A stretch of DNA of 64,000 bases, from assembly GCF_001447355.1 (NCBI RefSeq), contig NZ_JXBW01000008.1:1-64000 (forward strand), written 5' to 3'. The stretch comes from Alicyclobacillus tolerans (lineage in GTDB: Bacteria > Bacillota > Bacilli > Alicyclobacillales > Alicyclobacillaceae). Shown here in pieces: positions 1 to 64,000 of this stretch. How positions within the stretch are numbered: the first letter of the stretch is position 1; the number at the start of each line of letters is the position of its first letter. A program made the position numbers and the translations under genes. Below the pieces are notes generated by a model, which had not been told where the DNA came from, did no database searches, and was given only the letters and a program-made list of their open reading frames with translations.

Positions 1-199
1 GCTCTGTTTTGCTATATGCACAATTCCTCGCCTACATCCCCGAAAACAGAAGCTCAACCCCAGCCGAGTGCATCTAAAAGCCAGGCTGAATTCAGGAAAA
101 TAGGTACGAGCACCGGCTCGCTCAAGTGGTATATTACTGGACGTCTATGAATATTGTGGAAATATTTGAAATGCCAAAGAAGCTTGGGGAGGGCTTTCT

Positions 200-403
200 C
201 TGCTATTTGTATTCGTAATATTGATTGTAGGCGTATTTCACCTTGTTGCACCGAGAGCAGCTTGGTATCTGCACATTGGGTGGAAGTTAAGGGACGCTGA
301 ACCGTCTGATGGATATCTCATGTTTTTAAGGGTTACCGGAGGGGCTGCGTGCCTATTTAGCCTCATTTTCATCATCGCCGCATTCGCATCGCCCCATTCC
401 TGA
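200..403 (+). CDS. small DUF6199-like membrane protein
   Basis: Encodes a mini-protein of about 60-67 residues with two hydrophobic segments around a WKLRDAEPSDGYL core, followed by an R-x-T-G-G turn. That core resembles the DUF6199 family as I remember it; the function is unknown. A purine-rich Shine-Dalgarno-like GGGGAGGG (186-193) sits just upstream. It would suit an unusual CTG start at 200 (7 nt away), which adds a first membrane segment, whereas the in-frame TTG at 221 has no good ribosome site. The reading frame is closed by a TGA at 167-169, so the gene is complete but its start is uncertain. It converges on the MFS gene with a 1-bp gap. The preceding 1-199 bases hold nothing I can identify. 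Confidence 0.5.
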   Translation: MLFVFVILIVGVFHLVAPRAAWYLHIGWKLRDAEPSDGYLMFLRVTGGAACLFSLIFIIAAFASPHS

Positions 404-404
404 C

Positions 405-1649
405 TTATGATCGCGTACTGGTATGGGCTACGGGGGGAATTCTCGTCAAGGCAATTGAGAGAATGACCGCGCAGAGATTAGCGATTAAGATCATCCCAAC
501 CGTGCCCGGCCATCCGCCCGCGCTCCAGAAGAATCCCCCTAGTGAGCCTCCGACACTGGATCCGACATAGTAAAACAACAAGTACAGGGACGAGGCCTGT
601 GCGCGCGCATGAATCGCTCGTCGTCCGACCCAACTGCTTGCGGTTGAGTGGCCGCCGAAAAATCCGAACGTGAAAACGGTCATGCCTATGACAATCCAAA
701 AGAGATTCGATAGGAGTGTAATCGCAGCCCCGCCACCCATGAGAAGGACGTTGGCAAGAAGCACGCGTTTGCGTCCAATGCGATCCGCTAATCTCCCCAT
801 CCATGAAGAACTAAAGGTACCAGCTATATAGACGATAAACAGCATGCCGACAAGTGACTGGGACAGGCGATACGGCGGCGCAAGCAAGCGAAAGCCAATA
901 TAGTTATAAAGACACACAAAGCCGCCCATAAGCAACGCTCCGATAAGGTATAGGCAGATTAAGCCGCGATCGCGCAGTGCTTCGCGAAATGCTTGGAGCG
1001 CCGAGGATGGGCTGGTGGTTTGTGGGGTGAAGTGTCGCGACTTGGGCAAGCTTCGCCAAAAGTAAAGACTGAGGAAGAGGCTGACGGTGCCAAACAACAA
1101 AATTCCAATTCTCCACGAGAAGTGGTCTGCCAAAAAACTAATACAGATACGACCGAACAGTCCCCCGATAGAATTGCCGCTGATGTAGAGCCCCATGGCG
1201 TAGCCCAGACCACGCGGGGCGACTTCTTCGCTCAAATAGGCCATGGCTACGGCAGGTAGGCCCGCGAGCGTAAGTCCTTGTAGGGCGCGTACAACCAATA
1301 GGGAAGTGAATGACGGACAAATAGCTGCAATGATTCCGAGCGCCGAGGAAGTGACTAATGACGTGACCATGACGGGCTTTCGCCCCCAGACATCGGATAT
1401 CCAGGCGGCCATCGGCAGGGACACGGAAAGGATGAAGGTTGTCACAGATAGAGAAAGACTGGAGAGGGCTGGCGTCAACTGAAAGCGAGCAGAGAAAATC
1501 GGGAATAGTGGTTGTACGCAGTACAGGTTTGCAAACGTGACGATCCCGGCTGCCAAGAATGCAAGGCTGACCCGGCGATAGATGGTTGTACCTCGCTCAA
1601 GGTAGGTTTCAGCAGCCGTCTGTGTGGGAGTGCCGTCGTTCACTTTCAA
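405..1649 (-). CDS. MFS transporter (drug/sugar efflux type)
   Basis: A 414-residue major facilitator with about 12 hydrophobic helices, the size expected for the family. The A-motif-like loop after TM2 reads DVWGRKPVM and its second-half copy reads GRLADRIGRKRV, the duplicated signature of MFS antiporters. Overall it resembles the YnfM/YgaY arabinose-efflux-like group; the substrate cannot be told from sequence. The start is a TTG at 1649 behind AAGAGGTCC. The gene is transcribed divergently from the exported-protein/ABC operon and has no partner genes, so it is probably monocistronic. Confidence 0.85.
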   Translation of the reverse strand: MKVNDGTPTQTAAETYLERGTTIYRRVSLAFLAAGIVTFANLYCVQPLFPIFSARFQLTPALSSLSLSVTTFILSVSLPMAAWISDVWGRKPVMVTSLVTSSALGIIAAICPSFTSLLVVRALQGLTLAGLPAVAMAYLSEEVAPRGLGYAMGLYISGNSIGGLFGRICISFLADHFSWRIGILLFGTVSLFLSLYFWRSLPKSRHFTPQTTSPSSALQAFREALRDRGLICLYLIGALLMGGFVCLYNYIGFRLLAPPYRLSQSLVGMLFIVYIAGTFSSSWMGRLADRIGRKRVLLANVLLMGGGAAITLLSNLFWIVIGMTVFTFGFFGGHSTASSWVGRRAIHARAQASSLYLLFYYVGSSVGGSLGGFFWSAGGWPGTVGMILIANLCAVILSIALTRIPPVAHTSTRS

Positions 1650-1678
1650 GGACCTCTTTCCATGCTATGTACTCTCTT

Positions 1679-1708
1679 ACAATACGCTTCTTTCCAAGTT
1701 GATTCCAA
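1679..1708 (-). promoter_or_regulatory. possible sigma-A promoter of the MFS gene
   Basis: On the minus strand TTGGAA (1703-1708) and TATTGT (1679-1684) are 18 bp apart, each matching four of six consensus bases, about 30 bp before the MFS start. Confidence 0.35.
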
Positions 1709-1871
1709 TTGCGCACAAAGATTTGCTTTGCAAGTAGCCGTTCAGCCGCTCGGATTAGCGGTCCTCTTTGTCGACGGTGTACAATGGTGTCAATTCGACA
1801 GATGGGACTTACCTTGCACGTTTGTGCGGTTGGAATAGGCGCCTGTTCATGGCGTCGAAAGGAACGATGAG

Positions 1872-3857
1872 ATGGTATGCAAGCAGCATAACGGCACCCG
1901 AGCGCGGCGGAAGTTCCGATGGCGCGCCTATGGCAAGTGGCTTGGTGCCTTCATCGCTGTGACGATGGTGGAGGCTTGGCCGTTCGCCGCTAGCGCCCAG
2001 GTGGACAAGCAGGCGGTCAGTATGTCTGTGGAAGTGGGGTATAGTGGCTACTACAGCACCGATGATTGGGTTCCAGTGCATATTTCTCTCCATCATAACG
2101 GTGCAGCGACCACTGGCGATCTCGCTGTTGCGGTGAACGAATCCCTGAACAACGGGCGTCGTGGCGCCGGCGTGCTCAAGTGGCCGATTGCTCTGCCGCG
2201 GGATGGCTGGACAAGCAAGGAGATTGCGTTGCCAGGCAACATATTGACGAAAGGGGCAACGGTGTCCCTGATTGTAGGCGATGCGACGCTATCGACTGCG
2301 CCTCTAACGGGCAACGCGGTATCGCATGTCGCACTCGTTGGCGTGATTTCGGATGATCCACAGGAAACACAGTTTTTGGCGGGTGCGAGCAGCGATTCGA
2401 CCCCAGTACTGCCGGTGGCCCTTGATGCATCACAGGTTCCTGTGGCTGTTGATCTATTAGCCGGCTTGTCCGCCATAGTTGCGTCAATCCCTGAACTTTC
2501 GTCGTTATCGACCATTCAACAAAACGCGTTGCGCGAGTGGGTCAAGGAAGGTGGTCTCTTGATTGTGACTGGAGCCGGAAGTCCGCTTCCTGGCTGGCCC
2601 AACTTGCCTCTCATTGCCGGAGTTCCGTCGCAGGTGAGCGCGCAGCCGCTTGCCGATTTTGCTGGCGTGCAACCTTCGGCCGGTGCGCTTGCGACAGATG
2701 CCGCGGCAGTGCGTGGGAATGCCCGCATTTGGGCGGGATCGAACCAAATACCGCTTCTTGCGAGTGAACAGGTCGGCAGGGGGCAAATTTGGCAAACGGC
2801 GTTCTCGCCGATGGATCCGCATTTGTTGGCGTGGACGGGAGATGCCCAAATGTGGACGGCGATTTTTCGATCCGCCGTCCTGGCAAGGGGGGCGGTATCA
2901 GCCGTACCCGCCCTGTTCAGCGAAAGCGGTGCGCTGTCTTTAACTTCTGTGGGCGACGCGTTGGCGCCACTGCGCATGCCATCACTTTCGACCTTTGGCG
3001 TAGTGTTTTTCATCTATATTCTCGTCGCAGGTCCGCTCGCGTTTTTTTGGCTGCACCGACGCCGCAAGGCGACTTGGGCGTGGGTGGTATTACCCGTGTT
3101 GAGCGCCATGACGACCGTCGGTATCTACGCATTTGGCGGATCCGAGCGACCGAAAGGGTTATTGTTGGATGGCGTAGGCGTGATCGATTTAAGTGGTGAC
3201 GGCAGTGGGCTTGCTTATGCGGCCGAGGCCTTCATGTCGCCTGATTCTGGTGACTTTCGTCTGCAACTGCCAGGTGGTAGCGATGTATTGCCACTTACAA
3301 GTGACAATCAGCCGCTGACCAAGTCGATCGTAACAAGTCGTGCGAGTGCGACCGATGTTTCGTTCTACGGTGTTCCGCGCTGGCACGTTCGGTATTTGTA
3401 CACGTCAGGTACCGATCGCGAGTGTGGAGAAATTGCGACACAGTTCACCGACGCATACGGTTTGCTGTTTGGCACGGTAGAAAACGACACGCCCTATACA
3501 TTGGAGGATGTCGCTGTTGTCTGGAAGGGGACCATGGTTCGCTTAGGAACATTGATTCCCGGGCAGACGAAAACGATTCCTGTCGGTGGTGGATCGGCGA
3601 CGGTCTCTTGGATTTCTGATTATGGCGCCTACAACCGGGCCTTGACGCACGGGATTGGCCGTTCGCTCGGTGCTTACTTGTCCTCCTGGACGCCAAGTGC
3701 GTCGGCGAGCGAGACGCAGGCGATGCTGATCGCTACCACAGCAAACCGTACGCCGCAATTGCCAACGCCAGTTGGTGAGCGCCGCGTGACCAGCGCCAAG
3801 ACGCTTACTTTGATTCGCGAATACGCTCCGGTTAGCCGTAGTCTGGAGGCAGATTGA
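1872..3857 (+). CDS. large exported membrane-anchored protein of an ABC operon
   Basis: A 661-residue protein. The N-terminus is basic, then a hydrophobic stretch ends in AASA, which reads as a signal peptide or anchor (about residues 20-42). A beta-rich domain follows. Around residues 215-240 a Rossmann-like segment (WVKEGGLLIVTGAG) recalls the GATase-like domains of GldG-type and DUF4350 proteins. Two adjacent membrane helices lie at about residues 375-420, separated by an RRRK cluster, and a second extracellular beta-rich part finishes the protein. The stop overlaps the ABC ATPase start, so the three genes form one operon. By analogy with GldA/F/G-like sets it is probably the exported partner of the ABC-2 transporter; the substrate is unknown. 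Start ATG 1872 lies just after GGAACGA. Confidence 0.7.
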   Translation: MVCKQHNGTRARRKFRWRAYGKWLGAFIAVTMVEAWPFAASAQVDKQAVSMSVEVGYSGYYSTDDWVPVHISLHHNGAATTGDLAVAVNESLNNGRRGAGVLKWPIALPRDGWTSKEIALPGNILTKGATVSLIVGDATLSTAPLTGNAVSHVALVGVISDDPQETQFLAGASSDSTPVLPVALDASQVPVAVDLLAGLSAIVASIPELSSLSTIQQNALREWVKEGGLLIVTGAGSPLPGWPNLPLIAGVPSQVSAQPLADFAGVQPSAGALATDAAAVRGNARIWAGSNQIPLLASEQVGRGQIWQTAFSPMDPHLLAWTGDAQMWTAIFRSAVLARGAVSAVPALFSESGALSLTSVGDALAPLRMPSLSTFGVVFFIYILVAGPLAFFWLHRRRKATWAWVVLPVLSAMTTVGIYAFGGSERPKGLLLDGVGVIDLSGDGSGLAYAAEAFMSPDSGDFRLQLPGGSDVLPLTSDNQPLTKSIVTSRASATDVSFYGVPRWHVRYLYTSGTDRECGEIATQFTDAYGLLFGTVENDTPYTLEDVAVVWKGTMVRLGTLIPGQTKTIPVGGGSATVSWISDYGAYNRALTHGIGRSLGAYLSSWTPSASASETQAMLIATTANRTPQLPTPVGERRVTSAKTLTLIREYAPVSRSLEAD

Positions 3858-4789
3858 CCGTGATCTTGACGCAAAATTTGTGCAAGCGCTATGGCCGAAT
3901 GGCGGCGGTTCAAGATATGAACCTGTCGATCGCTCCGGGAACCGTGTTTGGGTTGGTAGGAGAGAATGGCGCAGGCAAAACGACCGCCCTGTCGATGCTG
4001 GCCACGCTCTCGACACCGACATCCGGGCGCGCGTACATTCAGGGCTTTGAGGTGACGCGTGAGCCGCGGGCAGTTCGGCGCTGTATCGGGTATATGCCTG
4101 ATGCCTTCGGGGTGTATGACGATCTGACTGTCATGGAGTATCTGCGCTTTTTTGCGGATTGCTACCGGGTGGATCGACGCCTGGTAAAAGCCCGTGCGGA
4201 TGATTTGCTGGAGCGCGTGCGGTTGGCGGACAAACGTGACACATACGTCAATGCGCTGTCACGGGGTATGCAGCAGCGCTTGGAAATCGCCCGCTGCCTG
4301 ATGCACGATCCCGCTGTTCTCATTTTGGACGAACCATCGTCTGGCCTTGATCCGAAGTCTCGCCTCGAGATGCGGACGGTGTTGCACGGACTGCGCGACA
4401 TGGGGAAGACGGTGCTTATCAGTACGCACATCCTGAACGAACTTGCGGAAGTGGCCGACGAAGTTGGCATCCTGCGGCGCGGTGAACTGGTTGCCGTAGC
4501 TGCGGTACAGGTCATGGTTCAGCATTCGAGTGCATATCGCACCATTCGCATCGATGGCCGTTTTGCACCTGGCGAATTGGAGCGCGTTTTGGCAGCGGAT
4601 CGGCACGTCGTCGACGTTCATGCTGCGGATGCTGGCTGGAATGTCCTGTACGCAGGCACGCTCGCCCAACAGGCAGATCTGTTGACCACGCTTGTCCAGC
4701 ACGGTATGGCGATCACGCAATTTAGTGAACAGCCCACGGATATCGAACAGTTGTTTTTACGGTTGTCTGCGATTCAGGAGGGTATGTGA
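3854..4789 (+). CDS. ABC-2 type transporter ATP-binding subunit
   Basis: A 311-residue nucleotide-binding subunit that would energise the permease encoded next. Walker A is GENGAGKTT (about residues 36-44). The LSRGMQQRLEIAR signature and the Walker B ILILDEPSSGLDP follow, with a HILNE switch histidine. A C-terminal extension of about 90 residues is typical of the CcmA/NatA/GldA class. Two starts are possible: TTG 3854, only 4 nt after GGAGG, overlaps the previous stop, while GTG 3860 has a 10-nt spacing. The stop overlaps the permease start region, which indicates translational coupling. Confidence 0.9.
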   Translation: MTVILTQNLCKRYGRMAAVQDMNLSIAPGTVFGLVGENGAGKTTALSMLATLSTPTSGRAYIQGFEVTREPRAVRRCIGYMPDAFGVYDDLTVMEYLRFFADCYRVDRRLVKARADDLLERVRLADKRDTYVNALSRGMQQRLEIARCLMHDPAVLILDEPSSGLDPKSRLEMRTVLHGLRDMGKTVLISTHILNELAEVADEVGILRRGELVAVAAVQVMVQHSSAYRTIRIDGRFAPGELERVLAADRHVVDVHAADAGWNVLYAGTLAQQADLLTTLVQHGMAITQFSEQPTDIEQLFLRLSAIQEGM

Positions 4790-5634
4790 TGCGATTGCGG
4801 ATCAATCCTTTGCTCGCCAAGGAATTCCATCAGCGCATGCGCACGGCGCGAGCACCTATTGTCATTACATCGTATCTGTGCGGCATGTCGATACTAACCT
4901 TTTTCTTGCTGTATGAGAATGTGCAGGGTCAGCTGTATCTGGTGCAGCCGACCAAAAGCCAGCAGGTTTTTGTCCTGCTTAGCCTTTTGCAGATGACGGT
5001 CGTCGCGTTTTTAGCACCTGCCTTTGCAGCTGGCAGCGTCAGTGGCGAGCGCGAGCGCAAAACGCTCGCCGTGCTCTTGACGACGCCTGTGTCACCAATT
5101 GGCATTTTATTAGGAAAGGTATTGTCGTCCAGCGCCTTGTTGGTGCTCCTAGTCGTGGTCACCCTGCCTGTCTATAGCCTCGTCTTTCTGTTTGGTGGGG
5201 CTGTCCCGCAGGAAGTTGTGTCCGTATTGGCGTTTCAGTTGCTCACCATCGTCGTCATCTCGACGATTTGCGTGTTGTTCTCGACGATCGCGCTACGTTC
5301 GACATGGAGTACGGTGTTTTCTTACGGCACCGTGGGTCTGATGATGGTTGTTTTCGGCGCTTTAGGTTATGGGCTGAAAGGCTTGTATGAGCAGAATCCA
5401 ATCGACCTCTTTACCCTTTCGTGGTCGCACTTTTTCTACGCGTTGAATCCTTTATACGTGGAAGCGGCCTTAGAAGGAGCCGTGTCAGCCGAGCCATCCA
5501 TCTGGGTGACGTTTGTCGAGTTTTATGCGGTTGCCATTGTGATTTTGCTCGTGCCAAGCCTATGGCGTCTGCGCCCACAGTGGTTTTCTTGGCTTCCATT
5601 TTGGTCGCGGAGCACCGAAAAGCAATACCAATAA
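4789..5634 (+). CDS. ABC-2 type transporter permease
   Basis: A 281-residue membrane protein with about six hydrophobic helices. A cytoplasmic N-terminus (NPLLAKEFHQRMR) is typical of ABC-2 permeases and leads into the first helix, and a GERERKTLAVLLTTP loop before TM3 is the hallmark of the family. It follows the ATPase directly and should form the channel of the same transporter. GTG 4786 and ATG 4789 are adjacent in-frame starts; I chose the ATG because AGGAGGG (4776-4782) is then 6 nt away. The substrate is unknown, but coupling to the exported 661-residue protein argues for a role at the cell surface rather than in nutrient uptake. Confidence 0.85.
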   Translation: MRLRINPLLAKEFHQRMRTARAPIVITSYLCGMSILTFFLLYENVQGQLYLVQPTKSQQVFVLLSLLQMTVVAFLAPAFAAGSVSGERERKTLAVLLTTPVSPIGILLGKVLSSSALLVLLVVVTLPVYSLVFLFGGAVPQEVVSVLAFQLLTIVVISTICVLFSTIALRSTWSTVFSYGTVGLMMVVFGALGYGLKGLYEQNPIDLFTLSWSHFFYALNPLYVEAALEGAVSAEPSIWVTFVEFYAVAIVILLVPSLWRLRPQWFSWLPFWSRSTEKQYQ

Positions 5635-5700
5635 TGCGCATATTGTTTCCTCCGCGAGCGTAGACCTTTATGGACGTGCCGCTTCGCGGGGGGAATCTTG

Positions 5701-6795
5701 ATGCTCATTGTGCAAATTCTGTTCTCGCTCGCCATGGTTCTGTTCGGCGCTGAACTCTTTACGAACGCCATCGAGTGGGTTGGTAACAAGTTTGGGTTAG
5801 GGCAGGGCGCTGTGGGGAGTATTTTGGCTGCGGTAGGCACCGCTCTGCCGGAAACGGCGGTACCGGTGACCGCTATATTGATGGGTGGCAGCAAGGAAGC
5901 GGAACAGGTTGGGATCGGCGGGATCCTCGGCGCTCCCTTTTTGCTCGCGACGTTGGGCGGATTGGTCATTGCGAGTGCGACGCTGGCGTTTCGCTTCGGC
6001 CATTCACTGTACCAACTGCACATTCAGCGGCGTGCATACATGCGTGACATGCTCTGTTTTTTAACGGCTTATGTGTTATCCATGTTGCCGGCCCTGTTCC
6101 CCCTAACTGAGGTTCGTCGCTTTGTGCCCATTGCGCTTGTTCTTTTGTACGTCGTATTTGTCATTTGGACGCTTCGCGATAAGGCAGAAACCACGGACGC
6201 GGGAGATCTTAAACCACTGTATTTGCAACCAGGGGTGGGCGAACCTTCTTTTGGTCTCGTCAGTTTGCAACTTCTTGTGTCACTCGCACTCATTGTCGGC
6301 GGTGCACACATTTTGACGGGCGGGGTCGAACAAATTGCCTTACAAATTGGCTTGCCAACGTTTGTGTTGTCGGCTTTGATTATTCCACTTGCCACAGAGT
6401 TGCCAGAAACATTAAACAGTGTGGTGTGGATTCGACAGGGTAAGGACAGTTTGGCTTTAGGCAACGTCACCGGCGCGATGGTGTTTCAAAGTACGCTCGT
6501 TCCTGCGCTTGGTATCTGGATGACACCATGGAATTTGACGGCTGAAGCGCGCTTGACGGCGGTTTTAACGTTTTCGGCAGCGCTTTTCACCGTCGTGATG
6601 TATCGTGTGCGCCGCGTACTCGAGCCCTGGACACTGCTGATTGCCTCTACGCTTTACTTCGTACTTCCGATGCTCACGCTTGTGAGACGTTTTCACCAGG
6701 CACATTACTACTGGATTTTTGGCAGCGTGATGGCAATCATTGTATTAGTAGCCTGCTTTACCGTGCAAAAATTGCGGCAGACTAGGCTGCGCTGA
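5701..6795 (+). CDS. sodium/calcium exchanger family protein
   Basis: A 364-residue integral membrane protein of the Ca2+:cation antiporter superfamily. The two inverted alpha-repeats are visible: GSILAAVGTALPET near residue 40 and SALIIPLATELPET near residue 225, each with the essential acidic residue after the proline-rich turn. There are about ten helices with a hydrophilic break (RDKAETTDAGD) in the middle. ATG 5701 is preferred over TTG 5698 because of the GGGGGG run upstream. It probably exports Ca2+ or a similar cation; neither the ion nor the regulation can be read from the sequence. Confidence 0.85.
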   Translation: MLIVQILFSLAMVLFGAELFTNAIEWVGNKFGLGQGAVGSILAAVGTALPETAVPVTAILMGGSKEAEQVGIGGILGAPFLLATLGGLVIASATLAFRFGHSLYQLHIQRRAYMRDMLCFLTAYVLSMLPALFPLTEVRRFVPIALVLLYVVFVIWTLRDKAETTDAGDLKPLYLQPGVGEPSFGLVSLQLLVSLALIVGGAHILTGGVEQIALQIGLPTFVLSALIIPLATELPETLNSVVWIRQGKDSLALGNVTGAMVFQSTLVPALGIWMTPWNLTAEARLTAVLTFSAALFTVVMYRVRRVLEPWTLLIASTLYFVLPMLTLVRRFHQAHYYWIFGSVMAIIVLVACFTVQKLRQTRLR

Positions 6796-6888
6796 TCCAG
6801 ACTGATCACAATCAGGATAAATGCGATGGGACGATGGATGTTAAAGCGCGTTCAGACTGCGTGTGGATCTCTTCGACGCACCATGTGG

Positions 6889-6924
6889 GCCGGACGGCTC
6901 GTTTCTCAGAGCCGCCCGGCGTTT
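6889..6924 (+). terminator. GC-rich hairpin between the antiporter and hemL
   Basis: A 12-bp stem (6889-6900 with 6909-6920, one G-T pair) and an 8-nt loop are followed by GTTTTG on the plus strand. It may end the antiporter transcript; on the hemL strand no T-run follows it. Confidence 0.5.
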
Positions 6925-6928
6925 TGCG

Positions 6929-8239
6929 TCATGGCCTGTGTTGCCCTAATTCTTTGAATACCTCGTCATACACTGCGACGGTGCGTTCAATGTCCTCATC
7001 GGTATGTACAGCCGAGACAAACCACGCTTCATACTTCGACGGTGCAATCAAAATGTTGCGATCCGCCAACAAATGAAAGAAGCGGGCAAATTGGTCGCTG
7101 TCTGTCGCGTTGGCGTCGTCGTAGTTGCGCACCGGATGACTTCCGAAATAAATCGTGAATGCGCCGCCCATACGATTGATGGTGATCGGGACACCGTGAC
7201 GTTTAGCTGCTTCATGGGCCGCCTCGGTCAAAACTTGTGCTCGCCGCGCCATGTCGTCATAGATGCCCGGTTCGCGCAGCACGTCGAGACATGCCATGCC
7301 CGTGCGCATCGACAGGGGATTTCCCGCCATGGTTCCAGCCTGGTACGCAGGACCAAGCGGCGCCACCTGTTCCATGATGTCCTTTCGCCCACCATATGCG
7401 CCAATGGGCAGGCCACCCCCAATGATCTTCCCGAGCGCGTACAAATCTGGATGCACGTCGTACATTTGCGCGGCGCTTCCGTAATGGAAGCGAAATGCTG
7501 TAATGACTTCGTCGAAAATGACGAGCGCACCGTGTTTATGCGCGAGATTGATGACTTGCTCTAAATAACGGTCATCTCGTGGCGGAACGATGCCGAAGTT
7601 GCCGACAATAGGTTCGACGAGCACTGCCGCGACGTCTGTACCGTGTACTTCGAGTGCTTTTGCCAAGATATCGGGATCGTTAAACGGGACGGTAATCACT
7701 TCACTGGCGATATTCGCGGTCACCCCAGCACTGTCGGGGACGCCGATCGACGATGGGCCTGATCCGGCCGCCACCAACATGGCATCCGAGTGGCCATGAT
7801 AACAGCCAGCAAACTTCAAAACCTTGCGCCGCCCCGTATAAGCGCGTGCCACGCGAATTGTCGTCATAACGGCTTCGGTTCCGGAATTGACAAAACGGAT
7901 GCGCTCCAAGTCAGGAATAGCTTGCCGCAGTTTTTCGGCAAACAGCACCTCGGACGGCGTTGGCGTTCCGTAGAGCACCCCGTCGACCGCCGCTTGTGCA
8001 ATCGCCTCCGTGATGGCGGGATGCGCGTGTCCGAGAATCGACGGGCCGTATGCCGCGAGATAATCGATATATTCGTTGCCATCGACGTCGTACATGTGTG
8101 ATCCTTGTCCGCGGACCATGACCGTTGGCGTACCGCCACCGACTGATTTGTACGATCGCGATGGGCTGTTGACACCACCGAGAATAACCGCTTGTGCTCG
8201 TTCAAACCACAGTTTGGACTGTGTGCGATCGAGAACCAT
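6929..8239 (-). CDS. hemL: glutamate-1-semialdehyde 2,1-aminomutase
   Basis: Converts glutamate-1-semialdehyde to 5-aminolevulinate in the C5 pathway of tetrapyrrole synthesis, using PLP in the cytoplasm. The 436-residue length is normal for the family. Visible features are [16 protein letters not shown] near residue 95, the FDEVITAFR aspartate that binds the PLP ring, and the [17 protein letters not shown] segment carrying the PLP-binding lysine. The start ATG has a good AAGGAG site 8 nt away. No other hem gene adjoins it, so this is a stand-alone copy, possibly one of several paralogues as in Bacillus (hemL/gsaB). Confidence 0.95.
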
Positions 8240-8364
8240 CTATCACCACTCCTTAAGCCTTTATTGTTCCACTGCCAAGCTCTGATGGTCAACTCCAGAT
8301 GCCATTGCATGAGCCGTGCCACGTGTGGAGACGGTAAAACAAACGGGATCAGGAGGGAAAAGTT

Positions 8365-8544
8365 TTGCGTAGACCTGTTGCGACGGCGGCAAAGGAGCTT
8401 TCCTCTGTTTTGACATCCGGGGGCGACGTGCGATATGACCATCGGCTCTATCTCGCCGAAACGGCCATGGGGATGGCTGTTCAGCGCGGGCTTAAGGTCC
8501 CGGCTCAGGGTGTGCTTGACACACATATGCGCCATTCCGTATAA
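8365..8544 (+). CDS. hypothetical 59-residue protein upstream of hisS
   Basis: A small reading frame starting at TTG 8365 behind a near-perfect ribosome site (AGGAGGG, 8351-8357, 7-nt spacing). The product is mixed alpha-helical and hydrophilic, with a central segment RYDHRLYLAETAMGMAVQRG. No family is recognised. Its last codons overlap the hisS promoter: the stop codon TAA lies inside the -10 box. It is divergent from hemL. The ribosome site and steady codon use favour a real gene, but nothing else confirms it. Confidence 0.5.
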   Translation: MRRPVATAAKELSSVLTSGGDVRYDHRLYLAETAMGMAVQRGLKVPAQGVLDTHMRHSV

Positions 8545-8545
8545 T
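8516..8545 (+). promoter_or_regulatory. sigma-A promoter of hisS-aspS
   Basis: TTGACA (8516-8521) and TATAAT (8540-8545) are both perfect consensus, 18 bp apart. The predicted transcript starts near 8552, about 30 nt before the T-box stem I. Confidence 0.9.
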
Positions 8546-8579
8546 CACACTTCAGTATAGCAACCAACATATCGATTTG

Positions 8580-8819
8580 ATGAGGAAGCAGAGTACAGGC
8601 GGTTTGGGCTGTTGCAGAGAGAGTGCGCCGTGGCTGCAAGCGACTCCAGCCTGCGTTTGGAAAGACAGCTTCTGAAAACGCGAGCTGCTGATAGGTGGCC
8701 GCGCGTCGTCGGCGCGTTATGCCGTTGAGGTGGAACGTCTCGTTCAAGCAGGGTGGCACCGCGGAAGCGCTCTTTCGTCCCTGCCGGTATCTACCGGCAT
8801 CGACGAAAGAGCGTTTTTT
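8580..8819 (+). promoter_or_regulatory. T-box leader of hisS-aspS with Asp-type specifier
   Basis: A tRNA-sensing riboswitch. Stem I base pairs GAAGC (8585-8589) with GCTTC (8668-8672). The AGTA loop-E motif is at 8592-8595, and the distal GA/AG-bulge elements lie around 8617-8640. The specifier loop reads GAAA-GAC-A, which places GAC (8664-8666), an Asp codon, in the decoding position. The conserved T-box AGGGTGGCACCGCG is at 8750-8763. Its TGGC would pair with a GCCA acceptor end, that is discriminator base G73, which fits tRNA-Asp and not tRNA-His (C73). The competing terminator follows at 8768-8819. Confidence 0.88.
8768..8819 (+). terminator. T-box-controlled intrinsic terminator before hisS
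   Basis: A 12-bp stem (CGCTCTTTCGTC at 8768-8779 with its complement at 8802-8813) with an inner CCGGTATCTACCGG hairpin, followed by a T-run to 8819. Antitermination by uncharged tRNA would open it. Confidence 0.85.
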
Positions 8820-8875
8820 GATCCCGCGGCCAATCCTCGCGGCACCCGCGGTAGCTTGGAAAAGGAGGATGACAC

Positions 8876-10141
8876 ATGGAGATTCAACGTCCTCGCGGCA
8901 CGGTCGATCTCCTGCCGGGTGAAGTAGAAGTTTGGCAGGCGCTTGAAAGTACGGTGCGCGATGTGCTGGACAAGGCCAACTACGGCGAAATACGCACACC
9001 TATCTTTGAACACACAGAGTTGTTCGAACGCGGTGTTGGTGAAACCACAGACATCGTGTCGAAAGAGATGTACACGTTTCTCGATCGCGGCAATCGCAGT
9101 GTTACCTTGCGGCCGGAGGGCACGGCGGGTGCTGTGCGGGCGTTTGTCGAGAACAAGCTGTACGGCACCGGCGCATTGGCGAAATTGTATTATATCGGCC
9201 CGATGTTTCGCTATGAGAAACCGCAAAAGGGACGCCTTCGGCAGTTTCATCAATACGGCGCAGAAGTGTTGGGATCAGAACTGCCTGCCGTCGATGCTGA
9301 GGTCATCGCGCTCAGCCTTGCCGTTTTAGAGCGCCTTGGTCTGCAAAACCTGACCGTCGAACTCAACTCGGTCGGTTGCAGCGTGTGTCGACCCGTGCAC
9401 AGGGCACAGATGATTGAACGGCTATTGCCGCATCGCGACGAATTGTGCCGCGATTGCCAAGTGCGATTGGAGAAGAACCCGCTGCGCTTGTTTGACTGCA
9501 AGAACGAGTCTTGCCAGGCAGTGTTGCGGGAAGCGAACGTCCCATACATCGTCGATGTCCTTTGCGACGAGTGCAAGGATCATTTTGAGCAGGTACAGGG
9601 CTATTTACGGGCCATGGATGTTCCGTTCGAGATTGCCAAAAATCTCGTTCGTGGGCTCGATTACTATACGCGCACGGCGTGGGAGATTACGACCCCGGGA
9701 TTTTCCACCATCGCCGGCGGTGGTCGCTATAACGGCCTGGTCGAGGAATTAGGCGGGCCATCGACACCTGGCATCGGCTTTGCTGGCGGGATCGAACGCG
9801 CAATCGCCGTGTTGGCGTCGCAAAACGTGCAAATCGGCCGCACGGTGGGGCTTGATGCGTTTGTGGCAGTTGCCGACCGGGGTGCCGAACATACGGCGAT
9901 GGCCGTGCTTAAGTCATTGCGCCGCTTGGGGCTGTGTGCGGACAGAGACTATCAAGGGCGCAGCCTGAAGTCGCAGTTGAAGTTGGCGGATCGGCTACAG
10001 GCGCGATTTGTCATCATGATAGGGGAAAGCGAGCTGGCCTCTGGCAAGGCGACGGTCAAGCAACTCGCCACAGGTGTACAGCGCGAAATTCCGTTTGCCG
10101 AGCTGGCGGATGCCATTGAACAAGGGGGAAGTGAGTGGTGA
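8876..10141 (+). CDS. hisS: histidyl-tRNA synthetase
   Basis: Charges tRNA-His in the cytoplasm; a class II synthetase. At 421 residues it is the normal bacterial length. It begins with the typical RPRGTVDLLPGE segment. Motif 2 is seen in FRYEKPQKGRLRQFHQYG (about residues 111-128), and the histidine-A signature LVRGLDYYTRTAWE lies at about residues 258-271. A C-terminal anticodon-binding domain follows. The start ATG is preceded by AAAAGGAGG. Its end overlaps aspS, so both are expressed from the T-box-controlled transcript. Confidence 0.97.
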   Translation: MEIQRPRGTVDLLPGEVEVWQALESTVRDVLDKANYGEIRTPIFEHTELFERGVGETTDIVSKEMYTFLDRGNRSVTLRPEGTAGAVRAFVENKLYGTGALAKLYYIGPMFRYEKPQKGRLRQFHQYGAEVLGSELPAVDAEVIALSLAVLERLGLQNLTVELNSVGCSVCRPVHRAQMIERLLPHRDELCRDCQVRLEKNPLRLFDCKNESCQAVLREANVPYIVDVLCDECKDHFEQVQGYLRAMDVPFEIAKNLVRGLDYYTRTAWEITTPGFSTIAGGGRYNGLVEELGGPSTPGIGFAGGIERAIAVLASQNVQIGRTVGLDAFVAVADRGAEHTAMAVLKSLRRLGLCADRDYQGRSLKSQLKLADRLQARFVIMIGESELASGKATVKQLATGVQREIPFAELADAIEQGGSEW

Positions 10142-11940
10142 TTGTGGAGCAACAGGTGATGCATCGTTTAACACGCAGTCATTGGGTGGCAGACACTCTG
10201 ACGGCGCTGCCAGGGACATCTGTCGTGCTGGCCGGTTGGGTACAGCGCCGGCGCGATTTTGGGAGCGTGGTGTTCGTCGACCTGCGCGATCGCTCGGGTA
10301 TCGTTCAGCTTGTGTTCGATCGCGGCCGTGGCACGCCGGAGCATGCGATGGAAGCGGCAGATAAATTGCGTAACGAGTTCGTGATCGCCATCGAGGGCAC
10401 GATGGAAAAGCGGGATGCAGAGACCATCAATCCGAAGATTGCAACCGGTGAAATCGAAGTCGTGGTGCGCGACATCGTGATCGAAAACACGGCGAAAAAC
10501 CCGCCATTTTATATCCAGGATGGCGTCGAAGTCGACGAAACGGTGCGGCTGCGCCACCGTTACTTGGACTTGCGGCGCCCCGAGATGCAGAGCATTCTGA
10601 TGATGCGCCACCGCATCATTCGTGCGTTCCGCCAGTACTTGGACGATCACGGCTTTTTGGAAATCGAGACCCCAATTTTGACGAAAAGTACGCCTGAAGG
10701 CGCACGTGATTATCTGGTACCGAGTCGCCTGCAACCAGGTGAGTTCTACGCCTTGCCACAATCGCCACAGATCTTTAAGCAATTGCTGATGGTGTCCGGG
10801 TTTGAGCGGTACTATCAAATTGCACGCTGTTTCCGCGACGAAGATTTGCGGGCGGATCGGCAACCCGAGTTCACCCAGCTCGATATTGAAACGTCGTTCT
10901 TGCCACAGGCGGCTTTGCAAGACATGATGGAGGAGATGATTGCCAACGTCTTGCGCGATGTCGCTGGCGTCGAAGTGCCGCGGCCATTTCAGCGTCTCCC
11001 GTATGCCGAGGCGATGGACAAATACGGGTCCGATAAGCCGGACTTGCGTTTCGACATGGCTTTTGTCGATCTCGCCGACGTGCTTGCGGGCACCGATTTC
11101 CGCGTGTTTGCTGACGTTTTGGCAAAGGGTGGGGTTCTTAAGGCCTTGGTCGCGCCCGGCTGTGCGGGGTACAGCCGCAAGCAAACGGACGATCTCGTCG
11201 ACTTTGTGAAGGGTTACGGACTCGGCGGTCTTGCCTACATCGCCGTTCTCGAAGATGGCAGTTTTCGCTCGTCCATCAGCAAGTTTTTCTCGGACGAGCA
11301 GTTCCAGGCCATCGCCGATTGTGCGAAGGCGAAGCCTGGCGATTTGATCGTGATTGGTGCCGGATCGCGCAAGCAAGTGCTACCAGCGCTTGGGGCACTG
11401 CGCAGCCATCTTGGCCAGACGCTCGGGCTTGCCGATCCAAACGCGTACAAGTTTTTATGGATCACCGATTTCCCCCTTCTGTCGTACGATGAAGAGGAGA
11501 AGCGCTGGGTCGCTGAACATCACCCTTTCACGATGCCGCGCGAGGAAGATATTCCGCTGTTAGGCACAGACCCCGGCAAGGTGAGGGCGCAGGCGTACGA
11601 TATGGTCCTCAACGGCTTTGAGATCGGCGGCGGATCGATGCGCATTTATCGCCGGGAGATTCAAGAGCAGATGTTCGCGGCGCTTGGGTTCACGAAGGAG
11701 GAAGCGTACGACAAGTTTGGCTTCCTGTTAAACGCATTTGAATACGGCACGCCCCCGCACGGTGGCATTGCCTTTGGCTTGGATCGCATCATCATGCTGC
11801 TTGCAGGAGCCAAGTCGTTGCGCGATGTCATTGCATTTCCGAAGACGGCGAGCGGCACGGACTTGATGATGGACGCACCGGGCGAAGTGTCCGAAGAGCA
11901 GCTTAAAGTGTTGCATCTACGCGTCCGCCATCATGGGTAA
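10135..11940 (+). CDS. aspS: aspartyl-tRNA synthetase (bacterial type)
   Basis: Charges tRNA-Asp. The 601-residue length includes the GAD insertion of the bacterial type. An N-terminal OB-fold anticodon-binding domain is followed by RHRYLDLRR, motif 2 (FRDEDLRADRQPEFTQLDIE) and motif 3 (GGIAFGLDRIIMLL near the C-terminus). Several starts are possible. GTG 10135 overlaps hisS behind a GGGGG run, while ATG 10159, just before HRLTRSH, would match the usual N-terminus more closely and has GTGGAG upstream. It is the second gene of the T-box operon, whose specifier matches this enzyme's tRNA. Confidence 0.96.
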   Translation: MVIVEQQVMHRLTRSHWVADTLTALPGTSVVLAGWVQRRRDFGSVVFVDLRDRSGIVQLVFDRGRGTPEHAMEAADKLRNEFVIAIEGTMEKRDAETINPKIATGEIEVVVRDIVIENTAKNPPFYIQDGVEVDETVRLRHRYLDLRRPEMQSILMMRHRIIRAFRQYLDDHGFLEIETPILTKSTPEGARDYLVPSRLQPGEFYALPQSPQIFKQLLMVSGFERYYQIARCFRDEDLRADRQPEFTQLDIETSFLPQAALQDMMEEMIANVLRDVAGVEVPRPFQRLPYAEAMDKYGSDKPDLRFDMAFVDLADVLAGTDFRVFADVLAKGGVLKALVAPGCAGYSRKQTDDLVDFVKGYGLGGLAYIAVLEDGSFRSSISKFFSDEQFQAIADCAKAKPGDLIVIGAGSRKQVLPALGALRSHLGQTLGLADPNAYKFLWITDFPLLSYDEEEKRWVAEHHPFTMPREEDIPLLGTDPGKVRAQAYDMVLNGFEIGGGSMRIYRREIQEQMFAALGFTKEEAYDKFGFLLNAFEYGTPPHGGIAFGLDRIIMLLAGAKSLRDVIAFPKTASGTDLMMDAPGEVSEEQLKVLHLRVRHHG

Positions 11941-11953
11941 GACGACGAGGTGG

Positions 11954-11986
11954 GCAGGGCGAATGGGCCCTGCTCCTTCTGTTTTT
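11954..11986 (+). terminator. possible terminator after aspS
   Basis: A GCAGGGC/GCCCTGC stem (11954-11973) is followed by a T-rich tail ending in TTTTT at 11982-11986, with some non-T bases between. Confidence 0.5.
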
Positions 11987-12012
11987 ACGGAAGCGCGATT
12001 GCGGTGTATAAT
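11984..12012 (+). promoter_or_regulatory. probable sigma-A promoter of rarA
   Basis: A perfect TATAAT (12007-12012) lies 17 bp after TTTACG (11984-11989, four of six matches), about 60 bp before the rarA start. Confidence 0.5.
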
Positions 12013-12073
12013 CGTATAAAGCTGAGTGGATGACTAGGAATTTACTTGTTTACGCCAGGAAAGAGGCGATGCA

Positions 12074-13354
12074 ATGGATCTGTTCGCGATGGCGTCCGAG
12101 CGCGATCGCGCCGATGCCGCACCGCTTGCCTACCGCATGCGGCCAACTTCGCTGGATGAAGTGGTCGGCCACGCGCACATCGTGGGGGCGCAGGGGTTAT
12201 TGCGGAGGATGATTGAGCAGGATAGGATGCAATCCATCATCTTGTTTGGCCCGCCAGGGACAGGCAAGACGACATTGGCACAGGTCATTGCCCACCAGAC
12301 GAAGGCCAGCTTTGTGCAGTTGAATGCCGTGACGGCAGGTGTTGCGGACATTCGGAAAGCGGTGGATGCGGCAAAGGAGCAACAAGAGCTATACGCTCGA
12401 CGCACGGTGTTGTTTCTCGATGAAATTCATCGATTCAATAAGAGCCAGCAAGACGCATTGTTGCCACACGTCGAAGCTGGTTTGTTGATTTTGGTCGGGG
12501 CGACGACGGAAAACCCATACTTCGAAGTCAACTCTGCTTTGGTTTCGCGATCGCACGTGTTTCACTTGGAACCGCTGACGGTAGAGGAAATTGGCGTTTT
12601 ACTTGACCGGGCCTGTAGTGACGAAGAACGTGGGCTCGGCCGCATGCATGTGCAACTAACGTCTGACGCGCGCCGGGCAATCTGCCTGCAGGCAGGCGGC
12701 GATGCGCGCCGGGCCCTGAATTTACTCGAACTGGCGGCGTTCGCGGCGTCCATTGGCGAAGATGGACAGACGCAGATCGGTGTCGAACAGGTCGAGGCTG
12801 CCCTGCAGTCGGCTGGCGGTGTGCGCTACGATAAATCGGGCGACGAACATTACGATACGATTTCAGCGTTCATTAAGTCGGTTCGCGGATCCGATCCGGA
12901 TGCCGCCGTCTTGTGGCTTGCAAAAATGTTGGCCGGCGGCGAGGATCCGGCGTTCATTGCCCGGCGGCTGATGATTTTGGCCGCGGAGGATATCGGCAAT
13001 GCCGATCCGTATGCGTTGACGCTGGCGGTAAGTGGCTGGCAGGCTGCCATGGCCATCGGCATGCCCGAGGCGCGCATCATCTTGTCGCAGGTGACGACGT
13101 ACTTGGCGACGGCACCCAAGTCTAATGCCGCGTACAAGGCCATCAATGAGGCTCTTGCCGACGTCAAAAACGGCTTGCCGCTCGTCGTGCCGCCACACTT
13201 GCGAGGAACGGGCTATAGTGGGGCGCAGAAGTTGGGGCATGGAGTGGGTTATCTCTATCCACATGACTACCCCGGCCACCACGTGGAGCAAGATTATTGG
13301 CCCGTTGGCGTCGAACCACGCACGTATTATCGAGAGGGGGACGGCCAATCGTGA
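12074..13354 (+). CDS. rarA: replication-associated recombination protein A, AAA+ ATPase
   Basis: A clamp-loader-like AAA+ ATPase that acts at stalled replication forks (MgsA/RarA/WRNIP1 family). Walker A is [10 protein letters not shown] near residues 56-65, and the Walker B-linked [18 protein letters not shown] follows. The C-terminal tetramerisation domain carries the family motif [26 protein letters not shown] in pieces. At 426 residues it is full length. Its last four bases overlap cymR, the order also seen in Bacillus (yrvN-cymR-iscS). Confidence 0.94.
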
Positions 13355-13761
13355 AGATATCGACGAAAGGGCGATACGGCCTCATGCTGCTGGTCGATCT
13401 CGCCAAGCAGGCGACCGATGCGCCCATTTCGCTAAAATCGGTTGCTGAACGACAGAACTTATCCGAACATTACTTGGAACAACTCATTGCCCCATTGCGC
13501 AATGGGGGCTTTGTCCGCAGTATCCGCGGCGCTTACGGCGGCTACGTGCTCGCTCGCAATCCGCGCGACATCGTTGTTAAAGATATTATCTTTGCTCTAG
13601 AGGGTCCGATTACCATCGTCGACGAAGATATCGACGATGGACTCGATGTGCTCTGGACACGCCTGCGGGAAGCCATCCACGACGTGTTGAATTCCTTAAC
13701 GCTACAAGATTTGGTCGATATGCGCGGGCAGTCAGAGCACGGATACATGTTCTACATCTGA
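13351..13761 (+). CDS. cymR: Rrf2-family transcriptional regulator (CymR)
   Basis: A 136-residue winged-helix Rrf2 regulator. It starts [18 protein letters not shown], the classical Rrf2 N-terminus, and has the recognition-helix segment LSEHYLEQLIAPLRNGGFV followed by the RGAYGGYVLA wing. No cysteine triad for an Fe-S cluster is present (unlike IscR), which fits CymR, the master repressor of cysteine metabolism that works with CysK. The GTG at 13351 overlaps the rarA stop and gives the expected N-terminus. The cysteine desulfurase gene follows after about 30 bp. Confidence 0.9.
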   Translation: MKISTKGRYGLMLLVDLAKQATDAPISLKSVAERQNLSEHYLEQLIAPLRNGGFVRSIRGAYGGYVLARNPRDIVVKDIIFALEGPITIVDEDIDDGLDVLWTRLREAIHDVLNSLTLQDLVDMRGQSEHGYMFYI

Positions 13762-13791
13762 TTTGTTCCTGTCTGGCAAGGAGGAGAGCGC

Positions 13792-14934
13792 GTGATTTAT
13801 CTCGACAATGCAGCGACGACTCCGCTTGCAGAAACCGTTCTGAAGGCGATGGAGCCATATCTCACCTCCGACTACGGCAACCCATCCAGTACCCATACGG
13901 CGGGCAGACAAGCTCGGCAAGCCGTCGAGCAGGCGCGGCGCACCATCGCTACATGGCTGGATTGCGATCCTCGCGATCTGATTTTTACGAGTGGCGGTAC
14001 GGAAGCGGATAACGCCGCGCTTGTCGGCGCTTATTTGGGGCGGCAGCAAAGTCGCAAGCACATCGTTGCCAGCGCGATCGAACATCACGCCGTACTGCAT
14101 ACGTTGTCCTTTCTGGAATCCCTTGGCGCGGAGGTGACACTGGTTCCGGTGGATCGATACGGTTTGGTCGATCCCGCGGACGTCGTTCGTTGTCTGCGCC
14201 CTGATACCGCCTTGGTAAGTGTCATGGCCATCAACAACGAGCTTGGGACCATTGAGCCTGTTGAAGAGATGGCTCGCCTGGTCAAGCGGCATGATCCACA
14301 AATCATCGTGCACAGCGACATGGTCCAAGCGTTACCTGTACAACGCATTGGGCTCGTGCAAACAGACATCGACATGGCGACGTTTTCGGCGCACAAAATT
14401 CATGGCCCAAAGGGTATTGGCTTATTGTATGTGCGCAAGCATACGCCGTGGCAGCCGCTTTTGTATGGGGGGAACCAAGAGCAGAAGCGGCGTGGCGGGA
14501 CGGAGAACGTCGCCGGTGCGATAGGTTTTGCGGCAGCTATCGATGTCTTGGCGCGTCACTTTGACGAGCACGTCGCGCACCTCGTGTCTCTACGCGATGT
14601 ATTCTGGGCGTCTTTGGCCGATGTGCCTGGCGTGCATCGGTTGAGTCCGCCGGACGCTGCGCCATCGATTTTGAATGTCGCCTTCGACGGCGTGCGCAAC
14701 GATGTCTTGTTGATGCGCCTGGATCTCGAGGGTGTTATGGCATCTGCCGGATCGGCCTGCACAGCGGGAAGTCTGGAGCCAAGTCACGTCATAGAGGCCT
14801 GTGGACTGGGACATGTGCGCGAAGCGGTGCGTTTTAGTTTTAGTTGGCAAAATACTATTGACGAAATCAAGCAGGCCGCTCGTGTCGTAAAGGAATGTGT
14901 CCAATTGATTCGTTCACGTTTCACAGTTTCGTGA
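13792..14934 (+). CDS. iscS: cysteine desulfurase
   Basis: A PLP enzyme that removes sulfur from cysteine for thio-modified tRNA or Fe-S clusters. The 380-residue length is typical of the class I IscS/YrvO group. Visible are YLDNAATTPL at the start, TSGGTEADNAAL, the PLP-lysine region FSAHKIHGPKGIG, and the active-site cysteine loop SAGSACTAGS. The start GTG follows GGAGGAG. In Bacillus the next gene is mnmA; here it is absent and a zinc-ribbon gene follows instead. Confidence 0.95.
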   Translation: MIYLDNAATTPLAETVLKAMEPYLTSDYGNPSSTHTAGRQARQAVEQARRTIATWLDCDPRDLIFTSGGTEADNAALVGAYLGRQQSRKHIVASAIEHHAVLHTLSFLESLGAEVTLVPVDRYGLVDPADVVRCLRPDTALVSVMAINNELGTIEPVEEMARLVKRHDPQIIVHSDMVQALPVQRIGLVQTDIDMATFSAHKIHGPKGIGLLYVRKHTPWQPLLYGGNQEQKRRGGTENVAGAIGFAAAIDVLARHFDEHVAHLVSLRDVFWASLADVPGVHRLSPPDAAPSILNVAFDGVRNDVLLMRLDLEGVMASAGSACTAGSLEPSHVIEACGLGHVREAVRFSFSWQNTIDEIKQAARVVKECVQLIRSRFTVS

Positions 14935-15003
14935 CATTTCGTAAGCCACTTCGGCTCTGTTAACCAGTTTCTGCATTGCAAACGTTCAACCATAGGCGTA
15001 CCA

Positions 15004-15032
15004 TTGACCAGGAATCTCGTTCGGTATATATT
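15004..15032 (+). promoter_or_regulatory. probable sigma-A promoter of the zinc-ribbon gene
   Basis: TTGACC (15004-15009) and TATATT (15027-15032), each five of six consensus bases, are 17 bp apart in the 229-bp gap after iscS. Confidence 0.6.
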
Positions 15033-15163
15033 TCGCAAGCTGAAATTTGGTTTTGCAATTATCCATCTTGGGAAAGCTATTGATCAATTGCGGAATTATA
15101 TCCAACGGGAACGATGGCGTAGCCGAGGTGCGCCTTCCATTTGCGAGAAGGGGGGACCTAGGA

Positions 15164-15352
15164 ATGCGGTGTCCGAGTTGCACAAGCCGGGATATCGGTA
15201 AAATTGGTGCAAATCAGTACTATTGCTGGAGCTGCTTCGCGGAGTTCAACGTGTCTGGTGATGAAGTCCGCGTCTACGAGGTGGCCGAGGACGGTTCGTT
15301 GATCGTGGTCGAACATCCGTCCAACGCATTGGAATATGGAACCGGCGCCTGA
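15164..15352 (+). CDS. small zinc-ribbon protein
   Basis: A 62-residue protein with a CPSC-x(16)-CWSC zinc-ribbon, followed by an acidic beta-rich tail. Such ribbons resemble the short N-terminal fingers of ribosome- or transcription-associated factors, but no function is assigned. The ATG at 15164 lies 7-8 nt after an AGGGGGG run; the frame is open further upstream but that part reads as noise. It has its own probable promoter and terminator and therefore looks monocistronic. Confidence 0.75.
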   Translation: MRCPSCTSRDIGKIGANQYYCWSCFAEFNVSGDEVRVYEVAEDGSLIVVEHPSNALEYGTGA

Positions 15353-15374
15353 GCCGATTGGGATAGGGAGATGC

Positions 15375-15404
15375 AAAAGGACGGCAATTGGCCGTCCTTT
15401 TGAT
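15375..15404. terminator. bidirectional intrinsic terminator
   Basis: AAAAGGACGGC pairs with GCCGTCCTTTT (15375-15385 with 15391-15401) around a 5-nt loop. The A/T flanks give a T-run on both strands, serving both the zinc-ribbon gene and the convergent crcB. Confidence 0.88.
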
Positions 15405-15794
15405 TTATGGATGGCTGTGTGGCAAACCGTATAAGCCCATGGCGGACAATGCCAATCCCCCCAGGCAAGAAAGCGCCACATACGTGAGCGACAAAATCTC
15501 TTGACGAGCGCGAAAAAGGCTTACCGCTTCATAGGAAAAGGTTGAGAATGTCGTATAAGCCCCGCATAGCCCCACGCCCAAGACCAGCATCGGGACGTTG
15601 TGCAAGGTAGGAACAAGTTTGTGCAGGTGACTCGTCAGCCAACCAAGAAGCCACGATCCGCTCAGGTTGATGGCGAGAGTCGCCCAAGGGAATGGGGAGC
15701 TTGTCCGAGCGTTGATGGCACGCGAGATTTGGTAGCGCAGCAGTGCCCCCACGACGCCTCCGATTCCGACCCATAACATGGTCATGTACGTCAC
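15405..15794 (-). CDS. crcB: fluoride exporter CrcB/FEX, copy 1
   Basis: A 129-residue membrane protein with four helices that forms dual-topology fluoride channels. Family motifs are GGVVGALLRYQIS at the N-terminus, the central LAINLSGSWLLGWL with its conserved Asn, and CGAYTTFSTFSYE (the TTFSTF signature). GTG 15794 is 8 nt from AGGAGG. It lies directly downstream of a second crcB with a 12-bp gap, so the two are co-transcribed and probably form a heterodimer. Confidence 0.92.
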   Translation of the reverse strand: MTYMTMLWVGIGGVVGALLRYQISRAINARTSSPFPWATLAINLSGSWLLGWLTSHLHKLVPTLHNVPMLVLGVGLCGAYTTFSTFSYEAVSLFRARQEILSLTYVALSCLGGLALSAMGLYGLPHSHP

Positions 15795-15806
15795 GTCGTG
15801 ATCCTC

Positions 15807-16190
15807 CTAGCGAGCGCCGGCGCGAAACATGCCGTCCGCGATTCGAAATCCAGCATAGCTGAAGAGTAAACCGCCACCGACAGACAGCAATATGTAGAGA
15901 AGAGCAAGGTCAACTTGTCCGACCTGATAAAGTTTCCATGCGTCGACCGTAAACGTGGAAAACGTCGTGAACGCGCCGATGAGGCCCGTGCCAATGCCCA
16001 GCCGAATGTGTGGGTGAATAGGCAGTCGTTCACTGGTTATCGTGTTTAACCATCCGAGCACCAAGCAACCCGCCCAGTTGATGAGGAGTGTGGCGACGTT
16101 GAAACCGTGAGCCGTTCCGACCCACTCGCTGATCGCGTAACGCAATATGGCACCGACAAATCCTCCGGCGGCGACGGCCAAATATGGCAA
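15807..16190 (-). CDS. crcB: fluoride exporter CrcB/FEX, copy 2
   Basis: The second four-helix CrcB. It shows GGFVGAILRYAIS, LLINWAGCLVLGWL and IGAFTTFSTFTVD. The frame is open to a TTG at 16232, but that start would sit at a TATACT promoter-like element and has no good ribosome site. TTG 16190 has AGGAAGG 8 nt upstream and gives MPYLAVAAGG, a normal CrcB N-terminus, so I prefer it (127 residues). It is the first gene of the pair. No fluoride-riboswitch pattern was recognised in the roughly 160 bp upstream. Confidence 0.88.
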   Translation of the reverse strand: MPYLAVAAGGFVGAILRYAISEWVGTAHGFNVATLLINWAGCLVLGWLNTITSERLPIHPHIRLGIGTGLIGAFTTFSTFTVDAWKLYQVGQVDLALLYILLSVGGGLLFSYAGFRIADGMFRAGAR

Positions 16191-16356
16191 CGACCTCACC
16201 TTCCTGTGACAACTTGTCTTCAGTATACACAAGCCTCTTCGAATCTCGAAGCGAATTTATCATATAGCAAATGATGGAACGCAAAGTTGCATATACTGTG
16301 AAGAGCCTTGTCCACGGGTCTATGGGATATGGCCAAAATTCCCCCGGAGGTGCTCG

Positions 16357-17424
16357 GTGTTGCCGACAAGTCGCTATTTTCGAGTCGCCCTGTCGGTCGC
16401 GGCGACGCTTTTGTGCATCTACTTGTTTGGCCTATTGCGGGGATTTTTCATGGACATTTGGGCTGTCATCAGCACCGTCTTTTATCCCTTTCTCGCGGCT
16501 CTCATCATTAGCTACATCCTTCAGCCTGTGGTCGAGTTGCTACATCGCCGGCGCGTTCCGCGCAGCGCCGCTATTTTGTGCATTTACTTCACATTCGCCA
16601 TCTTGGTGGTCGTCGGGGTACTCAACGCCGTGCCTGTGATTTCCCGGCAGATATCGCAACTTGTCAGCAGCTTCCCTGCGATCACGGCGCAAATCAGCCA
16701 CTGGATGGATATGGTGAATAGCCGTAAGCAATATCTCCCCAACACCGTTCGCGTAGGTCTCGAAAATGCCTTGCAACAACTGGAACATCGGTTTGAGACG
16801 GCACCCACAGGGATCTTTTCGTTCATCAGCAGTACCATCAATGCCATTTTCATGGCGTTCATCGTTCCTTTTCTCGTGTTTTACATGTTGAAGGACGCTA
16901 AAGCGATTGGCCGAGCGATGGTGGGATTGGCGCCTGTTCGCTATAAACGCCGCGTTCGCATCATTCTGCACGGCATCGACGAGACCTTAGGCGGCTATAT
17001 CCGCGGCCAGTTTCTTGTGATGTTGGCGATTGGCATTCTTGCTTTCATCGGTTACTTGATCATCGGCATGCCTTACGCGCTCTTACTCGCTCTGTTTTTG
17101 GCCATCGCTGACATCATTCCGTACCTTGGCCCCATTATTGGCATCGCGCCCGCGGTCATCATCGCGCTGACTGTGAGCCCTGCGCTTCTGATCAAGGTTG
17201 TCATCGTCAATATCGCGGTTCAGCAGTGCGAAGGTAACTTCATTTCGCCACAAATCATGGGCCGTACTTTAAAATTGCATCCCATGGCAATTGTCGCAGC
17301 GTTGCTGATCGGCGGTGAACTTGCTGGCGTGGTCGGACTCATCCTTGCGGTACCGACACTGGCCGTGCTCAAAGTCGTTTGGACCAGTTGGGCAAACGAG
17401 CGTCGATCGCGCGTCCCGAAGTGA
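16357..17424 (+). CDS. AI-2E family transporter (YrrI-like)
   Basis: A 355-residue membrane protein of the AI-2E/PerM/YtvI family with about eight helices. The typical central soluble segment (LVSSFPAITAQISHWMD) and the conserved loop IADIIPYLGPIIGIAPAVI are seen. Family members export small molecules or act as Na+/H+ exchangers; the substrate is not predictable. GTG 16357 lies 6 nt after GGAGG. In Bacillus the orthologue yrrI also precedes alaS, which supports the identity of the neighbourhood. Confidence 0.88.
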   Translation: MLPTSRYFRVALSVAATLLCIYLFGLLRGFFMDIWAVISTVFYPFLAALIISYILQPVVELLHRRRVPRSAAILCIYFTFAILVVVGVLNAVPVISRQISQLVSSFPAITAQISHWMDMVNSRKQYLPNTVRVGLENALQQLEHRFETAPTGIFSFISSTINAIFMAFIVPFLVFYMLKDAKAIGRAMVGLAPVRYKRRVRIILHGIDETLGGYIRGQFLVMLAIGILAFIGYLIIGMPYALLLALFLAIADIIPYLGPIIGIAPAVIIALTVSPALLIKVVIVNIAVQQCEGNFISPQIMGRTLKLHPMAIVAALLIGGELAGVVGLILAVPTLAVLKVVWTSWANERRSRVPK

Positions 17425-17425
17425 A

Positions 17426-17454
17426 TTGACAGCGGCTCGCGAGACCGATAGAAT
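17426..17454 (+). promoter_or_regulatory. sigma-A promoter of alaS
   Basis: A perfect TTGACA (17426-17431) and TAGAAT (17449-17454) with a 17-bp spacer, starting 2 bp after the transporter stop. Confidence 0.88.
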
Positions 17455-17471
17455 CAAAAATCGACAAAGCG

Positions 17472-17690
17472 ATGCGGAAGCTGAGTACGTCGACATCCAC
17501 TCGTTCAGAGAGGGCGGGCATCAGGTGGGAGCCGCCCCGGGTGGCCGGCCGAAGCTACTTCCAAGCGCATGCTGACAAACGCATGCCGGGTGTGCCCGTT
17601 ACAGCGAAGAGGGACAAGCTTCTAGCTTGTAACCAGGGTGGTACCGCGGGTGAAAAACAGCTCCCGTCCCTGAGGGGACGGGGGCTTTTT
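17472..17690 (+). promoter_or_regulatory. T-box leader of alaS, Ala specifier
   Basis: The stem I base pairs GGAAG (17476-17480) with CTTCC (17558-17562). AGTA is at 17484-17487, and the specifier loop GAA-GCT-A places the Ala codon GCT at 17554-17556. The T-box AGGGTGGTACCGCG is at 17635-17648; its TGGT would pair with ACCA, matching A73 of tRNA-Ala. Terminator and antiterminator follow. This accounts for the 320-bp gap between genes. Confidence 0.92.
17660..17690 (+). terminator. T-box-controlled terminator before alaS
   Basis: CTCCCGTCCC pairs with GGGACGGGGG around TGAG, followed by CTTTTT ending at 17690. Confidence 0.88.
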
Positions 17691-17745
17691 GCGATCTTCT
17701 CGTTTTCTTTGACAAACGAGAGAGTTAAGGGAGGATACGTTCTCT

Positions 17746-20385
17746 ATGAAATCGCTCACTGGACAAGAAATTCGCCGCGCATTCAAATCGTTTTTCGCAG
17801 CGCGCGGCCATCAGGTGTTGCCAAGTTTTAGTTTAGTCCCGCACGACGATCCAACGCTTTTATGGATCAACGCCGGCATGGCGCCGCTCAAACCGTATTT
17901 TGATGGTCGTGAAATCCCTGAAATTCCGCGAATTGTCGATGCGCAAAAATGCATTCGTACAAACGACATCGAAGAAGTTGGCCATACCGCTCGGCACCAG
18001 ACCTTCTTTGAAATGCTGGGGAATTTTTCGTTTGGCGATTATTTCAAAAAAGAGGCCATCACCTGGGCATGGGAATTTCTCACGCAGGTGCTCGAGATGG
18101 AACCGGAGCGCATTTCGGTGACCATTCACGTCGAAGACGACGAGGCGTTTGAGATCTGGCACCGCCAGGTTGGATTGCCGGAAAACCGCATCTATCGCGG
18201 TACAGAGGACAACTTTTGGGAAATTGGTGAAGGCCCATGCGGCCCATGCTCGGAAATCTTTTATGATCGCGGAGAAGCGTTTGGTTGCGGTGCGGACGAT
18301 TGTAAGCCCGGTTGTGACTGCGATCGCTTTCTGGAAATCTGGAATCTCGTGTTTACACAGTTCAACAAAGGTGCAGACGGGGAGTATACGCCCCTGCCAA
18401 AGCGGAATATCGACACAGGCTCCGGACTCGAGCGCCTTGCTTCCCTGTTACAGGGTGTTGCCAACAATTTCGAAACCGATTTGTTCCGGCCCATTATCGA
18501 TCGCACGGGCGAGATCGCGGGTCGGCGCTACGGGGAGTCAGACGAGGACGATATTCACTTCAAAATCGTCGCAGATCATTTGCGCACGGTGACATTTGCC
18601 ATCGGCGATGGCGTGCTTCCCGGCAACGAAGGCCGTAGTTACATCATTCGCCGCTTGCTGCGCCGCGCGGTGCGCAGCGGCCGTCGACTCGGCATCGAAA
18701 AGCCGTTTATGTACCAACTCGTCGCCGTCGTCGATCAGATCATGGGGGAAGATTACCCAGACATCCGCGAAAAGAGAAGCCTTATTGAGCGCGTCGTCCG
18801 CACCGAAGAAGAGAGGTTCCACGAGACGCTCAGCGGCGGCGAGGCTTTGCTGTCCGAATTGATGGCCGAGCTTGGGGCGAAGAGTGAGACGGTGATCAGC
18901 GGGACAGACGCCTTCCGACTGTACGACACGTATGGTTTCCCGATTGACTTGACCGTCGAGATCGCCAAAGAATCGGGTTTTACGGTCGATTGCGATGGCT
19001 TTGACGCGGAACTGGAGGCACAGCGGACGCGTGCGCGCCAGGCTCGGCAGGTGGCAGAAGGCATGCAGAGTCAGCGCGGTGCGCTTGAGACCATCGATCA
19101 GCCATCGAAATTTGTAGGTTATGAGGAATTGACCGTGGACGCGGAAATCGTCGCACTCGTACAAGACGGCGAGCGCGTCGATGGGGTCAGTGTTGGTAGC
19201 GAGGCGCAGGTCGTTCTCGACGTGACGCCATTTTACGCGGAGAGTGGCGGGCAAGTCGCCGATCGCGGCGAGATTGTCAGCGCGAGCGGGCGGGCGGAAG
19301 TCCTCGACGTGCGCAAAGCGCCTCATGGGCAGAATGTGATGACAATTCGCATCATCGACGGGTCCTTACACCAAGGCGACTCCGTGCGCGCCCATGTCGA
19401 TGCAGACTTGCGCCGTGACACGGTCAAAAATCACACGGCTACACACCTCTTGCACAGGGCATTGCGCGAAATCCTTGGCACGCACGTCGCACAAGCGGGA
19501 TCGCTCGTCGAACCAGAGCGGCTGCGCTTTGACTTTTCACACTTTGGACCGCTTACGGACGAGGAGTTGGCGAAGGTCGAGGCTCATGTCAACGATGCGA
19601 TTTGGCGAGATCACCATGTGGTGATTCGCGAAATGGACATCGACGATGCCAAGTCGCTCGGTGCGATGGCCCTGTTCGGCGAGAAATACGGCAAACGGGT
19701 GCGCGTCGTGCAAGCTGGCGAGAGCATCGAGTTGTGTGGCGGTTGCCACGTCGAGCGGACTGGATTGATTGGCCAGTTCCTCATCGTCTCGGAGACCGGC
19801 ATCGGCAGTGGAACGCGACGCATCGAAGCCGTGACAGGGCGCCACGCCTATAGCGTGGCACGGGAGCGCGAGGCACAGTTGCGTCAGGTCGCACAGTTGA
19901 TCAAAGCGACCCCGGCGACGGTGGTCGATCGCGTTGGGCGCGTGATCGAGGAGACGCGTGCACTAGAGCGCGAGTTGGAGTCCGCCAAGGCTCGGCTCAA
20001 CCACGGCCGTGTCGCCGATCTTGCTAAGCGGGAAGAGAACATCTCCGGCATTCCGGTAATTCGCGCGGCTTTAAGGGATGTCGACATGGAAGGGTTGCGC
20101 CAACTGGTTGACGAGCTGCGCGTCGGGCGCGAGACATACATGGTCGTCCTCGGTTCCGTGCACAATGAGAAAGTTCAATTTGTGGCTTCGGTTTCCAAGG
20201 ATCTGCAGGAAAAAGGATTCCATGCAGGCCAAATCGTCAAGCAGGTCGCGGCTATTGCCGGCGGCGGTGGCGGTGGACGCCCCGATCTGGCACAAGCTGG
20301 CGCACGCGATCCGGAGAAACTGGGTGCCGCGATCGAAAAAGTTGCGGAAATTGTGGAGGCCGTCGCAGGAGATCGGGCGGTCTGA
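17746..20385 (+). CDS. alaS: alanyl-tRNA synthetase
   Basis: Charges tRNA-Ala and edits mis-charged Ser/Gly. The 879 residues cover all domains: class II catalytic core (KCIRTNDIEEVGHTARHQTF), tRNA recognition, the editing site HTATHLLHRAL (about residue 565) with the CGGCHVERTG zinc/editing motif, and a C-Ala domain with a glycine run (GGGGGGRPDLAQAG). An AAGGGAGGAT ribosome site precedes ATG 17746. It is controlled by the Ala T-box directly upstream. The 50-bp gap to the IreB gene suggests read-through. Confidence 0.98.
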   Translation: MKSLTGQEIRRAFKSFFAARGHQVLPSFSLVPHDDPTLLWINAGMAPLKPYFDGREIPEIPRIVDAQKCIRTNDIEEVGHTARHQTFFEMLGNFSFGDYFKKEAITWAWEFLTQVLEMEPERISVTIHVEDDEAFEIWHRQVGLPENRIYRGTEDNFWEIGEGPCGPCSEIFYDRGEAFGCGADDCKPGCDCDRFLEIWNLVFTQFNKGADGEYTPLPKRNIDTGSGLERLASLLQGVANNFETDLFRPIIDRTGEIAGRRYGESDEDDIHFKIVADHLRTVTFAIGDGVLPGNEGRSYIIRRLLRRAVRSGRRLGIEKPFMYQLVAVVDQIMGEDYPDIREKRSLIERVVRTEEERFHETLSGGEALLSELMAELGAKSETVISGTDAFRLYDTYGFPIDLTVEIAKESGFTVDCDGFDAELEAQRTRARQARQVAEGMQSQRGALETIDQPSKFVGYEELTVDAEIVALVQDGERVDGVSVGSEAQVVLDVTPFYAESGGQVADRGEIVSASGRAEVLDVRKAPHGQNVMTIRIIDGSLHQGDSVRAHVDADLRRDTVKNHTATHLLHRALREILGTHVAQAGSLVEPERLRFDFSHFGPLTDEELAKVEAHVNDAIWRDHHVVIREMDIDDAKSLGAMALFGEKYGKRVRVVQAGESIELCGGCHVERTGLIGQFLIVSETGIGSGTRRIEAVTGRHAYSVAREREAQLRQVAQLIKATPATVVDRVGRVIEETRALERELESAKARLNHGRVADLAKREENISGIPVIRAALRDVDMEGLRQLVDELRVGRETYMVVLGSVHNEKVQFVASVSKDLQEKGFHAGQIVKQVAAIAGGGGGGRPDLAQAGARDPEKLGAAIEKVAEIVEAVAGDRAV

Positions 20386-20444
20386 GCCGAACTAAGGGAC
20401 GAAGCTATTCTTGCGTCGGCTGACGCTCGAGCGAGGTGCGGGCT

Positions 20445-20723
20445 TTGACCAACCAGGATTTTGACAGCACGATGCGGTTTGAGACGAAATCGGAAAACGC
20501 CGAGGCGCGTCACGCTTTTCAGGTGGCGTATCGCGCCTTGAAGGAAAAAGGCTACAATCCGATTTACCAGATTGCCGGCTACCTGATTTCCGGAGATCCC
20601 GCATATATCACAAGCCACCTAGATGCACGCAACACGATTCGGCGGATCGAACGAGACGATTTAATTGAAGAGCTGGTGCGGGCCTATGCCGCACTTCATG
20701 GCGATGCGGACTTTGGCCGTTGA
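20445..20723 (+). CDS. IreB/YrzL (UPF0297) regulatory phosphoprotein
   Basis: A 92-residue member of the IreB family. The STMRF segment near the N-terminus, then [26 protein letters not shown] and a C-terminal [20 protein letters not shown], are strongly conserved. In Enterococcus IreB is the substrate of the PASTA kinase IreK and affects cephalosporin resistance. TTG 20445, 6 nt after GAGGTG, gives the usual N-terminus; a GTG at 20436 overlaps the ribosome site and is unlikely. It sits between alaS and ruvX as in other Firmicutes. Confidence 0.93.
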
Positions 20724-21114
20724 CTATGGTGAACGGCGCGTCGGGATAGCCCTGTCGGATCCGACAGGGCTTATCGCGTCGGCGCTGACCGTCATTCAGC
20801 GTGAGACGGACGAACAGGTTGTCGATGTCATCGCGGGGCTGGTCGTGGAGCATGGCGTGGAACGGATCATCGTGGGCAATCCCATCACGATGAAAGGGGA
20901 AGTCGGCGAGAAGGCGCAGAAAGCCGCTTTATTCGCGCAGCAATTGCGCGAACGAGTGAGTATCCCGGTAGAACTTTTTGATGAGCGGTTAACGACCGTC
21001 AGCGCGGAGCGGGCGCTGCTGGAAGGAGATGTGCGGCGAAAGCGTCGGCGCAGCATCATTGATGCAGTAGCAGCGACGATTTTGTTACAAAACTACCTGG
21101 ACGCACATCGCTGA
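20704..21114 (+). CDS. ruvX: Holliday junction resolvase-like YqgF/RuvX
   Basis: A 136-residue RNase H-fold protein implicated in pre-16S rRNA 5' end processing and possibly Holliday junction resolution. It begins [19 protein letters not shown], which holds the first catalytic Asp. [18 protein letters not shown] (catalytic Glu/Asp) and a C-terminal [14 protein letters not shown] complete the family pattern. ATG 20704 (or 20698, two residues longer) overlaps the IreB gene by about 20 bp, so translation is probably coupled; no strong ribosome site is present. Confidence 0.93.
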
Positions 21115-21150
21115 GGGCATCTGGTTCTGGCTTGGACGGAAGGTGAAACA

Positions 21151-22233
21151 ATGGCAAAGAAGGCGCGTCAGAGCTGGTTGGACAAGCGGTTGCGTCGAAT
21201 CGCTCTGGCGCTCGTGATTTTCGTTGTATCTGTCGTCTGTGTGGTCGTTGGTTGGTACCGAACGAGTCTTGCTCCGGTATCGTCGCGCACGTCGCTTACA
21301 AAGGTCGTCGTGCACACAGGCGAAAGCGTCGGTGCCGTGGCCAAAGATTTAGCAGCACGGGGTTTGGTGCGCAGTGCAACGGCGTTCTCACTATATGGAC
21401 GTTTACACGGCGCGCTTGTCATCCAGGCAGGAACATACGCGCTGTCTCCGAACATGGGGATTCCGCATATTTTCGCGAAGCTGTCAGGTGGCGATGTCAT
21501 TTCGGAAGCCGTGAACGTCACCATCCCAGAAGGCTACGATATCGCTGACATCGCAGCCACACTGCAGAGAGACGGCGTCTGCACAGCGCAATCGTTTTTG
21601 CGCGCCGTGCAAGCCAGCGATTATACGCAACCGTTTCTGCAACAGCTCGCTGGGCGCAAGCAAATCCGTTACCGACTTGAGGGTTACTTGTTTCCAGATA
21701 CGTACCAGTTTTTGCGCGGTGAGAATCCGCAGGACATCGTCAACGAAATGTTAAACGACTTCGCGACACGCGTGCTTACACCAGCCAACCTCAAGTTGAT
21801 GCGAGCAGAGGGACTGTCTTTGAATCAGGTGGTCACGGAAGCGTCGCTCATTGAAAACGAGGCCGAGGTTGAGCAGGAGCGGCCGCTTATCGCGAGCGTG
21901 ATCGACAATCGTTTGCGGTTGCACATGCGATTACAAATCGATGCGACCGTTGACTATGCCATAGGGCATCATATTGCAGTCGTGACCGATGCGGATATTA
22001 TGGACGCAAAAAACGCGTACAACACATACTTGGTGTCGGGCTTGCCACCCGGTCCGATTTGCAGTCCAGGCCTGGCGAGCATCGAGGCGGTGTTGCATCC
22101 GGCGCACACGCAGTATCTGTATTATGTTGCGAAGGGCGACGGCAGTGGAGAACACTACTTTGCCAAGACTTATGCACAGCAGTTGCACAATGAAATGTTG
22201 CGCGAGCAGAATTTACAGCACGCGCACAGCTAA
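21151..22233 (+). CDS. mltG: endolytic murein transglycosylase MltG
   Basis: Cleaves nascent glycan strands and sets their length. The 360 residues comprise a basic N-terminus, one membrane anchor (about residues 15-37) and a LysM-like segment (VVVHTGESVGAVAKDLAARGL). The YceG catalytic domain carries the LEGYLFPDTYQF motif and the catalytic Glu in ASLIENEAEVEQERPL. The ending SGLPPGPICSPG and YYVAKGDGSGEHYFAKTY is typical. GGAAGGTG precedes the ATG. It probably continues the alaS-ireB-ruvX transcript. Confidence 0.95.
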   Translation: MAKKARQSWLDKRLRRIALALVIFVVSVVCVVVGWYRTSLAPVSSRTSLTKVVVHTGESVGAVAKDLAARGLVRSATAFSLYGRLHGALVIQAGTYALSPNMGIPHIFAKLSGGDVISEAVNVTIPEGYDIADIAATLQRDGVCTAQSFLRAVQASDYTQPFLQQLAGRKQIRYRLEGYLFPDTYQFLRGENPQDIVNEMLNDFATRVLTPANLKLMRAEGLSLNQVVTEASLIENEAEVEQERPLIASVIDNRLRLHMRLQIDATVDYAIGHHIAVVTDADIMDAKNAYNTYLVSGLPPGPICSPGLASIEAVLHPAHTQYLYYVAKGDGSGEHYFAKTYAQQLHNEMLREQNLQHAHS

Positions 22234-22333
22234 CGTTTCCCGAGAAATGATCACATAACGGACGCTCCTACTGGATATGGTAAAGTCAACCGGTGAAGGA
22301 TCTTTTTGCACCCTTCACGCGTGAGGCGATGTT

Positions 22334-23821
22334 ATGCAGCGGTGGAGCGATACACCGGCGTCCCAACGCCGGCTTTTGTTTATTCACGGGGTGTGGCTCG
22401 CAGCTATTCTGGCCCTTTCGCTGAAATTGGTCGCGGTGATGGCGTGTTTGCGGCTGGGCCGTGGTATGGAGTCAAATCTCCACGGGGAGCGCTGGCGAAT
22501 CGACATGGAGCATTTTCGCACGCAAATGGTCGCGGATGGTCGTGGCGTGATTCGATTTCGCGATGGCACGCCATGGTTGCCAGCGAACTGGCCTGTAGGG
22601 AAGCGTGGTGTAGCCTTAGCTCCGGAATTGGTGGGGCGTGTCGGAAAGTCAGACGTTTGGCCGAACCCGCAGTTGGCCGTGCCCGAGGAAGGACGTGGTG
22701 GGCTTGAACAAGCTTTGGACGCCGTCCTGCGATCGCGCCGACCGGCGATGGTCGGTCACTTGGATATGGCGGACGGTCGGCCTAATCCGTTATCTGGATA
22801 TGCCGGAGGTTATGGTTTACTGCCAAGGCGCGGCGCCGATGTCGTGACAACTCTCGACGCCCGCATGCAGATGCAGGCGGAGAAAATCCTACGCGATCGC
22901 GGTGTACGCCACGCCAGTATAGTCGAAATCGACTTGCACCACCGGGACGCTTTGGTCGTAGCTTCGGCGGCGCACGGCGTCCAAAGCGACGCTTTGACGG
23001 CCATCGCGCCGGGATCAGTGTTCAAACTGGTGGTGGCAGCGGCGGCCCTCGACACGCATGTCGCGCGGGCGAAGGAGAGATTTTCTTGCGATGGCGTGGC
23101 TCACCTACCACACGTCGCGATGCACTGTTGGCGCGTGCACGGTGTCGTTTCGCTGGTAGACGCCATCGCCCAGTCATGCGATGTGACGTTTGCCGAACTG
23201 GGGGTTCGTCTCGGCCACACCGCGATCGAAAAAGCCGCCAGTCGGTTCGGGCTGTTGAATACAGGTCTGGAGGTTCTATCCGGATCGCAAGGGATCGTTC
23301 CTGAGGCGGCGCACGGCATCGTCTTCCGCCGCAGCGGAGATGATCCTGGGCTTTTGGCGAATACGGCAATTGGTCAAGAGGATGTGCGCATGACGCCGCT
23401 TGCGGGTGCGCTTTTGGCGGCAACGGTGGCCTCTGGCGGCGAGTACAGGCCTGCGCGGCTCGTGCTCGGCTGGCGCGCTGGTCAGCGTTGGGTGTCTATG
23501 GCCGCACCGCCTGCCAAACGCGCTTGTGATCGCTATGCGGCTGGCGTGATCGGACAGGCGATGTGGCGAGCTGTGCACGATCCGCATGGGACGTTATATG
23601 CCTTGCACACGTTTGCAATCGCGGCAAAGAGTGGCACCGCCGAACTGGGAAGCGGCCGCGTCAACGCTTGGATAGTCGGCTATCGCATGACAGGAGGTCA
23701 TCCGTCGTCTGCTTTCGCGATTACAGTACATGACGAGCCGAGCGCGAAAGCGCACCGGGACGTTCTGGCAATCGCCAAGGCATGGTTGGCATCACCAGCT
23801 TCTGTTATGATGAATGCATGA
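22334..23821 (+). CDS. class B penicillin-binding transpeptidase (PbpI-like)
   Basis: A 495-residue protein with one N-terminal membrane anchor (about residues 15-37), a pedestal region and a D,D-transpeptidase domain. The catalytic serine lies in PGSVFKLVV (SxxK), the second motif is SCD (in AQSCDVTFAEL), and the third is KSGTAEL. An Asp in the second motif is unlike FtsI (SxN). The gene lies after mltG, where Bacillus has yrrR/pbpI, so it is likely a side-wall or spore peptidoglycan cross-linking enzyme. ATG follows GAGGCG. It overlaps the histidine kinase start by 4 bp. Confidence 0.85.
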   Translation: MQRWSDTPASQRRLLFIHGVWLAAILALSLKLVAVMACLRLGRGMESNLHGERWRIDMEHFRTQMVADGRGVIRFRDGTPWLPANWPVGKRGVALAPELVGRVGKSDVWPNPQLAVPEEGRGGLEQALDAVLRSRRPAMVGHLDMADGRPNPLSGYAGGYGLLPRRGADVVTTLDARMQMQAEKILRDRGVRHASIVEIDLHHRDALVVASAAHGVQSDALTAIAPGSVFKLVVAAAALDTHVARAKERFSCDGVAHLPHVAMHCWRVHGVVSLVDAIAQSCDVTFAELGVRLGHTAIEKAASRFGLLNTGLEVLSGSQGIVPEAAHGIVFRRSGDDPGLLANTAIGQEDVRMTPLAGALLAATVASGGEYRPARLVLGWRAGQRWVSMAAPPAKRACDRYAAGVIGQAMWRAVHDPHGTLYALHTFAIAAKSGTAELGSGRVNAWIVGYRMTGGHPSSAFAITVHDEPSAKAHRDVLAIAKAWLASPASVMMNA

Positions 23822-25020
23822 AACGACAGTTCGGAATTACGCGTGTATGGGAGACAACCCAATCGGAGAAGTCGCGGCGATTTGCAGGCCGCGACATCGG
23901 GTTTTGGATGAGGCGGCTCGTGGGCGCAATTGTCATGCTGATTGTCTACTTGCCGCTTGCGCACGGTTCGTTTGTCTTGCGCACCTTATACGATGTTCTG
24001 ATTTTCGGACAATGCGCCATGATCCTCGGGCTTGTCGACGAGCGCAGTCGACGCTGGGCCCCATGGGTGACGGGTGGTGCGTTGGCGCTCGTCGCGGCCT
24101 TGGTGATATTGGGAGACCAGCCGTTACACCACGCGACGGACGCCTTATGGCCGCTGTTAGGTTGGCTTGCCTCGACGATGGACGTGATCGATCCGCTGTT
24201 GACCATTTTGTATGCCTTGGTGAGCTTACTCGTCGTGCTGACGAGCGGCATGTCGCCTATCCCTGCGGCAGTCGAGGGGTTCGGCCTTGTCGTGCTTTTC
24301 TTTGGAGTGCGCGCTGGGGCACTGCGACGCCGCGAGCACGAGCATCTTGTTCACGCGTACGCCATGTTGGCCAGGGAGACGGAAGCGGCGGTGCGTCTCG
24401 AGGCAGATGCTGAGCGTTTGCGGTTGGCGCGGGATATGCACGATGGGATTGAGCGGCAATTGACATCGCTGATCGTCCAATTGGAGGCGATCCGCACGGC
24501 CTCCCACACAGGCCGGCAAGACGACGCGGCCAGGCTGTGTGACGAGGCAGTTGCAGAGGCACGCCACGTTCTTACGGACCTCAGGCGTACAGTCACGGTC
24601 ATGGGCGATTCCATGGAACATGGTATCGATTGCGGGTTGCTGCGCAATGTGGTGGAGCGTTTCGAGCGTAAGTTCCAGATTCCGTGCACATGCGACATGT
24701 CCATTGCCATCGACGAATTACCGACACGTATCACGGCGACACTCTACCGCATCTTGCAAGAATTGCTGACCAACGCAGCCAAACATGCAGAAGCCGGCAG
24801 CATTGACGTGCGTTTGTACCGCGAAAACAGCAGCGTGGTGCTTGAGGTGACCGATGATGGCGTGTTCAGGGATGTGGCAACCCTGAAGGAGGAGGCTGGG
24901 ATGCGCTCCGTGCGGGAACGATGTCTGTCGCACGGTGGCAGCTTGACGTTGGCGGTGGCGGGCGATCACGGCATGCGCGCGACGGCGATTTTACCATGGG
25001 TAGCGAAAGAGGCGAGATGA
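23818..25020 (+). CDS. NarL-type sensor histidine kinase, orphan
   Basis: A 400-residue membrane sensor kinase. Five or six hydrophobic segments fill residues 30-175. A short coiled coil leads to a HisKA_3 dimerisation domain with the phospho-acceptor in [13 protein letters not shown] (about residues 205-220). The HATPase domain keeps the N-box ([13 protein letters not shown]) and a DDG, but the usual second glycine after DDG is missing (DDGVFRD); [15 protein letters not shown] follows. No LuxR-type response regulator gene adjoins it, which is unusual for this family. ATG 23818 overlaps the PBP stop; a longer in-frame ATG at 23782 is less likely. Confidence 0.82.
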
Positions 25021-25117
25021 TGACGATTCCATAGCGGTATCTCGTCGAATCGTAGCAGAAATTCTGTCCAGCTCGCATACAGTTAGCAGCGTCACACCCG
25101 ACAACGGTCGACCGGAG

Positions 25118-25846
25118 GTGGGCGTTCTGTCTGGTATTTTGACGCTGCTGGCACTTGTGCTCAAGGATGTTTCAGTCTTTGTTTCATATGTAAAGAATGG
25201 CGCCTTTCCTCAACCTCTGTCTGCTGAGGAGGAGCGGGAAGCCATCGCCCGCCATACACAGGGCGACACATCTGCTCGCAACTTGCTTATCGAACACAAC
25301 TTACGTCTGGTCGCACATTTGGCCAAAAAATATGAAACGTCAGGCGAAGATCAGGAGGACCTTATATCCATTGGCACCATTGGGCTCATCAAGGCCGTAG
25401 AAAGTTACAGTGCCGACAAAGGCACGAAGCTGGCGACCTATGCCGCACGGTGCATTGAGAATGAGATTCTGATGTATCTGCGGAGCACAAAAAAGCATCG
25501 CCGGGACGCATTGCTATCGGATCCCATTGGCACCGACAAGGACGGCAATGAGATGACCTTAGCCGACTTACTGGGTTCCGACCCTGACGAAGTTGTCGAT
25601 ACAGTGGATTTGTCATGGGAGAAGCAAAAGATGTACGAGTGTCTGCCGATGCTGCCTGCGCGAGAGCGCGAGGTCTTGTGCAAGCGTTTTGGCCTTCCTG
25701 ACGGAGAAGAGCGCACGCAACGTGAAATCGCAAAGGAATTGGGGATCTCGCGCAGCTACGTATCGCGCATTGAACATCGCGCCTTGGGTAAATTGTATGA
25801 GAATATGCGAAGTGGCAAGGCCTCGCAATCCGATTCACCTGTGTAA
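25118..25846 (+). CDS. sigK: sporulation sigma factor SigK (pro-form)
   Basis: The late mother-cell sigma factor. The 242 residues match Bacillus SigK throughout: a hydrophobic pro-sequence, [13 protein letters not shown] at the processing region, region 2 ([36 protein letters not shown]) and region 4.2 ([20 protein letters not shown]). The gene is uninterrupted, so no skin-type excision is needed here. The start is odd: GTG 25118 lies inside the best ribosome site GGAGGTG (25114-25120), whereas CTG 25127 is well spaced and gives a pro-sequence of near-Bacillus length. The pro-form implies processing by SpoIVFB. Confidence 0.95.
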
Positions 25847-25860
25847 ATGAGGACGTTTGC

Positions 25861-25914
25861 AGCCAAGCTGTCTGTACGGGCTTCTGAAGCCCAAGTGGAC
25901 GGTTTGGCTGTTTT
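25861..25914 (+). terminator. terminator after sigK
   Basis: AGCCAAGCTGTC pairs with GACGGTTTGGCT (two G-T wobbles) around an inner GGGCTT-CTG-AAGCCC hairpin, followed by GTTTT at 25910-25914. Confidence 0.65.
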
Positions 25915-25984
25915 GCAAACTATGCTTTTTCTGGCGGCTATGCTATCATGTCTTACCGTCATATGTGAACGGCCTTAGAATTGG

Positions 25985-26545
25985 GTGAGAATTGTGGGAG
26001 TTTTGTCTCGGCTCATGCCGGACGAGTATGTGCGTTCCATTTACGAAATCGACTTAGAAGACCTTTGGCGCCGGGGAAAGCGACTGATCCTGACCGATCT
26101 CGACAACACCTTGGTGCCCTGGAACCATCCGCAGGTGCCTGAGAAACTTGCGGATTGGCTGAAAATGGCGCACGCCAAAGGATTTCATGTCTGCATCGTC
26201 TCCAACAACGGCGAGGCACGGGTCGACGCTTTTGCCAGAGCTTCTGGATTGCCTGCCGTTGCTGGCGCTCGCAAGCCGAAGTCGACAGGGTTTCGCATGG
26301 CTTTGGAGCGATTCCAACTCCCACCGGAAGCTGCCGTGATGGTCGGAGATCAGTTGTTTACGGATATTCAAGGAGCCAATCGGCTTGGCATGTACAGTAT
26401 TTTGGTCCTGCCACTGGATCCTAAAGAGTGGTGGGGTACGAAAGCGGTGCGCATGATGGAGCGCGTCGCCTTGATGATGTTGCGCAGTCGTGGACTCAAG
26501 CGCCCACATGTCGTGCGCGTTGGGAGGTCGGAAGATGGTCGCTGA
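25985..26545 (+). CDS. yqeG: YqeG family HAD phosphatase
   Basis: A 186-residue HAD-superfamily type III phosphatase. Motif I is LTDLDNTLVPW, motif II is in IVSNN, the lysine is in GARKPKSTGF, and motif III is VGDQLFTDIQGANRLG. The family is related to eukaryotic mitochondrial PGP phosphatase Gep4/PTPMT1; the bacterial substrate is not settled. GTG 25985 has a weak ribosome site and GTG 25994 is an alternative. The C-terminus overlaps yqeH, starting the conserved yqeG-yqeH-aroE block. Confidence 0.92.
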   Translation: MRIVGVLSRLMPDEYVRSIYEIDLEDLWRRGKRLILTDLDNTLVPWNHPQVPEKLADWLKMAHAKGFHVCIVSNNGEARVDAFARASGLPAVAGARKPKSTGFRMALERFQLPPEAAVMVGDQLFTDIQGANRLGMYSILVLPLDPKEWWGTKAVRMMERVALMMLRSRGLKRPHVVRVGRSEDGR

Positions 26546-27737
26546 GATTGTTTGTCTCGGGTGTGGTGCGCCCTTGCAAAGCACGGACGAGGACAAGCCC
26601 GGTTTCGTTCCTGAAAGCGCCGTTGGCAAACCGGATGTCTTGTGCAGGCGATGTTTTCGCATACGCCACTATGGAGAATTTCTGCCCGTGACTGTCGATG
26701 AATCGACGTATCAGGCGCAAGTCGCGCAGATCTTCGAGCGACCAGGCCTCGTCCTCTATGTGGTTGACGTGTTCGATCTCGCTGGCAGTCTCGTACCGAA
26801 TCTGGCTCGCTTTGTTCTCAACAGCGAAGTTGTGGTTGTCGTCAACAAAGTCGACCTGCTGCCGGAACGTGTACAGTACACGCGCCTGGCCGATTGGATT
26901 CGCGGGCAGGTGGAACGCACGCGCGTGCCGGTGAGTGATGTTTTGTTTGTCAGCGCCGAAAAGCAGCTTGGGATCGAACAAGTGCTTGGTCTTGTCGAGT
27001 GGGAAACGGAACGACCCGTTTACGTGGTTGGGATGGCAAATACGGGTAAGTCGACACTGCTTAATGCCATTGCTGGCAGGCTCAGCGACAAAAAGGCTCC
27101 GTATACGGTGTCCCGTCGACCGGGGACGACATTGGCTCTGTCCCGGCTCGAAATCGCTGGTCGTCACGGGAGGATTGAGCTATACGACACGCCGGGTCTG
27201 GTTCACGAAGCGCGCGTCATTGAACGCCTGTGTGTCGATTGCCTGCGGATCGTCGTCCCGCAAAGTCGCTTGCGTCCCCGCGTGTATCAGCTCAATCCAG
27301 AGCAGACGCTGTTTTTGGGCGGGATTGTTCGGTTGGATTTTGAACGGGGAGACAGACAACCGATTGTCCTGTATGTCGCAAACGACTTACCGGTTCACCG
27401 CACGAAGCTGTCTCGCGCGGATGAGATTTGGGAGCGGCATCAGGACGATATCCTACAAGTTCCATGTGCCGTATGTCGCCCAGACTTTGCGAATCGCCGT
27501 AGCATTCGCCTACAGCGCGTCCGCCGTGGCGAACCGTCTGCGCGTGGAAGCCTCGCCATCTCGGGGCGTGGCAGCGATATTGTGATCCCGGGACTCGGCT
27601 GGATTGCACTGTCTGGACGGCCGTTTGACGGCGTGTTGAGCGTGCCGTCATGGCTTCGGCCGAGTTTGCGTCCGCGTTTGGTAGGCGACCTGTCGCGGCG
27701 CATGGAGGCAGACGCGCAAAGGGGAGAGGAACGATGA
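26535..27737 (+). CDS. yqeH: ribosome biogenesis GTPase YqeH
   Basis: A circularly permuted GTPase needed for 30S subunit assembly. The N-terminal zinc finger reads CLGCGAPL ... CRRCFRIRHYGEF. GTPase motifs come in permuted order: G4 NKVDLLPE (about residue 105), G5 VSAEK, G1 GMANTGKST (about residue 170), G3 YDTPGL. The 400 residues end in a basic C-terminal domain. ATG 26535 follows GGGAGGT and overlaps yqeG by 11 bp; the stop overlaps the aroE start by 4 bp. Confidence 0.96.
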   Translation: MVAEIVCLGCGAPLQSTDEDKPGFVPESAVGKPDVLCRRCFRIRHYGEFLPVTVDESTYQAQVAQIFERPGLVLYVVDVFDLAGSLVPNLARFVLNSEVVVVVNKVDLLPERVQYTRLADWIRGQVERTRVPVSDVLFVSAEKQLGIEQVLGLVEWETERPVYVVGMANTGKSTLLNAIAGRLSDKKAPYTVSRRPGTTLALSRLEIAGRHGRIELYDTPGLVHEARVIERLCVDCLRIVVPQSRLRPRVYQLNPEQTLFLGGIVRLDFERGDRQPIVLYVANDLPVHRTKLSRADEIWERHQDDILQVPCAVCRPDFANRRSIRLQRVRRGEPSARGSLAISGRGSDIVIPGLGWIALSGRPFDGVLSVPSWLRPSLRPRLVGDLSRRMEADAQRGEER

Positions 27738-28579
27738 AGCTGTTCGGGGTCCTTGGCAACCCGGTTGCCCATTCCTTGTCGCCCGCGATGATGAACGCAG
27801 CCTTTACAGCCGAGGGTATTTCGGCGGTCTATGTGCCATTCCGCGTCGAGCCGGAAGACTTAAGTGATGCGCTGCGCGGCCTGAAAGCTCTTGGTGCCGT
27901 CGGCGTGAACGTGACCATTCCGCATAAACTCGGGGCTTTTGCTTGGGTGTCAGAGCGCACAGAAGAAGCGGAACTGGTTCAAGCTGTGAATGTCGTCCGA
28001 TTCACATCCACAGGCGCCGTCGGGCATAACACGGACGTCAGTGGTTGGTGGCGGTCCGTCGAACACGCGATGCCGCAAGAGCCGTTGCGCGTCGTTGTCC
28101 TCGGCGCTGGCGGCAGTGTCCAGGCCATTCTTGCGGCACTCTCCATCCATCGCCCTGGGATAGACGTTGGGATCGCCGCGCGGCGCGCGGAGGCAGTTTT
28201 GCTGTTGGACAAGCAATTTGGCGATCGGCTGCATCTGCGTCATGTTGCGTGGGCGGATCGACATCAGGCGGTTGCTGATGCCAATGCGGTAATTCAATGT
28301 ACGCCACTAGGCATGTGGCCGAATGCCGATATGTCCCCAATCGACGATCCTACGGTATTTAGCCCTGGTCAACTTGTGCAAGACATTGTGTATCGGCCAC
28401 TTGAGACGACGTTTTTGAGGATGGCGAAGGAAGCGGGAGCGACGGTGGTCGACGGCGCTTCGATGTTGATTTGGCAAGGCGTCGATGCGTATGAGTGGTG
28501 GCTTTCGCAAAAGGCGCCGGCGCAGGTGATGGCGGATGCGGTGTATAGCGCGCTCAACAAGGAGCGAGGGGCACAATGA
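27734..28579 (+). CDS. aroE: shikimate dehydrogenase
   Basis: NADPH-dependent reduction of 3-dehydroshikimate, the fourth step of the shikimate pathway. The 281 residues show the substrate site GNPVAHSLSPAMMNAAF, the NVTIPHK motif with the catalytic lysine, the nucleotide-binding VLGAGGSVQAIL and the C-terminal DGASMLIWQGVDAYEWW. It is ATGA-coupled on both sides (yqeH and nadD), as in the Bacillus block, although yqeI is missing here. Confidence 0.96.
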   Translation: MKLFGVLGNPVAHSLSPAMMNAAFTAEGISAVYVPFRVEPEDLSDALRGLKALGAVGVNVTIPHKLGAFAWVSERTEEAELVQAVNVVRFTSTGAVGHNTDVSGWWRSVEHAMPQEPLRVVVLGAGGSVQAILAALSIHRPGIDVGIAARRAEAVLLLDKQFGDRLHLRHVAWADRHQAVADANAVIQCTPLGMWPNADMSPIDDPTVFSPGQLVQDIVYRPLETTFLRMAKEAGATVVDGASMLIWQGVDAYEWWLSQKAPAQVMADAVYSALNKERGAQ

Positions 28580-29274
28580 ACCGCGAAAATGGGGTGTGGT
28601 ATACTGAAAGCGACTTACATCGTTCGCAATCGGAGCCACTGCCCGCGACGTCAGCCAAAAAGGTGTTGCTGTTTGGTGGCACTTTTGATCCGCCGCATGT
28701 AGGTCATTTGACGATGGCGCAGCTTGCTTATGAGCAAACGGGGGTTGATGAGGTCTGGTTTCTGCCCGCCCCCAGTCCACCGCACAAAGCGGACATTGCG
28801 GATGACACGTTTACTTGGCGGGTCGCCATGGTTTCGGCCTTGCTGCATGATCGACCGCATTTGCGAACGATGCCGCTCGAGGCGAGGCTGCCGCGCCCGT
28901 CGTACACGATTGATACCGTCAAGGCATGTAAGCAATGGTACCCAGGCGTCGACTTTATGTTTTTGCTGGGCGCCGACAGTCTAGCACACCTGCCGACATG
29001 GAGTGGTGCAACCGCGCTATGTAGCCTGGTTCCGTTTGTTGTGGCGGCGCGTGAAGGGTATCCAATTGCGCAGACCATGGCAAAGGTGCGCGAGGAGTTG
29101 CCAAATTTGCAGGTCGGCGTGATCGAAATGCCGTTACTGGACGTCTCGTCAACGTGGTTGCGCCAGCGTTTGGATCGCGGGCAAGATACGTGTGAGCTTG
29201 TTCCAGAGCGCGTGCTTGACGTCTGGTGGCAAGGACCGAATGGAGTGGCGAAGGATGTCGGAGATCAAGCTTGA
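28576..29274 (+). CDS. nadD: nicotinate-nucleotide adenylyltransferase
   Basis: Makes nicotinate adenine dinucleotide in NAD synthesis. The nucleotidyltransferase signature FGGTFDPPHVGH begins at about residue 32, and the C-terminal LDVSSTWLRQRL motif is present. The 232 residues include about 28 extra N-terminal residues before KKVLLFGG compared with usual NadD proteins. The ATG is nevertheless coupled to the aroE stop, so the extension may be real. It overlaps yqeK, with which it is commonly paired. Confidence 0.95.
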   Translation: MNRENGVWYTESDLHRSQSEPLPATSAKKVLLFGGTFDPPHVGHLTMAQLAYEQTGVDEVWFLPAPSPPHKADIADDTFTWRVAMVSALLHDRPHLRTMPLEARLPRPSYTIDTVKACKQWYPGVDFMFLLGADSLAHLPTWSGATALCSLVPFVVAAREGYPIAQTMAKVREELPNLQVGVIEMPLLDVSSTWLRQRLDRGQDTCELVPERVLDVWWQGPNGVAKDVGDQA

Positions 29275-29830
29275 TCGTTTGCTTCAGGATTTGCGAAGAC
29301 AACTGTCTGACGTTCGTTTTCGCCACGTCGAAGGCGTTGTGCAAACGGCACGGGATTTGGCCAATCGCTTCGGGGTTTGCGCAAGCAAAGCGGAAGTAGC
29401 TGCCTGGTTGCACGATTTTGCGCGCGAATGGTCGAGGGATCGGTTGTTGCGGTATGTGAAAGAACATGCAATTTCGCTCCCGGACGAGTGGCTTACGGTA
29501 CCTTTGTTGTTACACGGACCGGTCGCTGCGCATATTGGAAAACAAATGTATCAAATTGAAGATGAAGAGATACTCGATGCAGTGCGCTATCACACCACGG
29601 GCAGGCCCAACATGACGGATCTGGATCTGGTGCTGTTTGTTGCGGATGCCATCGAACCGAATCGCTCGTATCCAGGCGTCGAGGCCGTGCGGGCGGCACT
29701 GACAGACGGGCTGGCAAACGCAGCGCGGGCCAGTCTCGACAACACGATTACCTACTTGATTGCCACCGGCCGCCCGCTTGGATTACTCGCAGTGGCGGCA
29801 CGCAACTCGCTTCTTGAGCGAGGAGTGTAA
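29255..29830 (+). CDS. yqeK: YqeK, HD-domain diadenosine tetraphosphatase
   Basis: A 191-residue HD hydrolase. The HD signature is seen as RHVEGVVQTARDLA, then AWLHDFAREWS (HD), LLHGPVAAHIGK, AVRYHTTGRPNM and FVADAIEPNR. The YqeK family symmetrically hydrolyses Ap4A to two ADP, using a di-iron centre. ATG 29255 follows GGAGTGGCGA; ATG 29240 is an in-frame alternative. The frame overlaps nadD by 20 bp, and the pairing with nadD is characteristic. Confidence 0.93.
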   Translation: MSEIKLDRLLQDLRRQLSDVRFRHVEGVVQTARDLANRFGVCASKAEVAAWLHDFAREWSRDRLLRYVKEHAISLPDEWLTVPLLLHGPVAAHIGKQMYQIEDEEILDAVRYHTTGRPNMTDLDLVLFVADAIEPNRSYPGVEAVRAALTDGLANAARASLDNTITYLIATGRPLGLLAVAARNSLLERGV

Positions 29831-29861
29831 CACGATGGCCAATGCTTGAGGAGGCATGTGC

Positions 29862-30221
29862 ATGCAGCAGACAATCGAGCAAGTCGCCCGTCGCGCGGCG
29901 ACGGCGGCACAGGACAAAAAGGCGACCGACGTTCTCGTGATGAACGTGCAAACCTTGACACCGATGGCCGACTACTTCGTCATTTGCTCGGCGTCGTCGC
30001 GGCCTCAGGTAGAAGCCGTAACACGCGCCATCCGCGATGATTTAGGCGAACTTGGCGTCACATGTAAAGGGGTCGAGGGTCTCGAGGAAGCGCGCTGGGT
30101 CCTGCTCGATTTTGGCGATGTGGTCGTGCATGTATTCAGGCCGGAAGAGCGCGAATTTTATCACATTGAACGGCTTTGGGGCGACGCGGAAGTGCTGCCG
30201 CTCGAAACGTCGAATGGTTGA
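29862..30221 (+). CDS. rsfS: ribosomal silencing factor RsfS
   Basis: Binds L14 on the 50S subunit and blocks subunit joining during starvation. The 119 residues show the family core KATDVLVMNV, MADYFVICSASS, the KGVEGLEEARWVLLDFGDVVVHVF strand pair and REFYHIERLWGDAE. Of two in-frame ATGs, 29862 is 7 nt from GAGGAGG and the other (29856) only 1 nt, so the former is chosen. It follows yqeK as in Bacillus (yqeL). Confidence 0.95.
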   Translation: MQQTIEQVARRAATAAQDKKATDVLVMNVQTLTPMADYFVICSASSRPQVEAVTRAIRDDLGELGVTCKGVEGLEEARWVLLDFGDVVVHVFRPEEREFYHIERLWGDAEVLPLETSNG

Positions 30222-30226
30222 TCGCT

Positions 30227-30961
30227 GTGTTGTATGATGCGTTTGCAGACGTCTATGATGCGCTCATGGCCGATGCGCCTTACGCAGAGTGGCGGGCGTT
30301 TTTAGAAGAACGCTATCGCCTTGACAGCCTGGATATCGCGGATATCGGTTGCGGAACCGGTGTTTTGACGGTTGAATTGGGACGCCAAGCCCGCTTGTGC
30401 ATTGGCGTTGATCAATCCGAAGCGATGTTGAGCATCGCACAGGAGCGGGCGATGGCCGCAGGAGCGCGCATTGTCTGGTTGACGCAGGACATGCGTGAGT
30501 TGCGGCTTCCTCGCCCGGTCGATCTCGCTATCGCCACGTGTGATGTATTGAACTATTTAACGTGTGAAGATGACTTGCGCCAAGCGTTTCGTGCGATTGC
30601 AAATACACTGCGCAACGGCGGCGTATTTGCGTTCGATGTCATCGGCCCTGCTCGGTTGGACATGTTGCAACATGGGTATTGGCACCAGGTTGATGACGAC
30701 GTCGCTTTGCTCCACGAGACCGACGTGCAAGGGGATTGGATACGACACGAAGTTGTGGCGTTTGCCCGCGTGCATGAGGTCGCTGGTGAGCCGTTGTATC
30801 GCCGTATTGAAGAACGGCATCGCCAACGTTATTATCCACTCCCACAGGTGCAAGAGGCTTTGGCAGCGGCTGGATTACAGTTGATTGAAGCCACAGGGGA
30901 TTTCGGCAGACAATCGGTAGAGACTGCTGATAGACTCGTGTGTCGGGCGGTGCGTCCATAG
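30227..30961 (+). CDS. yqeM: class I SAM-dependent methyltransferase (YqeM)
   Basis: A 244-residue methyltransferase. It starts MLYDAFADVYDALMADAPY, close to the usual YqeM N-terminus. The SAM motif I is ADIGCGTGVLTVELG (about residues 39-53), and the acidic motif II VDQSEAML and post-motif CDVLNYL follow. The substrate is unknown. Synteny after rsfS (yqeL-yqeM) supports the name. GTG 30227 lies 6 nt after the rsfS stop without a strong ribosome site, so translational coupling is likely. It is the last gene of the block. Confidence 0.9.
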   Translation: MLYDAFADVYDALMADAPYAEWRAFLEERYRLDSLDIADIGCGTGVLTVELGRQARLCIGVDQSEAMLSIAQERAMAAGARIVWLTQDMRELRLPRPVDLAIATCDVLNYLTCEDDLRQAFRAIANTLRNGGVFAFDVIGPARLDMLQHGYWHQVDDDVALLHETDVQGDWIRHEVVAFARVHEVAGEPLYRRIEERHRQRYYPLPQVQEALAAAGLQLIEATGDFGRQSVETADRLVCRAVRP

Positions 30962-30976
30962 GCGCGCCGTCTTTTT
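30948..30976 (+). terminator. terminator after yqeM
   Basis: CGGTGCG (30948-30954) pairs with CGCGCCG (30963-30969), followed by TCTTTTT. It begins inside the yqeM stop region and overlaps the last codon of the convergent mntR. Confidence 0.7.
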
Positions 30977-31397
30977 AGGACTTTTCGCCGCCCGCCTGAA
31001 ACGCGAGAAATGCGGCAAGCGCATCTGGGTTTTCCTGAAAAAACACCACGAGTGCTTGCAGGGATTCAAGCGTCTTGGGACTAACGTGATGTTCAATGCC
31101 TTCAACGTCTTTCTGCAATGTTTCTTCTGCGACGCCGAGCATACGCAAAAATTCCGCCAACATAGCATGCCGCTCCTTCATGAGCCGGCCCATCTTGTGC
31201 CCACGAGCGGTAAGCACAATCCCCCTGTATTTTTCATAGCTGACATACTTATTCTCATCTAATTTTTGGAGCATTTTTGTGACGGAGCTGGGCTGTACAG
31301 CAAGGGAGTTCGCAATGTCGGACACGCGTGCGTACCCTTTTTCGAGGATCAGTTCATAGATTTTTTCCAAGTAATCTTCCATACTGGGTGTAAGCAA
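30975..31397 (-). CDS. mntR: DtxR/MntR-family metal-dependent regulator
   Basis: A 140-residue regulator of the MntR type: an N-terminal winged helix (TPSMEDYLEKIYEL, RVSDIANSLAVQPSSVTKMLQKL) and a dimerisation domain with metal ligands (Asp of SMEDY; EHHVS region). The short form lacks the SH3-like domain of DtxR, as expected for manganese sensors. TTG 31397 is chosen because GGAGG lies 8 nt upstream; a longer frame to 31421 is less likely. No Mn transporter gene is adjacent, so its targets lie elsewhere. Confidence 0.9.
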   Translation of the reverse strand: MLTPSMEDYLEKIYELILEKGYARVSDIANSLAVQPSSVTKMLQKLDENKYVSYEKYRGIVLTARGHKMGRLMKERHAMLAEFLRMLGVAEETLQKDVEGIEHHVSPKTLESLQALVVFFQENPDALAAFLAFQAGGEKS

Positions 31398-31426
31398 ACA
31401 GGATACCTCCAATGCGGTCACCCATG

Positions 31427-31456
31427 ATTCTACACGACATATCGAAACTCCGGCAA
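31427..31456 (-). promoter_or_regulatory. probable sigma-A promoter of mntR
   Basis: On the minus strand TTGCCG (31451-31456) and TAGAAT (31427-31432) are 18 bp apart, about 30 bp before the start codon. Confidence 0.5.
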
Positions 31457-31603
31457 ATGGTTTCCTACGATAGCATATTCGCCTTCAGTCGACCCGTTCT
31501 TCAAAGTTTAAACGAATCTAGTGTTCAGGCAACAGGCGATACCAGCCTCCGCCGCGAATGATGAAGCAACAGTTCGAAAGACGATTCGCACGGAGGGATG
31601 GGT

Positions 31604-32371
31604 ATGCAAGATCGCCATCTCTGGCTCGTGGAGCCGGAGCCGGAACACGACCGTGAAGCGCCTGGCGAAGGCAGGATGTTGCAAGTTGGTTTGCGCCCGC
31701 TTAACAGGTGGTGGCGCGTTGTTGGCGTGCTGATGGTCGCGCTGTGCGCTGCGGGTCTAGGTATCTTCTTTGGTCACAGCGCGAATCCGAAGGGATCGGT
31801 GAACCTCGGTACGAAAGCGCTTGGGACGTCTTTACAAGCCCGTGTCAGCACAAATAACGCGACAACTGCCAATGACGGAGAGGCGCTCGGTACGATTGAG
31901 GTCGATGTGCATGGTGACGTACGTCGTCCTGGCGTTGTTCAGGTGCTGTCGACCGCGCGTGTCGGAGACGCCATCCGGGCGGCAGGTGGCTTTCTTCACG
32001 CTGCGGACGCAGCCACTGTCAACCAAGCGGCTTTGCTCTGGGATGGCGAAGAAATCGATGTCTTGGCAAGTGCACCCGCTGGCGGAATCGGCGACGGCAC
32101 GGCCCCCTCCCAGATACCGGGGGCTGCTCGAGGATTCGCCTCGCCAACGTCGATGCGTATCGATGTTAATACGGCCGATGCAGCGACTCTAGAAACACTG
32201 CCCGGCGTCGGCCCGAAGCGGGCCGCAGAAATCATTGCTTACCGGACGGCGCATGGCCCATTTGCCAATTTGCAGAGCCTTGGGCAAGTGCGCGGGATCG
32301 GTCCAAAAACCTTGGCCAAGTGGCAGAGCTTGCTCAGCTTTGGCGTTGGATCGCCAGCCGGCGGGGCGTGA
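31604..32371 (+). CDS. comEA: competence protein ComEA
   Basis: Membrane-anchored DNA receptor for transformation. The 255 residues show a cytoplasmic N-terminus, one membrane anchor (about residues 36-57), a Thr/Ala-rich linker, an SLBB domain (VDVHGDVRRPGVVQV ... AAGGFLHAAD) and a C-terminal double helix-hairpin-helix (NTADAATLETLPGVGPKRAAEI ... VRGIGPKTL in parts) that binds DNA. ATG 31604 is 6 nt from GGAGGG; ATG 31598 touches the ribosome site. comEC follows after 7 bp. Confidence 0.93.
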   Translation: MQDRHLWLVEPEPEHDREAPGEGRMLQVGLRPLNRWWRVVGVLMVALCAAGLGIFFGHSANPKGSVNLGTKALGTSLQARVSTNNATTANDGEALGTIEVDVHGDVRRPGVVQVLSTARVGDAIRAAGGFLHAADAATVNQAALLWDGEEIDVLASAPAGGIGDGTAPSQIPGAARGFASPTSMRIDVNTADAATLETLPGVGPKRAAEIIAYRTAHGPFANLQSLGQVRGIGPKTLAKWQSLLSFGVGSPAGGA

Positions 32372-32378
32372 GTAGCCC

Positions 32379-33968
32379 TTGAGACGCTCGGTCGTTGCAT
32401 GCAGTTGTGCATGGCTATGGATTGTGGCGGAATGGTTGTCATATCGTTGTGTGAACTGCGTGCAGGCCATATGGGTGGCATGCTGCTCCGCTGGTATCGG
32501 TGCGGTGTTGGGGCTGCTGTTCCGGTGGCGACACAAAAGCTACGGACTGAAGCTGGTGTTGGTCATTGTCGTGCTGGCCATCGGCGCATGCAGCTATGGA
32601 CTCATATATGCTCGCCTCTGCCCTGGCCGTCCAGCGGTCGAGCCGGGTGTCTACACAACGCTGACAGGCGTGATCGAAAGTGTGACGCAAAAGCAAAGAA
32701 ATACGGAGTTATGGTTAGAGGTAACGAGTGAAGGGGAACTGAGGCAGCCCTGTCGTTTTCGCGTACTGGCACTTGTTCCGGTTTCTACGGTTTGGCAAAC
32801 CGGCCAGTTGGTACGGGTAAACGGCATCTATGTATTGTCGGTTTCGAAAAACCAAAGTGTGCTCGATATGCTTGCACCACTTTGGTTGTTTCGCGGAAAA
32901 GCCTATCCCATGACAACGGGGCATGCTTGGTTCACGGATACGGGTGCCGCGGCATTGGCGGCCATGCAAAAGACGGTATCGACGAACCGGGTGGCGAGTG
33001 CAACGTTGGCCGAATCCATCGTGATCGGAAGGTCCGCACCCATTGCCAATACGACGCAATCGGCGTTTTTGGCGGCGGGTGTGGCGCACCTGCTCGCTGC
33101 GAGTGGCGCCAATGTCACCTTCGCATTGCGCCTCGCCCTTATGCCATGGCAGTTTGCGGCGCGAGCAGCCGGCCGCTGGCGGAAAACGGCGCGATGTGTA
33201 TATGCGCTTGCCGTGATTTGGGTCTTCGCCGCGCTGTGCGGGGGCACACTTTCCATCCTTCGTGCCGCCTTTGCCGCCTCGTATCGGATCCTGGCAACAA
33301 GCCTGGGCAGATCGGTCGGTGGTGGGGTTACCTTGACGGCATCCTGTCTGTTGTTCGCTATCGCCTTACCCGCCGACTTCACGCAGCCGAGTACGTTGTT
33401 GTCGATGTTTGCGACATTCGCCGTGTGTGAAGCGACAGATTTGGTTGAGGCGTCGCACGTACGAGCTCAAGCACCGAACCCATCGCCTTCGTGGCTCTCC
33501 TTTCCCAAAATAGTAAATACATTGTGGCGCACCATGTTCCATTCCGTTACCACGAGTCTTGTCGTGGATGCATATCTGTTACCCGTCGTTTGGTGGATGT
33601 TTGGCCAGTGGACACCGTACAGTGCCATTGCGACCGTGCTTTTAGAACCTATGGCTGCTTGGTTGCTGCCTCTGACCGTCATTTGGGCGGCTCTATCCCT
33701 ATGCGCGTCCCTATTGGCACAGAATATGATCTTGTTCGATCTCGCGCATGCATGTGGTATCCTCGACACAAATTTGGTGTCCATTGTTATGGCTATTGTA
33801 CAGACAATCGCCCATTGGCCATGGAGCCTCGTCCAAATGCCCCCGTTGCCTCTGCCTGCCGCTTTGCTCTGCGTGATCGCGATGGCATGCTGCAGACGCC
33901 TGCACTTACCGTACATAGCGAATCGCAGATTGCGTATACAGAGTCGTGTAAATCGACAAACGATATGA
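32379..33968 (+). CDS. comEC: ComEC/Rec2 DNA channel protein lacking the MBL domain
   Basis: Would form the membrane channel for single-stranded DNA uptake. An N-terminal hydrophobic/OB region (DUF4131-like, with the GVIESVTQKQRNT strand) is followed by the competence domain, whose family motif HLLAASGANVTFALR lies near residue 238 and LSILRAAFAASYR near residue 290, then six or more helices. At 529 residues it stops where Bacillus ComEC (about 770) continues into a metallo-beta-lactamase domain; no HxHxDH motif is present here or in the downstream sequence. TTG 32379 has a weak ribosome site and follows comEA closely. Confidence 0.85.
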   Translation: MRRSVVACSCAWLWIVAEWLSYRCVNCVQAIWVACCSAGIGAVLGLLFRWRHKSYGLKLVLVIVVLAIGACSYGLIYARLCPGRPAVEPGVYTTLTGVIESVTQKQRNTELWLEVTSEGELRQPCRFRVLALVPVSTVWQTGQLVRVNGIYVLSVSKNQSVLDMLAPLWLFRGKAYPMTTGHAWFTDTGAAALAAMQKTVSTNRVASATLAESIVIGRSAPIANTTQSAFLAAGVAHLLAASGANVTFALRLALMPWQFAARAAGRWRKTARCVYALAVIWVFAALCGGTLSILRAAFAASYRILATSLGRSVGGGVTLTASCLLFAIALPADFTQPSTLLSMFATFAVCEATDLVEASHVRAQAPNPSPSWLSFPKIVNTLWRTMFHSVTTSLVVDAYLLPVVWWMFGQWTPYSAIATVLLEPMAAWLLPLTVIWAALSLCASLLAQNMILFDLAHACGILDTNLVSIVMAIVQTIAHWPWSLVQMPPLPLPAALLCVIAMACCRRLHLPYIANRRLRIQSRVNRQTI

Positions 33969-34065
33969 TATGATTTTGCGTTGGAAGATGTTCGGTCTTG
34001 TCGCCGTGCCGGATCGGACAATCGGGCAACAGAATTCAAGGACACTGGAACTGGAGAGGACGAGC

Positions 34066-35247
34066 ATGAGCAAAATCGTAATTGTCGGCGCAGGCTATGC
34101 AGGAATGATGGCCGCCGCTCATCTGGATCGGGAAGGCATCCCGTTTACCATCGTCAACAACCACGACTATCACTACCTGACCATCCTCCTGCACGAGGCT
34201 GCTGGCGGTCGTGATGACGGTGAAAAGTATGCCATCCCCATCAAAGAAGTGCTGCGCAAAGACACCTCGGAATTGGTTGTTGCAGAAGTGACGGGTATCG
34301 ACAAGGCGAATCGAGTCGTGAAGACGTCAACGGGAGATATTTCGTACGACTACCTCATTTACAGTCTGGGGTGGGTGTCGGAGTACTTCGGCATTAAAGG
34401 CCTGAAAGAGTACAGCTTGAGTATCACCAACCTCGATTCGGCCATCGAGATTCGCAAGCATATCGATAATCAGTTCCAGCTCTATACGCAGGACGGCGAC
34501 GAACGTCATCTGCGCATCGCCCTTGGCGGCGCCGGTTTGACGGGCATCGAGCTCATGGGCGAATTGCTTGACTATCTACCGAAGCTCTGCAAGTCGCTGA
34601 ACATACCTTGGGAAAAGGTTGACCTGCAGTGCATCGAAGCGATGCCTACCATTTTGCCGATGGTGGCCGAACACCTGCGTCCATTCGTCGTCGAGACGTA
34701 TACCAAAAAAGGCGGTAAATTGCGCACGGGTACCAAGATCAATGAAGTGACAGAGGGCGTCATTCATCTCGATGGCGGCGAAACGGTTGAAGCAGGTACG
34801 ATTATTTGGACGGGTGGTGTCCGTGCGAATCCGTTGTTGTCCGAGTCTGGCTTCACGGTTGATCGCCGCGGTCGCGCGAAAGTCAACGAATTTATGCAGT
34901 CCGTCGATGACGAAGTCATTTTCATCGCTGGTGACAGTGCATGGGCCGAGGATGCAAATGGCCGTCCATATCCGCCAACAGCACAAAATGCTGAGCAGAT
35001 GGGTGCACTGGCTGCGAAAAACATTATGTTGCGCGAGCGCCGTCGACCCATGGAGCCGTTCCATCCGCGCGATTGGGGCACGCTCTGTTCGTTGGGAGCT
35101 GAAGTGGGCGTCGGCAGTTTCATGGGCGTACCCATCAAGGGCGTCATGGGTGCACTTGCGAAGGAAGGCAGCAAAGCGAAGTACCTTTGGGAACTTGGCG
35201 GCATGCGCCTCGCGGGTAATCGCAGCAAGTATGTGATGAAACTCTAA
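34066..35247 (+). CDS. type II NADH:quinone oxidoreductase (NDH-2)
   Basis: A 393-residue FAD enzyme that passes electrons from NADH to quinone at the membrane surface without proton pumping. The FAD-binding VIVGAGYAGMMAAAHL is at the N-terminus, the NADH-binding LGGAGLTGIELMGEL lies near residue 150, and the FAD C-terminal motif IFIAGDSAWAED is followed by PPTAQNAEQMG, typical of NDH-2. The true start is the ATG after GAGAGGACGAG; the open frame further upstream overlaps nothing useful. It is inserted between comEC and holA, which adjoin in Bacillus. Confidence 0.92.
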   Translation: MSKIVIVGAGYAGMMAAAHLDREGIPFTIVNNHDYHYLTILLHEAAGGRDDGEKYAIPIKEVLRKDTSELVVAEVTGIDKANRVVKTSTGDISYDYLIYSLGWVSEYFGIKGLKEYSLSITNLDSAIEIRKHIDNQFQLYTQDGDERHLRIALGGAGLTGIELMGELLDYLPKLCKSLNIPWEKVDLQCIEAMPTILPMVAEHLRPFVVETYTKKGGKLRTGTKINEVTEGVIHLDGGETVEAGTIIWTGGVRANPLLSESGFTVDRRGRAKVNEFMQSVDDEVIFIAGDSAWAEDANGRPYPPTAQNAEQMGALAAKNIMLRERRRPMEPFHPRDWGTLCSLGAEVGVGSFMGVPIKGVMGALAKEGSKAKYLWELGGMRLAGNRSKYVMKL

Positions 35248-35334
35248 TCGCTGTAACTCAGCTTTTCATTTGTAGGTTCGATTTCAATATGCGCCTTCCT
35301 GGGTCAGGTTGTATACTGGTGCCGGGGAGGCGTT

Positions 35335-36360
35335 TTGCTTTTGGATGTTTTTCAAGCGATAGATGAGTTGGAGGCAAACCGCTTAGCTTCCGTCTACGTG
35401 CTATACGGTAGCGAGATTGGCCTTGTGGACCTGTTTTGCGATCGCGCTACGCGTATCGGTGGGTTCACGAGCATTTCCAGATTTGACTACGAAGAGGATG
35501 GTTTTGAACAGGCGCGATTAGAACTGGATACCTTGTCATTTTTTGCCGAAAAGGCTTTGGTGCATGTGCGCAATTGTGTTGCACTGACCAGTCAAGGTAA
35601 ATCTGGATCTGATGCAGATGCGCTCGAAGCGTACTTTGAAAACCCCGCACCTGGACGCGTACTGGTGCTCTCAACGGTCGCAGATAAGCTCGACGAACGT
35701 AAACGCATAACAAAGGCAGCAAAGCGACATGTCGTGGTGCAATGTACGACACCAAAAGAGCCGGAGGCTTTGCGCCATCTCAAGCGCTTTGCAAAAGAAC
35801 GCGGTGTGGATATCACGGAAGAAGCGATACAGGAACTTTGGCGGCGCGTGGGCAGCATGACGCATTGCCTGAACGAGCTGGAGAAGTTGTCCGTATACGC
35901 TTTGGACAGGCGCATTGAACGCGCGGATGTCGAACAGCTTGTGGCGAGAAGTGTGGAGGACAGTGTCTTTGACTGGATTGATTGCGTTGCCCAAGGGCAA
36001 ATTGCTACTGCACTGACGAATCTGCAGGGACTGGCCCGGCAAGGCTATGATCCGCTGGCGCTGATGGCGCTTTTGGCGAGGCAGATTCGCATGATGGGGC
36101 TTGCGAAATCCCACGGCGACGGTCGGGAGACGTTGGATCAACTTGCGAAACGGGCAAGTGTGCATCCGTTTGCGATGCGGGTGGCGGCCAAACAAGCGCA
36201 GCGTTTTGCACTGCGGGATTTGGAAATGTTGACGCGGCGGATCGCTGACAGCGAATACGATGTTAAGCGCGGGCGGAGAGACCCACAGCAGGCCTTGGAA
36301 ACCATCCTCATGGAGGCTGCTTTGGCGGCGAGTACAAGAAGTTCACCCCGGGTACAGTAA
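35335..36360 (+). CDS. holA: DNA polymerase III delta subunit
   Basis: The clamp-loader subunit that opens the beta ring. The 341 residues match HolA/YqeN: an N-terminal YVLYGSEIGLVDLF segment, then LDTLSFFAEKALVHVRN, the central RVGSMTHCLNELEKLSVYAL and the C-terminal collar domain (ALMALLARQIRMM ... HPFAMRVAAKQAQRF). TTG 35335 is 4 nt and TTG 35341 10 nt from GGGGAGG, so the start is uncertain by two residues. Confidence 0.93.
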   Translation: MLLDVFQAIDELEANRLASVYVLYGSEIGLVDLFCDRATRIGGFTSISRFDYEEDGFEQARLELDTLSFFAEKALVHVRNCVALTSQGKSGSDADALEAYFENPAPGRVLVLSTVADKLDERKRITKAAKRHVVVQCTTPKEPEALRHLKRFAKERGVDITEEAIQELWRRVGSMTHCLNELEKLSVYALDRRIERADVEQLVARSVEDSVFDWIDCVAQGQIATALTNLQGLARQGYDPLALMALLARQIRMMGLAKSHGDGRETLDQLAKRASVHPFAMRVAAKQAQRFALRDLEMLTRRIADSEYDVKRGRRDPQQALETILMEAALAASTRSSPRVQ

Positions 36361-36378
36361 CGCAAAGGGGGTGCGTGT

Positions 36379-36684
36379 ATGGAACAGAACAGGAACGACG
36401 GCCCTGCGGTTCGTACGATTGGAAAGGATGGGCAACTACATGTCGTACCGTACACGGTGCCGGAAAAACCTTCGGCCGCAAAACTGGTCGCCGACAAATT
36501 GCACGTTCCTTACCAGGAGGGTGGCGACAATGGCGCGCTGACCGCGGAACAGGCGGGGGCGGTTGGCGGGCATTTGGGCGGCCCGATGGTTGCGAAGCTG
36601 GTGGCATTGGCTCGCCAGGAACTGGCCAATGGGCATGTGGAAAGGCTTCTACAAACACAAAAAGCGACTCCACCGAGTCGCTGA
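36379..36684 (+). CDS. alpha/beta-type SASP-like protein next to gpr
   Basis: A 101-residue protein. The C-terminal half reads NGALTAEQAGAVGGHLGG then PMVAKLVALARQELANG, which follows the pattern of alpha/beta-type small acid-soluble spore proteins (NG.LTA..AG.VGG..MV..LV..A...L). It is longer than usual SASPs (60-75 residues), with an extra N-terminal segment rich in charged residues, and no obvious GPR cleavage pentapeptide. AAAGGGGGTG lies 6 nt before ATG 36379. It sits 18 bp after holA and a short distance before gpr, the SASP protease gene. The assignment rests on pattern and context and needs a profile search. Confidence 0.6.
   Translation: MEQNRNDGPAVRTIGKDGQLHVVPYTVPEKPSAAKLVADKLHVPYQEGGDNGALTAEQAGAVGGHLGGPMVAKLVALARQELANGHVERLLQTQKATPPSR
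36659..36682 (-). terminator. terminator after rpsT
   Basis: Read on the minus strand, AGCGACTC pairs with GAGTCGCT and is followed by TTTT and a T-rich stretch. It overlaps the last codons of the convergent SASP-like gene. Confidence 0.75.
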
Positions 36685-36714
36685 TTGCCGGCCATGAGGC
36701 CTTATTTTGTTTGA

Positions 36715-36987
36715 TCAGCCGTTGTTGGCCAAAGCGTTCAGACGCTTGGTCAAGCGCGACTTTTTACGCGCAGCGGCGTTTTTGTGCAATATGCCTTTGG
36801 TAACCGCCTTGTCCAAAGCGCGAATGGCAGCACGCAAAGTCTCCTGCGCCTGTTCGACGTCTTGCGTCGCATAGGCCGATTCAAACTTGCGGATGCTCGT
36901 GCGTAGAGCGGACTTCAAGGATGTATTGCGAAGCGTTTGGCGCTTAGCAACCAAAACCCGTTTTTTCGCGGATTTGATGTTCGGCAT
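36715..36987 (-). CDS. rpsT: 30S ribosomal protein S20
   Basis: A 90-residue basic helical protein of the small subunit. It begins MPNIKSAKKRVLV and shows the S20 pattern SALRTSIRKFE, ALDKAVTKGILHKNAAARKKSRL. ATG 36987 is preceded by GGAGGTGAACCATCG on the minus strand; the open frame further upstream is not S20-like. It is convergent with the SASP-like gene and divergent from gpr, as in Bacillus. Confidence 0.97.
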   Translation of the reverse strand: MPNIKSAKKRVLVAKRQTLRNTSLKSALRTSIRKFESAYATQDVEQAQETLRAAIRALDKAVTKGILHKNAAARKKSRLTKRLNALANNG

Positions 36988-37083
36988 CGATGGTTCACCT
37001 CCAGTGCACAGAGCCGTCATCATGCAGACGACAGAGAGTGTAACACAGACTGGTCATTGTCGCAACAGATGGGAGGTAAGTCG

Positions 37084-38124
37084 ATGGAGCAGCGGATCGG
37101 ATGTAAGCGCTGGCGGCGAGTGCCGCTTAAAGAATGCCACATGTCGGTTACGCACAGAAGTCCGCGCACCGACCTGGCGATGGAAGCGCACGAACTCGCT
37201 TCGCGGCAAGGAACTGTTCATGGCGTCGAGGAATCGCGCGAAGAACACGAGGGCATAGTCGTCACGCGCGTGCGTGTACGGACGCAAGCGGCACAGCGGC
37301 GCCTTGGCAAGCGCAAGGGAACATACATCACGCTCGATGTCCCAGGCTTGCGTCACCGCGATCTCGATTTACAGGAGCGAGTGACCAGGGTATTGGCGGA
37401 CGAACTCAAGCATCTGCTTGACCTCCCTCCGTCAAGTACCATTTTGGTGATTGGGTTGGGCAACGAGCATGTGACGGCCGATGCCCTGGGTCCGATGGTG
37501 GTCAACAAGCTATTTGTGACGCGCCACCTGTTCGAATACATGCCTCATGTGCTAGGCGACGGCAAGGGCTATCGTTCCATCGCGGCCGTTTCACCGGGCG
37601 TCCTTGGCTTAACAGGAATTGAGACGAGTGAAATCGTGCGCGGCATCGTCGAGCGCGTGCGGCCTGACGCCGTGATTGCGGTTGACGCTTTGGCATCGCG
37701 CTCCCTCTCTCGCGTGAACGCGACGATTCAGCTGTCTGACGCAGGCATTCAGCCTGGTGCCGGCGTGGGCAACAACCGTCGCGCACTTGACAAGGAATCG
37801 CTTGGCGTCCCCGTGATTGCCATTGGCGTGCCTACGGTCGTCGAGGCGGCGACCATTGCCGGCGACGCCATAGAGCTCGTGCTCAACCAACTGCGCGAAC
37901 AAGTGCCAGGCAATGCAGCGACGGCGCTGTTTGATCAATTATCGTCAATGGAGAAGTGGCATTTGGTGAAAGAAGTGCTTGAACCTATAGAAAATAATTT
38001 GGTCGTCACACCTAAAGAAGTGGATGATTTTATGGACAATGTGGCCTATATCGTCGCCAAGGGCTTGAACGTTGCGCTTCATCCTGCGATGACATTTGAA
38101 GATGCGGATCTCGTCACGCATTAA
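37084..38124 (+). CDS. gpr: GPR endopeptidase (germination protease)
   Basis: Degrades alpha/beta-type SASPs during spore germination. The 346 residues carry an N-terminal propeptide; the mature start is expected at TDLAMEAHE (residue 29), matching the autoprocessing site in other GPRs. Conserved blocks are VIGLGNEHVTADALGP, SPGVLGLTGIETSEIV, AVDALASRSLSRVNATIQ and GVPTVVEAATI. GGGAGGT is 7 nt before ATG 37084; ATG 37141 would shorten the propeptide to 9 residues. spoIIP, the usual next gene, is missing. Confidence 0.96.
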   Translation: MEQRIGCKRWRRVPLKECHMSVTHRSPRTDLAMEAHELASRQGTVHGVEESREEHEGIVVTRVRVRTQAAQRRLGKRKGTYITLDVPGLRHRDLDLQERVTRVLADELKHLLDLPPSSTILVIGLGNEHVTADALGPMVVNKLFVTRHLFEYMPHVLGDGKGYRSIAAVSPGVLGLTGIETSEIVRGIVERVRPDAVIAVDALASRSLSRVNATIQLSDAGIQPGAGVGNNRRALDKESLGVPVIAIGVPTVVEAATIAGDAIELVLNQLREQVPGNAATALFDQLSSMEKWHLVKEVLEPIENNLVVTPKEVDDFMDNVAYIVAKGLNVALHPAMTFEDADLVTH

Positions 38125-38131
38125 AACGTTA

Positions 38132-38156
38132 GGCCGCCCGTTTGACCCGGGCGGCC
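38132..38156. terminator. hairpin between gpr and the convergent SLT gene
   Basis: GGCCGCCCG pairs with CGGGCGGCC around a 7-nt loop. Flanking T content is weak on both strands (TAACGTTTTAA on the minus side), so termination is likely but not certain. Confidence 0.55.
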
Positions 38157-38178
38157 ATGGTCGTTGGCTTTTAGACGG

Positions 38179-38916
38179 TTAGGTGGACTGCATCATGCCG
38201 CTTTTTGCGAGAATGCTTTGTACATATTGCTGAGTCTCTGGATACGGTGGAATACCACCATATGCCTTCACGGCGTTTGGCCCTGCGTTATAGGCGGCGA
38301 GCGCCAGCGGTACGCTGCCCCCAAATTCCTGCATCAGTTGCGCGAGATAGCGGGTGCCTCCATCGATGTTCTGCGCAGGGTCATAAGGATTTTGGACGCC
38401 GAGCGCGGCGGCCGTCGTCGGCATCAACTGCATGAGCCCGATGGCACCGGCATCCGAGACGGCATTTGCGTTGCCGCCGGATTCCTGTGCGATCACGGCC
38501 CGTACAAGCGACGCAGGCACATCATAGCGATTGGCGGCCTGTTCGACGAGCGATGCGAGATTGTCGTTGGAGCCTGTGGCCGTGGTCGGCAGAACGTTGG
38601 AGCCTTGAGCCAGTTGATCCGGCAAGGTCGTGTCCAAATTGCCGATGAGCGCCCCGGCGTAGTTTGGCAGCGCCGCCAACAGGCCACTGCTGTCTATCGG
38701 GAAGCTTGTATCATCAGCCCCGACGATGGTATCCCCGTTTCCACTGGCATCTACATCGGGCATGTCTTCTTCGCCAGACATGAGCGCCCACTCGGCCTCA
38801 AGCAACAGCGCGAACGCCTGTGCAGCGCTGGTGACCTGCGCCGTATTGTTGTTCGTCTGCGCGTAGGTCCCGTTAAGTGGTGCGAGCGCACTGCTCTGCG
38901 AAATCGTATTGTCCAT
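38179..38916 (-). CDS. lytic transglycosylase with SLT domain
   Basis: A 245-residue protein. The N-terminal 115 residues are a low-complexity Ser/Thr/Asn-rich region without a clear signal peptide. The C-terminal SLT (goose-lysozyme-like) domain has the catalytic Glu in AVIAQESGGNANAVS, then GAIGLMQLMPTTAAALG and ALAAYNAGPNAV. It cleaves the glycan backbone of peptidoglycan; CwlQ/YjbJ of Bacillus is a likely relative. ATG has GAGGGAAT upstream. It is convergent with gpr and divergent from the small membrane protein gene. Confidence 0.9.
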   Translation of the reverse strand: MDNTISQSSALAPLNGTYAQTNNNTAQVTSAAQAFALLLEAEWALMSGEEDMPDVDASGNGDTIVGADDTSFPIDSSGLLAALPNYAGALIGNLDTTLPDQLAQGSNVLPTTATGSNDNLASLVEQAANRYDVPASLVRAVIAQESGGNANAVSDAGAIGLMQLMPTTAAALGVQNPYDPAQNIDGGTRYLAQLMQEFGGSVPLALAAYNAGPNAVKAYGGIPPYPETQQYVQSILAKSGMMQST

Positions 38917-39113
38917 CTGAAAATTCCCTCACTGGTGTCGCAGGTTGGTCGCCCAACCCTAATCTTGAAGTCTCTCTTCGACCAATTCGTTCTTGCGGTG
39001 TGGTTTCCTGCTCGCAAACCTACCGCTCTACTGATTTTTTGTGGATGGTGATAATTCTTTTCGTTTGGGCATAGGCTGGAGATAGAAGCGAGAACGAAAG
39101 GAAGCATGCGCAG

Positions 39114-39545
39114 ATGAACTTTTCATGGCAGCACGCGCAAAGAAAGCTAAAGCAAATTGCCGCAGTCGTCATTTTTGTATCCATCTTGCTCGGTGCGAGC
39201 GGAACCGTATTTACCATTGTTTCGACAGTTATGTCCCATCTCGGTACAAGCACGGTGTCCGTCGCACCTGTCACGCAGGTTCCTGCGACGACGAGTAGCG
39301 CTTTTGCACCTGAAGGCGTGACGACATATCAGCCGCCTGTGTTAGAATACAACAATTTCCCAAGTGATAGTAATCCTGTGACGACGGGATCGAGCACGAC
39401 TTCACCCGATCCGCAAGACGCCTCGAACAGCGCCTTGGCGGCGGCCATGGATACCGGTGGCGTATACGTCGGCGAGCGGATTACACATGTCTTTGGCTCG
39501 ATGCTCAAAGGTGTGCTCAATACGTTGTTCCTAAATACAAACTGA
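39114..39545 (+). CDS. hypothetical single-pass membrane protein
   Basis: A 143-residue protein with a basic N-terminus (QHAQRKLKQ), one hydrophobic helix at about residues 14-38, a Ser/Thr/Pro-rich extracytoplasmic linker and a C-terminal stretch with an amphipathic VYVGERITHVFGSMLKG helix. No family is recognised. It lies where spoIIP would be expected between gpr and lepA, and its topology is similar to the SpoIIP N-terminus, but no amidase domain follows. Roughly 200 bp separate it from the divergent SLT gene. Confidence 0.65.
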   Translation: MNFSWQHAQRKLKQIAAVVIFVSILLGASGTVFTIVSTVMSHLGTSTVSVAPVTQVPATTSSAFAPEGVTTYQPPVLEYNNFPSDSNPVTTGSSTTSPDPQDASNSALAAAMDTGGVYVGERITHVFGSMLKGVLNTLFLNTN

Positions 39546-39564
39546 GCTAGGTGTGGAGGACGTC

Positions 39565-40215
39565 ATGGAGTCGATGCGTGAAAAGCGCCTTCGGGGTGCT
39601 CTTGAGCTCGAGCTGTTATCGGTCGGATGGATTATGACTGAATCGATTCTTTCAGCGATTGCGGCCTATCGCGTAGGGAGCCTATCGCTATCTGCATTCA
39701 GCGTCGATAGTGCGGTGGAACTGGTGAGTGGCATGTTGCTGGTTGCGCGCCTGTTTATCGAAATCCAGTCGGGTGTGCCGATGAACGCCAAGCACCCCGT
39801 CGAGCGCTGGACGAGCGGCTTTATTGCCGCATGTCTGTTTGTGCTCGCCGGTTATATTGCGGTGAAGTCAGGACAGGCCCTGCGCCTGCGCGAAGGCCCC
39901 GAACTGTCGATCCTAGGATTGGCCGTTGCAGCCGCAAGCAGCGTCATAACGCCTTGGCTGGCCGTGCAAAAATTGCGATATGGGCGCGAGATCGGAAGTC
40001 CATCGCTGATTGGGGATGCGATGTGTTCGTTTACATGTGCCTACATGTCGTGGACGCTGCTCGTCGGCTTAGCATTAAACGACGTGTTCCATTGGTGGTG
40101 GGTGGACGCTTTGGCGGCGACAGGCATTCTTTACTTCGTGCTACACGAGGGCTTTGAGGCTTTCGCGTCGTTCACCTCGGGAGAGGGACATACACACACG
40201 CACCACAACCACTGA
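39565..40215 (+). CDS. CDF-like cation efflux membrane protein
   Basis: A 216-residue membrane protein with about six helices that resembles the transmembrane part of cation diffusion facilitators: ELELLSVGWIMTES in TM1, SLSAFSVDSAVELVSG in TM2 (acidic residues where CDF proteins bind metal), and SLIGDAMCSFTCAYMSW in TM5 with D and C. It ends in a His-rich tail (GHTHTHHNH) and lacks the cytoplasmic CDF domain. A Zn/Co/Ni-type substrate is plausible. ATG 39565 is 5 nt from GGAGG and 19 bp after the previous gene. Confidence 0.72.
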   Translation: MESMREKRLRGALELELLSVGWIMTESILSAIAAYRVGSLSLSAFSVDSAVELVSGMLLVARLFIEIQSGVPMNAKHPVERWTSGFIAACLFVLAGYIAVKSGQALRLREGPELSILGLAVAAASSVITPWLAVQKLRYGREIGSPSLIGDAMCSFTCAYMSWTLLVGLALNDVFHWWWVDALAATGILYFVLHEGFEAFASFTSGEGHTHTHHNH

Positions 40216-40262
40216 TCCCAATGTGGCGGGCACCTCACGCGAGTGCTATAATCTAGGGCAAG

Positions 40263-40286
40263 CCGCGCATTAGGCGCGGTTTATTT
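40263..40286 (+). terminator. hairpin before lepA
   Basis: CCGCGC (40263-40268) pairs with GCGCGG (40274-40279), followed by TTTATTT. It probably ends the CDF-like transcript. A TGCTATAAT extended -10 element (40244-40252) lies just upstream of it. Confidence 0.6.
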
Positions 40287-40398
40287 GTGTCGAAAACGGA
40301 ACGTGCGCCTGTTTACGCAGACCACGCTTTTTGCAAATGGGATAGATTTTAAGGCAGCTCTGGCGGCTTCATGGTTCCGTCAGAGAGGAGGATGAACG

Positions 40399-42207
40399 GT
40401 GTCTACGGCGGATCGGCAATCGCGCATTCGCAACTTTTCAATCATCGCACACATTGATCACGGCAAGTCGACGCTGGCGGATCGGATCCTGCAGCTAACT
40501 GGGGCAGTCAGCGAGCGGGAGATGCAGGACCAGTTACTTGATCAGATGGATCTTGAGCGCGAACGCGGCATCACCATCAAGTTGCAGGCGGTGCGACTGG
40601 CGTATCGCGCGAAGGACGGCAATGAATACGAATTAAATTTAATTGACACGCCAGGACACGTCGATTTCACGTACGAGGTTTCAAGATCGCTTGCCGCGTG
40701 TGAAGGTGCGCTGCTTGTGGTCGATGCGGCGCAAGGAATTGAGGCGCAGACCTTGGCAAACGTCTACCTGGCTTTGGATAACGATCTCGAAATTCTTCCG
40801 GTCATCAATAAGATTGACCTGCCCAGTGCTGAACCGGAGCGCGTGCGCACAGAAATTGAAGATGTGATTGGCCTGGATGCGAGCGAGGCGGTTTTGGCTT
40901 CCGCCAAAGCGGGCATCGGCATCGAGGACATTCTCGAGCAGGTCGTGGCCAAAATTCCGGCACCTCAAGGCGATCCGCATGCGCCTTTGCAGGCCCTTAT
41001 CTTCGATTCGCACTACGACGCGTATCGCGGCGTGATTGTTTATCTGCGCGTCTTTAACGGCACCGTGAAGAAAGGTATGCGCGTGCGCATGATGGCGACG
41101 GGCAAAGAATTCGAAGTAGATGAGGTCGGTGTCTTTCGGCCGCGCATGACGCCTGTGGACGAACTTTCAGCCGGCGATGTCGGGTATTTGGCGGCGAGTA
41201 TCAAGAATGTGCGCGATACACGCGTCGGCGATACGGTTACGGATGCCGAACATCCGACTCCAGAGCCGTTGCCTGGGTATCGCAAGACGAACCCGATGGT
41301 GTTTTGTGGACTGTACCCGGTCGATTCCGCTGATTATCAGGATCTGCGCGAGGCGTTGGAAAAGCTCGAACTGAACGACGCGGCACTGAGTTATGAGCCG
41401 GAGACGTCCAGCGCCTTGGGATTCGGCTTTCGCTGTGGCTTTCTCGGCATGTTGCACATGGAAATCGTACAAGAGCGGCTCGAACGCGAGTACGGGCTGA
41501 CCTTGATCACGACAGCGCCCAGCGTCGTCTATCACGTGTATCGGACGGATGGCACCATGCAGACGGTCGACAATCCAAGCGAAATGCCGAATCCGGATCG
41601 GATCGAGCGGATTGAGGAACCGTACGTTCGGGCATCGATTTTTGTGCCAAAGGACTATGTCGGTAGCGTCATGGAGCTCTGCCAAGAAAAACGCGGACAA
41701 TTCCACGACATGCAATACCTCGACGAGACGCGGACGACGATTGTGTACGATCTGCCGCTTTCGGAAATTGTTTACGACTTCTTTGATCGGCTCAAATCTT
41801 CAACCAAAGGCTACGCGTCGTTCGACTACGAGTTGGTCGGCTATCGCGAGTCCAAGCTTGTGAAGATGGACATCTTGCTTAATGGTGAAGTGGTCGATGC
41901 CCTGTCCTTTATCGTGCATCGCGACAAGGCGTACGACCGTGGGCGGGTGTTGTGCGAAAAACTGAAGGAACTCATCCCGCGCCAGATGTTCGAAGTGCCC
42001 ATTCAGGCGGCCATCGGAAATCGCGTGATCGCCCGCGAGACGATTCGCGCTATGCGCAAAAACGTCTTGGCCAAATGCTATGGCGGCGACATTTCGCGTA
42101 AGCGCAAGCTACTGGAAAAGCAGAAAGAGGGCAAAAAGAGAATGAAACAGGTCGGCAGTGTCGAGGTGCCGCAGGAAGCGTTTATGGCCGTCTTAAAAAT
42201 GGAGTGA
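40399..42207 (+). CDS. lepA: elongation factor 4 (LepA)
   Basis: A translational GTPase that back-translocates stalled ribosomes and aids 30S assembly. The 602 residues show G1 [10 protein letters not shown]2 RGITIKLQ, G3 DTPGHVDF, G4 [10 protein letters not shown] and the LepA-specific C-terminal domain ending in [23 protein letters not shown] 40399 lies after GAGAGGAGG. The stop overlaps the hemW start region, the order seen across Firmicutes. Confidence 0.97.
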
Positions 42208-42212
42208 TCGAC

Positions 42213-43391
42213 ATGGCCGATTGGTTTGATCGGGAGGCAGGAGCTTGGCCTAGGTCTTTGTACGTGCACATTCCGTTTTGCAAGAGCCGATGTTTTTACT
42301 GCGATTTCAATACGTATGTGGCGCCGGAACGCGTGATGGAAGACTATGTCGACGGCCTCGCACGGGAGTGGGAGATGATTGCGCAGGAAGGTGTACCTCC
42401 TTTGCGAACCGTATTTTTTGGCGGCGGTACGCCCACGCTCTTGGCGGACCCGTTGCTGGCGCGCATGCTGCAATCGCTGCATGCGCATTTTTCGTTGGAC
42501 GAGGAAGCGGAAGTGACCTTCGAGGCCAACCCAGACTCCATTACGCCAGAGAAGTTGCGCGTGTTGCGCGAATATGGGGTCAATCGCATCTCCTTTGGTG
42601 CTCAGACATTTCGCGATCACCTGCTCATGGCCATCGGTCGCGCGCACGATAGCGACGCCATTTCTGCCGCCGTCGATGCAGCGTTTGAAGCGGGCTTTCG
42701 CCATATCAACATCGATTTGATGTTCGGCTTGCCAGAACAGACCATCGAAGACGTCGAAGACAGTCTCTTGCGCGTATTGGCTTTGCCTATCGATCACGTT
42801 TCCGCTTACTGGCTCAAAGTGGAGCCCGGCACGCCGTTTGCCAAGTGGCAGGAGCTTGGCCAACTTCCGCTGCCCGGCGAGGACGAGGAGGCGGACATGT
42901 ATGATCTCGTCCGCGACACCCTCACACAAAATGGTTTTTGCCACTATGAGATTAGCAACTTCGCGAAGCCGGGGGCAGAAGCACGCCACAACCTCGTATA
43001 CTGGCGCAACCAGCCTTATCTTGCGGCGGGGGCAGGGGCACATGGCTATGTTGGCGGCGTCCGCCACGAAAATTTGCGCAAAATCCGCGATTATCTTGAC
43101 GCGATCGCGCTGGGGCGGCGTCCTTACGCCGAGGAGACAGCCATCTCAATCGCTGAACGCATGGAAGATCAGGTCATGCTCGGACTTCGCTTGGCCGAAG
43201 GCGTGTCAGCCCCCCGCTTTCAGGGGCGCTTCGGCTTGTCTATCGAAGAGGCTTTCGGGGATGTGTGGCGCGGGCTGCTCGCGCAGGGTCTGGTGGTTGA
43301 AGTGGAAGGTGGGTATCGTATTCCCGCTGGTTATTGGCCCGTTGCCAATGCCATCTTCGCGAAGTGCATCGGCGCCGTTACAGTCGATTGA
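42213..43391 (+). CDS. hemW: heme chaperone HemW (radical SAM)
   Basis: A 392-residue HemN-like protein. The radical SAM motif is IPFCKSRCFYCDF (CxxxCxxC) near residue 20, followed by FFGGGTPT and RISFGAQTF. It has the short HemW N-terminus without the extra cysteine of true coproporphyrinogen dehydrogenases, so heme-transfer chaperone is the better call. ATG 42213 is 7 nt from TGGAGTG; GTG 42204 overlapping lepA is less likely. The TTGACA promoter of hrcA overlaps its stop codon. Confidence 0.93.
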   Translation: MADWFDREAGAWPRSLYVHIPFCKSRCFYCDFNTYVAPERVMEDYVDGLAREWEMIAQEGVPPLRTVFFGGGTPTLLADPLLARMLQSLHAHFSLDEEAEVTFEANPDSITPEKLRVLREYGVNRISFGAQTFRDHLLMAIGRAHDSDAISAAVDAAFEAGFRHINIDLMFGLPEQTIEDVEDSLLRVLALPIDHVSAYWLKVEPGTPFAKWQELGQLPLPGEDEEADMYDLVRDTLTQNGFCHYEISNFAKPGAEARHNLVYWRNQPYLAAGAGAHGYVGGVRHENLRKIRDYLDAIALGRRPYAEETAISIAERMEDQVMLGLRLAEGVSAPRFQGRFGLSIEEAFGDVWRGLLAQGLVVEVEGGYRIPAGYWPVANAIFAKCIGAVTVD

Positions 43392-43416
43392 CAATGGGCG
43401 CTGGCGTTGCTATTGT
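43388..43416 (+). promoter_or_regulatory. sigma-A promoter of the hrcA operon
   Basis: TTGACA (43388-43393) overlaps the hemW stop, and TATTGT (43411-43416) follows after 17 bp. A perfect 8-bp inverted repeat (TTGACAAT/ATTGTCAA, 43388-43419) covers both boxes. Confidence 0.78.
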
Positions 43417-43429
43417 CAAGGAGAGTAGT

Positions 43430-43456
43430 TTAGCACTCGCGGAGTTGGAGTGCTAA
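43430..43456 (+). promoter_or_regulatory. CIRCE operator for HrcA
   Basis: TTAGCACTC-N9-GAGTGCTAA, a perfect 9-9-9 CIRCE element, lies at the expected transcription start and just upstream of hrcA. It indicates autoregulation of the hrcA-grpE-dnaK-dnaJ group by HrcA. Confidence 0.97.
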
Positions 43457-43469
43457 CAAGGAGGCGAGA

Positions 43470-44507
43470 ATGATGTTGACGCCCCGCCAACAGTTGATTT
43501 TGTCTGCAGTGATCGAGGACTATGTGCGGATGGCCGAACCTGTCGGCTCGCGGGCGCTCGCCAAACACGAAGAAATTCAGTTCAGCCCAGCGACGATTCG
43601 AAATGAAATGGCGGATTTGGAGGAGATGGGTTACCTGACGCAGCCTCACACTTCGTCGGGGCGTATTCCGTCTCAGAAAGGCTATCGGTTCTACGTCGAT
43701 AACCTGTTGCGGCAGGGTCACGTCGACCGCAGCGCTGGCGCCTTCCTGAAAGATTTTTTCACGAAGCGGATCGACGAAGTGGAGCAGGTTGTGCGCGAAG
43801 TATCGACGATGCTATCTTCGCTGACCAGGCAGACGTCGATTGTCCTTGGACCCAATATGTATACCGAAAAGGTGCGTAAGATTGAGCTGATTCCCATCGG
43901 CTCCGGGCGGGCAGTCGCCATTCTCGTGACCGATACAGGTCATGTGGAAAACGCACACGTCCATTTTTCGGAGGATATTCGCGTCGATGACGTAGAGGCT
44001 ATCGTCAACGTTTTGAACGATAAACTGGTCGGTGTGCCCATTTCGAAGTTGCGCAGCAACCTATACGCGGAGTTGGCTGAAGAACTGTCGCGGACGGTTG
44101 AGCGTTTCGAAGATGCGTTGGCGGTGTTGAGCGAAGTCTGTCAGGTGACGGACCGCGAAGAGACGGTGTACATCGGCGGCGCGGCGAACGTCCTTAGCCA
44201 ACCAGAATTTCACGACGTCGAAAAGGCGCAGTCCATTCTCAGCCTATTGGAACAAGGCGGTACCGTTACGTCTTGGTTCCCGAAGGACGAACGCGGACTC
44301 ACGGTGCGTATCGGCGCGGAAAACAGCGTTGGCGCATTGCAAGACTGCACCGTTATGACGACGACCTACAGTTTGTACGGGCATCCCGTGGGCCATATTG
44401 GTGTGTTGGGGCCCACGCGTATGGACTACAACCGCATCATGCAAATCCTTCAATATACGTCGGCGGCGTTGACCGAGTTTTTGACGCGCTGGAGCACAGG
44501 CAATTGA
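43470..44507 (+). CDS. hrcA: heat-inducible transcription repressor HrcA
   Basis: Represses the dnaK and groE operons through CIRCE, which lies 13 bp upstream. The 345 residues begin with the winged helix TPRQQLILSAVIEDYVRM and SPATIRNEMADLEEMGYLTQPHTSSGR; the GAF-like and IDD domains follow, and the C-terminus YGHPVGHIGVLGPTRMDY is typical. AAGGAGGCGAG precedes ATG 43470 (ATG 43473 is also possible). Confidence 0.97.
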   Translation: MMLTPRQQLILSAVIEDYVRMAEPVGSRALAKHEEIQFSPATIRNEMADLEEMGYLTQPHTSSGRIPSQKGYRFYVDNLLRQGHVDRSAGAFLKDFFTKRIDEVEQVVREVSTMLSSLTRQTSIVLGPNMYTEKVRKIELIPIGSGRAVAILVTDTGHVENAHVHFSEDIRVDDVEAIVNVLNDKLVGVPISKLRSNLYAELAEELSRTVERFEDALAVLSEVCQVTDREETVYIGGAANVLSQPEFHDVEKAQSILSLLEQGGTVTSWFPKDERGLTVRIGAENSVGALQDCTVMTTTYSLYGHPVGHIGVLGPTRMDYNRIMQILQYTSAALTEFLTRWSTGN

Positions 44508-44546
44508 TGCTACATCGGCGCGATACTCGAAGAAAGGATGTTCCAG

Positions 44547-45158
44547 GTGACGGAAGACTCGACGAAGCAATCAGATGCAGAGCCGATGGTGGACGACGCC
44601 CAAGCGACTGTAAACGAAGAGCAACAGGCGGACTTCGCCGCGGCTGAACACGATGTTGACGCTGCGGAACTCGCTCGCGAGGATATTTCCTTTGACGAGG
44701 ACGGTGTACCCGAGACCGCGCGCGACCCGAGGGATGCGCAGATTGAGGAACTGACCCAGCAATTGTTGCGTACGCGCGCGGACTTTGACAATTTTCGTCG
44801 GCGTACGCGCCAGGAGCGCGAAGAATTGACCCAGTTTGCGACGAAAAAACTGCTTGGCGACTTGCTGCCGGTTATCGATAATTTTGATCGCGCGATGGCG
44901 GCCCTCGACCAGGTGGACGAGCCGCAACTGAAAACGGGTATTGAAATGGTCCACCGGCAGTTGCAACAATTGCTCGGGCAATATGGCGTTGAAGCGATGG
45001 CGGCGGAAGGCGCCACGTTTGATCCCGCTTTGCACGAGGCGGTTATGCAGGAGTCGGCGGAAGGTACAGAGCCGGGCGTCGTATTGCAGGTCTTACAAAA
45101 GGGCTATACGATTCACGGCAAAGTGCTGCGACCGGCGATGGTCAAGGTCAGCGTCTAA
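44547..45158 (+). CDS. grpE: nucleotide exchange factor GrpE
   Basis: Exchanges ADP for ATP on DnaK. The 203 residues start with an acidic, poorly ordered region, then a long coiled coil (QIEELTQQLLRTRADFDNFRRR) and the C-terminal beta domain ending in GYTIHGKVLRPAMVKVS. GTG 44547 is preferred because AAAGGA lies 9 nt upstream; ATG 44538 is fused to the ribosome site. The gene follows hrcA by 39 bp in the CIRCE-controlled operon. Confidence 0.95.
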   Translation: MTEDSTKQSDAEPMVDDAQATVNEEQQADFAAAEHDVDAAELAREDISFDEDGVPETARDPRDAQIEELTQQLLRTRADFDNFRRRTRQEREELTQFATKKLLGDLLPVIDNFDRAMAALDQVDEPQLKTGIEMVHRQLQQLLGQYGVEAMAAEGATFDPALHEAVMQESAEGTEPGVVLQVLQKGYTIHGKVLRPAMVKVSV

Positions 45159-45213
45159 GCTTACTTGACCTTTTGAAACAACGTCTGTGTGACACGATGG
45201 AGGAGGATAACCG

Positions 45214-47061
45214 ATGGCAAAAGTCATTGGCATCGACCTGGGTACAACAAACTCTTGTGTAGCGGTGATGGAAGGCGGCGAACCGGTCGTCATTCCGAAT
45301 GCAGAAGGCAACCGTACGACGCCGTCAGTCGTCGCTTTTAGCCGCGATGGCGAGCGGCTGGTCGGTGACGTTGCAAAGCGCCAAGCGATCACGAATCCGG
45401 ATCGAACCATTATTTCGATCAAGCGCCACATGGGTACGAGTCATAAAGTGCAGATCGATGACAAATCGTACACGCCGCCGGAAATTTCGGCGATGATCTT
45501 GCAAAAGTTGAAGGCGGATGCGGAGGCGTATCTCGGTGAGACGGTCAGCCAGGCCGTGATCACCGTTCCGGCGTACTTCAGCGACAGCCAGCGCCAAGCG
45601 ACGAAGGATGCAGGCCGCATTGCCGGACTGGAAGTGCTGCGCATCGTCAACGAGCCGACAGCTGCGGCGCTTGCCTACGGCGTCGACAAGGAAGACGATC
45701 AGACGATTCTCGTCTTCGACCTCGGCGGTGGGACGTTTGACGTCTCCATTTTGGAACTGGGCGATGGTGTGTTCGAAGTCAAGGCGACCAGCGGCAACAA
45801 CCATCTGGGTGGCGATGACTTCGACAACCGGATTATGCAATATCTGATTGACACATTCCGCAAGGATACTGGGATTGATCTCAGCCACGACAAAATGGCG
45901 ATGCAGCGTCTCAAGGATGCGGCAGAAAAAGCGAAGAAGGAATTGTCGTCGACCTTGACGACCACTATCTCATTGCCGTTTATCTCGGCTGACGCAACGG
46001 GGCCGAAACACCTCGAAGTCAATCTGACGCGTGCGAAGTTCGAAGAGCTCTCGGCAGATTTGATCGAAGCGACCCTCGGGCCCACTCGCCAAGCGCTGTC
46101 CGACGCTGGACTGACGGCGAACGACATCGACAAGGTCATTTTGGTCGGCGGATCGACCCGCATTCCAGCCGTACAAGAGGCTATCAAAAAGTTAATTGGC
46201 AAGGAACCGTCGAAAGGCGTCAACCCGGACGAGGTTGTCGCAGTGGGTGCTGCGATTCAGGCAGGCGTCTTGACGGGCGAAGTCAAAGACATCGTCTTGC
46301 TCGACGTCACGCCGCTGTCCCTCGGCATTGAGACGATGGGTGGCGTGTTCACGCGCTTGATTGATCGCAATACGACGATCCCGACGTCGAAGAGCCAGAT
46401 TTTCTCGACGGCTGCAGACAACCAAACGTCCGTGGAAATTCACGTATTGCAAGGCGAGCGCGAAATGGCTGCGGATAACAAGACATTGGGTCGCTTTACG
46501 CTCAGCGACATTCCACCAGCACCGCGCGGCGTGCCGCAGATCGAAGTCACGTTCGACATCGACGCCAACGGTATCGTCAACGTTTCGGCAAAAGACTTAG
46601 GCACAGGCAAGTCGCAGCGGATTACCATCACCGCGTCCAGTGGCCTGTCCAAGGAAGAAGTCGACCGCATGATGAAAGAAGCGCAAATGCATGCGGAAGA
46701 AGATAAAAAGCGCCGTGAGCAGGTCGAGATTCGCAACCAAGCGGACCAATTGCTCTACCAAACGGACAAGGCGTTGAAAGACCTTGGCGACAAGGCGGAT
46801 GCGGCTCTTAAGGGCGAGGCGGAGGAAAAGCAGAAGGAGTTGCGCGCGGCGCTTGAGGGGACGGACGCAGAGGCCATCAAGCAGAAATCGCAAGCGCTGA
46901 CCGACGTTTTGCACAAGCTCTCGACTAAGCTTTACGAACAGGCTGCACAGTCGGCGCAAAGTGGGGAAACGACGGGAACACACGCCGACGCGGGGGCCCA
47001 GAACGCATCTGACAACGTCGTCGACGCCGACTTCACAGAAGTCGATAAAGACCAGAAGTGA
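45214..47061 (+). CDS. dnaK: chaperone DnaK (Hsp70)
   Basis: The 615 residues are standard for Gram-positive DnaK. They show [65 protein letters not shown], the interdomain linker [13 protein letters not shown] and the helical lid. The C-terminus ends in an acidic tail ([14 protein letters not shown]). GGAGGAT precedes ATG 45214. It is the third gene of the HrcA operon. Confidence 0.98.
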
Positions 47062-47113
47062 ATCGATCACACAGCTTGACGGTGTGCGGCTATCGTTGAT
47101 ATATGTGTCTGAT

Positions 47114-47135
47114 GGCAGGGTGACGACGCCCTGCC
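47114..47135 (+). other. hairpin between dnaK and dnaJ
   Basis: GGCAGGG (47114-47120) pairs with CCCTGCC (47129-47135) around 8 nt. No T-run follows, so it looks more like an mRNA processing or attenuating element than a full terminator. Confidence 0.45.
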
Positions 47136-47180
47136 GTCGTTGTAAGATGAACAAAGGAACTCTGCTTTGGAGGGATACCG

Positions 47181-48323
47181 GTGAGCAAGCGAGATTATTA
47201 TGAAGTTCTCGGTGTCAGCCGGTCCGCCACGCAAGATGAAATCAAAAAGGCGTATCGAAAGCTGGCGCGGCAATACCACCCAGATGTCAATAAGGACGAT
47301 CCAAACGCCCAGCAAAAGTTTGCGGAGATCGCGGAAGCGTACGACGTCCTCTCTGATTCCGCGAAGCGCGCTCGCTATGATCAATTCGGCCATCAAGATC
47401 CCACGCAGGGCTTTGGCGGCGGCGCGGGTGGGCCGGGTGCAGGCTTTGGCGATTTCGACTTCGGCGGGTTTGGGGACATTTTCGATATGTTTTTCGGCGG
47501 CGCGGGCGGACGGCCACGCGGGCCGCAGCGCGGACAGGACCTCGAATACGACTTGGAAATCGAGTTTGAGGAGGCCGCGTTTGGCGCGGAGAAAGAGATT
47601 CAAATTCCCCGTACAGAGACGTGTTCGACCTGTGGCGGCAGCGGAGCACGCCCAGGCACGCATCCCAAGACGTGCTCGGTCTGCCACGGCACGGGCGAAC
47701 AACAGACGGTTACGAACACGCCGTTTGGTCGGATGGTGAATCGCAGGGTGTGTCAGGCCTGTCACGGCCGCGGCCAGATGATTGACGATCCATGTCCAGA
47801 TTGTCGCGGGCAAGGCCGGCGGCGCGTGCGCCGTACGGTTCAGGTCAAGGTGCCACCCGGGGTAGACAATGGTACGCGTCTGCGAATGCCGGGTGCCGGT
47901 GAGTCGAGCCCCAATGGCGGGCAACCCGGCGACTTGTTTATCGTGATGCACGTGCGTCCGCACGAACTGTTTGAACGCGAAGGCACCAATATCTATCTCG
48001 ACGTTCCTCTGTCGTTTGTGCAGGCCGCGCTCGGCGACGAGATCGACGTGCCGACGCTCGACGGCTCTGTCAAACTGCGGATTCCCGAGGGTACACAGTC
48101 TGGGACCTCGTTCCGATTGCGCGGCAAAGGGATTCCCAAGCTGGGTTCACCGGTCGCGCGTGGCGATCAACACGTTCGCGTGCAAGTCATGACGCCCACG
48201 AATTTGACCGAGCGGCAAAAGGACTTGTTCCGTGAGTTGGGCAAAGAGCTCGGCGTGCAAACGCATGAACAAGCGAGATCATTTATGGAACGGATGAAAG
48301 ACGCGTTTCTCGGAAACGCGTGA
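47181..48323 (+). CDS. dnaJ: chaperone DnaJ (Hsp40)
   Basis: Co-chaperone that stimulates the DnaK ATPase. The 380 residues have a J domain ([23 protein letters not shown] in RQYHPDVN), a Gly/Phe region, four CxxCxGxG zinc repeats ([32 protein letters not shown]) and the C-terminal domains. GTG 47181 follows TTTGGAGG. A perfect inverted repeat (48301-48321) covers the last codons, just before prmA. Confidence 0.97.
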
Positions 48324-48334
48324 GGAGGCGTGGC

Positions 48335-49285
48335 ATGCACTGGTGGCATGTGCAGTTTCGGGTGGCGCACGAGGCTTCTGACGCGATTGCGGCGTTGCTA
48401 CAGGAGTTTCCGGACGTTCAGGGAGTTCAACTGGAGGGTATCGGCGAATTCGAGCAGCCCCATCCCGAGTACGGCGAGTGGTTTGACGAGATGATTGTAC
48501 CGACGCCCGACGTCGCGGTTGCGGTCTATTTCCCCGAGGAATACGATCCGGCCTCGCTGCGCGACCGCATTCAGGGCGTCATCGACCGCGTTGCCGCCGC
48601 AGGCGTGCACGTGGGCGACGGGCCCATCGACATTCGGATCGACGCAATCGACGACAGCGTCTGGCTTAACGCGTGGAAAGAGCATTACGCGCCCATTCCG
48701 GTGGGCGATTCGCTCGTCATTGTGCCGATCTGGCATGTCGATCAATTGACAGGCGATCTCGCTCGCCGCGAGCGGATCGTCATTGAGCCGGGTATGGCCT
48801 TTGGCACGGGTGCCCACCAGACCACACAAATGTGCGCTGCCGCATTGGCGGAGATCGTCACCCCAGAGGCGAGGGTACTCGATGTCGGCACCGGGACAGG
48901 CGTGCTCGCCATCGCCGCGGCGCGGCTTGGCGCACAACGTGTCACGGCCATCGACATCGATCCGGTGGCAGTGCGGGCGGCGCACGAAAACGTCGCCCGG
49001 AACGAATTGGCGGATCGCATCCAAGTGGCGGAAGGCAACTTGCTCGCGGGCTTTGCGGAGGGTGTGCAGTTTGATATCGCGATCGCGAACATTCTGCGCG
49101 ACATCGTGATTTTACTCGTGCCACAGGTCGCTTCACGTATGCCGGCCGGCGGGCGCTTTTTGACGTCTGGCTATATCGACACACAGGCGCCGGCGGTCGA
49201 AGCAGCCCTGCAAAGGTCTGGCTTTACCGTCGAAAAGCGATATCAGCGCGACGATTGGGTGGCGCTCTTGGCGGTGAAGTTGTAA
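48335..49285 (+). CDS. prmA: ribosomal protein L11 methyltransferase
   Basis: Trimethylates L11 using SAM. The 316 residues begin MHWWHVQFRVAHEAS. The SAM site is VLDVGTGTGVLAIAAARLGA near residue 180, with MAFGTGAHQTT and the catalytic-region ANILRDIVILLVP. ATG 48335 is 7 nt after GAGGAGG, which itself overlaps the dnaJ stop; the GTG at 48320 is too early. The stop overlaps the rsmE ATG (TAATG). Confidence 0.95.
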   Translation: MHWWHVQFRVAHEASDAIAALLQEFPDVQGVQLEGIGEFEQPHPEYGEWFDEMIVPTPDVAVAVYFPEEYDPASLRDRIQGVIDRVAAAGVHVGDGPIDIRIDAIDDSVWLNAWKEHYAPIPVGDSLVIVPIWHVDQLTGDLARRERIVIEPGMAFGTGAHQTTQMCAAALAEIVTPEARVLDVGTGTGVLAIAAARLGAQRVTAIDIDPVAVRAAHENVARNELADRIQVAEGNLLAGFAEGVQFDIAIANILRDIVILLVPQVASRMPAGGRFLTSGYIDTQAPAVEAALQRSGFTVEKRYQRDDWVALLAVKL

Positions 49286-50031
49286 TGTTGCCGCGCGCAT
49301 TTGTCGAGGGAATCGGTGAGCCGGGGCGGACGGTTGCCATCGGCGGCGAAGACGGCCGCCATTTCGCCCGCGTTTTGCGCGTGCGTCCCGGGGAGCAGCT
49401 GGTCATTGCCTTGGACGACGGGCCATGGCTTGGGGAAATCGTCGCCGTGGAGCAGTCGGCTGTCGCCGTTTGCTTGCGCGAACGCTATCCTACTTCCGAG
49501 CCTGCCGCAGGTTTCGTCGTCGTGCAAGGCATGGCCAAGGGAGACAAGATGGAGTCGATCCTCCAGAAGTGCACGGAGATCGGCGCCATCTCTTTTGTTG
49601 TTTACCAGGCAGAGCGTTCAGTTGCCCGCATTGAGGGCAAGGTGGAGGCGAAGTTGGAGCGCTGGCGCAAGATCGTTCGCGAGGCGGCGATGCAAGCACA
49701 GCGCGATCGCGTACCTGACGTGGTGTACGCCAAGACGTTGCCCGATCTCGCTCGCTTGCTCGAAAGCAAGGGAGTGACGCATTCCCTTGTGCTCGACGAG
49801 TCGGAGCGCACCCGAGGTTTTCGCTCTGCGTTGCAGGAGGCGCCGGGTGCTTTTGTGCGGGCGATTCTGATTGGGCCGGAGGGCGGTTGGGCCGACGCCG
49901 AAAGGGACGCGTTGCACAGTCTGCCGGGGGCCTGTGCGGTGACGCTTGGGCCGCGCATTTTGCGCACAGAAACGGCGGGGATGGCCGCACTTGCAGCAGC
50001 CTTGATGCATTTTGGCGACATGGGAGGTTGA
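49285..50031 (+). CDS. rsmE: 16S rRNA m3U1498 methyltransferase
   Basis: A SPOUT methyltransferase of 248 residues. A PUA-like N-terminal domain (HFARVLRVRPGEQLVIALDDG) is followed by MAKGDKMESILQKCTEIG and the knot motifs AILIGPEGGWADAE and LGPRILRTETAGMAAL. The start ATG overlaps the prmA stop, so the two are translationally coupled, as in Bacillus (yqeT-yqeU). Confidence 0.95.
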   Translation: MLPRAFVEGIGEPGRTVAIGGEDGRHFARVLRVRPGEQLVIALDDGPWLGEIVAVEQSAVAVCLRERYPTSEPAAGFVVVQGMAKGDKMESILQKCTEIGAISFVVYQAERSVARIEGKVEAKLERWRKIVREAAMQAQRDRVPDVVYAKTLPDLARLLESKGVTHSLVLDESERTRGFRSALQEAPGAFVRAILIGPEGGWADAERDALHSLPGACAVTLGPRILRTETAGMAALAAALMHFGDMGG

Positions 50032-50035
50032 TAAG

Positions 50036-51463
50036 GTGCCAACGGTCGCGTTTCATACGCTCGGATGCAAAGTGAACTTTTACGATACGGAAGGCATTTG
50101 GCAGGTTTTTAAGCACCGCGGCTACGAGCAGGTGCCTTTTGAGGAAAAGGCGGATGTGTACGTCGTCAACACGTGCACAGTGACGCACACCGGCGACAAA
50201 AAAAGCCGCCAGATGATTCGCCGTGCGGTCCGTACGAATCCCGATGCTGTGGTCGTCGTCACGGGTTGCTACGCGCAGGTGGCACCCGATGAAGTGGCTC
50301 GCATCGCCGGCGTCGACTTGGTCATTGGCAACGACCAGAAGTCCAAGATTGTCGATCACGTCGAGCGCGTGCAAAAAGAACAGCATCCCTACCAAAGCGT
50401 CGGCAATATCATGAAGGCGGACGCATTTGAGGAATTGGACGTCCCGTATTTCGAAGAGCGTTCGCGTGCGAACCTGAAAATCCAGGATGGTTGCAACAAC
50501 TTTTGCACGTTTTGCATCATTCCGCGTGCACGTGGTTTGATTCGCAGCCGCAAGCCGGAAAATGTCCTGGCGCAGGCAACCAAATTGGCTCAAGCTGGCT
50601 ATCGGGAAATCGTCTTGACGGGCATTCATACAGGCGGCTATGGCGCAGACTTTGAAGATTATCGATTGGCGCATTTGCTTGCGGACTTGGAACGAATCGA
50701 GTTGCCGTTTCGCATCCGGATCAGTTCGATTGAGGCAAGCGAGATCGACGACCATTTAATCGAGGTGCTCGGCCGTTCACAAAAAGTCGTCAACCACTTG
50801 CATATTCCTCTGCAGGCCGGCAGCGATGAAGTATTGCGGCGCATGCATCGCCACTATACCGTTGCCGAATATGCGGAAAAGTTGAAGCAGTTGCGCAAGG
50901 CCCTCCCTGATCTTGCGATCACGAGCGACGTGATCGTCGGTTTTCCGGGTGAGACGGACGCCGACTTCGAGAACACTTACGCGTTTGTTGCAAAGCAGCG
51001 CTTCTCGCAGCTTCACGTCTTTCCGTATTCACAGCGGCGTGGTACGGCTGCGGCCAAATTTAAGGATCAAGTTGCAGAAGACGTGAAACACCTTCGCGTG
51101 ACACGCATGATTCAACTTTCGCAGCGCCTGGAAGCGGACTATGCACGTCAATTTGTCGGACGCCATCTCGACGTCATCGCCGAGTCGCCGGTCATCTCGG
51201 CGGATGACGAGACGCGGCGCGCGTTTGCGGCACACCCGGAGCAAAAGCGGATGCTTGTCGGTTATGCCGGAAATTACTTGCGCGTGGCATTTCGTGTCCC
51301 CGAGGGGATGCCCCTCGAAGCGCTCGTCGGCGAACGGATGCGTGTACGCATTGTTGAGACGGGCAATGGGGTGCAATTAGGGCATTTTGTCGAACAACTG
51401 ACGTTTTCCGATCAGGACGAGCATGACGTCGCGGTGAGCACAGGCGGGAGGTTGACATCGTGA
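50036..51463 (+). CDS. mtaB: tRNA t6A37 methylthiotransferase MtaB
   Basis: A radical SAM enzyme that makes ms2t6A37 in tRNA. The 475 residues show the N-terminal cluster cysteines (FHTLGCKVN, VNTCTVTH, TGCYAQ), the radical SAM motif DGCNNFCTFCIIPRARG, the VVNHLHIPLQAGSDEVLRRM region and a TRAM domain with MRVRIVETGNG. GTG 50036 follows GGGAGGTTGATAAG and lies 4 bp after rsmE. The end overlaps the Nudix-DeoC gene by 4 bp. Confidence 0.95.
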   Translation: MPTVAFHTLGCKVNFYDTEGIWQVFKHRGYEQVPFEEKADVYVVNTCTVTHTGDKKSRQMIRRAVRTNPDAVVVVTGCYAQVAPDEVARIAGVDLVIGNDQKSKIVDHVERVQKEQHPYQSVGNIMKADAFEELDVPYFEERSRANLKIQDGCNNFCTFCIIPRARGLIRSRKPENVLAQATKLAQAGYREIVLTGIHTGGYGADFEDYRLAHLLADLERIELPFRIRISSIEASEIDDHLIEVLGRSQKVVNHLHIPLQAGSDEVLRRMHRHYTVAEYAEKLKQLRKALPDLAITSDVIVGFPGETDADFENTYAFVAKQRFSQLHVFPYSQRRGTAAAKFKDQVAEDVKHLRVTRMIQLSQRLEADYARQFVGRHLDVIAESPVISADDETRRAFAAHPEQKRMLVGYAGNYLRVAFRVPEGMPLEALVGERMRVRIVETGNGVQLGHFVEQLTFSDQDEHDVAVSTGGRLTS

Positions 51464-52737
51464 GCGAGCGGGTCGAACGAGCTGCAGGCGGGCTGGTTGT
51501 GCGCCAGGGAAGGCAAGGTCGCGAAGTGTTGTTGATCGACGACGCGTACGGCCAAGTCGCATTTCCGAAAGGCCACTTGGAGCCAGGTGAGACGTGGGAA
51601 GAGGCGGCGGTTCGCGAAATCTTGGAAGAGACTGGCGTGCGGGCGCGCATTGTCGGCGACATCGGGCGGATCGAATATCGGATTGAGCGCAATGGCGATC
51701 CGGTGCGCAAGCAGGTGCGGCTTTACCTCCTTCAAGCGGAGGGCGATGCGTCGCCGGTGCACCAGGTCGAGGAAGTCAACGCGGCTTACTTTTTGCCGTG
51801 GGATGAGGCAAAAGCGCGTCATGAGGAACGCGGATACCCGAATTGGGCTTTCGCCTTTGCCAAAGCGGAGGCGATCTTGGATTGGCTCGACGGCGGTTTT
51901 GAAGAGAAGTTTCGCCAGCTGTCGCTCGCCGCACCTGTGGCAGACGTCGATCAGGCATTTGTCGCCGCGCGCGCTGCGCTAAACAAGCTGGTCGCCGCCT
52001 GCCGCGCGGAAGTGCTACAGACGTTGCCCCAAGTGCCGTGGTTTCCGGCCAAAGACGTCTCCCTTCCTCGCCCAAAGCCCAGTGCCGAAGCGGTGCAAGC
52101 GGCCATCGAAAGCACATTGTTGCGCCCGGAGGCCAGCGAAATCGACATTCAAAATCTTTGCGCGGAAGCGATCCGCAAGAAGTGGCCGACCGTCTGTGTA
52201 TCGCCGCGCCATGTGGCCTTGGCAAGGCGTTTTCTTGGCGCGGAACCGGTGCGCGTGTGCACGGTCATTGGATTTCCCCATGGCGCGTCGACCCCAGGTG
52301 CTTTGCGCTTTGAAGTGGCAGATGCCGTGGCGTCCGGCGCTGTCGAGATCGATATGGTGGGGCCTGTTGGCGCGCTTTGCGAGGGCGATCTCGCGAGTTG
52401 GTATCTAGCGGTCCGCGCTGTGGTCGATACCGCCCATCAGTTCGCAGACCCGCCTGTTGTCAAGGTGATTCTGGAGACGAGCGCACTCGCCATCGATGGC
52501 GTCATCAAGGGCGCCCTGGTCGCCGCGGCGGCGGGAGCGGACTTCGTTAAGACATCGACAGGGTTTCACACAGGGGGCGCGCGCATCGCGGATGTCGCCG
52601 CGATGGCGATGGCGGTTGCCGGGCGGGCTGGTGTGAAGGCTTCCGCAGGCATTCGCACCCCCGAGGCGGCCGTGCAGTTGTTGCGCTATGGCGCGGATCG
52701 GCTTGGGACGTCGGCTGCTGCTAAACTGTTGCCCTAG
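51460..52737 (+). CDS. Nudix hydrolase-deoxyribose-phosphate aldolase fusion
   Basis: A 425-residue single frame with two enzymes. Residues 1-145 are a Nudix hydrolase: AAGGLVVRQG, then the complete Nudix box GHLEPGETWEEAAVREILEE followed by TGV. After a linker of about 60 residues, residues 210-425 form a class I DeoC. It shows VCVSPRHVALA, CTVIGFPHGAS, EIDMVGPVGAL (conserved Asp), the Schiff-base lysine in DFVKTSTGF and the second lysine in GVKASAGIRTPE. DeoC splits deoxyribose-5-phosphate to acetaldehyde and glyceraldehyde-3-phosphate. GTG 51460 follows GGGAGG and overlaps mtaB. No frameshift is needed to read through both domains. Confidence 0.88.
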   Translation: MSERVERAAGGLVVRQGRQGREVLLIDDAYGQVAFPKGHLEPGETWEEAAVREILEETGVRARIVGDIGRIEYRIERNGDPVRKQVRLYLLQAEGDASPVHQVEEVNAAYFLPWDEAKARHEERGYPNWAFAFAKAEAILDWLDGGFEEKFRQLSLAAPVADVDQAFVAARAALNKLVAACRAEVLQTLPQVPWFPAKDVSLPRPKPSAEAVQAAIESTLLRPEASEIDIQNLCAEAIRKKWPTVCVSPRHVALARRFLGAEPVRVCTVIGFPHGASTPGALRFEVADAVASGAVEIDMVGPVGALCEGDLASWYLAVRAVVDTAHQFADPPVVKVILETSALAIDGVIKGALVAAAAGADFVKTSTGFHTGGARIADVAAMAMAVAGRAGVKASAGIRTPEAAVQLLRYGADRLGTSAAAKLLP

Positions 52738-52739
52738 CC

Positions 52740-53666
52740 TCAGTGGGCCGGTAGCAGGCGTTCCACCAGGCTTGCGAATTGGCGAGTAAACGGCCACACG
52801 ATGAGCGTGCACAAAAGGTTGAACGCCGTGTTTGCATTGGCGATTTGCTGTGCTGGATCTTCCGCGGTCATGGCCATCACGTGCGCGAATGGTTGCAGTA
52901 ACGGAACAAAAGCCACGACGCCCAACACGTTGAGCAGCACGTGGGCCAAGGCGACCTGCTGGGCTGGGCGGATGGTGCCGATGGCGGCGATGACGGACGT
53001 CAGGCATGTACCTACATTGGCGCCAAGCGCGATCGCGATGCCGCCGACGACGGAAATCAAACCGTCTGCGGCCAGGGCCATAGCGATGAGCGTGGTTGCC
53101 GTCGACGACTGGACGATGGCGCTAAGGCCACAGCCAATGGCGAGCGCGAGAAGCGGCCGGGCACCCGCATGCAGGAGTGCCACATGAAACCAATTGCTCG
53201 CGGCAAGCGGTTCTAGGGATGTCTTTAAAGCCTGTAGCGAAATAAAGATGCAAGCAAAGCCAACGAGGCCTTCACCCAAGCGTCCCAGCTTCGGTTTGCG
53301 CGTGTATACCAGGATGATGCCGGCGATCAGCGCAGGCAGGACGATGCCCCAAAGGTTGAGATTCAACAGTTGCGGTGTAATCGTCGATCCGACGTTGGCG
53401 CCAAGGACGACGGCGAGGCCGCTTGGAAACGTGATGCTGCCGGCGGCGACGAGGCCGACGGCAATCGCGGTCAAGGCCGCGCTGCTCTGCAGTATCGCCG
53501 TCGCGAAGGCACCTGTGAGGATGCCGCGCGAGGGCGTTGCGACGAGCCGCTGTAGCCATTTTGTCAAGGTGCCTTCCGCCAGGCCTGTCAGACCACTGCG
53601 CATGACGCGTAGTCCGCCGAGAAAGGCGACGATGGAGAGTATCGTCGCAATCGCGTGAGTCCACAT
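52740..53666 (-). CDS. Na/Pi cotransporter family protein
   Basis: A 308-residue membrane protein of the NptA/PhoU-less group. Two inverted repeats carry the QSSAALTAIAVGL and QSSTATTLIAMALAA motifs, each followed by GANVGSTITPQ or GANVGTCLTSV, the SLC34-type signature. It presumably moves phosphate or another anion with sodium. ATG 53666 has AGGAGAG upstream; the open frame further upstream crosses the rpsU promoter and is not coding. It is convergent with the Nudix-DeoC gene with only 2 bp between stops and no visible terminator. Confidence 0.9.
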   Translation of the reverse strand: MWTHAIATILSIVAFLGGLRVMRSGLTGLAEGTLTKWLQRLVATPSRGILTGAFATAILQSSAALTAIAVGLVAAGSITFPSGLAVVLGANVGSTITPQLLNLNLWGIVLPALIAGIILVYTRKPKLGRLGEGLVGFACIFISLQALKTSLEPLAASNWFHVALLHAGARPLLALAIGCGLSAIVQSSTATTLIAMALAADGLISVVGGIAIALGANVGTCLTSVIAAIGTIRPAQQVALAHVLLNVLGVVAFVPLLQPFAHVMAMTAEDPAQQIANANTAFNLLCTLIVWPFTRQFASLVERLLPAH

Positions 53667-53725
53667 GGCAATCTCTCCTGTTCTAGGACAACCGTATGCA
53701 TACACGGATGGGGCCATGCTTTCGT

Positions 53726-53755
53726 TTGACGAGCTTTTTTTCGCTGTACTATAAT
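53726..53755 (+). promoter_or_regulatory. sigma-A promoter of rpsU
   Basis: TTGACG (53726-53731) and a perfect TATAAT (53750-53755) are 18 bp apart, about 40 bp before the rpsU start. Confidence 0.87.
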
Positions 53756-53793
53756 TACGACTGTCTGATGCATCGCTGGAGGGAGGGAATTCG

Positions 53794-53973
53794 ATGTCTG
53801 AAATTCGTCTGCGCAAGAACGAGTCGCTCGACAGCGCCCTGCGCCGCTTCAAGAAGGCGACGGCTCGCGACGGCGTCTTGGCCGAGGCGCGCAAGCGCGC
53901 ACACTACGAGAAGCCGAGCGTCGCACGCAAGAAAAAGGCCGAGGCTGCTCGCAAAAAGCGCCGTAGCTATTGA
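53794..53973 (+). CDS. rpsU: 30S ribosomal protein S21
   Basis: A 59-residue basic protein of the small subunit: [20 protein letters not shown], then [21 protein letters not shown], the full S21 pattern. GGAGGGAGG stands upstream of ATG 53794. It leads the rpsU-yqeY unit, as in Bacillus, where the pair precedes yqfC through recO. Confidence 0.97.
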
Positions 53974-54000
53974 TCATTCGGATGGCCAGGAGGACGTTCC

Positions 54001-54444
54001 ATGGGGTTACTTGATCGTCTCAATGACGATTTGAAGCAGGCCATGAAAGAGAAGCAAAAGGTGCGGCTTTCCGTCATTCGTATGGTCAAGTCCGCGGTGA
54101 AAAACCGGGAAATCGAACTCGGGCATCCGCTCTCCGAAGATGACGTCATCGGCGTCATTCAGAAGGAGGTTAAACAGCGCAAAGATTCCCTCCAGGCGTT
54201 CCAGGATGCGAATCGAACGGATTTGGCTGAGACGGCGGAAGAGGAGATAGCTATCCTCGAATCGTATCTGCCGGAGCCTTTCACCGAAGATGAGTTGCGC
54301 GCATTGGCGTCAGAGGTCGTCGAGCGCGTTGGCGCATCGTCGAAGTCCGATATGGGCAAAGTGATGGCCGAACTGATGCCGTTGGTGCGAGGCCGCGCCG
54401 ATGGTCGGCTTGTACAGCAGGTCGTTCAGCGCTTGCTATCGTGA
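54001..54444 (+). CDS. yqeY: GatB/YqeY domain protein
   Basis: A 147-residue protein homologous to the C-terminal tRNA-binding domain of GatB. LLDRLNDDLKQAMKEKQKVRLSVIRM is cut into its usual blocks, with ESYLPEPFTEDELR and SKSDMGKVMAELMPLVRGRADG at the C-terminus. It may act on tRNA, but the role is not established. It lies 27 bp after rpsU with AGGAGG upstream, and a strong terminator follows. Confidence 0.94.
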   Translation: MGLLDRLNDDLKQAMKEKQKVRLSVIRMVKSAVKNREIELGHPLSEDDVIGVIQKEVKQRKDSLQAFQDANRTDLAETAEEEIAILESYLPEPFTEDELRALASEVVERVGASSKSDMGKVMAELMPLVRGRADGRLVQQVVQRLLS

Positions 54445-54490
54445 TCGGATGCATAGGCTGTTTGCCTGCACGACAATGAAATTCATTCAA

Positions 54491-54537
54491 ACGATCGCTT
54501 AAATGGCAGGTCTCTGCCGTTTGAGCGGTCGTTTTTT
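54491..54537 (+). terminator. terminator after rpsU-yqeY
   Basis: ACGATCGCT pairs with AGCGGTCGT, continued by an inner GGCAG/CTGCC stem, and is followed by TTTTTT (54532-54537). Confidence 0.9.
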
Positions 54538-54625
54538 CGTTGGCATCGTTCGCTTGCAAAAGGTCGCAGATCCAGGTATTAGCCGCCCCGAGACGAGCAT
54601 AGTCATGCAAGGGGAGGAGTTGGCC

Positions 54626-54922
54626 ATGCCAGGATGGAAGACGCGGATTCGCAAGCGCGCCAGTGAAGTGCTCAATCTGCCTGCCGACGCGCTGCTGGAC
54701 GTGCCGCGCGTCACATGCATCGGCGGATCGCAGGTGATCGTCGAGGGGGCCGATGGACTGATCGAGGTTGGCGATTCGTCTATCGCGGTCGATCTCGGTG
54801 GACAAACGCTGTGGGTGCGCGGTCATGACTTTGAAGTGACGTTAGTCACGGAGCACGAGATTCACGTGACGGGACGCGTTGTGCAAATTGAGTATCAGTC
54901 GCAAGGGGGCCTTGGCTCATGA
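54626..54922 (+). CDS. yqfC: sporulation protein YqfC
   Basis: A 98-residue YabP/YqfC-family protein: LNLPADALLDVPRVTCIG and QVIVEGADGLIEV, ending in a beta-rich LWVRGHDFEVTLV segment. The family is mother-cell expressed and forms an inner complex with YqfD during forespore engulfment. ATG 54626 is 6 nt after GGGGAGGAG. Its stop overlaps the yqfD start by 4 bp. Confidence 0.92.
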   Translation: MPGWKTRIRKRASEVLNLPADALLDVPRVTCIGGSQVIVEGADGLIEVGDSSIAVDLGGQTLWVRGHDFEVTLVTEHEIHVTGRVVQIEYQSQGGLGS

Positions 54923-56139
54923 GCGAGACGCCGATTCAGTTGGTCTGGTACGGCTCGTTGACGCTCGCGCTGCGCGGCAGGGATTTAAGCGCTTGTATCG
55001 CGGCCCTACAGCGGCGCGGCATCACGTTGCGCAACGTACGGGTACGGCGAGATTATGCCGTCGTTACGGTGAGCCTGCGTGCGTTTCCAATGGTTTATCA
55101 AGTGTGCCGACAGCATCGTGTCAAATTTCGCATTGAGGCGCGCCATGGTGCACCTTTCTGGCGCCGTCGGCTATGGCGTCGCAAGGCTTTCGCAATCGGC
55201 GCCGTAGCGTTCGTCTGTGCGATGTACGCCATGTCGTCGGTCATCTGGCGGATCGACATCCAAGGGGCCACGGATGAGGACGGCGTGGCTGAACTACGAG
55301 CCGCCGCACATGACGCCGGCCTGTATGTCGGTCAATGGCGATCGCGCCTCGCAGACCCGGCTGTCCTTGCTGAAGAGATGCTCAAGCACGCAAACAACTT
55401 TGTCTGGATCGGCGTTCAAACAACCGGGTCTGTCACGACCATCCGCGCGATTCCCAAGATTGAAGGTGCGCGGGCGGCTGCTGAACAACCGCACAACATC
55501 GTCGCGGCTCGTCCGGCCGTCATCCTCAACGTGCAGGCTACGCGTGGACGCCCCATGGTTAAGCCCAACCAATTTGTTCGCCCAGGCCAAGTACTGATTT
55601 CGGGCGTTCTGGCCGAAGGCGAACCCAATGTGCCAGCGTCGGGGAAAGTGCTGGGTGAAGTTTGGTATACATCGAATGTCACGATTCCGCTCACGATGAT
55701 CCAACAGGGGTTGACAGGGGAAACGGCTACCCGCGATTATCTGTACTTGGGCTCCTGGCGGTTGCGTGTATGGGGCTTTAAGGAGCCGCAGTTTGCGGCA
55801 GTCTACGAGCGTGATGAGGGAACAGACTGGCACATTGGGCAATTTGTACTGCCTGTTCAGTGGCAGCGCGCCACGCTTTATGAGGCGTCTCCATCCGCCA
55901 TCATCCAGTCGGTGGCTGCGGCTAAGGAGACGGCTCTTGTCGCGGCACAGCGCGACGTGGCGACACAAGCTGGTGGAGATAGCCGCGTCCTAGGGCAGTC
56001 TGTTTTACACGAACGAGTCGAGCGTGGTACTCTATACGAGACCATATTGACACGAGTCGAACAGGATATTGGTGCGCCGGCGCCCATACCTGCACCAGCG
56101 CCGGAATCGAGCAATAGCACATCGCAAACGCAAGGCTGA
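54919..56139 (+). CDS. yqfD: sporulation membrane protein YqfD
   Basis: A 406-residue protein of the YqfD/SpoIV-related family. The N-terminal cytoplasmic part (LRGRDLSACIAALQRRGITL, then a YqfD signature FRIEARHGAPFWRRR) is followed by one membrane helix near residues 95-112. A large extracytoplasmic domain carries VRPGQVLISGVLAEGE. The C-terminus is Pro/Ser-rich. It is coupled to yqfC. Confidence 0.92.
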   Translation: MSETPIQLVWYGSLTLALRGRDLSACIAALQRRGITLRNVRVRRDYAVVTVSLRAFPMVYQVCRQHRVKFRIEARHGAPFWRRRLWRRKAFAIGAVAFVCAMYAMSSVIWRIDIQGATDEDGVAELRAAAHDAGLYVGQWRSRLADPAVLAEEMLKHANNFVWIGVQTTGSVTTIRAIPKIEGARAAAEQPHNIVAARPAVILNVQATRGRPMVKPNQFVRPGQVLISGVLAEGEPNVPASGKVLGEVWYTSNVTIPLTMIQQGLTGETATRDYLYLGSWRLRVWGFKEPQFAAVYERDEGTDWHIGQFVLPVQWQRATLYEASPSAIIQSVAAAKETALVAAQRDVATQAGGDSRVLGQSVLHERVERGTLYETILTRVEQDIGAPAPIPAPAPESSNSTSQTQG

Positions 56140-56159
56140 AGACGGGGGTTGGTTGACGG

Positions 56160-57131
56160 TTGACCGAGCAGACAGCGACGAAAAAATGGGTATTTGCGAC
56201 AAATGAAGAGGCAGTGAAAGTTCTCGGGCCAAACGACTTGCTCATCCACTTGCTCAGTCAGACGTCCTCGGCGAAGGTCATCGCGCGGGGCACGGAGGTT
56301 GCGTTTGCAGGTGCAGACGATGAAGTGGCGCGTTTGCAGGCGATTTGCAGTACGGTGACGACACTCGTGCGCCACGGTATGCAGTTGGGTGAGGCAGATT
56401 ATCGATACATCATTCAAATGGCAAATGCGGATGAGTTGGACAGTGTCGTCGATGTGTATACGACGGAGATTGGCGTCACGTTTAAAGGTAAAGCCATCCG
56501 CGTCAAAACCCTGGGCCAACGCCGCTATGTCGACGCCATCCAGAAAAACGATATTGTCTTTGGCGTAGGTCCCGCAGGGACGGGCAAGACCTATCTGGCG
56601 GTGGCTATGGCTGTGATGGCACTGAAACGCGGCGAAGTCAAGCGTATTGTCCTCACGCGTCCGGCTGTCGAAGCGGGCGAAAAACTAGGCTTTTTGCCTG
56701 GTGATTTGCAGGAGAAGGTCGACCCGTACCTGCGTCCGCTTTATGATGCCCTGTACGATATTTATGGACTGGAGCAAGTACAGCGTGCGCTGGAACGAGG
56801 TAACATCGAGATTGCCCCGCTCGCCTATATGCGTGGACGCACGTTGGAGGATAGCTATGTCATTCTCGATGAGGCGCAGAACACGACCGTCGAGCAAATG
56901 AAGATGTTCTTGACGCGCCTGGGCTTTCATTCAAAGATGGTGATTACAGGAGACGTCACACAGGTCGATTTGCCTGTTGGCAAGCAGTCGGGGTTACTGC
57001 ATGCACAAAAAGCACTTACGGGTATTTCTGGAATTGCATTTCACACATTTTCGGCAAGCGATGTCGTACGCCATCATCTTGTACAAAAGATTATCGATGC
57101 GTACGCCGCGGAGCAGAGCGCGAACAGCTGA
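56160..57131 (+). CDS. phoH: PhoH-like ATPase
   Basis: A 323-residue P-loop ATPase with a KH-like N-terminal domain. Walker A is GPAGTGKTYLAVAMAV near residue 140, Walker B is VILDEAQNTT, and TGDVTQVDLP and the RHHLVQKIIDAY end follow. The protein is linked to RNA processing with YbeY, which is encoded two genes downstream. TTG 56160 is preceded by a GGGGG run 11 nt away, so the start is less certain. Confidence 0.94.
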   Translation: MTEQTATKKWVFATNEEAVKVLGPNDLLIHLLSQTSSAKVIARGTEVAFAGADDEVARLQAICSTVTTLVRHGMQLGEADYRYIIQMANADELDSVVDVYTTEIGVTFKGKAIRVKTLGQRRYVDAIQKNDIVFGVGPAGTGKTYLAVAMAVMALKRGEVKRIVLTRPAVEAGEKLGFLPGDLQEKVDPYLRPLYDALYDIYGLEQVQRALERGNIEIAPLAYMRGRTLEDSYVILDEAQNTTVEQMKMFLTRLGFHSKMVITGDVTQVDLPVGKQSGLLHAQKALTGISGIAFHTFSASDVVRHHLVQKIIDAYAAEQSANS

Positions 57132-57192
57132 GCCGCCGTATGCCCGGCGGCAGCAACCCGCCGCAACAGTTCACATCTAAGGAGCACATGGT

Positions 57193-59316
57193 ATGGTCTT
57201 TTCAGGATGGGGACAGGCCATTCGCCAGTTTCTCGACGATGAAAAGTTCCGGCAGAACCACCGGATCCGCACATGGATATACGTCGGACTCGGTCTGGCC
57301 ATGTTTGCGATTCTCGTCGGCAGCATTTTGCCGCCACGATATCATTTCACCGTCGGGCAAACGAGTCCCACGACTATCGTCTCGCCGACGACGACTGTGG
57401 ATACGGCGGCAACCGAAGCTGAAAAAGAAGCGGCGGAAAGCAAGGTTCCCAAGCAGTATGCGCAATCGCCCGCGGTCTTGACGCAGGCGGTCAATCGCGT
57501 CGATATCCTCTATGCGGCGGCGATGCAAGCCGCATCGGATTCGTCGCTGTCCGACGCGGACAAGCTCAAAAACGTGCGCAGCGCCGCCCCGGCAGGGGTG
57601 AGCCAGGCGACGTTGGTGCGTTTGCTCACGCGTACGCCTGCGCAAATGACGGTTCTCGAGCGCGACACGGAGCGAGTGGTCGAGGAAATCCTCGACGCGC
57701 CGTTTTATCAAGAGTCGATGCAGCAAGCGACCTTGCTCGTGGATCGACAGATCTTGAATCTCAACCTGGGTCTCGATCACGACGACGCGTTGATTGTCCA
57801 AAATGTTGCAGTCAGTGTTCTCAAACCCAATATGATCTATCAAGCACAGGCGACTGCGGCTGCCAGGCAACAGGCGGCATTGTCTGTGCAACCTGTATTG
57901 ATACACGCGGGAGATATTATCGTCGCCAAAAACGGCATTGTCACTCAGGATGTCATTAGCAAGTTGCGCGACGTAGGGCTTTATTCTTCATATCCAAGCG
58001 TCGGTATTGCAATTGGATTTGCGTTGTTTGTCGCACTTTCTGTGGGGATGCTCGCCGCCTATATCGAAAGGCGGGCGCCGCGGCGGCGGGTCGATAACTT
58101 GCTTCTTGGTATTCTCGGCTTAGTTTTTGTGCTTATGTCGATTCTGATTTCGGTGACGAAGTGGATCATCGTGGCTGGCGGTCCCAATTCGATTGCCTAT
58201 CTGTTGCCCATATCCTTGGGAGCGATGCTGATTACCGTCATGATGGATTCATCTCTGGCGGTGGTGGCATCCTTCTATTTCTCGTTTTTGTTGGGAGCAG
58301 CCCTGAATTTTAACTACGATTTCGTCTTCTATGGATTTGTCGGTTCGCTTGTCGGCGCGTACAGCGTGGCTCGCGTGACGAGCCGCGGAACGTTCATGCG
58401 GGCCGGATTTTTCGTGTCGTTGATGAATATCGGCTCGGTGCTTGCACTGTATTTGTTGCAGGCCAATCGGAGTGCGGATCTGCACTCGCTTTCGCTGCAC
58501 GTCGGTCTAGCCGCCCTCAATGGTATTTTCGCGGCAATCCTAGCCATGGGCATACTGCCGTTTTTTGAATCGGCGTTCGGGTTGTTGACCCCTATTCGGT
58601 TGCTTGAGTTATCCAACCCGAATCATCCCTTGTTGCGCAAGGTATTGCTTGAGGCACCTGGAACATACCATCACAGTTTGATCGTTGGCAATTTGGCCGA
58701 GGCCGCCGCGGAGTTGGTCGGGGCGGATCCGCTTCTTTGTCGGGTTGGCGCCTATTACCACGACGTTGGCAAAACAAAGCGGCCGATGTTTTTTGTTGAA
58801 AACCAGATGACCAAAGACAACCCACATGAAAAAGTGGCGCCCAGTCTAAGTCATTTGATTATTACATCGCATGTCAGCGACGGTCTTGAGATGCTTAAAC
58901 AAGCGGGCTTGCCAAAGCCCATTCAGGATATTTGTGCGACCCATCACGGGACGACCATTTTGTGGTACTTTTTTAACAAAGCGAAAGAGCAAGATAAGAA
59001 CGGTACCGTGAAGGTGGACGATTTTCGCTACCCTGGTCCCAAGCCCAAGACGCGTGAGTGCGCCATTATTATGATTTGTGACGCTGTGGAAGCGGCGGTG
59101 CGCAGCATGGCGCGTCCCACGCCGAATCGGGTGGAAGGCGTCATTCGCAAGATCATTCGGGATCGTCTGCAGGACGGACAGTTGGACGAGTGCGACCTAA
59201 CGCTGCAGGATCTCGACGCGATGGTCGGTGCCTTCATGAAGACGCTCAAAGGTATTTACCACTCCCGGATCGAGTATCCGGATATCGATAAACTGCGGAA
59301 GGAAGTGGCCAAATGA
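57193..59316 (+). CDS. HD-domain c-di-AMP phosphodiesterase, PgpH/YqfF-type
   Basis: A 707-residue 7TMR-HD protein. A short cytoplasmic start and one helix are followed by a long extracytoplasmic domain (residues about 55-270), six to seven membrane helices (about 275-455) and a cytoplasmic HD domain. The HD part begins YHHSLIVGNLAEAAAEL with HD in GAYYHDVGKTKRP. The family hydrolyses c-di-AMP. AAGGAG is 8 nt before ATG 57193. It overlaps ybeY by 4 bp. Confidence 0.93.
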   Translation: MVFSGWGQAIRQFLDDEKFRQNHRIRTWIYVGLGLAMFAILVGSILPPRYHFTVGQTSPTTIVSPTTTVDTAATEAEKEAAESKVPKQYAQSPAVLTQAVNRVDILYAAAMQAASDSSLSDADKLKNVRSAAPAGVSQATLVRLLTRTPAQMTVLERDTERVVEEILDAPFYQESMQQATLLVDRQILNLNLGLDHDDALIVQNVAVSVLKPNMIYQAQATAAARQQAALSVQPVLIHAGDIIVAKNGIVTQDVISKLRDVGLYSSYPSVGIAIGFALFVALSVGMLAAYIERRAPRRRVDNLLLGILGLVFVLMSILISVTKWIIVAGGPNSIAYLLPISLGAMLITVMMDSSLAVVASFYFSFLLGAALNFNYDFVFYGFVGSLVGAYSVARVTSRGTFMRAGFFVSLMNIGSVLALYLLQANRSADLHSLSLHVGLAALNGIFAAILAMGILPFFESAFGLLTPIRLLELSNPNHPLLRKVLLEAPGTYHHSLIVGNLAEAAAELVGADPLLCRVGAYYHDVGKTKRPMFFVENQMTKDNPHEKVAPSLSHLIITSHVSDGLEMLKQAGLPKPIQDICATHHGTTILWYFFNKAKEQDKNGTVKVDDFRYPGPKPKTRECAIIMICDAVEAAVRSMARPTPNRVEGVIRKIIRDRLQDGQLDECDLTLQDLDAMVGAFMKTLKGIYHSRIEYPDIDKLRKEVAK

Positions 59317-59795
59317 CGGCGGAACATCGCCTTGCCATCGGCGTCGAATGCGAGGTCGACTGGCCTTGGTCGGATGCTGGGAAGGATCCGCAGTCGTTCG
59401 TACAACGGGTACTGGAGGCAGCAGCGAATCGCTTGGATATTGAAGGCGAAGTATCCGTACTGTTCGTCGACGATGAAACGATTCACGAACTCAACAGAAC
59501 ATATCGCCAGGTGGACAGGCCGACCGATGTGCTATCGTTTGCGATGCTCGAGGGCGAAGAAACGCCGCAGCCTGAGGGCGAATTGCCTGTGCTAGGCGAC
59601 ATCGTCGTCAGCATCGACACGGCGAAAGTGCAGGCCGAATCGTACGGCCACTCTTTGGAACGCGAGATGGCGTTTTTACTGGTTCATGGTTTTCTTCACC
59701 TGAACGGTTACGATCACGCTGAACCAGATGAAGAACGCGAAATGTTTGCGCTGCAGGAGGAGATCTTGCAGGGCATCGGTTTGTCGCGCGGTTGA
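59313..59795 (+). CDS. ybeY: endoribonuclease YbeY
   Basis: A 160-residue single-strand-specific RNase active in 16S 3' maturation and rRNA quality control. The zinc motif is HGFLHLNGYDH (HGxLHLxGYDH) near residue 128, preceded by RPTDVLSFAM and VLGDIVVSID. ATG 59313 overlaps the upstream stop, and the ybeY stop overlaps the dgkA start. It is part of the compact phoH-yqfF-ybeY-dgkA-era run. Confidence 0.96.
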   Translation: MTAEHRLAIGVECEVDWPWSDAGKDPQSFVQRVLEAAANRLDIEGEVSVLFVDDETIHELNRTYRQVDRPTDVLSFAMLEGEETPQPEGELPVLGDIVVSIDTAKVQAESYGHSLEREMAFLLVHGFLHLNGYDHAEPDEEREMFALQEEILQGIGLSRG

Positions 59796-60358
59796 TAAAG
59801 ATTGGGGCGATTGACGTGCACGAGGGCGAAGTCAACCATCACGACTCGGAGTTGCAAGCCGTACAGCCATTTGCGCGGGCTGTTGCGTACAGTTTGCAGG
59901 GTGTGGTGTACGCGTTTCACACGGAACAGAACGTCAAGCGCGACGTCTGGTTGTTTACCGTGCTGTGCGCCGTCGAACTCGTGTTGCGGCCGCCCTTGCG
60001 CGATGTAGCCCTGACGATGTTCGTCGCCATGTGTGTTTTCGCCGCTGAGTTGTTCAATACTGCCATCGAATTGGCCGTCGACATCGCATCGCAGTGGCAG
60101 CATCATGTCGTCGCAGGGGCTGCGAAGGACGTCGCATCCGGAGCGGTGACATGCGTGTCGCTGGGCGCGATCGCGTTGGCCATCTGGTTGGTGGTAAGCT
60201 TGTGGCCCTGGCACTTTTGGTTGTTTACGGGGCATCATCCAGCGGGTGCAGGGATGGTGGCCGCTGGATTGATTGTCGTCTGGGCGTTTCGTTGTTGGCC
60301 ATATCGTCAGCAAACTGTGATCAAACGCAGGCGAAAGGGGGATGAACATGGCGTTTAA
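59792..60358 (+). CDS. dgkA: diacylglycerol/undecaprenol kinase, extended form
   Basis: A 188-residue membrane kinase. The DgkA core (about residues 20-130) shows QGVVYAFHTEQNVKRDVWLF, AAELFNTAIELAVD with the catalytic Glu residues, and GAAKDVASGAVTC. Gram-positive DgkA enzymes phosphorylate undecaprenol and are about 120-130 residues long; here a further 50 residues add an extra hydrophobic helix and a basic tail (KRRRKGDE). TTG 59792 overlaps the ybeY stop; GTG 59816 is an alternative. The 3' end overlaps era. Confidence 0.88.
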   Translation: MIKIGAIDVHEGEVNHHDSELQAVQPFARAVAYSLQGVVYAFHTEQNVKRDVWLFTVLCAVELVLRPPLRDVALTMFVAMCVFAAELFNTAIELAVDIASQWQHHVVAGAAKDVASGAVTCVSLGAIALAIWLVVSLWPWHFWLFTGHHPAGAGMVAAGLIVVWAFRCWPYRQQTVIKRRRKGDEHGV

Positions 60359-61241
60359 GTCGGGATTTGTCGCGATTGTAGGCCGACCCAATGTCGGCAA
60401 GTCGACCTTGCTCAACGCACTGGTTGGTCAGAAGATTGCCATTATGTCCAACCGACCACAGACGACGCGCAACCGCATTCGCGGCGTGCGCACGACGGAA
60501 ACCGCGCAGATGATCTTTATTGATACTCCAGGTGTGCATACGCCGCATCACCGTCTCGGTGAAGTGATGGTAGATATGGCATTGCAGACGTTGGGCGAAG
60601 TGGATTTAATCTTGTTTGTCGTCGACGTCACGTCGCCCGTGCACGCGGCAGAACAGGAGATCATCAAACAGTTGGAAGGCGTGCGCACGCCGGTTTTTCT
60701 CGTGATCAACAAGACGGACGCAGTCGACAAGGGACTGATTCTAGAGCGGATTGCAGCTTTTCAGGCCTTGCGTTCCTTTGATGAGTATGTACCGGTCTCG
60801 GCTTTGCGGCAAGAGCAAACGGATCTGCTCGCGAGCTTGATTGAGCAACGCCTGCCGGAGGGGCCCAAATACTACCCAGACGATATGGTCACAGATTACC
60901 CGGAAAGTTTTATTATCAGCGAGATCGTCCGTGAAAAGGTATTGATGTTGACGCGCGAGGAAGTGCCGCACTCGGTCATGGTGGCGATTGAGCACATGGA
61001 GCGCCGGGCGTCGGATACCCTGCATGTGCATGCGACCATTTACACGGAACGAGATAGTCAAAAGGGCATTTTGATTGGGAAACAGGGTCAAATGTTAAAG
61101 CGCGTAGGCGAAATGGCCAGACGCGAACTCGAAGGCTTACTGGGGAATCGGATCTATCTCGAGTTGTGGGTGAAAGTCAAGCGCGATTGGCGCAACCGCC
61201 CGGCGTTACTGCGCCAATTTGGCTTTGACGGGGACGTCTGA
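60348..61241 (+). CDS. era: GTPase Era
   Basis: Essential 30S assembly GTPase that binds 16S rRNA through a KH domain. The 297 residues show G1 GRPNVGKSTLLNAL, G2 QTTRNRI, G3 IDTPGVHTP, G4 NKTDAVDKG, G5 PVSAL and the KH motif GILIGKQGQMLKRVG. ATG 60348 is 6 nt after GGGGG; ATG 60342 touches the ribosome site. It overlaps dgkA by 11 bp. Confidence 0.97.
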   Translation: MAFKSGFVAIVGRPNVGKSTLLNALVGQKIAIMSNRPQTTRNRIRGVRTTETAQMIFIDTPGVHTPHHRLGEVMVDMALQTLGEVDLILFVVDVTSPVHAAEQEIIKQLEGVRTPVFLVINKTDAVDKGLILERIAAFQALRSFDEYVPVSALRQEQTDLLASLIEQRLPEGPKYYPDDMVTDYPESFIISEIVREKVLMLTREEVPHSVMVAIEHMERRASDTLHVHATIYTERDSQKGILIGKQGQMLKRVGEMARRELEGLLGNRIYLELWVKVKRDWRNRPALLRQFGFDGDV

Positions 61242-61334
61242 CGACCGGTTCACAGGGTATAGCAGGCGGTCTGCGCGGAAGACTAAAAGCGTTCGGAAAT
61301 GCAGCCCAGGAGAGCTTGAAAGGAGACGATCCTG

Positions 61335-61490
61335 TTGCGTGACATCACGTGGCAAATGTTCGAGCTCACAGGCGATATCGACGCGTATTTGTTGTACCGC
61401 GCCTGCGAGCAGGCGGATCTCACAGGCGACGACGTTCGTGCGGCGAACGACGTCGAGCTCGAAGAGGAATCGCATTTCCCACCATCTTGA
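61335..61490 (+). CDS. yqzL: YqzL family protein
   Basis: A 51-residue protein too short for routine gene finding. It begins MRDITWQMFELTGDIDAYLL, matching the conserved YqzL N-terminus, and ends FPPS. AAAGGAG lies 9 nt before TTG 61335. The era-yqzL-recO order is the same as in Bacillus. The function is unknown. Confidence 0.88.
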   Translation: MRDITWQMFELTGDIDAYLLYRACEQADLTGDDVRAANDVELEEESHFPPS

Positions 61491-61517
61491 CAGCCGGTTT
61501 TGGGAGTTGGAGAAGAG

Positions 61518-62288
61518 TTGCTGTACAACACGGACGCGGTGGTCGTCAAAACGGTTCGTTACGGGGAACATAGTGCCATCGTCACGCTGTTGACTCCGTC
61601 CGGTCTCGTGTCGGCGATGGCCAAAGGCGCACTGAAACCGCAGAGTCGCTTGGCGGCCGGAACGCGCTTGTGTGCAGAGGGAACTTATTTCCTATATCAA
61701 GGTCACGGGATGGGGGATATTCGACAAGTGCAGCTGACGGCGAGCCGCCGACGGCTGCACGAGGATATCGAGGCGGCGGCGTATGCCGCCTATTTTTGCG
61801 ATCTCGCACTTGTTTCCACGCCCGAGCGCCCGCATGCACCGACGGCTATGTACAACCAATTCAGTGCGGTGCTCGCTGCGCTGGAACTGCGCGATCAGAC
61901 GCCACCTGATCTCCTGGCGCGCGTGTACGAGGCGAAAATATGCAGTTGGCTAGGCGCCAGCCCAGATTGGGAGCGGTGCATCCGCTGCTCACAACCGCTT
62001 GTACCGCCAATTGCTTATCATATGACAGAGGGCGGTCTGGTCTGTGGTGTATGCAGGCGTGACATGGACAGAACCGCGGAATTTGTCGTTCCAGAACGAA
62101 CTGGGCGTTTGCTTTCGGTGTTTACAGAAGTGGACGTGCGTCGATTGGGCCGAATTCAAGTTTCACCGCCGACGCGGCGCGCACTGGACACCATTCTCTC
62201 ACATCAACTGCGCGAGTTTGCAGGTTTGCATGGCCGAGCGAGAGACGTTCTTGACCAAATTGTTCAGTCTTTGCGATTTGATTTATAA
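61518..62288 (+). CDS. recO: DNA repair protein RecO
   Basis: Loads RecA on SSB-coated DNA in the RecFOR pathway. The 256 residues have an OB-fold start (LYNTDAVVVKTVRYGEHSAI, VTLLTPSGLVSAMAKGALKP in parts), a helical middle and a Cys4 zinc site (CIRCSQPL ... GGLVCGVCR). TTG 61518 is 5 nt from GGAG; an in-frame TTG at 61500 would add six residues. The usual glyQS genes do not follow. Confidence 0.93.
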   Translation: MLYNTDAVVVKTVRYGEHSAIVTLLTPSGLVSAMAKGALKPQSRLAAGTRLCAEGTYFLYQGHGMGDIRQVQLTASRRRLHEDIEAAAYAAYFCDLALVSTPERPHAPTAMYNQFSAVLAALELRDQTPPDLLARVYEAKICSWLGASPDWERCIRCSQPLVPPIAYHMTEGGLVCGVCRRDMDRTAEFVVPERTGRLLSVFTEVDVRRLGRIQVSPPTRRALDTILSHQLREFAGLHGRARDVLDQIVQSLRFDL

Positions 62289-62591
62289 CAAAAGCTAAAA
62301 TCGGTGACATTGCACACATAAGTGGATTTGTCAAACCATACACTGATTGCGGGACATCCAAGAGGATAAATTTGTCTCAATGCGTCGATACTAGGTTTGT
62401 CTTGAACGCGAACGGACATCGTCGTTCGTCGCGCCATGAAGAGGTGTCCTGCCGTTATCCAGCTTGGCAACGATAAACTTTGATCAGATAGGAGGAAAGT
62501 GTCTTACTTTGTAGAATAACTGTATATAAGCCGCAAGGCAAGGAACATTCGACGTACCGAATTCCGGTCGCACCGAATTGGGGGTGCCGTG
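62289..62591. other. intergenic region recO-dnaG
   Basis: About 300 bp without a convincing gene. It holds an AGGAGG site (62490-62495) followed by a seven-codon frame GTG...TAA (62499-62519), a TATATAAG stretch near 62523-62530 that could be a -10 box, and a CGAACG/CGTTCG repeat around 62410-62430. No T-box or clear terminator was seen. Confidence 0.4.
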
Positions 62592-64000
62592 GTGAACGTA
62601 CCCGATTCGTTCCTAGAGTCGCTGCGTCAACAGGTTGACATCGTGGAAGTGGTCAGCGAGTACGTCCAATTGCGAAAAAACGGGCGCTCTTTGACAGGAC
62701 TTTGTCCGTTTCATAACGAACGTACTCCTTCATTTTCTGTGTCACCTGAACGACAAATGTATCACTGTTTTGGGTGCGGAGCCGGTGGTACCGTATTTCG
62801 CTTCATCATGGATATCGAGGGCTTGCCGTTTGCTGAAGCTGTTGCTTATCTCGCTGAGCGGCAGGGCATTGCTTTGCCTGCACATTTTGGCGTCGGGCGC
62901 ACTGCATCGAATCCAAAGTTGGAACGCTTTCGCGAAGCTCATGCTCTGGCTGCAAAAGTGTTCAACCACATTCTAATGAATACAGATGCTGGTGTGCAAG
63001 CCCTGAATTACTTGCTTTCGCGAGGAATTTCCCGAACAACCATCATGTCTTATCAATTGGGTTTTGCGCCCAAGCCCGGCAATGTGCTGATTCCATTTTT
63101 GAAACGAAAAGGCTTCTCGGAATCGGAGTTACTCGAGTGCGGTTTGGCTGTCGAACTTGGGTCGGCCGTGACCGACCGTTTTCGGGGACGCGTCATGATC
63201 CCTATTGCGGATCGCAAAGGGCGGGTTGTCGCGTTTGGCGGGAGAGCGATGGATGAAGGCGTAAAGCCCAAGTACTTGAACTCGCCCGAGTATGAACTGT
63301 TTCACAAGAGTCAGTTGTTGTTTCATTACCATCTTGCGCGCAAGGCCATCCGCAAAGAGAAGCAGGCACTGTTGCTCGAAGGCTATATGGACGTCATTGC
63401 GGTACAGCAGGCAGGCATCGAACATGGCGTGGCGACCTTGGGGACGTCGTTGACCGAGGAGCAGGCGCATCTGCTCAAGGCAGACTGTGACAAAGTCGTG
63501 ATCGCGTACGACGGAGACCAGGCGGGACGCAAGGCGACCGTGCGGGCAATCGACATTCTGGAGGGCGTCGGTATCTCACCGCTCGTGTTGCGAATACCAG
63601 ATGGCATGGATCCGGATGAATACATTCGAGCGAACGGCGCTACGGCATTTGCACGTTTGTTGAACCGGAACACACTGTCGGTCGTGCAATTTTTGCTCGA
63701 TGAATTGAGACAAGGCGCACAGTTGGTGAGTGCCGTCGGGCGGACCGAGTTTGTTCGTCAGGCGTTGAAGATTCTTGCCGAACGGGCGACGCCGGTCGAG
63801 CAGGAGTACGAGTTGCGAAATTTGTCACAGGAATTTAACCTCTCTGTCGAAACATTGAAGGAGGAACTGCGAACCTTCTCGAAACAATCTAGGCGTCGTA
63901 CTTTCGGACGGGAAACGAGCGGTTCGAAGACGGTGGCACAGCCGCTGGCGCGCGCGGATCAACAGGCGAGTATGAGGCTATTGCAGGCAGTGCTGTTTAG
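62592..64000 (+). CDS. dnaG: DNA primase, 5' part (runs off the window)
   Basis: Synthesises replication primers. The first 469 codons are present and open to the last base. The CHC2 zinc finger is CPFHNERTPSFSVSPER then HCFGCGAGG near residues 40-67. The TOPRIM domain carries ALLLEGYMDVIA, LGTSLTEEQA and AYDGDQAGRKA. GTG 62592 is 7 nt from GGGGG (62580-62584), and the preceding GTG 62589 is an alternative. The remaining helicase-binding domain lies beyond 64000. Confidence 0.96.
   Translation, partial: MNVPDSFLESLRQQVDIVEVVSEYVQLRKNGRSLTGLCPFHNERTPSFSVSPERQMYHCFGCGAGGTVFRFIMDIEGLPFAEAVAYLAERQGIALPAHFGVGRTASNPKLERFREAHALAAKVFNHILMNTDAGVQALNYLLSRGISRTTIMSYQLGFAPKPGNVLIPFLKRKGFSESELLECGLAVELGSAVTDRFRGRVMIPIADRKGRVVAFGGRAMDEGVKPKYLNSPEYELFHKSQLLFHYHLARKAIRKEKQALLLEGYMDVIAVQQAGIEHGVATLGTSLTEEQAHLLKADCDKVVIAYDGDQAGRKATVRAIDILEGVGISPLVLRIPDGMDPDEYIRANGATAFARLLNRNTLSVVQFLLDELRQGAQLVSAVGRTEFVRQALKILAERATPVEQEYELRNLSQEFNLSVETLKEELRTFSKQSRRRTFGRETSGSKTVAQPLARADQQASMRLLQAVLF

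Follow-up and report, generated by a model that had tools for sequence, protein, structure and literature searches.

What would a bacterium gain from carrying a Nudix hydrolase and a deoxyribose-5-phosphate aldolase (DERA, encoded by deoC) on one polypeptide? The question is raised by a gene of Alicyclobacillus tolerans in the window analyzed here, a stretch of 64,000 nucleotides (positions 1 to 64,000 of contig NZ_JXBW01000008.1). The answer that we consider probable, judging from sequence comparisons, is that the gene encodes a two-domain housekeeping enzyme, a DERA and an Ap4A/Ap6A-type Nudix hydrolase fused by stop loss, and that the fusion would serve co-production rather than channeling.

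The fused gene and its relatives

A preliminary description of the locus had proposed an in-frame fusion in one 425-codon frame, with an intact Nudix box, a linker of about 60 residues, and a DeoC domain retaining both catalytic lysines. All four points held up, as the following features show.

51460..52737, + strand: fused Nudix-DeoC gene, a single 425-codon frame (425 aa) with a GTG start and a TAG stop
51469..51891, + strand: Nudix domain, residues 4-144 (Pfam NUDIX at 8-122; 3i7u aligned to model residues 3-144)
51571..51639, + strand: Nudix box (GX5EX7REUXEEXGU), residues 38-60 (G38-V60), intact in the translation
51892..52080, + strand: linker, residues 145-207 (63 residues), with a long predicted helix at 160-188
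52081..52734, + strand: DERA/DeoC domain, residues 208-425, from Pfam, NCBIfam, and solved-structure matches
52351..52353, + strand: D298, equivalent of E. coli DERA D102 in the alignment with E. coli K-12 DeoC
52549..52551, + strand: K364, equivalent of K167 in the same alignment, presumably the Schiff-base lysine
52636..52638, + strand: K393, equivalent of K201 in the same alignment
50012..51463, + strand: upstream neighbor, which we take to be mtaB-like, from its first possible start; syntenic in relatives
52740..53894, - strand: convergent downstream neighbor, presumably Na/Pi-cotransporter-like, from its first possible start; a conserved flank

Both domains were recognized in the single open frame by Pfam (NUDIX, residues 8-122, E = 6.6e-17, 62.2 bits against a gathering score of 21.1; DeoC, residues 221-400, E = 4.9e-12), and the C-terminal half scored 191.5 bits against the NCBIfam deoC equivalog TIGR00126 (cut-off, 117.3). 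The structure model of the protein, built from 6 sequences, had a pLDDT of 92.0 and a pTM of 0.92. The fused gene begins within the end of mtaB, with a 4-nt overlap between its start and the mtaB stop (GTGA, 51460-51463), and the two nearest relatives have ATG in place of GTG at the same site; the one opposite-strand frame translated contains three stops. All 61 fused proteins tested carry the Nudix box pattern, and the long linker was seen, among the fused proteins read, in family f1 only.

A sequencing error hiding a stop codon and a start between the domains, a concern of the preliminary description, and a chance frame are both ruled out because the same domain order, sought in related genomes, is present as an open fusion in 56 of the 59 genomes of the order. 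A single open frame spanning both halves occurs in every genome of the window's family (41/41) and in 15 of 18 from the order's second family; the fusions of A. hesperidum and A. sacchari are 96% and 84% identical to the window protein, respectively. Fusions were counted solely from DNA that was read, because same-frame matches can span stops (G055 and G291). The Nudix-DeoC fusion is real and old. The further concern that close relatives might carry the two genes separate and unlinked found no support within the order but did in part among more distant Bacilli.

Separate, neighboring, and fused genes in other Bacilli

In other Bacilli, nudix and deoC genes often adjoin at the same place after mtaB, and 7 genomes of other families also have them fused. 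We sampled the class with a single representative from each of 57 other families (E of 1e-8, linkage judged from the match coordinates) and found the genes linked in 18, both present but apart in 6, DeoC only in 30, Nudix only in 2, and neither in 1. A chosen set of 39 genomes from families f8, f9, f18, and f23, handled with the same threshold and reading, gave 28 linked, 8 apart, 2 with DeoC only, and 1 with neither. Among genomes matching both genes, 18 of the 24 family representatives and 28 of the 36 in the chosen set have them linked; the others have them unlinked. Nudix stands at the locus without deoC in G050 and G059. The label fused or separate changes at least six times on our tree, which is of a quick kind, with G024 and G044 as long branches.

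Elsewhere in the phylum (398 genomes), no DeoC was detected by tblastn at 1e-4 in the 1.5-kb flanks of the 29 top-ranking Nudix loci below that of the window, one of which was cut by a contig end and four of which came from class Bacilli. Other phyla were covered solely by a pattern scan reaching close relatives only. Carriage by phage was rejected, since 20 of 50,697 phage records matched and none did so over 80% of the query. No PDB chain among the structure matches listed spans both domains.

As to how the fusion arose, a single in-frame stop is the only bar to fusion in 8 of the 18 separate pairs read, which is why we propose that genes adjoining after mtaB merged through loss of the intervening stop codon. 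Programmed read-through of such stops is not favored, the separating codons being mixed (TAA in six pairs, TAG in one, TGA in one). It might be argued that the fusion is a neutral by-product, a stop loss between neighbors fixed by drift with no gain. The eight pairs one stop short of fusion and the short, varied linkers of the f2, f18, f23, f28, and f31 fusions would agree with this, but retention of the fusion by all but 3 of the order's 59 genomes, when one stop could undo it, makes drift alone hardly credible.

Predicted activities of the two halves

Solved DERAs superpose on the C-terminal half of the window model with Z scores of 30.9-31.3 and rmsd values of 1.2-1.4 over 212-217 residues. 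This half resembles characterized DERA/DeoC proteins (TIGR00126; Geobacillus 8qps, T. maritima 3r12, and E. coli K-12 DeoC) in fold, domain length, and the equivalents of D102, K167, and K201. It differs from them in standing behind a Nudix domain and a helical linker and in the substitutions D16E, G204A, and S239A (E. coli numbering), at positions that we take to be near the substrate and phosphate sites; these substitutions count against our main reading. The preliminary description had also seen a hint of a different substrate in the motif EIDMVGPVGAL. That argument is rejected: all 39 fused proteins aligned from the window's family have proline at this position, and E. coli K-12 DERA itself has Pro106 there.

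We propose an active class I DERA for the C-terminal half, which would cleave 2-deoxyribose-5-phosphate to acetaldehyde and glyceraldehyde-3-phosphate. In the deoxynucleoside route, a nucleoside phosphorylase yields deoxyribose-1-phosphate, DeoB converts it to deoxyribose-5-phosphate, and the product then passes into central metabolism; the DERA half would close this sequence. The window protein is the sole DeoC match in its genome at E of 0.001, and the same genome has DeoB (contig C52) and a pyrimidine-nucleoside phosphorylase (contig C11). Because the fusion is the sole deoC found, beside deoB and phosphorylase, its DERA half probably completes deoxynucleoside breakdown, and the salvage role suggested earlier is supported for this half. 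The association with the deo route has exceptions, since among the 55 genomes searched for deoB and phosphorylase (a set without G034, G035, G036, G230, G319, G798, and G799) G028 (97% complete) and G032 (99% complete) have an intact DERA half and no deoB match, and G022 (85% complete), with its DERA residues intact, yielded neither deoB nor phosphorylase. The intact fused DERA half of five genomes that have another deoC likewise counts against the main reading.

For the Nudix half, the solved chains most similar in sequence are Aquifex Ap4A hydrolase aq_158 (3i7u, 1.8e-17) and Thermus Ndx1 (1vc8, 1.3e-15), the latter presumably an Ap6A hydrolase; the next stands at 1.5e-6. 3i7u is also nearest by fold, superposing on the window model with a Z score of 19.7 and an rmsd of 1.1 over 133 of 133 residues. 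Both chains share with the window protein an FPKG-EPGE stretch around the Nudix box, although they were solved as single domains (134 and 126 residues) and the window Nudix is fused. By sequence, the half is nearest to Ap4A/Ap6A hydrolases, which speaks to kinship and not to specificity. It would be a pyrophosphohydrolase of this type with a substrate of its own, for which dinucleoside polyphosphates or a related nucleotide are the likeliest candidates. The window also encodes YqeK, of the symmetrical Ap4A hydrolase family, and an Ap4A role of the Nudix half would therefore be partly redundant. A role in defense against phages was set aside, PADLOC having returned only a weak partial match over the Nudix box (PDC-S07, 25.7 bits).

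Identity as a MutT/8-oxo-dGTP enzyme was rejected because the equivalog cut-offs were not reached (TIGR00586 MutT, 27.3 bits against 97.9; NF052459 MutT1, 43.6 bits against 475, over profile positions 3-111 of 292 only). Mycobacterial MutT1 (9cxx, NF052459) likewise has an N-terminal Nudix domain in a longer chain, but its partner is other than DeoC, presumably a phosphatase.

Fusions with a dead DeoC half, and why the halves are joined

Both catalytic lysines of the DeoC half are lost in 4 of the 56 fusions of the order (G015, G024, G044, and G048), and in all four the Nudix half is intact (59-68 bits). Three of the four genomes have another deoC; in the fourth, G024 (94% complete), no deoB or phosphorylase scored over the cut-off. 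A dead half is found in 3 of 8 genomes with another deoC versus 1 of 48 without (Fisher P = 0.0075, a value that ignores kinship, G044 and G048 being one lineage); a second deoC in G798 and G799 was sought solely with a diverged query. That the dead halves sit where another deoC exists or where deoB and phosphorylase were not found favors the reading of the intact ones as active DERA. The two halves appear independent because the Nudix domain is kept in four of four dead-DeoC fusions and without deoC at the G050 and G059 locus.

This independence bears on functional coupling, in which the Nudix half would share a route with DERA. Nudix enzymes of the Ap6A/diphosphoinositol type can convert PRPP to ribose-1,5-bisphosphate, and the phosphopentomutase DeoB is primed by sugar bisphosphates; the Nudix half could prime the DeoB step that makes the DERA substrate. 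Alternatively, it could degrade damaged dNTPs whose sugar ends as deoxyribose-5-phosphate. Coupling would account for the linkage in 18 of 57 family representatives, the six or more label changes, and the Nudix subfamily itself, but it fits poorly with an intact Nudix half in G024, where no deoB, phosphorylase, or working DeoC was found, with the Nudix genes of G050 and G059, with the 6 of 24 representatives that have both genes apart, and with the placement of deoB and the fusion on separate contigs in the window's genome. We consider it unlikely. The joint clean-up of damaged deoxynucleotides envisaged in the preliminary description was not borne out, given the Ap4A/Ap6A kinship, the missed MutT cut-offs, and the retention of Nudix where DERA is dead or absent. 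The same genome holds another fused deoxynucleoside-breakdown gene, in which pyrimidine-nucleoside phosphorylase is joined to cytidine deaminase; those two activities can be consecutive steps, whereas a common pathway for Nudix and DERA is the rival reading.

A structural or regulatory partnership, in which the DeoC half, in addition to catalysis or in place of it, would stabilize, oligomerize, or regulate its Nudix partner, draws on the pTM of 0.92 and on the dead pair G044/G048. Over the 215 codons of their DeoC halves (6 gap columns), divergence between these two is lower at second codon positions (0.36) than at third positions (0.70), the bootstrap interval for the difference being 0.25-0.42. 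This constraint hints at a non-catalytic role in one lineage. It is weaker than that of live f2 pairs (0.23-0.28 at position 2), requires a single loss before the two split, and comes from one lineage (100* on the tree), hence a single informative case. G015 is close to a live relative, the G024 half shows nearly equal divergence from a live relative at the three codon positions (0.47/0.46/0.57), like decay, and other Bacilli have Nudix genes without a DeoC half, so this partnership seems rather improbable. Under the two-domain housekeeping reading, the main gain would be co-production and fixed 1:1 assembly, not substrate channeling, although repeated linkage and fusion could mean that the two do share a pathway.

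Each half is a known enzyme, and the combination is found throughout most of a bacterial order. Within the open-license literature, mostly as titles and abstract openings, none was found that names a Nudix-DeoC fusion; deoxyribose, aldolase, and deoC are absent from the main text of PMC4921024, as is the word aldolase from PMC5389931. Annotators should be cautious, because two of the dead halves, with neither catalytic lysine, still score 150.2 and 151.2 bits against the DERA equivalog and pass its cut-off of 117.3.

It is conceivable, if doubtful, that the aldolase half also serves the Nudix half in a non-catalytic role, by acting as a scaffold, by forming oligomers, or by sensing pentose phosphate. 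If so, that role would let a pseudo-aldolase survive once the cell takes another deoC or drops the pathway, and the fused genes would form a natural series leading from a bifunctional enzyme to an enzyme with a pseudoenzyme regulator. In any case, these genomes tie a Nudix group of Bacilli to a recurrent genomic partner, deoC, and offer a natural series of genes that are separate, one stop apart, fused, and fused with a dead half.

The fused gene and its two halves

51460-52737, + strand: fused Nudix-DeoC gene, a single 425-codon frame with a GTG start and a TAG stop
29291-29776: match to the YqeK family, above the family cut-off

The fusion of a Nudix hydrolase with deoxyribose-5-phosphate aldolase (DERA, DeoC) in 425 codons, as proposed in the preliminary description, is borne out: the protein, P0001, is read from one frame, its Nudix box is complete, and both DeoC catalytic lysines have equivalents. 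Its Pfam domains are NUDIX (residues 8-122) and DeoC (221-400), and the NCBIfam DERA equivalog, TIGR00126, gives 191.5 bits (cut-off 117.3). D298, K364, and K393 align with D102, K167, and K201 of E. coli K-12 DeoC (from NC_000913.3), our reference for DERA residues. The start of the gene overlaps the stop codon of an upstream mtaB-like gene by 4 bases (GTGA). P0001 is 96% identical to the fusion of A. hesperidum DSM 12489 and 84% to that of A. sacchari DSM 17974, a resemblance that places the window in Alicyclobacillus. Nudix and DERA are both already known as enzymes; their union was named in no title or abstract opening in our literature searches, which covered open-licence papers only.

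P0001 is the only DeoC match in the window's genome (2.81 Mb, 99.79% complete), which also contains DeoB and pyrimidine-nucleoside phosphorylase. Because the deo route (nucleoside phosphorylase, then DeoB, then DERA) would need this sole DeoC, the gene content argues for the predicted DERA activity. In an AlphaFold2 model built from an alignment of six sequences (mean pLDDT 92.0, pTM 0.92), the predicted DeoC half matches solved DERAs with a Z of ~31; the high pTM suggests that the halves would sit in a defined arrangement. The motif EIDMVGPVGAL had been taken as a hint of a different substrate, a reading that falls away since E. coli has Pro106 at that place and all 39 aligned fusions of the window's family (f1) have proline. 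In E. coli numbering, P0001 carries the changes D16E, G204A, and S239A; the engineered E. coli mutant C47V/G204A/S239D (title of 6z9h) likewise has substitutions at 204 and 239.

The solved chains closest to the Nudix half are Aquifex Ap4A hydrolase (3i7u, 1.8e-17) and Thermus Ndx1 (1.3e-15), followed by a mycobacterial 8-oxo-(d)GTP phosphatase (1.5e-6). Superposition covers all 133 residues of 3i7u (rmsd 1.1, Z 19.7), and neither the MutT nor the MutT1 equivalog model reaches its cut-off on P0001. PMC10148737 describes YqeK as a symmetrical Ap4A hydrolase of Gram-positives, so the YqeK-family match in the window means that the Nudix half is not the sole candidate Ap4A hydrolase.

Elsewhere in the same genome, pyrimidine-nucleoside phosphorylase and cytidine deaminase share one 588-aa frame (locus L143:1601-3364, - strand, contig C11). 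Frames around this phosphorylase are usually 586-708 aa in f1 and ~431-483 aa in f2, the second family of the order; f1 may thus be marked by a further gene fusion in deoxynucleoside breakdown, the fusion having been read in the copy of the window's genome only. Around deoB (locus L144, contig C52), the translations include frames resembling a XerD-type recombinase and a penicillin-binding-protein-type carboxypeptidase, with no frame the size of a purine nucleoside phosphorylase between deoB and the latter.

Distribution and origin of the fusion

Within the order, the fusion occupies one open frame in 56 of the 59 genomes sampled (41/41 in f1, 15/18 in f2), with frames read in 39 f1 and 15 f2 genomes plus G798 and G799. 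The DeoC half of genome G024 is too diverged for blast, which returned the Nudix match only, and its fusion was established by reading the frame. G050 has a Nudix gene at the locus and no deoC there; searching G037 and G043 turned up nothing that would qualify as the gene. Wherever the stretch was long enough, the loci read share three upstream genes, which we take to be prmA, rsmE, and mtaB, and one opposite-strand downstream gene, presumably Na/Pi-transporter-like.

Beyond the order, linkage was read from match coordinates at E 1e-8. Among single representatives of the 57 other families met in the class search, 18 have the Nudix match directly upstream of deoC and co-oriented with it, 6 carry the two genes apart, 30 have DeoC only, 2 Nudix only, and 1 neither; across 39 genomes from four selected families, the pair is linked in 28 and apart in 8, with DeoC only in 2 and neither in 1. 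True fusions, counted from DNA read for a chosen part of the sampled genomes, occur in seven genomes of four other Bacilli families: G156, G176, and G196 (f18), G109 and G315 (f23), G086 (f28), and G090 (f31). At 8 of 18 separate-frame loci, the two genes share a frame and are separated by a single stop codon (TAA in 6, TAG in 1, TGA in 1). On a quick DeoC tree, the fused or separate label requires six changes; a single branch separates the f1 fusions from all other sequences, and another does so for the f2 fusions (SH-aLRT 100 and 98). From the linkage counts, the single-stop pairs, and the label changes, we conclude that Nudix and deoC are long-standing neighbours in the Bacilli and probably fused there more than once.

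The stand-alone deoC genes of G087 and G066 (loci L135 and L137) carry an N-terminal extension that looks like a portion of the f1 linker; this linker, long as it is, may go back to an old extension of DeoC. In two other Bacillota genomes, a Nudix domain is fused behind a glycerate kinase (L051:1411-3144, - strand; L059:262-1881, + strand).

Fusions with a dead aldolase half

Both catalytic lysines are lost in 4 of the 56 fusions (G015 and G024 in f1, G044 and G048 in f2), and the D102 equivalent is also lost in G024 and G044; the DeoC motifs of G798 and G799 are intact. In all four, the Nudix box is whole (Pfam Nudix 59-68 bits). A separate deoC is present in G015 (cut by the contig end), G044, and G048, lying between deoB and the phosphorylase gene in the last two; these copies form one clade with those of G030 and G038 (support 100, quick DeoC tree). 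The search of G024 (94% complete) gave no other DeoC match and neither deoB nor phosphorylase above the cut-off. A dead half thus occurs in 3/8 genomes with another deoC versus 1/48 without (Fisher p 0.0075, kinship ignored). This pattern fits a DERA half that is maintained because the deo route needs it and is released when that route is covered by other means or disappears. Some genomes do not follow such a rule strictly: searches found no deoB match in G028 and G032, and neither deoB nor phosphorylase in G022 (85% complete), yet their DERA residues are intact, and G006, G012, G030, G036, and G038 retain an intact fused half in addition to another deoC.

Dead halves at L088:4249-5379 (+ strand) and L046:1441-2802 (+ strand) score 150.2 and 151.2 bits, above the DERA cut-off of 117.3, and annotation pipelines could therefore call such lysine-less halves active aldolases.

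G044 and G048 share a K201-to-Q change, an altered IDHT motif, and a long common stem on the tree, which makes one loss in their common ancestor likely. Over 215 codons (6 gap columns), the two DeoC halves diverge by 48% at codon position 1, 36% at position 2, and 70% at position 3 (bootstrap interval for position 3 minus position 2, 0.25-0.42), a contrast not expected of constraint-free sequence, and 221 randomly ordered codons of the same base frequencies would be stop-free with a chance of ~1-3 in a million. Constraint is weaker than on their own Nudix halves (30%, 20%, 69%) and than on the DeoC half in live f2 pairs (23-28% at position 2). A non-catalytic role for the dead half is thus possible in this one lineage, judging from codon patterns; had G044 and G048 lost the lysines late and independently, they would show this pattern with no second role. 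The DeoC half of G024 differs from that of a live relative nearly evenly (47%, 46%, 57%), which looks like decay.

Most likely, P0001 combines two independent activities in one chain: the Nudix half would be a pyrophosphohydrolase for a dinucleoside polyphosphate or a comparable nucleotide, and the DeoC half would be the DERA closing deoxynucleoside breakdown. Direct channelling between the halves is disfavoured, as the Nudix half persists where the aldolase has died; the benefit of the fusion may lie in co-production and fixed assembly.
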